Positions 1 to 33,513 of a stretch of 33,513 bases of DNA are shown here, one piece after another (within the stretch, counting starts at the first letter, position 1; every line of letters begins with the position of its first letter). The notes beneath the pieces were generated by a model. The model was not told the origin of the DNA, made no database searches, and saw only the letters and a program-made list of their open reading frames with translations. The translations under genes were made by a program, and so were the position numbers. This DNA is from Methanobacteriota archaeon (lineage in GTDB: Archaea > Thermoplasmatota > Poseidoniia > Poseidoniales > Poseidoniaceae), in contig JABJMO010000052.1 of the NCBI GenBank assembly GCA_018659375.1, positions 1-33,513 on the forward strand, read 5' to 3'.

Positions 1-1227
1 CCTGCACTACAAGGACTCAGAGTTGCTAATTATTCAATGGAAGATGATGGTGTGGAATTACAAGAAGGAGTTGACTATGTGGCTCCTACTGAAGAATTCC
101 TGCCTGATGGCAAACTAAGAATATACCAATCTGTCGATTATGAAAAGTCTCTTTGGCCAATGGGTCGTAACCTATTCATTGACTTTACCACCGCTGAACC
201 AGAATCTAATGATATACCTCAATGGACATCTTATCAGCCAAATAATAATTCAATAATTCCGTTAATGACCGGAACTGAATACCTCACTATCGCTGCAGAT
301 GATTTAGCAGATTGGGCTACTGATTCCAACGGTTGGAACCTAGACTGCACATTTACTAATTCCGGATGGAGTGCGAGACAAGATGAAACTGGTAACCTAC
401 TGGTTACTTCTCCGTCAGGAACCGCTTCAACTGTGGCAACCTGCGGAATTGTCGACCCATTTGGCGCGGTAGCTGTAGAAACTCTTGATTTCACCTTTGG
501 CCAACCATTTACGGCAACAGCAGACATCACCGATGGTGAAAACATCGACTTTACTGTAACACCCACTGGATTAGTGTCTGAGATGACTGTTAGTGCTCAT
601 GCTCATCAAAACGGAAATATGGGCTCCATGAGATCTTCAATGGCTAGTAACCAACCGGTAACTATTGCCTTACCTATGGACGGGCTAAAACCTGGAATGG
701 TTATGATAATGGGGTCTGCAAGCGCCAATAATATGATGAATTTTGACTATATGTTAGACTATGGATTAGAGAAACAGAGTCTTCCACCAGCTATAACGCT
801 AAAGATGAGTTTTGATGGGATGAATGCAACATGGGATGCCACAGGATTACAATTCACCCTAAAGGGAACGGTTTCAGACCCTGATGGTGAGCAAGTTTCA
901 ATGTCCCTTCAATTATGTGGGGCTGAAGCAACAGATTTCACCAAGGTAGGTATTAATTGGGAGATTGATGTTTCAATTGCCACTTGTGTTCTTCAAGAAA
1001 TTGCCACATATGACATAATCATCACTGTAACAGATGAATCATCGGTAACTACTACCTTAGAAATAAATGTAGCAGACCCTAATGCTGTTGATGATTCTAA
1101 TGATGGATCTACCAGCGACAGTGATAGTGGAGATGACAGTAGTGCGCTACCAAGTGTATCACTACTGGCAACATTGAGCGTCACTCTTCTTGGCGCTGCA
1201 TTTGCTAGAAGAAAGCAGGATCTTTGA
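1..1227 (+). CDS. Secreted, C-terminally anchored protein with Ig/PKD-like domain (5' end outside window)
   Basis: The frame is open from the first base, so the gene begins upstream and at least 408 codons are seen. The first ATG inside is at 37, but nothing marks it as a true start. The visible part is acidic, rich in Asn/Thr/Ser and looks extracellular. A beta-sandwich-like stretch with a G-T-V-S-D-P-D-G-E motif near base 870 resembles bacterial Ig/PKD-type modules. The C-terminus has a Ser/Asp/Gly-rich spacer, then the sequence ALPSVSLLATLSV, a hydrophobic segment and a terminal RRKQD. That is the three-part layout of archaeal surface proteins processed by archaeosortase-type enzymes, but without a clear PGF triplet. 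The gar1-like gene follows 21 bases later on the same strand. No catalytic domain is recognisable, so the function is unknown. Confidence 0.8.
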   Translation, partial: PALQGLRVANYSMEDDGVELQEGVDYVAPTEEFLPDGKLRIYQSVDYEKSLWPMGRNLFIDFTTAEPESNDIPQWTSYQPNNNSIIPLMTGTEYLTIAADDLADWATDSNGWNLDCTFTNSGWSARQDETGNLLVTSPSGTASTVATCGIVDPFGAVAVETLDFTFGQPFTATADITDGENIDFTVTPTGLVSEMTVSAHAHQNGNMGSMRSSMASNQPVTIALPMDGLKPGMVMIMGSASANNMMNFDYMLDYGLEKQSLPPAITLKMSFDGMNATWDATGLQFTLKGTVSDPDGEQVSMSLQLCGAEATDFTKVGINWEIDVSIATCVLQEIATYDIIITVTDESSVTTTLEINVADPNAVDDSNDGSTSDSDSGDDSSALPSVSLLATLSVTLLGAAFARRKQDL

Positions 1228-1248
1228 TTTTACAAAGGATGTCTTATT

Positions 1249-2379
1249 ATGTTCATTGGTTCAATTGATTCTCACAGCCACGAAGGTGGTTTACTCGCCT
1301 CATTTACTGGTTCTTCACCAGCACTCGGTTCAATAATTGTTAGTTCTGATGATGGAACCTACATTGGTAAGATTGATGCTGTTTTAGGCGGTACTGAATC
1401 CCCTATCGCTCATATTGCCCATCTTGACCGTAAAATGGATGCCAGCCAATTTATCGGCATTGATGTCAAAATACGGCCAAAAGTAGAGCGCGAGGAGAGA
1501 TTTGATAGATCTCGCAGTGACCGAAACGACCGACGTCGTAATGATGACAGAGGCGGGAGAAGAGATGATAGAAGAGATTCTCGACGAGATGATAACAGAG
1601 ACTTCGGTAGAGACAATCGACGTGGCAATGATAGGGATAACCGTCACAGAGGAAATGACCGCGGAGATTCTCACGGAGACAATGATTGGGATTGTCCAAA
1701 ATGCAACAATTCAAACTTTGCTAGAAGAGTAGAGTGCAACAGATGTGGCGCTCCAAAGCCTGGTGGTGGAGACTCTAGCGACAGAAGAAACTCTCAGTAT
1801 GACTCTCGCCCGCCAAGGAGAGATGATCGTCAAAGACGAGATTCTCGAGATAGAAATAATAACAGATCAGAGCGGAAGACGTTTACTGACAATGATTGGG
1901 AATGTAAAAAGTGTAATAACTCTAATTTTTCGTTTAGAACTGAATGTAATCGGTGTGGAGAACCTAAGCCAGGTGGCGGAGGAAATAACAGAGACCGTGG
2001 ACCAAGAAGAGATAATCGGAGTAGCGGCAGAGACCGTGGGCCACGCAGAGACGACCATTCAACTAGAGATAGTCGTGGAAGCGACAGAGGTAGCGGCCAC
2101 GAAGAGAACGAGGACCACGCAGAGACGACCGTTCAAGTAGAGATAATCGTGGAAGCGACAGAAGTAGCGGGCCACGAAGAGAGCGTGGGCCAAGTAGAGA
2201 CAGTCGGGGAAGTGACAGAGACCGTGGACCAAGAAGAGAAGGAGGTGGTCGCGGAGAGCGAGACCCAAACGTTCGTCAATTCCGTCGTGCTAGAGGCAAA
2301 TCATCAGGGCATGCTCACAACAGAGGACCACAACCCCTTGATACCCGTCCGCTTAGAAGACATAGAGATGATTAAGTAA
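1249..2379 (+). CDS. gar1: Gar1-like H/ACA RNP domain fused to two RanBP2-type zinc fingers and RGG/DRR-rich tails (probable frameshift near 3' end)
   Basis: Residues about 10-82 resemble the Gar1 beta-barrel: a P-A-L-G turn, then G-T-Y-I-G-K-I-D-A-V-L-G-G matching the Gar1 I/V-G-K-V-x-D-V-F-G motif. Gar1 is the H/ACA RNP subunit that helps guide pseudouridylation of rRNA. Residues 83-145 are Arg/Asp/Asn/Gly-rich. Two RanBP2-type fingers follow: W147, C149, C152, N156, C163, C166 and W217, C219, C222, N226, C233, C236. Both fit W-x-C-x2-C-x3-N-x6-C-x2-C exactly, end in PKPGG, and are the type that binds single-stranded RNA. More RG/DRR repeats follow. Archaeal Gar1 is usually only about 75-100 residues. 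From about residue 283 the composition switches abruptly from R/G/D to E/V/T; reading frame 3 from base 2097 continues the RGG pattern to TAA at 2375, so the annotated C-terminus is probably wrong. An AAAGGATG element lies 9-16 bases before the ATG. The Gar1 call rests on motif resemblance; the fingers are certain by pattern. Confidence 0.75.
   Translation: MFIGSIDSHSHEGGLLASFTGSSPALGSIIVSSDDGTYIGKIDAVLGGTESPIAHIAHLDRKMDASQFIGIDVKIRPKVEREERFDRSRSDRNDRRRNDDRGGRRDDRRDSRRDDNRDFGRDNRRGNDRDNRHRGNDRGDSHGDNDWDCPKCNNSNFARRVECNRCGAPKPGGGDSSDRRNSQYDSRPPRRDDRQRRDSRDRNNNRSERKTFTDNDWECKKCNNSNFSFRTECNRCGEPKPGGGGNNRDRGPRRDNRSSGRDRGPRRDDHSTRDSRGSDRGSGHEENEDHAETTVQVEIIVEATEVAGHEESVGQVETVGEVTETVDQEEKEVVAESETQTFVNSVVLEANHQGMLTTEDHNPLIPVRLEDIEMIK
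2094..2097 (+). other. Apparent single-base deletion (GGG to GG) shifting the RGG tail out of frame
   Basis: The stretch tagcggccacgaagagaacg (2091-2110) is a diverged copy of tagcgggccacgaagagagcg (2165-2185), with one G fewer. Restoring a G at 2095-2096 keeps the Arg/Gly/Asp-rich, G-P-R-R-repeat reading through to TAA at 2373-2375, only four bases before the stop used by the uncorrected frame. It is either a sequencing or assembly error, a natural mutation, or less likely a programmed -1 shift. Confidence 0.7.
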
Positions 2380-2400
2380 TTCACTCACGAGCCTAGGTAC

Positions 2401-3459
2401 ATGAGTGCTGAAGATCACTACCTTGATGCGATAGAAGCTCTTGATAATGGTAACAGAGAAGAATCTTTGATTGAAGCATACAAAGCAGTCAAACTAGATC
2501 CTGAACATGCTGATGCATGGCAGGTGATTTCTGACTCTCATTTGAACTCAAATGGACAGGCTGATAACCTAATTGATGCATCAAAATCGTTGAATGCGGT
2601 AAAGAAAATAGTAAATCTAGACCCTTCTAGAATTGATATGTGGGTAAGAGGAGGTAGATTACTCGCTGACGAATTAGGCTTGATGATTGATGCTCTTGAA
2701 TGGTGGCAAGAAGTTCGCCATCATGCCCCAGATGAAGTCACTCCGTTGATTGAACAGGCTACTATCATGGCTGATTTAGGGCTATATCAAGAGGGTAGAG
2801 AACGAATTGAGACTATATTAAACGAAAATATGGATGTAGCAACCAGCCAATACGGTAGAGTCCACCAATTGCTTGGATTATTCAATTCAGCGATACAACA
2901 AGACCAAAATCAGTATTTCAAGCCGTGGGAAAAGCGCCACCCTGGTTGGTTAGCAATCGAATCAAAAATGCGTAAGCCGCCGGTTTCGGAAACCTTCATT
3001 TTCATGTTAGTCACTGTGCCAATTCTATTTGGTGTTGTTATTTTGTCAAACATGTTGGCAGGAGAAGGTTTTACTGCTTTTTGTCTTACTTCCATAGTCA
3101 TCTTTGTTGCAGTGATCGCCGGTATGAGGTTTACCAAGAATATGTTCAGAAGCATTAACCGGCCCGCTTTCAATCTACTTAGGGCAATGAACTTCGAGTC
3201 TTCTACAGGGTATTCAATTATCTCTGAAGAAATTAAGACTTCGGTATTGTATATGTATATATTACAGCGCAAGCCTATTGCTTGGCAAGAGAGAATGCTA
3301 TTGATTGTTGAAGAAAGCACTCTACTACCTAAAAACTGGAAGTTGGAGTTGCCAGATTTTGAGTCACATCTAGACGAAATTGGTTATATTGAAGATGGTG
3401 ATGAACAAACACCATTCTGGGAAACTGGCGATGGCGCAGAGCCCCATGAAGAGGAATAA
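2401..3459 (+). CDS. TPR-domain membrane protein
   Basis: 352 residues. Residues about 1-165 form helical repeats of TPR type, for example E-A-Y-K-A-V-K-L-D-P-E-H-A-D-A-W followed by later K-I-V-N-L-D-P-S and E-V-R-H-H-A-P-D repeats. Two hydrophobic segments follow at about 200-222 and 225-246, then a soluble acidic C-terminal domain ending in PHEEE. TPRs usually mediate protein-protein contacts, so this may be a membrane-docked scaffold; the partner is unknown. The ATG lies 21 bases after the end of the gar1-like gene, and the two are probably co-transcribed. Its stop codon directly abuts the stop of the convergent S-adenosylhomocysteinase gene, with no base between them. Confidence 0.85.
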   Translation: MSAEDHYLDAIEALDNGNREESLIEAYKAVKLDPEHADAWQVISDSHLNSNGQADNLIDASKSLNAVKKIVNLDPSRIDMWVRGGRLLADELGLMIDALEWWQEVRHHAPDEVTPLIEQATIMADLGLYQEGRERIETILNENMDVATSQYGRVHQLLGLFNSAIQQDQNQYFKPWEKRHPGWLAIESKMRKPPVSETFIFMLVTVPILFGVVILSNMLAGEGFTAFCLTSIVIFVAVIAGMRFTKNMFRSINRPAFNLLRAMNFESSTGYSIISEEIKTSVLYMYILQRKPIAWQERMLLIVEESTLLPKNWKLELPDFESHLDEIGYIEDGDEQTPFWETGDGAEPHEEE

Positions 3460-4725
3460 TCACGTTCCAGCGTTGTAATCATCCAAGTAAGCAACTTGCT
3501 CGCGGGTTAGAGAATCAATTTCAAATCCAAGTGTTGCAAGTTTTGTTGTTGCCAGACCTTGGTCTTGTTCTGTTGTGATATCATACACTACTGGTTGCAT
3601 ATCCTTACCCTCTTGGGCTAGGCGGCAAAGCGCAAGGTACTGATTAGCAAACGACATGTCCATTACTTCTGATGGATGTCCTTCAGCTGCTGCAAGGTTG
3701 ACAAGGCGACCGTCTGCAAGCAAGAAAATCTTCCTGCCATCAGTCATGGTATATTCGTTGTTATTGTCACGAATGGTTCGCTTACTGGCGGCTAACCCTT
3801 CCAATTCTTCGATGTTTATTTCACAGTCATAGTGACCTGTGTTGGAAATTATCGCACCATCTTTCATTGACGCAAAATGTCGTTCAACGATTATGTCTTT
3901 CATTCCAGTCGCTGTACAAAATATGTCTCCTAAGGCAGCGGCTTCGTCCATTTTCATGACCCTAAACCCGTCCATTACTGCTCTTAGAGCAGGTAGTGGA
4001 TCTATTTCAGTGATAATTACATTGGCGCCCATTCCGTGAGCCCTCATAGCTACACCTTTACCACAATGTCCGTATCCAGCAACAACAAAGGTTTTACCGG
4101 CAATTAATACAGAAGTGGCTCTAAGTATCCCATCAATGGTTGATTGACCAGTTCCGTAAACATTGTCAAAATCCCACTTTGTGATAGCATCGTTAACTGC
4201 GATAACTGGATATTTCAAATCTCCAGCCTTACCCATTGCCCTTAATCTGTGGACTCCAGTCGTAGTTTCTTCAGTCCCACCAATAACTCCGGCTGCATAT
4301 TCTTCCTTTTCTCCGTGAACTCGAACAATTAAATCTGCTCCATCGTCAAGAGTAAGAGTTGGATTGAATTCTAGCGTCTTGTCAATACACCAATAGAAAT
4401 CATCAACACTTTGACCGTGCCAAGCATAGATAGAATATCCTTCCTCTGCAAGCCATGCGGCAACATCATCTTGAGTTGACAATGGGTTACAACCAGACCA
4501 AGAAATCTCTGCACCAGCTGCGGCTATTGTTTCGATTAATACTGCGGTTTCTTTGGTTACGTGGAGGCAGCCTGCTACTCTCATTCCTGCTAAGGGTTTG
4601 GTCTTGAGAGCTTCTTCCTTTAGCGCTGCTAGAACTGGCATTCTAGCTCTTGCCCAATCTACTCTCAGTGATCCGGATTCTGCCAGAGTCATATCTGCTA
4701 CTGTGTACTTGTCAGTCTTGTCCAT
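3460..4725 (-). CDS. ahcY: S-adenosylhomocysteinase
   Basis: 421 residues, the short archaeal/bacterial length. The enzyme reversibly hydrolyses S-adenosylhomocysteine (or, in some archaea, S-inosylhomocysteine) to homocysteine plus the nucleoside, relieving product inhibition of methyltransferases; it is cytosolic and binds NAD. Visible family signatures are C-L-H-V-T-K-E-T-A near residue 53, G-C-N-P-L-S-T-Q-D-D, G-T-E-E-T-T-T-G-V-H-R-L, the substrate/NAD segment N-D-A-I-T-K-W-D-F-D-N-x-Y-G-T-G-Q-S, and the NAD-binding loop V-A-G-Y-G-H-C-G-K-G near residue 213. The ATG at 4725 gives the expected N-terminus. It lies 65 bases downstream of the giant surface-protein gene and may be read from that transcript or its own promoter. 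Start and identity are secure; whether the adenosyl or inosyl substrate is preferred cannot be seen. Confidence 0.97.
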   Translation of the reverse strand: MDKTDKYTVADMTLAESGSLRVDWARARMPVLAALKEEALKTKPLAGMRVAGCLHVTKETAVLIETIAAAGAEISWSGCNPLSTQDDVAAWLAEEGYSIYAWHGQSVDDFYWCIDKTLEFNPTLTLDDGADLIVRVHGEKEEYAAGVIGGTEETTTGVHRLRAMGKAGDLKYPVIAVNDAITKWDFDNVYGTGQSTIDGILRATSVLIAGKTFVVAGYGHCGKGVAMRAHGMGANVIITEIDPLPALRAVMDGFRVMKMDEAAALGDIFCTATGMKDIIVERHFASMKDGAIISNTGHYDCEINIEELEGLAASKRTIRDNNNEYTMTDGRKIFLLADGRLVNLAAAEGHPSEVMDMSFANQYLALCRLAQEGKDMQPVVYDITTEQDQGLATTKLATLGFEIDSLTREQVAYLDDYNAGT

Positions 4726-4790
4726 GGGCGACGCTACAACCGGTCACTTTTGAACTCATTGTATTTTCCAAATCAGTTTCAAAAATGTTG

Positions 4791-7700
4791 TCATCCTTGC
4801 TGTTGAATGTATGCTGCTGCATATTGTTGTGCATATGCTGCGGCAGTCTGCTCATCATAACCTTGAGTGATGAACTGCTGGTAGTATTGTTGGTATGCAG
4901 CATCCATCGCAGGGTTGGTAGCAGCTGGTGCTGCTGCTTGAACGGCTTGTTGTTGACTGGCCCCACCTGTCAGTCCTGCTTGCGCAGCATATTGCGCAGC
5001 ATACGACCTTGCAGTATCTTCAGGGTATCCTTGAGCGATTAATTGTTGAACATATTGCTCGACAGGGTCTTGTTCTTGGAAAGCACCTGTTAGGCTGAAA
5101 TCCTTGTAATCTCCATCAATACCGTCTCCTCCGCTTCTTCTAAGGAACAACAATGTCAAGATGACGATTAAGACCAATACAATAGCACCAATACCAATGA
5201 ACATAATATTACTATCGGACTGAGCTCCATCGCCTCCATCATTAGATGATGGAGCGACCCATTCGCCGTTTTCTAAAGAGTACTCGCCATCCCAATCACA
5301 TTGACCGTTGATAAATACCCAATCACCTTCCGGGTCCGCTAGTATCACTTCATCTGGAACAGATACTCCACGACAGATTGGTAATGACAAAGTAATGGTA
5401 TTTGGATTGTATAATTGAACATAATCTGGATCGCTTAGAGAGAGTTGCTGTTCTGTAACCCAACGCTTGTCTGTATCTTTGGTAGGATCGAATTCGTAAA
5501 CTCTTATGTAAATTATGACATCTACTGGCTTGTCAGAGTGGAATCTGTCGATATCCAAACTCAAGTAAAATGTGTCACCTGTACCAACTGAGTTGTCTAG
5601 AACTGCTAATTCTTTTGCGCCAATGGCAGTTCCTAACACCTGTGGGTCAGTTTCGTCTAATAGGGATTCATTCCAGGTTATCTCCACGTATGTATCAGAC
5701 TCATCAGAACCTGTGGTAACAGTTCCTGAAAGGTTGTAGAATGAACTAGTGTAACCTTGTTGGTCACCCCAATTAGTGAAGTCAATAACCGGAGGTTCAT
5801 CGCCAAAGCCTTGTGGTTTGACATCGAAACAGAATTCCATGTCATCATCCCACTTACCGGATTTATCGTAAACCGTTAGTTTAATTTTGATCGGTTGGAT
5901 TGGTGATTCTGTATTAGGGTTGTAAGTTAGATTTCTGCCAGCGTATGATTCTCCATTCTGGTCAACACCATATCCACCAAATGTGTATTGCCAAACTCCC
6001 AAGCTTGCTTCATATTGGATGTAAGTATTGGCATTGACATTAATTGCTGCATCCCACGGCTTGTCAAACAGAACTTCCCATTCATACCTGTCAATTCCAT
6101 TACCTTCTAGCGCATCAGGGTCTGATGAATTAAAGGCATTGAAATCAATTGGTAGTTGGCCGCTTTCATCTAGAGTAATCTCATACTTAGGGTAATTATC
6201 TAGACTCGAACAGGTTCCGACATACTCGATATTGTCTGCATAACTGTCTTTCATAACCACATAAGCATCGGCAATTGGGTTAAACGCGTCAGCGTTTGCA
6301 TCATTGGTCTCAACAATCACAGATAACATCCTTGAGTGCCCGTTGTCGTCATGTAGCCAAAGAGTAATTGTCCATTGCTCTCCCTGTTTACAGTCGCCTT
6401 GGGTTCCAATAGACTTACAGAAGTCCATCACAGGTGAGGATTCAGTTTCGAACAATGGAGAGGTGTAATGGTCTATTTGACCTGGAGCCATGGTTCCTAA
6501 ATCCCAAGAAGTTGGTCCAGAAATCAGCCAATCAGTTTGCAAACTTACTTGTGCATTAGATTGGTAACTAAAGGTCAATTGAGCATTACTCTTCATGTAA
6601 ACTGTGGCATATCCGGCACCGAGTGCAGGGTCAGGAACTACACCATCAATCAAGATATCAGTACCGTCTCTCATTTCACCAAATGGGTTGGGGTAATCAT
6701 TTACTTGATATGAGATTACATTGCTAAGCAAAGCGAAATCGGAACTTGATGCGTTACCTGACTTTGCTTCTAGATCAATTGTGGAAACAATCATTCCACC
6801 TTGACCATAGCTACAAATCCCCAACAGAACATCTTCAATGTCTGTTGAATCACGAATAATTGGTTGGAAACTTGCCACATTTTGGTTGCCTGAGCAAATC
6901 TTCGGCACATCAGAGGTTGCTTCGCTACCAATGTCAAGTACTGAGTCGGCTACTGGAGTGAATACCTCAAACTTTTCACCGTCAATATTATTCATAATTG
7001 GGTGGAATTCATCGTATACTTCCATGTCTGCATAGGTAATCTCAGCACCATTGGTTTTGTCAGCGATTACTAGGCCAAGAGGTAATCTTGGTTCGACATT
7101 TGTTCCAAGACCGTAAGTTTGAGTTCCATGTGGAGCCAAGTGTGCTTGTATTGTACCACCACTGCTCATGAAATTGACCAAGACTTGCTTTCGGTCAACA
7201 TTACTGACCGTATCAGATATAGTCTTGTAGTATGCTTTTCCATCATCTTTGGCAGTATTGAAATCTTGCCATGGTAAGATAATCTTATCAAAGTTAGTAA
7301 ACCAATTAGTCTTGAAATAGTCATCCCAATCATTCATGCCAAATTGGGTGTAAGACATACCATTAGCCGCAATGTCTTCAATGATTCTAGAAGTACCGCT
7401 GGTCTTATCAGATAATATTGCTATATCGACATCATCGGCAAAGGTTGCATGGAAGTATACTGGGTCTCCGGATGGAGTCCCGTCATCTAGCTGGGCACGG
7501 TAACTAATGTTGTAGGTGTGTCCGTCTTGATACCCAGCCCATGGAGTGAACGATAGGTCAATTCTTTGGCCATTCAGCAAAGACTGGGCTGGCCCAGAAC
7601 TTACACTGTGAGCAAGAGAACTTGTGGTCTCGTCAAATACCTCCATGTAAAATACATAATCTCCTTCAAGCACTCCATTTGTTGCAGTCATCTCCCAGTT

Positions 7701-10700
7701 GTGAGTCAAAGAACTATCAATTGGTAGAACACAATTTAGCCTAACTTCATCTAAGCAAACTAATCTCTTTGGTTGACTCAAAACAATATCTACTGATTTA
7801 ACGTCAAATATAACGCGCTTGATATTATTTGCAGTTGATAATTCATCATTTCCGTACCACTTGGTACCAACTGTAGTATTATCGAATATAGTCTCTACTT
7901 CAATCATGTATACTCCGGAAACGAAATCGTGCTCAGCAATTAGATCTGTCGAAGAATCTTCAGCATCTACGGAGCTTCTACTTATTGTGTATGAGTTATC
8001 CTCAACGAAGGTAAATTCTTTCAAAGTGATATTGTTTATTCCAACACCTTTGAAACCATCATTTATGCCATTTCTTCCGTCATCATCTGAAAAGAAGTCA
8101 AAGTTCAAGTCTACCGTAGAGTCTGCTAGTGAGATACATTGTGTAGCCCATTCACTAGAATCTGGAGAAGTTGTGTTCAGGACATACAAATGTGTCAAAT
8201 CAAGAGTTGTGGTTTTGACCAACCTATCGGAATTAAAGAATACGTTCCAATTACCGCTAAGTCCGTCTGTGGTTCTTGAATCGCCAATGTATTCAATTTC
8301 CTCAAAGTCAATTGGATTAGTTTCGTTAACTATTCCATTTCCGTCTTCATCTATTTGGCAGGTTCCGTCCTCGTTGTAATCATTCCATTGCCCGTAAACA
8401 ATAGCAGTATTATCAGTCGAATCCTTGGTGAAGTCAACCGTCACCGCCATGTAATCACTGGGTTCGATATTACCTTGCGAGTCTACTTCAAAGAAGGTAT
8501 CAGCATAATACTCAAACGACAGAGAAACGAAATCGCTTTCTAAGTCTTCTAGGTCGATATCAGTAATAGTCATGGTTTCATTTTCCCATGCGTCGCCGTA
8601 TCCAAGTGTTGCTGTCTGGCATGGGTGGCCAAACCAGTATGAATTGCTGTTGAACACTAAATCAGACGGGCAATCCAAGGTGTCGTTGTATGTTGTACCC
8701 TTTGGATTGTTACTTTGGGTATATCTAGTTCCATCTGTGGAGTTGTCGAAGGTGATGATACAATCAGAACCTGGATTTCCACATTGTACTGTATCAGGAT
8801 CGGCAGTAAAGACGGTTGCTGTGACATCAAAGTCAACTATTGTGTTACCATAGTTGTTGGTGGCAGCAGAAATCGGATAAGTTCCTTGCGCATAGAGTTG
8901 CCCAGGTTCGAAATAATCTATCGATTCAAGTGCTGGGTCATACAAATTAAACGGCGTCACATACCCAACAATTTCATCATTGAGAACCTGTTCATCCCAA
9001 CCATTATTGGATAATGTTGCCGATATACGGTAAGTAGTATCGTTCAAAAAGTCGGCCTGCAGACTTGCAATGTATTCTTGACCAGGACCCAAATTATTCA
9101 GTTGGATTTGAGTTTGTTGATTTTGCACATTCGGGAAGAATGCAGTATTCTGCTTGAAGATGGTAAGATTATCAAAAGCAAATCCATCATTCCCGGTCCA
9201 TGTAGATTCATTTTCGTCTGAGATTGAACCCTCAAAACCAGTTCTAAATCTGAAACGCAAATCAACAGTCTCTCCAGCCCATGGGCTTAAATCGAAGGTT
9301 CCTAGTCCTTCATCGGTGAAATTATTCCAGGCGTAAAAGGTATTGAATGATTGAATTCCATAGTAGTAAAGACCTTCTGCATATCCTCCATAGGCATTTT
9401 CTTTGATTACTCTGTCAGTGTCAAAACCGCCCCACATAGAGGTACGTGACCAGCATGCTCCTTCGATGTAAGCTGTGACTGGGCAACTGATAGTAGACCA
9501 TCCAGTCTCTTCGCTACCAACTTCAATCATTGCTAAGTCGTCCCAAACATCACCAACTACGAACCCGTTGGTATCAGCACTTCCAAGCGCACCAAATCCG
9601 AGGTCTTGGAATAATTCAACACTCATGAAAGCACGGTCTGAACCGGTCAAATCAACATCTCTAAGCACCATTGCTTCATCCCAATTGGCTCCATAGCCTG
9701 TCCATTCTCCACCGGTACTGTTGGTTTTGGTTTCACCAGACCACATGAAGTGGGTTGGGTTAAGATAATTGGCAGAGTAATCTGCTTGCGATTCATCAGG
9801 ATCGGTACCAGACCCGCTAGATGGGGTTGTTTGTTCGTTCCAGTGGTGATTTCCATCAACATAATCAATGTAATCCCAAGTACATCCTGCGCCGCATGCT
9901 CCGACATTTTCAGGGGTATCCCAATCATTAGCATACACGGTTTGATTGGTTGAATTAAGTTCATCTACGACCTTTAGTTCAACATCTAGAGTTGCACTTT
10001 GACCGTTTAGGACATTCATACCAGTATTGGTCACTGTCACGTTTATGTCTCGAAGACCTTCACCGACAACACCGAATGAACGGTCTACTGGAGAAATCTC
10101 AATTCCTGAAACTGACAAGTCTTGGCTATCCATCTCGATAACTGAAATTGTATCATATTGACCATCCCAGCCAAAGTTATCTCTCCAGCCACCAAATCTC
10201 CAGTTCTTGTGTGCAACAACTATGTCTGGCGCAGAATTAGGGCCTCCGGCCAACTGGCCTACTTCAGCTGTGTGCGGTCTTCGCCCAGCAGCATATGATA
10301 GAGGACTTAGGTGCCCTCCACTACCGTCTGAAAGGGTAACTTGAATCGAAGTTGGGTAATTAAGGAAGAAATTGGATGACGTACCTCCAGCAGAGTCAGT
10401 TGAGTTTTGCTGATAAGCAAGAGTCGGGTTGATAAAATCTGGTTGCTGGTCTCCGTTTAAGTCAGCAACAGTCAACGTCCATGAAATGTATGGTCCAAAA
10501 TAAGCCTTTTGTGGAGCGGCCCATGTACCTGAAGTTGATGATGTGACATAGGTCACATTCTCGATGTCAGCATCATTGAGCGCTAATACGTCTGCTGTGC
10601 CATCACCGTCTAGATCAGCAACTGCCAAATCTGATGATGTTTCGGTTTGCATATTAATTACGTGTTCGCCAACACCTGGAGTAGTACTGAAGGTGTAAGT

Positions 10701-11588
10701 TAGTGGGAAAGTGTTGGTTTGACAATTGAATTCAACAATCGAAACGTTATCGTTATGACCCGGATTAGTTGATTGACCCGTAGCATAGTCTAGGCCTTCG
10801 CTTCTTAGCAGCCACATATCGCTGTCGAAACAGGTTCCGCCGCCACCAAGTCCACCGCCAACTTGTGATTCGCCCCAATCACCGGCAGTAAATGCACGGT
10901 AGGTATTTTGTTGGGCCGGACCTAAGTTAGTGATGATGCCTTGTGTGTTTGAAGTAATTGGGCCAAGATAGGTAACAACTCTTTGAGTGGTAATATCTGC
11001 TTGTAGGTCTAAGACCATAACGTCATCATTACCATCGTCGTTTAGGTCAGCGACTTCTAGGTCCCAAGCCCAAAAGTGAGTGAACCTTGCTCCAATAGAC
11101 CAAGTTTTCTCGTTACATCCACCATTTTCGATGATGGTTACGTTACCTGGCTCACCAGCTGGAGAACCATCTTCATTGGTTTTGAACGGATTGTTTCTTT
11201 GGAAGATAACGATGTCGTCTACACCATCACCAGTGAAGTCGCCAACTTCAACGAATTGTACATTGGAAAATTCATCCCAATCTGCATTCCTGTCTTGGTT
11301 AGCAGTAACCCAGATATCTTGCCGCTCGGAAAAATCCCCATTACCATCATTCCACAAAACTGTGATTGTATGGGTTCCATCTGTGGCAATCGCGATATCA
11401 TTGTGATTATCACAATTAAAATCACCAATAGCTACATCGTGAGGATCACGATTGGTGGTATATGTTCTTGCTTGAGATGCACTTGCTGTGGTTGCTAAAG
11501 CGGCAGTTGTTGATAGTACCATAAGTAAGCAAAGCAGAATACTTCTTGCGCGGGCCTTGAAGAGATTGTCTTGGGAAAACATCGTCAT
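4791..11588 (-). CDS. Giant FG-GAP-repeat surface protein with single membrane anchor and Q/A-rich cytoplasmic tail
   Basis: About 2265 residues. The first ATG is at 11588, with a GTG one codon earlier and another ATG at 11582. A signal peptide of about 38 residues ends near S-A-S-Q-A. FG-GAP/VCBS-type calcium-binding repeats occur at about 50-400, with motifs such as V-A-D-L-D-G-D-G-T-A-D-V and V-G-D-F-T-G-D-G-V-D-D. A CARDB-like region (about 495-545) and beta-rich modules with W-A-G-E-T-V-D-L-R-F-R-F and F-D-N-L-T-I (about 760-810) follow. A class-I-amidotransferase-like or ThuA-like alpha/beta module begins near V-D-I-A-I-L-S-D (about 1385-1635), then PKD-like beta modules. One membrane helix at about 2129-2150 is followed by RR and a 115-residue tail with two copies of a Y-x2-Q-x3-x-Q-G-Y-x3-T-A motif. 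Probably extracellular binding or adhesion; no ligand can be assigned. Transcribed toward ahcY. Confidence 0.9.
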   Translation of the reverse strand: MTMFSQDNLFKARARSILLCLLMVLSTTAALATTASASQARTYTTNRDPHDVAIGDFNCDNHNDIAIATDGTHTITVLWNDGNGDFSERQDIWVTANQDRNADWDEFSNVQFVEVGDFTGDGVDDIVIFQRNNPFKTNEDGSPAGEPGNVTIIENGGCNEKTWSIGARFTHFWAWDLEVADLNDDGNDDVMVLDLQADITTQRVVTYLGPITSNTQGIITNLGPAQQNTYRAFTAGDWGESQVGGGLGGGGTCFDSDMWLLRSEGLDYATGQSTNPGHNDNVSIVEFNCQTNTFPLTYTFSTTPGVGEHVINMQTETSSDLAVADLDGDGTADVLALNDADIENVTYVTSSTSGTWAAPQKAYFGPYISWTLTVADLNGDQQPDFINPTLAYQQNSTDSAGGTSSNFFLNYPTSIQVTLSDGSGGHLSPLSYAAGRRPHTAEVGQLAGGPNSAPDIVVAHKNWRFGGWRDNFGWDGQYDTISVIEMDSQDLSVSGIEISPVDRSFGVVGEGLRDINVTVTNTGMNVLNGQSATLDVELKVVDELNSTNQTVYANDWDTPENVGACGAGCTWDYIDYVDGNHHWNEQTTPSSGSGTDPDESQADYSANYLNPTHFMWSGETKTNSTGGEWTGYGANWDEAMVLRDVDLTGSDRAFMSVELFQDLGFGALGSADTNGFVVGDVWDDLAMIEVGSEETGWSTISCPVTAYIEGACWSRTSMWGGFDTDRVIKENAYGGYAEGLYYYGIQSFNTFYAWNNFTDEGLGTFDLSPWAGETVDLRFRFRTGFEGSISDENESTWTGNDGFAFDNLTIFKQNTAFFPNVQNQQTQIQLNNLGPGQEYIASLQADFLNDTTYRISATLSNNGWDEQVLNDEIVGYVTPFNLYDPALESIDYFEPGQLYAQGTYPISAATNNYGNTIVDFDVTATVFTADPDTVQCGNPGSDCIITFDNSTDGTRYTQSNNPKGTTYNDTLDCPSDLVFNSNSYWFGHPCQTATLGYGDAWENETMTITDIDLEDLESDFVSLSFEYYADTFFEVDSQGNIEPSDYMAVTVDFTKDSTDNTAIVYGQWNDYNEDGTCQIDEDGNGIVNETNPIDFEEIEYIGDSRTTDGLSGNWNVFFNSDRLVKTTTLDLTHLYVLNTTSPDSSEWATQCISLADSTVDLNFDFFSDDDGRNGINDGFKGVGINNITLKEFTFVEDNSYTISRSSVDAEDSSTDLIAEHDFVSGVYMIEVETIFDNTTVGTKWYGNDELSTANNIKRVIFDVKSVDIVLSQPKRLVCLDEVRLNCVLPIDSSLTHNWEMTATNGVLEGDYVFYMEVFDETTSSLAHSVSSGPAQSLLNGQRIDLSFTPWAGYQDGHTYNISYRAQLDDGTPSGDPVYFHATFADDVDIAILSDKTSGTSRIIEDIAANGMSYTQFGMNDWDDYFKTNWFTNFDKIILPWQDFNTAKDDGKAYYKTISDTVSNVDRKQVLVNFMSSGGTIQAHLAPHGTQTYGLGTNVEPRLPLGLVIADKTNGAEITYADMEVYDEFHPIMNNIDGEKFEVFTPVADSVLDIGSEATSDVPKICSGNQNVASFQPIIRDSTDIEDVLLGICSYGQGGMIVSTIDLEAKSGNASSSDFALLSNVISYQVNDYPNPFGEMRDGTDILIDGVVPDPALGAGYATVYMKSNAQLTFSYQSNAQVSLQTDWLISGPTSWDLGTMAPGQIDHYTSPLFETESSPVMDFCKSIGTQGDCKQGEQWTITLWLHDDNGHSRMLSVIVETNDANADAFNPIADAYVVMKDSYADNIEYVGTCSSLDNYPKYEITLDESGQLPIDFNAFNSSDPDALEGNGIDRYEWEVLFDKPWDAAINVNANTYIQYEASLGVWQYTFGGYGVDQNGESYAGRNLTYNPNTESPIQPIKIKLTVYDKSGKWDDDMEFCFDVKPQGFGDEPPVIDFTNWGDQQGYTSSFYNLSGTVTTGSDESDTYVEITWNESLLDETDPQVLGTAIGAKELAVLDNSVGTGDTFYLSLDIDRFHSDKPVDVIIYIRVYEFDPTKDTDKRWVTEQQLSLSDPDYVQLYNPNTITLSLPICRGVSVPDEVILADPEGDWVFINGQCDWDGEYSLENGEWVAPSSNDGGDGAQSDSNIMFIGIGAIVLVLIVILTLLFLRRSGGDGIDGDYKDFSLTGAFQEQDPVEQYVQQLIAQGYPEDTARSYAAQYAAQAGLTGGASQQQAVQAAAPAATNPAMDAAYQQYYQQFITQGYDEQTAAAYAQQYAAAYIQQQG

Positions 11589-11614
11589 CACTTGTTAAGC
11601 CATATTAACTACCA

Positions 11615-11622
11615 CTTTAATT
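11615..11622 (-). promoter_or_regulatory. Possible TATA box of the giant surface-protein gene
   Basis: On the minus strand the sequence reads AAAGGAATTAAAG, an A-rich BRE-like stretch followed by AATTAAAG. It is centred about 27-30 bases upstream of the GTG/ATG cluster at 11591/11588, the spacing expected for a leaderless archaeal transcript. The 115-base gap 11592-11706 holds nothing else recognisable. Confidence 0.3.
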
Positions 11623-11706
11623 CCTTTGGGCTTTTGTCCTTGACAAAACCATGGGCATGCTACGCAGTGAAGCGAAAAGGCGTTTGCAAAATCTATTTGT
11701 TAAAAT

Positions 11707-12381
11707 TCAGACTTTACCTGCTAGCCAACGAGGAGAAGGCCCCCAACCTACGGCATCTCCGCCGTGTACCTTGACCAATTTACCTGCAGTGAATAAGGAT
11801 TCTAACCAAACCTCCAATGCAGTGCCTTCACGCTTGCCCAGTTTGCTACTAGCGATTTCTTCAATGTCAGAAGTTTTCAGAGCGGTAAAACCATAATCTC
11901 TAACAACTATATTCATCAATTCACGAAGCCATGCCTCAGCCATTGGATCAATACTCAAAGTCCCTTGGACAGGTAATGGTTCCTCTAATTCAGAAAAAAT
12001 TTCCATCAACTCGATTGGGTCTGGTTTAGTTAGATCATCAAGACCAAGGGCACGTAACTCTTTACTCAAATCCAATTCTCCGATTGGCCTTCTAACGATA
12101 GGTATTCTTGATGGGTCTGGCTCAGGGCCCATGTCTAGGGGTTTTTCTCCCAATGAATCATCATCCAGTTCATTTGTTGTTCCGGAATTATTCTTATCAG
12201 CAACTCCAGAGGTATTTGATGCCTTCACTTCTGAGCCCAACGGCATCATCCAGCCTACGCCTTGCAAACCTAATTCCGATATTTTCTTGCGCACCCAATC
12301 AGCATCGCCGCGAAGGAGAACTTCAGCATCATTTTCGTCGGAACGGAAGCGATACTGGACAAATCCTTTCAACTCCGCCAT
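11707..12381 (-). CDS. Uncharacterised 224-residue protein with possible winged-helix C-terminus
   Basis: I do not recognise a named family. The N-terminal 45 residues (Q-Y-R-F-R-S-D-E-N-D-A-E-V-L-L-R-G) look like a compact alpha/beta module. Residues about 48-95 are a low-complexity acidic/Pro linker. Residues about 100-224 are helical and end in a segment resembling a winged helix (E-I-A-S-S-K-L-G-K-R-E-G-T-A-L-E-V-W-L then L-F-T-A-G-K-L-V-K-V-H-G-G). No membrane segment or signal peptide is seen, so it is probably cytosolic. A GAGGG Shine-Dalgarno lies six bases before the ATG and the gene sits 39 bases after the aconitase stop, so the two are probably one operon. A regulatory role is possible but unproven. 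Confidence 0.8.
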   Translation of the reverse strand: MAELKGFVQYRFRSDENDAEVLLRGDADWVRKKISELGLQGVGWMMPLGSEVKASNTSGVADKNNSGTTNELDDDSLGEKPLDMGPEPDPSRIPIVRRPIGELDLSKELRALGLDDLTKPDPIELMEIFSELEEPLPVQGTLSIDPMAEAWLRELMNIVVRDYGFTALKTSDIEEIASSKLGKREGTALEVWLESLFTAGKLVKVHGGDAVGWGPSPRWLAGKV

Positions 12382-12387
12382 AGTTAT

Positions 12388-12392
12388 CCCTC
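12388..12392 (-). promoter_or_regulatory. Shine-Dalgarno GAGGG for the 224-residue protein
   Basis: Minus-strand TTTGAGGGATAACT precedes the ATG at 12381 with a six-base spacer. The same TTGAGGGAT context and spacing precede the Nudix-MBL gene, supporting a real ribosome-binding site inside an operon. Confidence 0.6.
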
Positions 12393-12420
12393 AAACTTTC
12401 TTGCCTTCAAACTGGCGATG

Positions 12421-15084
12421 TTATTTTGCTAGTTGCCTTAGAACGGTATGCAGTATACCGCCATTACGATAATAATCAACTTCCACTGGAGTATCGAGTC
12501 TTACTTGCGCCTCGAAAGTAAGTGAAGTGCCATCAAGTCTTGTTGCTGTTATTGTCAACATTTGCAATGGTTGAACATCATTTGTCACCGGAACATCATA
12601 CCTTTCAGAACCATCAAGCTCTAAACTTTCATGGCTTTCACCTTCTTTGAAGGTCAACGGCAAAACACCCATTCCAACCAAATTAGAACGATGTATTCTT
12701 TCAAATGAAGTAGCAATTACTGCTTTTACTCCAAGCAGATAAGTCCCTTTAGCAGCCCAATCCCTAGATGAACCGGTGCCATATTGTGAACCTGCAAGAA
12801 CCACCTTGGGGCCATCAAAAGCATTAGCTGCATCAAATACGGACACAATTTCCCCAGATTGTGGATGTTTGGCAAATCCACCCTCGGTACCTGGGGCCAT
12901 TTGGTTACGAATTCTAACATTGGCAAAGGTTCCGCGCATCATTATTTCATGATTGCCGCGCCGACTGCCAAACGAATTGAAATCTTCCCGCTCAACCCCT
13001 CTCTCGACTAACCACTTACCCGCAGGCCCGCTTGCCGGGAATGAGCCGGCTGGAGAGATGTGATCGGTAGTAATTGAATCACCAAGTTTTAGCAGAACTG
13101 CGGCTTGTTCAATCGGTTCGATCGGCGACGGTTCAGCAGATAGGCCAGAAAAGAAGGTTGGTAAACGGATGTAGGTTGACTCTGCTTCCCATGGATATAA
13201 CGGAGTATCTTTGGCGGGTATTGAATCCCACCTTGGCTCATTCATGGCATCTGCATAACGTTGCCTGAACATGCTCGGAGTAATGACTGAAAGGGCCTTG
13301 GTTAATTCTTCATCAGATGGCCAAACTTCAGACATCATTACTGGTTTACCGTTAGTATCAAAGCCCAACGGTTCAGTAGCAAGATCAACTTCTAAACTAC
13401 CGGCAATGGCGTAAGCAACAACTAGTGGTGGACTTGCTAAATAAGATGCCTTAACCTTGCTGTGAACTCTTCCTTCGAAGTTCCTGTTGCCGGAAATCAC
13501 CGAACCCACAATGAGGCCTGATTCGTCGATAGCTGCATCTATTTGCTCGCTCAACGGTCCTGAATTACCAATACAAGTAGTGCAACCATAACCGACTACA
13601 TTGAAGCCCATAGCATTCAAATCATCTTGCAGACCTGTCGCTTCATAATACTCTGTAACCACACGACTGCCTGGTGCAAGAGAAGTTTTGACCCACGGCT
13701 TGACTGTAAGACCTCGTTGCCGAGCATTCCTTGCAAGTAGTCCTGCAGCCAACATTACGCCAGGATTGGATGTATTGGTACATGAAGTGATTGCCGCAAT
13801 AACGACATCACCATGATTTAGATCATAGCGCTGCCCGTCTGCCTCAATAATGGCGCTCTTTGACAAATCACTTTCTGACAAACCGTGCCCTTGGTGGCCA
13901 ACTTCAGCAGTTAACGTCTCGGCAAAATGCTGCTTCATATTGGTCAAGTCAACTCTATCTTGGGGTCGTTTTGGACCTGCTAATGCTGGCTCTATTGTAG
14001 TTAAATCCAATTCTAAGGTTGCGGTATAAGATTTCTCAGCATCACTTGAGTTATACCATAGACCTTGTGCCTTGCAATATTCCTCGACTCCTGTTATTGC
14101 TGAATCTTCTCGACCTGTTAGCCTAAGATACTCAAGAGTACGCTCATCAACAGGGAAGAATCCGCAAGTTGCTCCGTATTCGGGAGCCATGTTGGCAATT
14201 GTTGCTCGGTCGGCTAAAGTAAGCGCCGCCATACCACTGCCGAAGAACTCGACAAATTTTCCAACTACGCCATGTTCTCTCAGGATTTCCACAATCCGCA
14301 AAGTCATGTCAGTTGCCGTTACACCGGGATTTAGTGAGCCCGTTAATCTAACTCCAACTACATCTGGGGCCAACATGTATATCGGTTGGCCAAGCATAAC
14401 TGCCTCTGCTTCAATTCCGCCAACACCCCATCCAAGTACTCCAAGACCATTGATCATTGTAGTGTGTGAATCAGTTCCCACCAATGTGTCGGCAAGCCAA
14501 ATGCCATTTTCTTGCCTAGCAACACTTGCTAAAAATTCAAGATTCACTTGGTGGACAATACCTCTTGATGGTGGTACAACTTGAAAATCCTTTAGTGACT
14601 TTTGACCCCATTTAAGAAACGTATAACGCTCCATGTTGCGATGATATTCGATATCTAGATTCATGTCCAAAGCATTGCTATGAGCGCCAGAAACATCGAC
14701 TTGAACTGAGTGGTCAATCACTAGGTCCACTGGGACTTGAGGATTGACCTTACTGGGGTCTCCGCCCATCTCCACCATGGCATCCCTTAAGGCAGCCAAA
14801 TCAACCACCGCAGGAACACCGGTGAAATCTTGCAAGATAACTCTTGAAGGTCTAAATGGTATCTCACCGCGCTCTGACTTAGGTTGCCAATTTGCGATAT
14901 TACGAACATCTTGTTCAGTGATTAAGAATCCATCATTGCCCCTAAGTGCGCCTTCCAGTAGAATACGAATTGAATATGGTAGGTGTGAAGTATCAATGCC
15001 ATTTTCATCCAATCCAGACATCGAATAATAATGCCCGCCAATAGAAAGTTCCCGTTTTGCATTGAAGGTATCGACGGTCGTCAT
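12421..15084 (-). CDS. acnA: Aconitate hydratase (AcnA/IRP1 type)
   Basis: 887 residues, the usual AcnA/IRP1 length. It isomerises citrate and isocitrate through cis-aconitate in the TCA cycle, using a [4Fe-4S] cluster. The cluster cysteines are in S-C-T-N-T-S-N-P and G-C-T-T-C-I-G-N-S-G-P-L, and other signatures are present: L-Q-D-F-T-G-V-P-A-V-V-D near the N-terminus, G-T-D-S-H-T-T-M-I-N-G-L-G-V-L-G-W-G-V-G-G, and the swivel-domain D-S-I-T-T-D-H-I-S-P-A-G-S and G-S-S-R-D-W-A-A-K-G. The frame is open ten codons further, but homologues begin near T-x-D-x-F-x-A-K-R, so the ATG at 15084 is chosen. No Shine-Dalgarno is visible. The 224-residue gene follows in the same operon, and korAB on the other side of the cyclophilin gene supplies another TCA step. 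Confidence 0.97.
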   Translation of the reverse strand: MTTVDTFNAKRELSIGGHYYSMSGLDENGIDTSHLPYSIRILLEGALRGNDGFLITEQDVRNIANWQPKSERGEIPFRPSRVILQDFTGVPAVVDLAALRDAMVEMGGDPSKVNPQVPVDLVIDHSVQVDVSGAHSNALDMNLDIEYHRNMERYTFLKWGQKSLKDFQVVPPSRGIVHQVNLEFLASVARQENGIWLADTLVGTDSHTTMINGLGVLGWGVGGIEAEAVMLGQPIYMLAPDVVGVRLTGSLNPGVTATDMTLRIVEILREHGVVGKFVEFFGSGMAALTLADRATIANMAPEYGATCGFFPVDERTLEYLRLTGREDSAITGVEEYCKAQGLWYNSSDAEKSYTATLELDLTTIEPALAGPKRPQDRVDLTNMKQHFAETLTAEVGHQGHGLSESDLSKSAIIEADGQRYDLNHGDVVIAAITSCTNTSNPGVMLAAGLLARNARQRGLTVKPWVKTSLAPGSRVVTEYYEATGLQDDLNAMGFNVVGYGCTTCIGNSGPLSEQIDAAIDESGLIVGSVISGNRNFEGRVHSKVKASYLASPPLVVAYAIAGSLEVDLATEPLGFDTNGKPVMMSEVWPSDEELTKALSVITPSMFRQRYADAMNEPRWDSIPAKDTPLYPWEAESTYIRLPTFFSGLSAEPSPIEPIEQAAVLLKLGDSITTDHISPAGSFPASGPAGKWLVERGVEREDFNSFGSRRGNHEIMMRGTFANVRIRNQMAPGTEGGFAKHPQSGEIVSVFDAANAFDGPKVVLAGSQYGTGSSRDWAAKGTYLLGVKAVIATSFERIHRSNLVGMGVLPLTFKEGESHESLELDGSERYDVPVTNDVQPLQMLTITATRLDGTSLTFEAQVRLDTPVEVDYYRNGGILHTVLRQLAK

Positions 15085-15142
15085 GACACATGCCAAAACG
15101 AAGACATCTATCAATCAAACGCTTCGAATAATCTCAGTTAAA

Positions 15143-16165
15143 TTACCAGAAATACCACCATGGAGTATCTTCTCCGCCGTTGGTAGTTACGCTAACAAGC
15201 GTCACTGGATTAATCGGGTTGTCATTGCCATCGGTTGGTACTTGGCTGATTGCGGTCACAAATTCACAGCCTTCGGTAATATCGCCAAATACTGTGTGAA
15301 CACCATCTAGCCAGTTTGGCGTGCTATCACCTGGAATTAGGAAGAATTGACTACCGCCGGTATTTGGCGGACTGGTTTTGGCCATTGAAATAGTACAAGG
15401 CGTGTGAAGAAGTCCATTATCCGCCTCATCTGGCATTGTGTAAAGTGTTTCACTGGAACAGTCAGTGGAACTATCCATTGCTTCTCCGTTACAGTAGCCA
15501 AACCATTTAGCAGCATAACCGCCAGTGCCATCTTGGCGTTCAAAATCGCCACCTTGAATCATAAAATCATCAATTATTCGATGGAATGGTGAGTCGTCAT
15601 ATTCACCCGCAACAGCGTGCAAGTGTAAGTTCTCGGTATGCACAGGAGCAGCATCAGGATCTAGGGAGATGGTGATGGTTTCATCGTTGTACGCGCCAGA
15701 AGCATCTGTCCAAGTTAAGCGCATTTTTGCCTCGGTCGGCAAATCTGTGGGCGGAGTGTACGACGCAGCCTTGACTAACAACAAAGCGAGAATAATCACT
15801 CCAACTAGAGCCCCAAGGCCGGCAATTGTTGGCGTTCCATCATTGAGTAGGCGCGGTAGATTTGTTTCCTTTACGCCTTTGTCTTGCATCTCATTGAGTA
15901 ACTCATTGTAAACCGAATTATTGCCTTTGTTTCTTGGAGCTTTCTTCACCGAATCGCGCAGTAATGATGCGGCTTTGCGGTATTCAGATTTTGAATCTTT
16001 TTTCTTGGCATTAGCCCAAGTTGCTTCGCCGGCTAGTCTTAACGTTGTTGCGTGTTCGCCTGAAGCATCTACCTCACGCAATAAATCTAAACATCCAGAG
16101 GTATTTCCTTTGTCAAGCATTTTTCGTGCTTTTTCCCAAGATTTGTCCATTTTTTCGTCTGCCAT
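15143..16165 (-). CDS. Membrane-anchored cyclophilin-type peptidyl-prolyl isomerase
   Basis: 340 residues from the ATG at 16165. Residues about 1-100 are charged and helical, with a TPR-like look (alternating Leu/Ala helices, K-K-A-P-R-N). One membrane segment follows at about 113-135. A cyclophilin domain occupies about 148-335, with the catalytic F-H-R-I-I-x2-F-M-I-Q-G-G-D, then S-M-A-K-T-x-P-P-N-T-G-G-S-Q-F-F and L-D-G-V-H-T-V-F-G-D-I. The usual binding-site Trp is His in L-D-G-V-H, as in many prokaryotic cyclophilins. It probably isomerises prolyl bonds outside the membrane, with the helical part inside. The frame is open 74 codons further upstream and would include a hydrophobic stretch, but that extension runs into the korA promoter and leader region and is rejected. 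Divergent from korA. Confidence 0.9.
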   Translation of the reverse strand: MADEKMDKSWEKARKMLDKGNTSGCLDLLREVDASGEHATTLRLAGEATWANAKKKDSKSEYRKAASLLRDSVKKAPRNKGNNSVYNELLNEMQDKGVKETNLPRLLNDGTPTIAGLGALVGVIILALLLVKAASYTPPTDLPTEAKMRLTWTDASGAYNDETITISLDPDAAPVHTENLHLHAVAGEYDDSPFHRIIDDFMIQGGDFERQDGTGGYAAKWFGYCNGEAMDSSTDCSSETLYTMPDEADNGLLHTPCTISMAKTSPPNTGGSQFFLIPGDSTPNWLDGVHTVFGDITEGCEFVTAISQVPTDGNDNPINPVTLVSVTTNGGEDTPWWYFW

Positions 16166-16293
16166 GATGCTCGGACAACGTATTTGGTTTTGAGTTTCAC
16201 TATTGAAAACTAGCATAATATATCCCAGATTACAAGCAACATGTTCAAAGAGTGTATGCCAACCCCTAGCGTTAAGGGCGAGGAAACTCTGCC

Positions 16294-16300
16294 AAAGGAG
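16294..16300 (+). promoter_or_regulatory. Shine-Dalgarno AAAGGAG of korA
   Basis: AAAGGAG lies ten bases before the ATG at 16311 and decides the start over an in-frame ATG at 16203. The 36 codons before 16311 are Cys/Arg-rich and unlike the family, whereas M-E-N-I-A-N-D-F-T-I-N-I-A begins the gamma domain. Confidence 0.65.
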
Positions 16301-16310
16301 AAATAATCCG

Positions 16311-18098
16311 ATGGAAAACATTGCCAACGATTTCACAATTAATATTGCAACAGCAAACGGTACAGGTTCACAATCAGCGAATCTCATTTTACTTCAATCT
16401 CTATTTGAGATGGGTGTGCCTGTTAGCGGAAAAAATCTGTTCCCATCTAATATCTCTGGTTTACCCACATGGTACATAATTAGGCTTTCAGACCATGGTT
16501 ATCAGGCACCAGGCAATCGTACTGACATCCAAGTACTGGTTAATCCAGCAACTTGGGAAGAGGATTTAGCGGCATTAGAACCCGGTACTGTAGTTGTGTG
16601 GAACGAGAATTCAAAGCTTGAGATGAACCGTGAAGACATTGTCTCATATCCAATCCCAATGAATCAGATTGCGCGTAAGATTAATCCAAAACTGGCGAAG
16701 TTAATCACTAACATTGTCTATGTTGGTGCGCTTGCCGAGATTCTAGGAATCGAACAAACAGCCTTGGAATCTGCTGTCAAGAAACAATTCAAAGGTAAAG
16801 CCTCGGCAATTGAATTAAACACTACTGCGCTAGAAATGGGCAGAACATACTTTCGTGAAAACCTGTCCAAGCAAGACCCATACATAGTAGAAGAACGAGT
16901 AATAGAAACTCCACAATTCTTTGTTGAAGGCAATGAAGCAATCGCTCTGGGCGCATTATTTGGTGGCGCCCAACTATTAGCATGGTATCCAATTACCCCC
17001 TCATCATCACTGGCTGAGGGCATGATTGAGTGGATTCCACAGATTAGAACTAATGATGATGGAGAATCTACCTGTGCTGTAATTCAAGCAGAAGATGAAC
17101 TAGCAGCTGCTGGCATGGTTCTTGGCTCCGGTTGGGCCGGAGGCAGAGGCATGACTGCAACTTCAGGACCAGGAATTTCATTAATGCAGGAATTTATTGG
17201 TCTCGCATATTTTGCGGAAATCCCATCCGTATTTTGGGATGTTTGCAGAGTAGGGCCCTCAACTGGCCTGCCAACTAGAACTCAACAATCAGACATTACT
17301 ATGCTTTACGAAGGCAGTCACGGTGATACACAACACATTGTACTGTTCCCTGGCACAGTAGAAGAATGTTTTGAATTCGGTTGGCGAGCCTTCGATTATA
17401 CCGAAAGATTCCAAACACCGGTATTTGGTATGAGCGATTTAGATCTAGGGATGAACCGTTGGGCTTGTTCAGGATTCGAGTACCCCACTCAAGAAATGGA
17501 TAGAGGGAAAGTTGTTCGAGACCGTGATGTGTTTGAAGCCTTTGAAGAATTTGGCAGGTATCTTGATGTCGATGGCGATGGAATACCATACAGAACTCTT
17601 CCCGGCTCCGGCATGGCACCTATCTTGTACCGAGGAACTGGACACAACCCAATGGGAGTATATTCGGAAAAGCCGCATGATTATCTACAATTAATGACTA
17701 GATTGCGCACAAAGATTGACAGTGCTAGAGACCAACTACCTGCACCTATTTTACGTGAAGAGAAAGAATGTGAAATCGGAATAGTTTATCTTGGCAGCAT
17801 GGAAAATACCATCCAAGAAATTGATGACATACTCGAAGCGACTGGTATCAAAGTTAGCCAATGTAGACTAAGAGCGCTACCAGCACACAGTGAAATCGAG
17901 AATTTCATTGACCGACATGAAAAAACAATTGTGTTAGAAATTAATCGAGACGGGCAATTGTATGGCATATTAAGAAAGGAGATCCCAATCCATTTAGTAC
18001 CCAAATTGCTCAGCGTAGCATACTCAGACGGCATGCCGCCAAGAGGAAAAATTTACGCTGATTTGATTCTAAAAACTTTGAAGGAGGGGCAATTATGA
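16311..18098 (+). CDS. korA: 2-oxoacid:ferredoxin oxidoreductase alpha subunit (gamma-alpha fusion, probably 2-oxoglutarate)
   Basis: 595 residues. The N-terminal 190 residues are the gamma domain (I-A-T-A-N-G-T-G-S-Q-S-A-N, then V-S-G-K-N-L-F-P-S-N-I-S-G-L-P) fused to the alpha domain. This is the two-subunit layout of aerobic archaea and many bacteria. The alpha domain carries the Y-P-I-T-P-S-S-S motif at 226-233 and the A-A-A-G-M-V-L-G-S-G-W-A-G-G-R-G-M-T signature. The complex oxidatively decarboxylates a 2-oxoacid to acyl-CoA and reduces ferredoxin. 2-oxoglutarate is the likely substrate because of the neighbouring aconitase, but pyruvate cannot be excluded from sequence alone. The stop overlaps the korB start (ATGA). 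Confidence 0.95.
   Translation: MENIANDFTINIATANGTGSQSANLILLQSLFEMGVPVSGKNLFPSNISGLPTWYIIRLSDHGYQAPGNRTDIQVLVNPATWEEDLAALEPGTVVVWNENSKLEMNREDIVSYPIPMNQIARKINPKLAKLITNIVYVGALAEILGIEQTALESAVKKQFKGKASAIELNTTALEMGRTYFRENLSKQDPYIVEERVIETPQFFVEGNEAIALGALFGGAQLLAWYPITPSSSLAEGMIEWIPQIRTNDDGESTCAVIQAEDELAAAGMVLGSGWAGGRGMTATSGPGISLMQEFIGLAYFAEIPSVFWDVCRVGPSTGLPTRTQQSDITMLYEGSHGDTQHIVLFPGTVEECFEFGWRAFDYTERFQTPVFGMSDLDLGMNRWACSGFEYPTQEMDRGKVVRDRDVFEAFEEFGRYLDVDGDGIPYRTLPGSGMAPILYRGTGHNPMGVYSEKPHDYLQLMTRLRTKIDSARDQLPAPILREEKECEIGIVYLGSMENTIQEIDDILEATGIKVSQCRLRALPAHSEIENFIDRHEKTIVLEINRDGQLYGILRKEIPIHLVPKLLSVAYSDGMPPRGKIYADLILKTLKEGQL
18081..18087 (+). promoter_or_regulatory. Shine-Dalgarno AAGGAGG of korB
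   Basis: AAGGAGG with a seven-base spacer before the ATG at 18095, lying inside the end of korA. Together with the four-base ATGA overlap it indicates translational coupling of the two subunits. Confidence 0.75.
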
Positions 18099-19150
18099 GT
18101 GAAAAGCGAGAACGCCCAGCAAGAACTGTAAAACTAAATGTGATCAATGAGCCTAAGGACAGTTATACCGGTGGGAAATCATCTCTTTGTCCTGGTTGCG
18201 GTCACGACCAAATTTCAAATGTAATAATTAACGCAGCGTGGGAAAACGGCATTAAACCTCATAAAATAGCTAAAATGTCCGGTATTGGTTGTTCTTCCAA
18301 GACACCTGCTTACTATCTTGGACAATCTCATGGCTTCAATACTGTCCACGGCAGAATGCCATCTGTAAGTACAGGAGCATACGCAGTAAACAAGGACTTG
18401 CTATACATTGGAGTATCTGGTGATGGTGATTCTGCATCTATTGGAATAGGCCAACTTATTCACGCCATTAGAAGAAACATGGACATGGTTTACGTTTTGG
18501 AAAATAACGGAGTTTACGGTCTAACAAAAGGGCAATATTCTGCTACTGCAGATATTGGTTCGAAAAAGAAGAAAGGGCCAATCAATAAAACGCAGCCTAT
18601 TGACCTATGCGCACTAGCAATCAACCTCGGATGTACCTTTGTTGCCAGATCTTTTTCTGGTTCTAAAAAACAATTAAACGCACTGCTAAAGGCGGCCATG
18701 TCGCACAAAGGCTTCGCACTAATCGACGTAATATCACCCTGTGTAACATTCAACAATAACGATGAATCAATGAAATCTTATGGCTACGTTAAAGAAAATG
18801 AAGTTACTCTACACATGACTGATTATATCCCACATTTCAACCCAATTACCGAAGTTGAAGTCCCTGAAGGACATTTCAGAGACATAACTTTGCATGACGG
18901 GTCCACAATTAGACTAGAAACAATTTCTGATGAACACGACCCGAGTAATGCTGTTGCGGCACTAACTGCACTGCATGAAGCAGAGACTGATGCAAAGCAC
19001 GTAACTGGTCTATTGTATTTTGACAACACTAAAGCATCATTAATCGAAGACTTGGGACTGGTCGATACAGCACTTATCGATGTTCCAGATTCAGAACTAA
19101 GGCCAGGAAAAGATATGTTGAATAAAATTAATTCAGCATTCCTTTCTTGA
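18095..19150 (+). CDS. korB: 2-oxoacid:ferredoxin oxidoreductase beta subunit
   Basis: 351 residues. This subunit binds thiamine diphosphate and one [4Fe-4S] cluster and passes electrons to ferredoxin. Signatures are S-L-C-P-G-C-G-H-D near residue 30, I-G-C-S-S-K-T-P-A-Y near 65, the ThDP/Mg motif G-D-G-D-S-A-S-I-G-I-G-Q from about 109 to E-N-N-G-V-Y-G-L-T-K-G-Q, and a later C-V-T-F-N-N; these supply the four expected cysteines. The C-terminal 60 residues include L-L-Y-F-D-N-T, matching the family's usual end. Overlaps korA by four bases. It lies immediately upstream of a DUF2135-like gene that has its own possible promoter. Confidence 0.95.
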   Translation: MSEKRERPARTVKLNVINEPKDSYTGGKSSLCPGCGHDQISNVIINAAWENGIKPHKIAKMSGIGCSSKTPAYYLGQSHGFNTVHGRMPSVSTGAYAVNKDLLYIGVSGDGDSASIGIGQLIHAIRRNMDMVYVLENNGVYGLTKGQYSATADIGSKKKKGPINKTQPIDLCALAINLGCTFVARSFSGSKKQLNALLKAAMSHKGFALIDVISPCVTFNNNDESMKSYGYVKENEVTLHMTDYIPHFNPITEVEVPEGHFRDITLHDGSTIRLETISDEHDPSNAVAALTALHEAETDAKHVTGLLYFDNTKASLIEDLGLVDTALIDVPDSELRPGKDMLNKINSAFLS

Positions 19151-19172
19151 AATGACCGGGGAACCAATCTGC

Positions 19173-19180
19173 AATATATG
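19173..19180 (+). promoter_or_regulatory. Possible TATA box of the YfaP/DUF2135-like gene
   Basis: AATATATG is centred about 25 bases before the ATG at 19201, and there is no Shine-Dalgarno between them. This fits leaderless initiation separate from korAB. Confidence 0.4.
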
Positions 19181-19200
19181 AGCAGTTTGCATACACCTCC

Positions 19201-20160
19201 ATGGGACCACTCATTGTGAGCGGCATCGGTTTAGCAGCATCTGCTACGCTGTATACGGCTTACAAACTAAATAAACGCAGAAATATGCGTCTACTTAGAG
19301 AGGCAAGGAGGAGAAAATACGCACCCGACCTCCCTCCACTAAATAATGCCAACACAACGACTACAGTTATTGCTCAAGATGAAGCCTCAACAGAGAACCA
19401 TCCGCCTGTTGAAAGAACTGTACAGATCGAGGAATTAGATGAAAAACAGTACGACCAATGGAAAACCAGAGATGGTGAGCGAAATACCAACATCATGGAA
19501 CTTCGCTTAATTTTGGAAGACATTATCGGCGAACTTCCCGAAATTGCCGAAGTTGTTGAAGATGACCTTACTGATGAAGAGCGCATTATGGAACTAGCCG
19601 CCAGAGGCGAGTGGATTGAAGAAAATGAAGATGAGTTAGAAGAACACGCCACATTTGTTGAAACTGAAATGGTTGGTTCGGGTATCATTGTCGAAGAAGC
19701 CCCACCTGAAAATGACGACATGGACGAAAGACTTGAGCGTGAAGGTGGCAAATCTGGTGCGGTGCAAGTATCACTGGCATGGGATGATTACAACGATTTA
19801 GACTTGCATCTGTTTTGTCCATCTGGTGAAAGAATATATTTCAATAACAAAGAAAGTGAATGCGGCGGAGAACTTGACGTTGATATGAACGTAAAACCAG
19901 TTAGTAATAATCCGGTTGAGAATGTGGTGTGGACTAAAAATCCACCAAAGGGTACTTACAAAGTTGGTGTCCATTTCTACAAACATCATCGAAAACGCCG
20001 TACTAAAAAGAAAACTAAATATCGATTAAGGGTGTCTATATTTGGTAAAGTGCAGGAATATTCTGGTATGATAAAATACGGCTCAGCCATGCAAATGGTG
20101 ACTGGGTTTACCATTGGCAAGCAGGATGATCTTGCCAAGAAATATGAATCTTTTGACTAG
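19201..20160 (+). CDS. Membrane-anchored YfaP/DUF2135-like protein
   Basis: 319 residues. A short hydrophobic N-terminus (G-P-L-I-V-S-G-I-G-L-A-A-S-A-T-L-Y) followed by K-x-N-K-R-R could be an N-terminal anchor. Residues about 45-180 are strongly acidic and helical (E-D-I-I-G-E-L-P-E-I-A-E-V-V-E-D-D). Residues about 185-300 match the YfaP/DUF2135 beta-sandwich: V-S-L-A-W-D-D-Y-N-D-L-D-L-H-L-F-C-P-S-G-E-R-I, then E-C-G-G-E-L-D-V-D-M-N, P-V-E-N-V-V-W and P-P-K-G-T-Y-K-V-G-V. That domain has no established molecular function; the conserved Asp residues may bind a metal ion. Between P-P-K-G-T-Y and the end lies a lysine/arginine-rich loop (H-H-R-K-R-R-T-K-K-K-T-K), unusual against the acidic remainder. 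Function unknown. Confidence 0.85.
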   Translation: MGPLIVSGIGLAASATLYTAYKLNKRRNMRLLREARRRKYAPDLPPLNNANTTTTVIAQDEASTENHPPVERTVQIEELDEKQYDQWKTRDGERNTNIMELRLILEDIIGELPEIAEVVEDDLTDEERIMELAARGEWIEENEDELEEHATFVETEMVGSGIIVEEAPPENDDMDERLEREGGKSGAVQVSLAWDDYNDLDLHLFCPSGERIYFNNKESECGGELDVDMNVKPVSNNPVENVVWTKNPPKGTYKVGVHFYKHHRKRRTKKKTKYRLRVSIFGKVQEYSGMIKYGSAMQMVTGFTIGKQDDLAKKYESFD

Positions 20161-20215
20161 GACAAATATCAACTGCAGGCGATAGATTTAATTCAAAAGA
20201 TTCAAAATTAAAGTT

Positions 20216-20455
20216 ATGAGCAAACGTGAGAGTTTTTGGCCCCTAGCTATATTTTGGGCTGTTGCTCTTGCTTACATAATTTACACTTTCAAGCCATTTG
20301 ACGCAGATTGGAATGAGGATTACAATATTCTGTTCTGTTTATTTGCTGGTTGTTTCCTGCTAATAATCGTGTTACTATTCGGGACAATCTCTAACGTTAC
20401 TCAATCCGCGTTGAGAGTAAAATTCCCAGCCGAGCAATCACTTGAGGAAGAATAA
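20216..20455 (+). CDS. Small two-helix membrane protein
   Basis: 79 residues with two membrane segments, W-P-L-A-I-F-W-A-V-A-L-A-Y-I-I-Y (about 8-25) and I-L-F-C-L-F-A-G-C-F-L-L-I-I-V-L-L-F (about 38-56), joined by an acidic loop, and an acidic EEE end. A weak A/T-rich TATA candidate (GATTTAAT) is about 30 bases before the ATG. It follows the DUF2135-like gene by 55 bases and precedes the opposing tRNA. No family recognised; composition and placement make it a credible gene. Confidence 0.65.
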   Translation: MSKRESFWPLAIFWAVALAYIIYTFKPFDADWNEDYNILFCLFAGCFLLIIVLLFGTISNVTQSALRVKFPAEQSLEEE

Positions 20456-20468
20456 TTTTCTACACAGT

Positions 20469-20544
20469 TGGTAGTCCCTCTCGGATTTGAACCGAGGTCG
20501 GGGGAACCAGAATCCTCCATGATGGACCGCTACACTAAGGGACT
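20469..20544 (-). tRNA. trnQ: tRNA-Gln (anticodon CUG), 3' CCA encoded
   Basis: On the minus strand the acceptor AGUCCCU pairs perfectly with AGGGACU, followed by discriminator A and an encoded CCA. The D arm is GUG/CAU with an 11-base loop. The anticodon loop UUCUGGU gives CUG in positions 34-36 with U33. The variable region is CGAC, and the T arm CUCGG-UUCAAAU-CCGAG is perfect. The anticodon stem GAGGA/UCCCC has one A-C mismatch at its second pair (28-42). The A-starting acceptor with GGGACU is typical of archaeal tRNA-Gln. No intron is present. The gene stands alone, opposing both neighbours. Confidence 0.93.
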
Positions 20545-20613
20545 ATGTCCATCGCTAATGTGTTGTCTTTTTCAACTAAGCGGTAATTTAGGATATTATC
20601 TGTCGGTGATTGA

Positions 20614-20620
20614 TTTATTA
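20614..20620 (+). promoter_or_regulatory. Possible TATA box of the acidic lipoprotein gene
   Basis: TTTATTA at -30 to -24 from the ATG at 20644, preceded by GA-rich bases, with no Shine-Dalgarno before the start. This fits a leaderless transcript. Confidence 0.45.
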
Positions 20621-20643
20621 AGCAACAGTAGTTGGATTAATTC

Positions 20644-23600
20644 ATGAAGAAAATATTAGCAGTGCTTTTTGCCTGTTCTATTGTTATGGCCGGATGTATG
20701 GATTTAACTGACGAAGATATTGACGCAATCGTCGACGCAATTGTTGAAATCCCTGGCTGTAATGCCGACGAAACTGCCTATAATTATGATGTCAATGCAA
20801 CAAATAACAATGCATGTTTGACTGAAATGATGCTAAAAGAGTCCATTTCGGAATTCATTACAACAGTTGGATCACAACCTGCCGCAGACAAAACAATTGG
20901 AATTATGCAAGAAGGTTCAGACGGAGCAGGTGGTGACTGGGAATCTGTTGAGGTTACTAGCCCTTCAGGATTATACAAAAGTATGGATGTAGATATGGGC
21001 GTATTCGCTTGGTCACAATCTGAACTAATCACTGCTGCTGCAGATGGCACTACGCTGATACAGGTGGATTGGGATGGAAATGAAATGTTGATGAACAGCG
21101 CAGTAGAATATAATTCATTGGCTACATCATTGAATGGCAGTAACATGGACGATGATGGCATGGATATAGATATGGGTATGGACGGTATGGAAATGCCTAG
21201 CGCTGAGATACCAGAAGATTTTGACCCTTCACAGGCATTATATGAAGCAGGATTGAGTACAGACAATGGCTACTCATTCTCTACAACGATGGAAGATGAA
21301 ATGGACAATTCAATGACTATGACCTTCACACTCGGTATGGATTTCTTAGTTGATTCCGTGACTATGATAGAAACCACGGATGGACAAACTTCAATTTCAA
21401 CTATTACCATGATGGATGAGCAAACTTCGCTGAATTACCTAAATATTAATCCTAACTTGCCTTACGAGGCATTACCATTTACTCTATCACCTATGGATGG
21501 TATGGATGATGGAGACGGCGATGATGGACAGGGCAACTCAGAAATCAACGCAGCTCTTACCGATAATTGGGCAAGCAGTCTAAATGATTATTCAACTCCT
21601 GAATTTTCAATTTATACTGGTTTTGAAAATGTAAATACAGTTCATTTTGACCTCTATGACATGGATGGAAATTCGATAACATCAATGACTATCCAGCCTA
21701 CAGAATTCACAGACATGGGTGATGGCTATATGATCTACTACGTAGACATAAACCACTTGTTAACTGATGTAGGATGCTACACTCTTATAGCGGCTGTTAT
21801 CACCAACGATGACGTCGAGATACAGTGGGTTCGTGAAGATATCTGTAATTATGGTGATGACAATGATCCAGGAGAGGATGAAGTCTTTGTTTGTGACAAC
21901 GGTAATGAAATCCCTGCAGACTATGTCAATGACGGGGACAATGATTGCGGTGACGGGTCTGATGAATATGATTATGAAGAACAGTTTGTCTTTGAATGCC
22001 TATACATTACCGTTAACGACAACCTAGTCTATGATAGTGAGGGTATATTTGACAAAGAATCTTCATGGGATGAAACTGGGCTTGACGATTCGATGTGCTA
22101 TACTGAAGTAGAAAACCCAGATGATTACCAAGTAGTAGACAATGGAATCAACAATCTACCAAGTAACTTTTCAGCCTGGGATGATGATGAAGAGGGGGAC
22201 CCCGAAAAAATGTCTATTGGAGATGATAATTACATTTACCTAATTGAAGCAGAAAACCCTGATGACTGTGATGGCATTTATGACCAATCTACCGATGAAT
22301 GTACAAACCCAACTGGAGTCATGATTTCCGAAACCAACGAACAGATAATGACATGGACAATGACTTATGAATCTAGTTTCAACTGTCTAGATGGTGAACA
22401 AATCATGCACGAATATGCCAACGACGGAAACGATGATTGTGATGATGGAACCGATGAGCCAAGTTATCAAGACGGGTACGAAACTTCGTATTATGAGTGT
22501 TATGATGGCAGCTATATCTTGATATCTCAAGTAAATGACGGAATTGAAGACTGTCAAACCAGCGGTGAGGATGAAACAGGAATCATCGAGATAAATATCA
22601 CTGTATTATATCAATTCAACCCAGATACTGGTAGCGGATTGATAGTAGCAATCCAATCTGATGATCATGACGACGAAGATGAAGGTCCCGATGACCACGG
22701 CCATGATGATGAACCAATGTTCACCTGTACAAATGGTGATGAGATTCCGGTGTTCTTAGTAAACAACGGAGAAACCGAATGTGATGGCTCTGATGAGCAA
22801 CAATACGACAGCGAGGGCAATGAGATAAACTCTTTCACTTGCATGGATGGTAGTCAAGTTTGGATTTATCAGGTTAACGATGGTATCCAAGATTGTCCAG
22901 ATGGAGATGATGAATCAATGGATGACGATTATGACCTCGTTACCCCGTCAGAACTCTTATCGATTACAGACACTGACGAAAGTGGTACAATGAGTCTTGA
23001 TGAATTCAATGCCACTTTTGGTGAGGAAATGGATGTAAATGATCCAACATTCGCCGAGATATTTGCCGATAACGATTATGATAATTCGGGGGACCTAGAT
23101 ATCGAAGAACTTGAAGGGTTTATTTATGAATTAGATGATTACGTAGAAAATGGCGATGATGACGAAAATTTGCTATTTGAGGCTGATACCGACGGAAGCG
23201 AAGGCATGAGTTTCGCAGAATTTGAAGTAGTGTTTAGCGACGGTGCTGGCGATGAAATTTCACAAGATATGATTTCTGACCTACAAGAAATCTTCAACAA
23301 TAGTGATTTGGATGATTCAGGCGAATTAGAACTGGATGAAATGGAACAGTTTGTGACAGACGTCGATGATTACATGATGTCCCTAGAAGATGGAGAGGAA
23401 ATGAATGGTGCGGAAGCCCGAGATGGGCATGATGACAACGGTAATGATGGAATAGATGATTCTGGAGCTCCTACAGCAGATGAACTAATCAATATGACAG
23501 ATACTGATGATAGTGGAACAATGAGCTTTGATGAATTCATTGCATTCATGAATTCTCCAGACCCTGATGGTGGAGGGGAAGATGATGAGTCATTGCCACA

Positions 23601-24342
23601 ATCTATGGTCGACGAAATCAATGCCATATTCGATAACAATGATGCCGATCAGTCTGGTGATTTAGACCTCGATGAACTAGACCAATTTATTCTTGACATA
23701 GATGAGTACTTCATATCAATAGAAAGCGGTGATGGTGAAATGTTTACTTGTGACAATGGTGACGAAGTCCCTGCAGACTACGTCGATGACGGGGACAACG
23801 ACTGTGGCGACTGGTCTGACGAGCCAAACCATAACGATAACGGCGATGATGGAATGGACGATGGACATGATGACAACGGTAATGATGGACACAACGACCA
23901 TGGTGAGCATGGCAGTATGTTTGACTGGATGATTAGCAACTCACACGACATGCCTATGGAAGGTTCATTTAGCGACTATTCAATTGTTCTAGCAATGTGT
24001 ACAATGGATGGAAGTGATAGCTCTGATGACATGATGGGTATGGGAGAATCATCAACTATGGACTGTGAAGATGATTTAATGAAGGTCTCTGTTACTGATG
24101 CAATGACTCTAGATGCTGTTGTAATGTTCCATGATGCTGATATGTCAGGTACTATTTCTGACGGTGACATGGTTCACATTAGCCCAGATGTTGATGTTGA
24201 TGGCGACTGGAATATGGTTAGACTATATTCAACATCTGCTGACGCTTACTCTGATGAGAACCCAATGCAAACTCCTGGTTTCTCAAGCATGATTGGAATA
24301 GTTGCGTTACTTGGTGCTGCTTTACTGACTCGTAGAGACTGA
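20644..24342 (+). CDS. Acidic calcium-binding lipoprotein with LDL-receptor-A-like repeats, EF-hands and PGF-CTERM-like tail
   Basis: 1232 residues, rich in Asp/Glu/Gly/Asn. M-K-K then a hydrophobic core and V-M-A-G-C make a lipobox with lipidation site C18. Residues about 37-58 carry a G-C-N-x-D-E-T-A-Y-N-Y-D-x-N-A-T motif closed by a Cys, known from secreted proteins of marine bacteria. Six LDLa-like repeats of form F-x-C-x2-G-x2-I/V ... N-D-G-x2-D-C-x-D-G-S-D-E lie near 413, 579, 616, 693, 731 and 1034, each keeping two cysteines rather than six. Six EF-hand loops, as three pairs, lie at about 775, 807, 846, 886, 951 and 996 (D-T-D-x-S-G-T-M-S-x-D-E-F and D-N-D-x-D-x-S-G-D-L-D). The C-terminus has P1211-G-F, a hydrophobic segment and RRD, matching the archaeosortase PGF-CTERM signal. 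Probably an extracellular calcium-dependent binding protein; the ligand is unknown. Confidence 0.92.
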   Translation: MKKILAVLFACSIVMAGCMDLTDEDIDAIVDAIVEIPGCNADETAYNYDVNATNNNACLTEMMLKESISEFITTVGSQPAADKTIGIMQEGSDGAGGDWESVEVTSPSGLYKSMDVDMGVFAWSQSELITAAADGTTLIQVDWDGNEMLMNSAVEYNSLATSLNGSNMDDDGMDIDMGMDGMEMPSAEIPEDFDPSQALYEAGLSTDNGYSFSTTMEDEMDNSMTMTFTLGMDFLVDSVTMIETTDGQTSISTITMMDEQTSLNYLNINPNLPYEALPFTLSPMDGMDDGDGDDGQGNSEINAALTDNWASSLNDYSTPEFSIYTGFENVNTVHFDLYDMDGNSITSMTIQPTEFTDMGDGYMIYYVDINHLLTDVGCYTLIAAVITNDDVEIQWVREDICNYGDDNDPGEDEVFVCDNGNEIPADYVNDGDNDCGDGSDEYDYEEQFVFECLYITVNDNLVYDSEGIFDKESSWDETGLDDSMCYTEVENPDDYQVVDNGINNLPSNFSAWDDDEEGDPEKMSIGDDNYIYLIEAENPDDCDGIYDQSTDECTNPTGVMISETNEQIMTWTMTYESSFNCLDGEQIMHEYANDGNDDCDDGTDEPSYQDGYETSYYECYDGSYILISQVNDGIEDCQTSGEDETGIIEINITVLYQFNPDTGSGLIVAIQSDDHDDEDEGPDDHGHDDEPMFTCTNGDEIPVFLVNNGETECDGSDEQQYDSEGNEINSFTCMDGSQVWIYQVNDGIQDCPDGDDESMDDDYDLVTPSELLSITDTDESGTMSLDEFNATFGEEMDVNDPTFAEIFADNDYDNSGDLDIEELEGFIYELDDYVENGDDDENLLFEADTDGSEGMSFAEFEVVFSDGAGDEISQDMISDLQEIFNNSDLDDSGELELDEMEQFVTDVDDYMMSLEDGEEMNGAEARDGHDDNGNDGIDDSGAPTADELINMTDTDDSGTMSFDEFIAFMNSPDPDGGGEDDESLPQSMVDEINAIFDNNDADQSGDLDLDELDQFILDIDEYFISIESGDGEMFTCDNGDEVPADYVDDGDNDCGDWSDEPNHNDNGDDGMDDGHDDNGNDGHNDHGEHGSMFDWMISNSHDMPMEGSFSDYSIVLAMCTMDGSDSSDDMMGMGESSTMDCEDDLMKVSVTDAMTLDAVVMFHDADMSGTISDGDMVHISPDVDVDGDWNMVRLYSTSADAYSDENPMQTPGFSSMIGIVALLGAALLTRRD

Positions 24343-24370
24343 AGTTAAAAACTGACTTGTAACTTCATCA

Positions 24371-24565
24371 TTAGATGGAGACAAAGCGGAACATGACCTT
24401 AGATACTGCAGAGACCATGAGGATAATCATGAACGAACCAATAGCCCAACGGGCCCAAGGACGCTCAGGTTTTGCTGGAGGCCAAGGGTCAAATCCAAGC
24501 CGCTCAGCCTCATCGACAAGTGCGGCAAGTTCAGCCAGTTCTTCCTCAACACTCTGTGCAGGCAT
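24371..24565 (-). CDS. Small single-helix membrane protein
   Basis: 64 residues from the ATG at 24565; in-frame ATGs at 24592 and 24619 would add 9 or 18 residues of unconvincing sequence. The N-terminal half is an acidic amphipathic helix (V-E-E-E-L-A-E-L-A-A-L-V-D-E-A-E-R-L-G) followed by a Trp/Pro-rich F-D-P-W-P-P-A-K-P-E-R-P-W segment and one membrane helix near the C-terminus. No family recognised. It lies 28 bases after the lipoprotein gene on the opposite strand and diverges from the SDR gene. The regular heptad-like helix and membrane segment argue for a real gene over the overlapping plus-strand frame. Confidence 0.6.
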   Translation of the reverse strand: MPAQSVEEELAELAALVDEAERLGFDPWPPAKPERPWARWAIGSFMIILMVSAVSKVMFRFVSI

Positions 24566-24660
24566 TGTATGACGGTTGATTGGGTCATACATCAATATGA
24601 GTGACGAATTGACAAACATAATGTTTTAACTCAGAACCTTGAGAATATGCTGGTGATGTT

Positions 24661-25704
24661 GTGACAAGTAAGCCAAAATCAAATGGCCAAACCATATTTG
24701 TGACTGGGGTAAATGGCCATATTGGCAATCACATAGTTGGTGATTTACTAGCACACGGATACCATGTCAAAGGCTCGGTTCGTAACCTCAATGATGAGAC
24801 TAAGACTGCGCATGTATTACGACACGCAACGAACATCGATGTTACTGAACGACTAGAATTAGTCGAGGGTGATATTTTAGCAGCAGATAATTGGGCTGAA
24901 ATGATGAAAGGATGTGATGCATTATTTCACACTGCAACGATTTATTCCAATACCAAAGATGGTCAACTAATTATTGATACGGCACTGCTTGGCACCACCC
25001 ATCTACTAACCGCAGCCAGAGATGCTGGAATTAAACGGGTGATCTATACCTCAAGTGTAGCAGCAGTTGGTAATACTCCCAAAGGGCGACCCAAGACTGA
25101 AGATGATTGGCAAACCGAACGCTCATCACCGTATATCATCGCTAAAACTGATTCAGAACGCAAAGCTTGGGAACTAGCCAAAGAATTTGAGATCGATTTA
25201 CGGGTTATCAATCCAAGTGCGGTTATAGGCGGCGGGTTTGTTAATGCCACACCAAGCGTTAACTTCTTTCCTGATATTATCAATGGTAATGTTCCAATGG
25301 CACCTAAAATACCACTCTCTATTGTCCATGTTAAAGATGTTGCAATAGCCCATAGGCGAGCCTATGAGGTTGACGCAGCTGAAGGAAGATTCATTCTAGC
25401 ACCTCACAACAACCTAACACTGGTTGATGTCTGCCGAACTGTTAAGAAACTATACCCAGACAGCAAGGCTCCAAAGCGAGGCATTCCGCGCTCAATGATG
25501 TCGCTTGTCGTATTATTTGACTGGTTTAACGGACTGAGAGGTAAGAAACGCTACATGACCAGAAAAACTGTCAAGGGTTTCTTCAACGGAGATTCTAATA
25601 TGTCTTCAGCAAAAGCCACTGAAGTCCTAGGCATGGAGTGGATTTCGCTAGAGGATTGCGTCACCGATACTGTAGACGAATTCAAATCACGGTCGTTGGT
25701 ATGA
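24661..25704 (+). CDS. NAD(P)-dependent epimerase/dehydratase, extended SDR (dihydroflavonol-4-reductase-like)
   Basis: 347 residues starting with GTG. The Rossmann motif G16-x2-G19-x2-G22 sits in V-T-G-V-N-G-H-I-G, and the catalytic Y158-x3-K162 in P-Y-I-I-A-K, with S-S-V-A-A-V-G upstream supplying the catalytic Ser. R-V-I-N-P-S-A-V-I-G-G-G and the C-terminal substrate domain fit the extended SDR family near dihydroflavonol reductase and 3-beta-hydroxysteroid dehydrogenase-like members. The substrate cannot be read from sequence; sugar nucleotides, aldehydes and lipid ketones are all possible. An A/T-rich TTTTAAC about 34 bases before the GTG may be its TATA element. The 3' end overlaps the opposing membrane-protein gene by 23 bases. 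Confidence 0.92.
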   Translation: MTSKPKSNGQTIFVTGVNGHIGNHIVGDLLAHGYHVKGSVRNLNDETKTAHVLRHATNIDVTERLELVEGDILAADNWAEMMKGCDALFHTATIYSNTKDGQLIIDTALLGTTHLLTAARDAGIKRVIYTSSVAAVGNTPKGRPKTEDDWQTERSSPYIIAKTDSERKAWELAKEFEIDLRVINPSAVIGGGFVNATPSVNFFPDIINGNVPMAPKIPLSIVHVKDVAIAHRRAYEVDAAEGRFILAPHNNLTLVDVCRTVKKLYPDSKAPKRGIPRSMMSLVVLFDWFNGLRGKKRYMTRKTVKGFFNGDSNMSSAKATEVLGMEWISLEDCVTDTVDEFKSRSLV

Positions 25705-25960
25705 TAGGATCTGAATGATTCTCTCCCTTCGCCCATTTCTTTTTGATGAACTTAAATAAAACCCGTGAGAATACCATCGAGAATAGTAAGAATATGATGG
25801 AGGTCCAAATCGGAAGATTATCGCTAGTTGCGATAAAATAAGTGACCACTAAAATGCCCATGCCATATACTGCTCTAAAGGCGGAAAAAAGCATCAAAGA
25901 ACGGAACGTTGGAGACTTACTCAGTCGAGTAAAAAGACTCAACTTTTCACCTTCCTCCAT
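25682..25960 (-). CDS. Small two-helix membrane protein
   Basis: 92 residues with two predicted membrane segments (L-M-L-F-S-A-F-R-A-V-Y-G-M-G-I-L-V-V-T-Y and I-W-T-S-I-I-F-L-L-F-S-M-V-F-S), a basic K-F-I-K-K-K-W after the second and a charged N-terminus. No family recognised. It overlaps the end of the SDR gene on the other strand by 23 bases, which lowers confidence slightly, but the hydrophobic pattern with positive flanks and the lack of any competing frame over most of its length support it. The 138-base gap upstream (25961-26098) holds only the promoter of the zinc-ribbon gene. Confidence 0.6.
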   Translation of the reverse strand: MEEGEKLSLFTRLSKSPTFRSLMLFSAFRAVYGMGILVVTYFIATSDNLPIWTSIIFLLFSMVFSRVLFKFIKKKWAKGENHSDPIIPTTVI

Positions 25961-26068
25961 GAACTGTGCTGAATCTTTTACTTCAAAATATGATGTATTG
26001 CTGGAATTCGTCTAGCCAATACAGCCGAATAACCCAACAAAAATCAGGAACATGTAGACTAACAAGAG

Positions 26069-26076
26069 TATAAAAC
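26069..26076 (+). promoter_or_regulatory. TATA box of the 44-residue zinc-ribbon gene
   Basis: TATAAAAC, a near-ideal archaeal TATA box preceded by the purine-rich BRE-like AAGAG, centred 26-27 bases before the ATG at 26099. Transcription should start at or next to the ATG, giving a leaderless mRNA. Confidence 0.65.
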
Positions 26077-26098
26077 GGTCGAAGGACTTTCACAAACC

Positions 26099-26233
26099 AT
26101 GCAAAGCAGCAAATACGCATACGTGAGACTTAGTGGAATCTCCTGCGTCAGGTGTGGCAGATTAGACGGAATATCTGTTGATGCATCTGGTAGATGTGCA
26201 GATTGCATAAACATGCATTACAATATCGATTAG
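26099..26233 (+). CDS. 44-residue zinc-ribbon miniprotein
   Basis: A short frame with a strong TATA box at leaderless spacing. The product has two Cys-x2-Cys knuckles, C-V-R-C-G and C-A-D-C, 15 residues apart, a typical zinc ribbon, with basic and aromatic residues before the first knuckle. Archaeal genomes encode many such tiny zinc proteins, often tied to transcription or translation, but no specific role can be given. Its TAG ends one base before the stop of the convergent NEMF-like gene. Its size makes it easy for gene callers to miss. Confidence 0.7.
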   Translation: MQSSKYAYVRLSGISCVRCGRLDGISVDASGRCADCINMHYNID

Positions 26234-26234
26234 T

Positions 26235-28409
26235 TCACTCTTCTTCCGAGGATTCTGGGACAAACGGAGTGAAAATCCCACGCTCCTCTAAGATATCACA
26301 AGGCCCGGGCAGTACTGCTAGTATTTCATCAGTGGAAATCCCAGTATTCTTGTAAATCCTGTTAGCCAATCGGTCTTTCTTGGAAATCCCAGAACTTAAG
26401 ATTGCATACCTCGAGCAAATTGACAAGATTAACTCGGGAGTACCGCTCATCAATAGTGGCACGCCATTTATCGCCACTATACCAATACCAACTTTAACGT
26501 CTAAATCCCTAAACCATTGTCGTTGACCACGAACAATAAATGCTCCTTTACCAACATACTCGCCGGTTTGTGCGGTCTTGGAAACTTGGGCTGGCTTTAC
26601 GGCAAATACTGTCCCGTGACCTCCGCCACTGGACCATGCCCGACTCCAACACAAAGCAAGAGTTGCTGCCTCGATTAATTTATCATCGTTAATTCTCTCG
26701 TCACCCAATTTGTCGACTAATTTGTAAGTGGGAATATCTTTGGGAATATTGGCCGGTGGATTTTCATCGATGACAAAACCTTGAGTTGCCCTGAGGCTGC
26801 AACTTGGGGCGCCATGGATATCAGCGTGGAGATACATGTCAGAGCCGGAGAGATGCTTCTTGACAATCGCATCATTGCCCTTGGCATCTTTACCACCAAC
26901 CAGTAAATGACCACCTGTAGTCATTGACCAACGATGGTTTTCAAACCATAATCGTTTACTGCGTTTTACTTTACTTAATCGGCCAGTTTCTTTGGCTTTG
27001 ACCTCTTTCTTTAGGGCCCGTTTAAGTTGTATATTGGTTTCTTCTAATGCTTCAACTGCGCCTTTGGTCTTGGCTTTTTGCCTGTTTGCTGTAGTGAAGA
27101 AATACTGAGCATTTTGGTGAACAGTATCATCTAGGCGAAGTTGTGCTTGCAGGCCTTTAGGCTCACCATTATCATCAGGTAAAATACTGATGAAGGTTCG
27201 CTCAGCTCCATTCATAGAAACAATCCATGGAATTTGTTTGGCCATTTTTTGAGTATCTTTCCAACCATTAGTCTCAACTGCTTGTTTTATTTGCGAAAGC
27301 AAACTTTCAACATGACTCCAATTGTTTTGGATGGTATGGCCGATCAACTGTTGTTTCTCAATTTTTTTCGTAAATCCTGATAGGGCTTTCTCTTGTTGCG
27401 CTTTACGACGTTCTAGTTTCTCAACTTCTGTTGAGAACCCACGACCTGGTGACGCAATGTCCAACTTCTCTGCTTCTCGGCGGGCAAGTGCGCCAGCGTC
27501 ATGCGGTCCACGCCAAGCATCGACTGCAGCACACAATGTCGCAAACTCCATTCTGGGCTTACCGTCATGGGCAGGAAGTAAGGTTGGAGATGCTTCATTA
27601 GCATATTGTTCAAGAAATTTATCTCGCTTAACATCATCTGTTTGCTCATCAGATAAAACCTGTAGATCAGCGCTACTTTGTTCCTTATCTGGTTTGAGGA
27701 TAAGATAGCCTTTGGCATCTGTTGTCAGACTAGCGAGTAAGGTTTGCAATGCTTGGTGAATTTTACCTACATCTACCTCAGCAGTGGCTGAATTTGCGGT
27801 GATTCCGGCTAATTCACATACTGCATTAGCATGAGTTCCGCCTAAGTTTGCTTTACCACCCAAAGTTGCCACTAAATCACGGTCTGAATTTTCAAACATG
27901 TCTTTTAGAGCAGTTTCGTCTAAATCGTGTGGGTCTAAAGCAGCAGGTGGAGGTTGGTACTCAACTCCTTTCTTGAGAATACGTCCTGAATACTTGGCGT
28001 GAGTCAAGGGCTGAATGATAATTCCATCTTGGTCAACAAGAATTACGTTACCCTCCCTAAATACCTCAACATAAAGATGCATTTGACCATACTTGGTGTC
28101 AAAGTCAAGTGCTAGCACCCTATCAAAACCCAATTGCCTTACCGCAGTCATTCGGGCATTCTTCAGGAATTTCCGCAATACCATAGCAAATGGTGGGGGC
28201 GTCATTGGCATAGGACGGTCACGAGTTGAGGTGTAAACTCTAGAGCCTCTTACGATTACTAAATCAAATTGGTTACTTTCTTTTGGATTGATACGTAAGA
28301 CGATTTGTTCATAATGCGGCATGTATGATTTCTTGACATAAGCACCAGCAAATTGGCTTAACTCGCCAACAATTGCTCGAAGGTCAAATCCGCTCATGTT
28401 AGCCTTCAT
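26235..28409 (-). CDS. rqcH: NEMF/Rqc2/RqcH-family ribosome quality control protein (NFACT)
   Basis: 724 residues. The NFACT-N domain opens the protein with F-D9-L-R-A and carries G-F-D96-R97-V-L-A-L-D, the Asp and Asp-Arg positions that in Rqc2/RqcH are needed to recruit tRNA for C-terminal tailing. A helical/HhH region, a long coiled coil (about 330-500, with K-x2-K-A-K-T-K-G-A-V-E-A-L-E-E-T) and the NFACT-R domain follow: W-F-E-N-H-R-W-S-M-T-T-G-G-H-L-L-V-G-G-K and A-D-I-H-G-A-P-S. The family binds 60S/50S subunits carrying stalled nascent chains and adds Ala or Ala/Thr tails. A GAGG Shine-Dalgarno lies seven bases before the ATG at 28409. It is the last gene of the minus-strand operon, 42 bases after the quinone-oxidoreductase-like gene. 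The coiled coil and the older name (fibronectin-binding A) do not imply surface location. Confidence 0.93.
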   Translation of the reverse strand: MKANMSGFDLRAIVGELSQFAGAYVKKSYMPHYEQIVLRINPKESNQFDLVIVRGSRVYTSTRDRPMPMTPPPFAMVLRKFLKNARMTAVRQLGFDRVLALDFDTKYGQMHLYVEVFREGNVILVDQDGIIIQPLTHAKYSGRILKKGVEYQPPPAALDPHDLDETALKDMFENSDRDLVATLGGKANLGGTHANAVCELAGITANSATAEVDVGKIHQALQTLLASLTTDAKGYLILKPDKEQSSADLQVLSDEQTDDVKRDKFLEQYANEASPTLLPAHDGKPRMEFATLCAAVDAWRGPHDAGALARREAEKLDIASPGRGFSTEVEKLERRKAQQEKALSGFTKKIEKQQLIGHTIQNNWSHVESLLSQIKQAVETNGWKDTQKMAKQIPWIVSMNGAERTFISILPDDNGEPKGLQAQLRLDDTVHQNAQYFFTTANRQKAKTKGAVEALEETNIQLKRALKKEVKAKETGRLSKVKRSKRLWFENHRWSMTTGGHLLVGGKDAKGNDAIVKKHLSGSDMYLHADIHGAPSCSLRATQGFVIDENPPANIPKDIPTYKLVDKLGDERINDDKLIEAATLALCWSRAWSSGGGHGTVFAVKPAQVSKTAQTGEYVGKGAFIVRGQRQWFRDLDVKVGIGIVAINGVPLLMSGTPELILSICSRYAILSSGISKKDRLANRIYKNTGISTDEILAVLPGPCDILEERGIFTPFVPESSEEE

Positions 28410-28451
28410 ACTACCGCCTCATCATGCTGTGTGAATATCGCTTATTGAATG

Positions 28452-29492
28452 CTACTTGAACCGTAGTAAGACTTTACCGATATTCTTGGCATCGTGAATG
28501 TGTTGATGAGCCTTATCTGCGTCTTCAACGTCAAATATCGAATCAATAACAGGGTCCAAAACACCAACTTTGACTCCTTCCAAAATTCGTTGTAGTTGAC
28601 TTGCCATGACTACTTCATCATCCCATGTCCCCATATGAACGCCAAAGATGCCTTGATTGCGACTCATCATCTTCATTGGGTCTAGTTTAGGAGTTTTTCG
28701 CCACGCCATGTAAGCCTTGAGCAGGGAACGCTTACTAGATGGGGCTGCTGAAGACATACCAAAAGAGTAGACTTTGCCACCCATAGCTAATACTTTCAGG
28801 CTGCGTTTGAGGTTCTCTCCGCTGATTGGGTCAAGGATGTGGTCGACTCCCCGACCACCTGTTGCTTGTTTGATTACCTCAACAAAGTCCTGATTGTGTC
28901 GGTCAATTGGAATGCCACCATATTGCTTGATAATGTCTGCCTTATGTCCTGAAGCAGTCGCCCAAACTTTGTCGATTCCTGCCCATTGGCAGAGTTGTAG
29001 GGCTGCAGTACCAACCCCACCTGCGCCACCATGAATTAGTACAGTGTCTGTCGATTTTAGATTGCCTAAGTGGTGTAGCATGTGATGAGCAGTGAGGTAA
29101 GTGACTGGCATAGAGGCGGCTTTTTCCAAACTCATTTCATCGGGCAAAGGAATTACTCGAGAAACTGCGGCAATTACATGACTTGCCTGTCCTCCATTGG
29201 ACATTGCAGCAACTACTCTTTGCCCAACCTCAAATTCGGTTACTCCTTTGCCAAGGGAATGGATAATTCCACTCACTTCATATCCGGGAGTAAAAGGAAA
29301 CGGTGGTCTTGGCCGGTAAAATCCAAGTCGCATTAGAGTATCGGCAAAATTGATTCCGGCAAAGTGGACTTCAACTCTCACCTCGCCTGCTTGAGGCTCT
29401 GGCATTGGCATTTCTATGACCTCCAGTACAGATGGCGAACCTGCTTTGGTGATAACTAATCGGCGAGGCATGTCTAGCCTAATGCGTGTCAT
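28452..29492 (-). CDS. Zinc-independent MDR-family NADPH:quinone oxidoreductase-like enzyme
   Basis: 346 residues. The MDR GroES-like N-terminal domain shows G-E-V-R-V-E-V-H-F-A-G-I-N-F-A-D and P-F-T-P-G-Y-E-V-S-G, where alcohol dehydrogenases have zinc ligands; these are absent, so it belongs to the quinone reductase/zeta-crystallin/VAT1 branch. The cofactor fold has V-L-I-H-G-G-A-G-G-V-G-T-A-A. It probably reduces quinones or alpha,beta-unsaturated carbonyls with NADPH; the substrate is unknown. The ATG at 29492 shares its A with the TGA of the Nudix-MBL gene (TGATG), implying translational coupling; a TTG one codon upstream is the alternative. The run M-K-M-M-S-R-N-Q-G-I-F-G-V resembles the VAT1 subfamily. 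Confidence 0.92.
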   Translation of the reverse strand: MTRIRLDMPRRLVITKAGSPSVLEVIEMPMPEPQAGEVRVEVHFAGINFADTLMRLGFYRPRPPFPFTPGYEVSGIIHSLGKGVTEFEVGQRVVAAMSNGGQASHVIAAVSRVIPLPDEMSLEKAASMPVTYLTAHHMLHHLGNLKSTDTVLIHGGAGGVGTAALQLCQWAGIDKVWATASGHKADIIKQYGGIPIDRHNQDFVEVIKQATGGRGVDHILDPISGENLKRSLKVLAMGGKVYSFGMSSAAPSSKRSLLKAYMAWRKTPKLDPMKMMSRNQGIFGVHMGTWDDEVVMASQLQRILEGVKVGVLDPVIDSIFDVEDADKAHQHIHDAKNIGKVLLRFK

Positions 29493-31006
29493 CAATCAAT
29501 GCTTGCATGCCAATTGTTCGATTCATCCCTACTGACCTTGCCGCGGCGTTGGTGAGACAATAGATGCGCTAAGGTTTGGTCTTTAGCAAGTCCCGGATGG
29601 GCACCTGGAGTATCCTCATATGCCGTGACCGCAATGTTTTGGAGGTCTGATAATCCGCTTTCAACCGCTTGTAACACCTTTTCGTGCCGTGCACCACGAT
29701 GTTGGATGTAGTGAGTTAATTTCTTTTGCGGCAGGGCGATGACTGGGCCGTGGCTAGGGAATAACAAATGTGGAGCTAAGTCTCTAAGTTGCCCTAATTC
29801 CTCGATATATAGGTCCATATCACCTGTGGCTGGTGGAATCAATATCGTGCCAAATCCAGCAACCATATCACCAGCGACAAGACCAGCTTCACCGGCAAAA
29901 CAAACGTGGCCTGGGTGATGCCCATGGGTGATGATTATACTCCATTTTTGCTTACCTAAGTGCAATACTTCTCCAGTTTGCAAAATCCGGTCACAGTGAA
30001 CGCTTCTGGCAGTATATTCACTACCCCATACCGGCAAATCAAAGGCTTCTTTCAGTAAATCATTGTCTGCTAGATGGTCACTGTGTGAATGAGTGTAAGC
30101 AACGGCAATTGGTGTACCATTATGCCGGTCAACTGCTTCGGCTAGAGCCTCCATATCTTCACGATAAACAACTGCAGGGTCAACAATGATAAACTCGCCA
30201 TCTGGGTCGCCTAGCAAATAGCAATTGGTATGATCTGCGGGAGGTAATGTAACGGTTCTAATCGGGACAACTTCCACTCCATAACCAAATAGAATTGACT
30301 GTCTTCCGGGTTTGCGTCGTGAAATATTTTCTGCTGCCTCCACTATATCATCGCCACAGAACTTCATGATTCTAATAAATTCCATCAATATCGAAATGAC
30401 TGGTGGTGCAACTTTGATTTCATTTCTTGACCATCGCTCGAGTATTTCGCTTGGAGAAGCCCACATAATCTCATCAAATTCTGTCTGTGGCTCAAGGTCA
30501 ATTTCTGGTACACTTTGCCATTCCCCGCAATGGAAATGGATGAAGGCATTATCAAATTGAATTGGTCCAAATGGCGGGGTTATTCGATGGCCAAGAATTC
30601 TAATGTTGTCAACGTTCACTGGAATATTACAATCCTCTGCATGTGGTAGCCAATTGGTCTTGTCTTTGATAACGTCAAACCTAGCATTCTCATCTATAGA
30701 AATAACATGGTCGCCATTTGGTGCTAATCCAAGCTCTTCGCAAGTCTCTCGAAGTATGCAAGCAATGGCTTTACCATGTTCAATATCAAGGACAGAAAAT
30801 GATTCTACTGCTGCAGTATCAACTCTCGATACACCACCACCAGTAAATGCCCAATAACCGGGGAATGCCGCCATGGTTTCACTGCGCAAGCCTAGCAGGA
30901 CTTCGGGCCCATTTGGCCCGTCTCTGGTGAGCGTCATTGTCGCAGTAGGCCGAGGTGGCTTACGAACAAACCCCGACAAGTCAACGCCCTTAGGCAACTC
31001 GCTCAT
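29492..31006 (-). CDS. Nudix hydrolase fused to metallo-beta-lactamase-fold hydrolase (NUDT19-like plus LACTB2-like)
   Basis: 504 residues. Residues about 18-190 are a Nudix domain: F-T-G-G-G-V then, after an insertion of about 20 residues, A-C-I-L-R-E-T-C-E-E-L-G-L, giving the catalytic REx2EE. The split Nudix box resembles the NUDT19 (RP2) branch, many members of which act on CoA derivatives. Residues about 250-440 are a metallo-beta-lactamase fold with the T-H-S-H-S-D-H motif near 303, then H-G-H-H-P-G-H, G-D-M-V-A-G and F-P-S-H-G-P-V, completing the two-metal site. The C-terminal helices resemble the LACTB2 winged helix. Substrates are unknown. A GAGGG site six bases before the ATG at 31006 favours that start over the ATG two codons upstream. 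It follows the unknown membrane protein and precedes the quinone-oxidoreductase gene. Confidence 0.9.
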   Translation of the reverse strand: MSELPKGVDLSGFVRKPPRPTATMTLTRDGPNGPEVLLGLRSETMAAFPGYWAFTGGGVSRVDTAAVESFSVLDIEHGKAIACILRETCEELGLAPNGDHVISIDENARFDVIKDKTNWLPHAEDCNIPVNVDNIRILGHRITPPFGPIQFDNAFIHFHCGEWQSVPEIDLEPQTEFDEIMWASPSEILERWSRNEIKVAPPVISILMEFIRIMKFCGDDIVEAAENISRRKPGRQSILFGYGVEVVPIRTVTLPPADHTNCYLLGDPDGEFIIVDPAVVYREDMEALAEAVDRHNGTPIAVAYTHSHSDHLADNDLLKEAFDLPVWGSEYTARSVHCDRILQTGEVLHLGKQKWSIIITHGHHPGHVCFAGEAGLVAGDMVAGFGTILIPPATGDMDLYIEELGQLRDLAPHLLFPSHGPVIALPQKKLTHYIQHRGARHEKVLQAVESGLSDLQNIAVTAYEDTPGAHPGLAKDQTLAHLLSHQRRGKVSRDESNNWHASID

Positions 31007-31012
31007 AGACAT

Positions 31013-31017
31013 CCCTC
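31013..31017 (-). promoter_or_regulatory. Shine-Dalgarno GAGGG of the Nudix-MBL gene
   Basis: Minus strand TTGAGGGATGTCTATG: GAGGG lies six bases before the ATG at 31006. The ATG at 31012 overlaps the site almost directly and is therefore less likely. Confidence 0.6.
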
Positions 31018-31053
31018 AAGGCCTATGGGTTTGAACTCTTGTGAGTTCTTGGA

Positions 31054-32835
31054 TCATACTTTCAGGTTCTCTGGAATTGAATCCCAATCAGAACCAAGCC
31101 AAAAGAGAGGGGATTTTTTCTTATCGTTCCATCGCCAGTGTTCTCGGAGAGGTAAAGACAAATCCGATGCAAGTTTTTCGGCAAATTCACGTTGCTCGGC
31201 TTTGGTTTTAAATTCAAACCGTATTTTTATGTCTTCAACCCAGCATTTGACACCACCATTTTCCGGGCCTACTCCCTCGAAAAAAGTCTCGTCATACCCG
31301 TTTAGCTTGTATCCAGGTTTGATGATTTGTTGGCCCATTCGAGCAAAAGGATCGGGTTCATCTCGAACGAGACGAATAAGGTGAAGACAAACGTTTGGAC
31401 CCCTGTAGTACCTCACCGTATTCGTAGGATATAAGTCAATCATTCGAATGCAAGAGTGCTCAGGAATTTCATTCCGCTTCAATTTTTTACTGTAAATGCC
31501 ATCCAGAAGATGGAGATGTTTCTGCGTGACGCGATAGCCTTTGAAGCTTAGAGCAAATTGGGTCAACCTGAAATGTTTGGCTGCGAGCAAACCAATGGTT
31601 AGTAACGAAAACCCAAATGCCAATGTGAAATCCAAAGGATTTGAATCAAGTCCTACCCATATTGTGGCAATCGAAACCATCAGAAATATCGCCGTTGTAG
31701 TTGATAATTGATTATCCCCATTGCTTCTTATGTTTATGGATTCAATAGCCTCCTGCGATTCTTCATCTTCACGAACCAATACGTATTTGTTGCGTAAGAG
31801 GTCTAGTCTTTCACTCAAAGCTTCATCCCTCAAATCATCGGCGTTTTGGTCTTGCTTACGTCTGCGACTCGGCAGCAAGTCTGTATTTCGTTGAACAATA
31901 AACCACGCAAAAAAACAAGGTAGGGCAAATAATCTGAAAGCATCTTCTTTGAGTGCGTTTGACTCTCCGGATTGAAGGATAACGAGTAATTCCATGAGCG
32001 ACGACACAGATGTCAGGAAAAACAAAAACAACGGAGGAAGAAGTCGTCGAAGAGGATGTATGGCGGGGTTAGCGATTCCGTTTACCTTATGATTTTCATC
32101 AAATGTAGCATTGGAATTCCGATATGCCTCGGAAGTTTTTGGGACAACACTCCCAAGTGAAGCCCCTCCTGTTTCTTTTGTGTATCGAACATGTCCAAAG
32201 AAATCATCTGGACGGTGTTTCCATTTCACTTTGTCCATCCACTTGTATCTGATAATTTCATTGTGATAGCGATGATTGTCATCCATCAACACCTCCCAGT
32301 AAAGGTCTTCAATTTCTTTGCTAGGGTTTCTCGCCCCGTGACTTTGCCTGAACTCAATGACACGCTTCAAGTCACGATATTCTCGAATCTCTTTTGGCAC
32401 CAACATAGAAAGCCGTCCCGTCCTCGAAAGGCCGGAGAATGCAAACCAGGGCGCAATAAACAATTGAATGAAAAAACCACTGAGGAACAATGGCCATGCC
32501 AAATCATACCCTACTGCCTCATTCATATCGACGAATAAACTGCGAGGAGTTCCATCTTCAGATTCAAGAGGTATGTTCCACATGATCCATCCAACGAAGA
32601 AGAACAAAATGCCAGAGACAACAAGCATGATTCTGTAGAGAATCTTGAATCTTTTTTGTAAAAGGACTCCTTCTTTCATCTTTGATTCGAAATCAACTTC
32701 TTCCCAAAAGGCTTCCATGCAATACTTCAAATTGAAGCCGGCCATAAACTCTCCTTCGTGAAGTCGCTGTGCATTCAACAATTGCCAACCTTGAACATGA
32801 GTGCGCATGAAGATACTCATGCGATTTTTAATCAT
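31054..32835 (-). CDS. Unknown polytopic membrane protein with soluble C-terminal domain
   Basis: 593 residues from the ATG at 32835; the in-frame ATG at 32820 is an alternative. About six membrane segments occur in three pairs: around 65-88 and 112-135, around 265-300 and 300-316, and around 380-400 and 405-425. The loops between are long and charged (for example R-R-R-K-Q-D-Q-N-A-D-D). The C-terminal 165 residues are soluble, alpha/beta, with F-K-G-Y-R-V-T-Q-K-H-L-H-L-L and later basic/aromatic residues, vaguely like bacterial PH-type membrane domains. No family recognised. A TTATGATA at about -21 to -28 from the ATG could be the TATA box of a four-gene operon running to the NEMF homologue. 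Long Arg/Lys-rich linkers suggest a cytoplasmic partner. Confidence 0.8.
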   Translation of the reverse strand: MIKNRMSIFMRTHVQGWQLLNAQRLHEGEFMAGFNLKYCMEAFWEEVDFESKMKEGVLLQKRFKILYRIMLVVSGILFFFVGWIMWNIPLESEDGTPRSLFVDMNEAVGYDLAWPLFLSGFFIQLFIAPWFAFSGLSRTGRLSMLVPKEIREYRDLKRVIEFRQSHGARNPSKEIEDLYWEVLMDDNHRYHNEIIRYKWMDKVKWKHRPDDFFGHVRYTKETGGASLGSVVPKTSEAYRNSNATFDENHKVNGIANPAIHPLRRLLPPLFLFFLTSVSSLMELLVILQSGESNALKEDAFRLFALPCFFAWFIVQRNTDLLPSRRRKQDQNADDLRDEALSERLDLLRNKYVLVREDEESQEAIESINIRSNGDNQLSTTTAIFLMVSIATIWVGLDSNPLDFTLAFGFSLLTIGLLAAKHFRLTQFALSFKGYRVTQKHLHLLDGIYSKKLKRNEIPEHSCIRMIDLYPTNTVRYYRGPNVCLHLIRLVRDEPDPFARMGQQIIKPGYKLNGYDETFFEGVGPENGGVKCWVEDIKIRFEFKTKAEQREFAEKLASDLSLPLREHWRWNDKKKSPLFWLGSDWDSIPENLKV

Positions 32836-33008
32836 TCAAATGTTATCCAGTATCATAATTGACCGCTTGTGAGTTGGAACCCATTTAGTTAAGCAACAAC
32901 CTTGCTGAAGACTTTGGATAATCTTCATTGAAAGAACCTCGTAACGGATAGAGGTGAACTGAGGGTTCAACCGTAAGGCCTATGCATGATTCTAATGACC
33001 ATTGACTT
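32836..33008. other. Divergent intergenic region
   Basis: A 173-base gap between two divergent membrane-protein genes, presumably holding both promoters. I see a TATA-like TTATGATA (minus strand, 32856-32863) and a weak CTATGCAT-type element before 33009, and no convincing RNA gene or repeat. Confidence 0.3.
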
Positions 33009-33513
33009 ATGGAGGGACTATCCCATGAGGCTGATTCTGGTACAATCCCGATAGAGGAAAATTCAGGAAATCGCAGAACTCTATACTTGGCTATTGGCTC
33101 TACTCTAGCCTTTTCACTATACTCAGTACTAATTTTAGATCCAGTTGGTAAATGCTTCAGGCTAGAAGATAGTTCAAATTCATTGGGACTCACGTTCAGT
33201 TATACTTTGCAAATGGTTCAAGACTTCTTTGAATTAAGAAGTCAAGATCAACTTGGCTGCTACAAGAAATTCCTACAAATATGGGATGTGATTTTTGCAA
33301 TCATCTATGCCTCGATGTATTGCTTTTGGATAATGTACTTCTTCCATGAACGTCAGATAATTACGGTGGTGCCTCTTCTTGCCATGGTTGCAGATTGGGC
33401 TGAAAACTTTATTGAAATAATGATGATAAACAGCTATCTCGATTCAAACACAATTTCTCAAAAACTCGTTTCTGTAGGATCTGGAATCAACATGTTCAAA
33501 TGGGTTTTCTTAA
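33009..33513 (+). CDS. Membrane protein, 3' end outside window
   Basis: The ATG at 33009 is the first start after an in-frame TGA at 33003; 168 codons are seen, open to the window's end. After an acidic N-terminus a hydrophobic segment (L-Y-L-A-I-G-S-T-L-A-F-S-L-Y-S-V-L-I-L-D) begins near residue 27, and two more segments occur around 98-118 and 120-140 (I-F-A-I-I-Y-A-S-M-Y-C-F-W-I-M-Y and V-V-P-L-L-A-M-V-A-D-W-A-E-N). A-D-W-A-E-N-F-I-E between helices is distinctive, but I cannot name the family. Opposite-strand open frames here have non-coding composition. Confidence 0.75.
   Translation, partial: MEGLSHEADSGTIPIEENSGNRRTLYLAIGSTLAFSLYSVLILDPVGKCFRLEDSSNSLGLTFSYTLQMVQDFFELRSQDQLGCYKKFLQIWDVIFAIIYASMYCFWIMYFFHERQIITVVPLLAMVADWAENFIEIMMINSYLDSNTISQKLVSVGSGINMFKWVFL

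Follow-up and report, generated by a model that had tools for sequence, protein, structure and literature searches.

A divergent Gar1-type domain with RanBP2-type zinc fingers and an arginine-rich tail in the archaeal order Poseidoniales

The window, i.e., the whole stretch of 33,513 bases of DNA that was analyzed, contains an open reading frame (ORF) of 376 aa at positions 1249–2379 (+). By sequence, its product is a Gar1-type domain combined with two RanBP2-type zinc fingers and an Arg-rich tail. The Poseidoniales protein would be the Gar1 of the H/ACA ribonucleoprotein (RNP), with a tail that adds grip on the substrate or the guide RNA; the probability of this reading is estimated at roughly 0.68.

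Domain Organization and Genomic Setting

The window begins with the first base of contig 32; the genome, from a member of the Poseidoniales (Marine Group II), consists of 80 contigs with 1.9 Mb and is 90.65% complete. The divergent Gar1-type domain, for which homology predicts a beta-barrel fold, covers residues 1–85 (1249–1503, +) and is followed by a low-complexity linker rich in Arg, Asp and Asn (residues 86–145; 1504–1683, +). RanBP2-type zinc finger 1 has a ZRANB2-like ARR core and spans residues 146–172 (1684–1764, +). It is separated by an Arg/Asp-rich linker (1765–1893, +) from RanBP2-type zinc finger 2, which has a FUS-like SFR core (residues 216–242; 1894–1974, +). An Arg/Gly/Asp-rich tail, in which the reading frame is still shared with relatives (1975–2096, +), precedes the remainder of the ORF (2097–2379, +), where the frame differs from that of close relatives, whose tails stay Arg/Gly-rich.

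Upstream of the gene lies the C-terminal part of a protein of ~650 aa, which is truncated by the contig start (37–1227, +), and downstream a TPR-like protein is encoded (2401–3459, +). For the comparison with relatives, 80 named loci were used, the best among 90 relatives retrieved with one peptide pattern containing HEGG, members without HEGG being missing from the set. The order ~650-aa gene, gar1, TPR-like gene was found in most of the 17 loci (of 80) that were laid out, and in both families of the Poseidoniales. Homology of the neighbors was confirmed for the upstream gene of L060 and L104 and for the downstream gene of L104. No Cbf5 or Nop10 gene was seen next to gar1 among the neighbors scanned.

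An ORF artefact was rejected, since the relatives, the gene order and purifying selection speak against it. A viral origin was likewise rejected, as no relative was present in one scan of viral contigs. The Rfam scan of the window revealed one tRNA only and no H/ACA guide RNA match within the window.

Three other genes of the window were noted. A probable archaeal surface protein of 1,232 aa (20644–24342, +) combines LDL-receptor class A repeats with EF-hands and a PGF-CTERM motif, which is an animal-like set of domains. A 2,266-aa protein with FG-GAP repeats (4791–11591, −) is probably a surface protein as well. The gene at 26235–28409 (−) is an NFACT gene of the Rqc2/NEMF-like kind.

The N-Terminal Domain

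The window protein matched the Pfam family Gar1 (PF04410) with 16.2 bits (E = 0.009), which is below the cut-off of 29.3 bits, and it remained far under the NCBIfam Gar1 cut-offs, too. When four proteins of the family were compared with NCBIfam, three matched Gar1 models alone, weakly, and L078 matched nothing. Every Poseidoniales protein among the listed PF04410 matches falls under the Pfam cut-off.

For profile comparisons, three alignments were built. A1 contains 20 N-domains from the two families and has 14 invariant columns. A2 comprises 66 of the 80 loci and the window, giving 67 rows with 13 invariant columns, and A3 contains 25 of 30 canonical Gar1 loci of other Thermoplasmatota. HEGG is present in the 80 named loci by construction, because the search pattern contained it; in A1, whose rows were found without that pattern, two of 20 lack it.

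The hhalign comparison of the Poseidoniales N-domains with the 25 canonical Gar1 proteins of A3 resulted in a probability of 96.8 and an E-value of 2.9e-10 over 73 columns with 19% identity. The profile-profile score was 56.4, whereas 200 column shuffles reached 19.2 at best and the reversed profile scored 13.1. Scanned singly, 63 of the 67 aligned members matched Pfam Gar1 at an E-value of up to 1 (best 4.8e-5), and the next most frequent Pfam family was found in 8 of the 67. In the PDB, the A3 profile finds the P. furiosus Gar1 (2hvy) at an E-value of 2.4e-17, and the Poseidoniales profile A1 finds P. furiosus Gar1 at 0.35, on rank two behind an unrelated protein. A Gar1 search of the host genome yielded the N-domain with an E-value of 0.003, followed at 0.24 by a match inside a 931-aa frame.

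By its sequence, the N-domain is a divergent Gar1. The preliminary description had made this call by motif, and it is now backed by the shuffle-controlled profile comparison, by the Pfam matches of most members and by the host genome, which contains no other convincing gar1 match. A separate canonical gar1 gene, which would have spoken against the call, was sought and not found, although an overlooked second copy is possible as the genome is 90.65% complete. With archaeal Gar1 as known from P. furiosus (PDB 2hvy/2ey4; PF04410), the protein shares homology to the canonical relatives over the 73 profile columns and the position as single match in a genome with Cbf5, Nop10 and L7Ae-family genes. 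It differs from archaeal Gar1 in its long, mostly Arg-rich tail, in its 0 to 4 fingers and in the lack of the FGPV motif.

When N-domain and fingers were compared in 14 pairs of relatives, most comparisons gave a dN well below dS. Exceptions are finger 2 of the pair window/L059 (0 synonymous and 2 nonsynonymous changes) and the N-domain of L107/L115 (0 and 1, respectively). For finger 2 of L078/L080, 12 nonsynonymous changes were counted (dN 0.24, dS 1.19), a number that is possibly due to the pairing of non-orthologous fingers.

Zinc Fingers and RNA-Reading Residues

The Pfam family RanBP (PF00641) was identified in two stretches of the window protein with an E-value of 1.9e-18. The two fingers score 47.2 and 34.3 bits (cut-off 27) and are the only RanBP matches above the cut-off in the host genome. 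Both fit the pattern W-x-C-x2-C-x3-N-x6-C-x2-C followed by PKPGG, as reported for two perfect fingers in the preliminary description. A chance origin is unlikely, because no other match of this genome exceeds the cut-off and because relatives have fingers at the equivalent position. The description had also pointed to HMM searches for Gar1 and zf-RanBP; the zf-RanBP part holds over the cut-off, while the Gar1 match stays under the curated one. Pfam revealed no other convincing domain in the Poseidoniales Gar1 proteins.

In the PDB, the best match of both fingers is ZRANB2 finger 2 (2k1p/3g9y; E-values 5.2e-7 and 1e-6), followed by ZNF265 and FUS. As described in the literature, U3 is read by N14 and N24, W17 stacks and D4 is important for affinity, and the fingers of ZRANB2, EWS and FUS bind GGU or GGG (PMC6384913). 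The first Cys spacing given there is four residues, two more than here, and the register used is our own mapping, in which N12 corresponds to N14, the aromatic residue 15 to W17, R18 to position 20 and N22 to N24.

The finger logo is based on 67 distinct sequences out of 103 strict fingers, the pattern itself fixing the W, the four Cys and one Asn. D4, an aromatic residue at position 15 (F or Y) and R18 were found in all 67 distinct strict fingers, N12 and N22 in 66 of the 67 each. The Arg at position 18 (20 in the published numbering) corresponds to a residue with a contact role. Both fingers of the window protein keep D4, the first N, the aromatic residue and the last N. Excluded from the residue count were 29 variant fingers, in which the second Cys spacing is C-x4-C. 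Such variants occur in L093, L096, L099, L100, L102, L108 and L111; in the 12 that were read, K replaces R18, and the D, the first N and also the aromatic residue are retained.

According to this comparison, the residues by which ZRANB2 and FUS read GGU RNA are conserved in most Poseidoniales Gar1 fingers, and RNA binding by these fingers can be predicted. The proteins resemble ZRANB2, FUS/EWS/TAF15 and RBM5/RBM10 in the finger, in its residues for RNA reading (Asp, Asn, aromatic, Arg and Asn) and in its embedding in Arg-rich low complexity. Unlike these proteins they are archaeal, their fingers are fused to a Gar1 domain and up to four fingers are present.

RanBP2-type fingers of the Nup153 type bind Ran. 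They have the Cys4 RanBP2 scaffold in common with the Poseidoniales fingers, but an assignment to this type was rejected, since the Asp, the aromatic residue and the last Asn are replaced in the Nup153 sequence and all three are kept here.

Composition and Frame of the Tail

Outside the fingers, the tail of the window protein up to residue 281 (163 residues) contains 1 RGG, 8 RG, 3 GR, 14 RD and 13 DR. Aromatic residues are few, with 1 Y and 3 F in 163. The tail is best described as a mixed-charge stretch of Arg and Asp, not as an RGG box. The term RGG tails, which had been applied to this protein, is better suited to other members of the family: 8 to 29 RGG were counted across L073, L078, L080, L097 and L126, with 29 in L073, 21 in L080 and 20 in L097. 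The highest R+G content was 58% (L138). Poor tails with 14–21% R+G were found in the finger-bearing L096, L099, L100, L110, L117, L120 and L136.

Compared to all four aligned loci of close relatives, which represent two sequence types (L007/L060 and L008/L059), the window is one base short near 2090–2100. The missing base puts residues ~283 to 376, i.e., the last ~94 residues, out of frame relative to the intact copies, and the C-terminus reads EDIEMIK in the window and RRHRDD in the intact relatives. It may be a real mutation or an assembly error; the N-domain and the fingers are unaffected by it. A good number of the 80 loci (L059–L138) run off their contig inside gar1, which makes the gene a frequent contig-break point, probably because of its repeats.

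With eukaryotic Gar1 and its GAR/RGG tails, the Poseidoniales protein shares the combination of a Gar1 domain with a low-complexity Arg/Gly-rich region. In contrast to eukaryotic Gar1, the tail is only C-terminal and contains RanBP2 fingers, and in the window protein it is Arg/Asp-rich. That GAR tails are a genome-wide fashion was considered and rejected, as the fibrillarin of the same genome is without a GAR region.

Distribution and History

The N-domain was found in 52 of 59 genomes, the host genome included, and in 238 of the class's 292 genomes, of which all except 7 contain a single match. The two Poseidoniales families correspond to Poseidoniaceae and Thalassarchaeaceae, as derived from some of the loci. 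The combination of Gar1 domain, fingers and tail, which the preliminary description had proposed to look for in related archaea, is present in both. A sequence query of 49 relative loci matched 45 of them, and 4 gave nothing.

Fingers were counted in 54 of the 80 named loci, the other 26 running off a contig or containing N. With the looser Cys4 pattern, at least one finger was detected in 45 of the 54 complete genes: 12 have one, 19 two, 13 three and one four fingers. The strict pattern was identified in 35 of the 54. Since nine complete members have no finger, the fingers seem to be dispensable in some lineages.

In a search of the phylum, PF00641 matched in 129 of 391 genomes at an E-value of 1e-4, and 105 genomes exceeded the cut-off. 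Among the 129 genomes, 109 belong to the two Poseidoniales families and 20 to others; the strongest listed match of these 20 is a 36-aa frame in G526, the only one of the 20 examined. None of 14 control genomes matched PF00641 at 1e-4. PF04410 matched in 228 of the 391 genomes at 0.01, 62 of which exceeded the cut-off. The PF04410 matches listed for other families are mostly frames of about 70–140 aa, and in eight Poseidoniales genomes (G117, G104, G137, G134, G213, G136, G068 and G091) the Gar1 match was identified as this gene by its coordinates. Fingers were absent from all of the 30 best canonical Gar1 loci of other Thermoplasmatota, including six of the sister family f3, which may be Marine Group III.

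The tree was calculated from 71 of the 80 N-domains and is based on a short domain with few columns and a midpoint root. On this tree, the 10 fingerless rows need 2 changes, compared to a mean of 9.6 after shuffling (none of 500 as low). Nine of the 10 form one starred clade (96/85), which is nested among finger-bearing rows. The simplest reading would be that the fingers are old in the Poseidoniales and were later lost, the Arg-rich tail being retained in those rows. The likeness to the GAR tails of eukaryotes is probably convergent, because the 30 canonical Thermoplasmatota loci examined are fingerless and their frames mostly short.

H/ACA Machinery and the Cbf5 Thumb Loop

The host genome contains one Cbf5/TruB-type gene, one Nop10 gene over the cut-off and two L7Ae-family genes, so that the partners Cbf5 and Nop10, which the preliminary description had suggested to look for elsewhere in the genome, are both present. 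Cbf5/TruB was found in 56 of the 59 genomes, the host genome included.

The motif FGP(V/I) is present in 24 of the 25 canonical rows of A3, compared to none of the 67 Poseidoniales rows of A2. Within FGPV-x2-P, the F position is occupied by L or I in all 67 Poseidoniales rows, and the final P is kept in 52 of them. The six Gar1 loci of the sister family keep FGPV. As the motif is missing from all 67 rows, the Cbf5 face of Gar1 may be altered or lost.

In the thumb loop of Cbf5, the residue after AVK is V or I in all 24 Poseidoniales genomes read (12 best-scoring and 12 hand-picked loci). It is R or K in all 26 of the remaining sequences that the pattern matched, among them three of three genomes of the sister family; the pattern missed 8 of 30 loci of one set and 3 of 20 of another. 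V149, which is critical for catalysis, is kept in the Cbf5 sequences read. One Poseidoniales genome carries an extra Cbf5-like gene (L276; G106:C15) with an ordinary SAVKR thumb loop, which is a foreign contig or a paralogue.

The residue after AVK is R151 in the Cbf5 studied, where R151G, tested without Gar1, lowered the activity and did not abolish it; substrate loading and unloading were little changed by single point mutations (PMC4551948). These findings argue against the idea that this residue has a large effect by itself. Since the changes of FGPV and of the residue after AVK fall on one branch, they count as one event, and a causal link between them cannot be proved from the coincidence.

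Proposed Function and Alternatives

Gar1 is described as binding the catalytic domain of Cbf5 without contact to the guide RNA and as switching the thumb loop between closed and open (PMC7991803; PMC4551948). The Poseidoniales Gar1 domain would dock on the catalytic domain of Cbf5 and handle the thumb loop, as Gar1 does elsewhere. Tail and fingers would add contacts to single-stranded RNA, either of the rRNA substrate or of the guide RNA, with a preference of the fingers for GG(U/N), and may in this way raise RNA capture or tune product release. The GAR tails of Gar1 in yeast have been assigned such a task; there, removal of the RGG tails altered turnover in a hairpin-dependent manner, from which the authors deduce substrate contact (PMC8096250).

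The N-domain could also derive from Gar1 and have left the H/ACA particle; the protein would then bind single-stranded RNA on its own or act as a chaperone, and Cbf5 would work without Gar1. The loss of FGPV in 67 of 67 rows and the likewise changed thumb loop of Cbf5 fit this explanation, as does the viability of T. kodakarensis after deletion of gar1 (PMC6138745). It is nevertheless unlikely in view of the single match in all but 7 of 238 genomes, a spread close to that of Cbf5 (52 compared to 56 of 59 genomes), the purifying selection on the N-domain and the restriction of the FGPV F position to L or I. Less likely still is a main role of tail and fingers in scaffolding or condensing RNPs into a nucleolus-like body, with substrate handling left aside and the reading of RNA sequence secondary. 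Such a role would suit the low-complexity Arg/Gly/Asp tails with up to 58% R+G (L138), their persistence where fingers were lost and the self-association of the GAR domains of eukaryotic fibrillarin (PMC9957100), but the RNA-reading residues of the strict fingers are nearly invariant, the fibrillarin of the genome has no GAR region and the window tail is poor in aromatic residues.

It is very improbable that the N-domain is another small beta-barrel that resembles Gar1 without being homologous to it. The matches of the window protein under the curated cut-offs and the weak PDB profile match would agree with such a domain; the shuffle-controlled profile match, the lack of any other Gar1 match in the genome and the rank of Gar1 as by far the top Pfam family of the 67 members (63 compared to 8) are against it. 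A Gar1 of the H/ACA RNP with an RNA-gripping tail is the reading we prefer. A wider version joins all changes and is offered tentatively, with more doubt than confidence. The H/ACA enzyme would have been rebuilt on the Poseidoniales branch, losing the Arg next to AVK in Cbf5 and the FGPV of Gar1 and gaining an Arg-rich arm with GGU-reading fingers, so that the grip on RNA passed partly from Cbf5 to Gar1. The sequence-reading arm, together with the guide RNA, might then steer pseudouridylation or else a new function as chaperone of pre-rRNA, which would make the particle an independent archaeal counterpart of the eukaryotic GAR-tailed snoRNP.

In two publications, archaeal Gar1 is described as being without GAR regions (PMC7991803) and RGG tails are treated as specific for eukaryotes (PMC8096250). 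No published description of the Gar1-finger-tail architecture of the Poseidoniales was found in the open-licence literature. With the proteins described here, an archaeal order appears to have a tailed Gar1, Arg-rich in most members, with fingers best matched by human RNA-binding proteins. The layout recalls RNA-binding proteins of animals and yeast, and it likely reflects convergence rather than inheritance. The Poseidoniales would thus offer a small natural system in which the contribution of such tails to a guide-RNA enzyme can be studied, with the natural fingerless members as ready controls.
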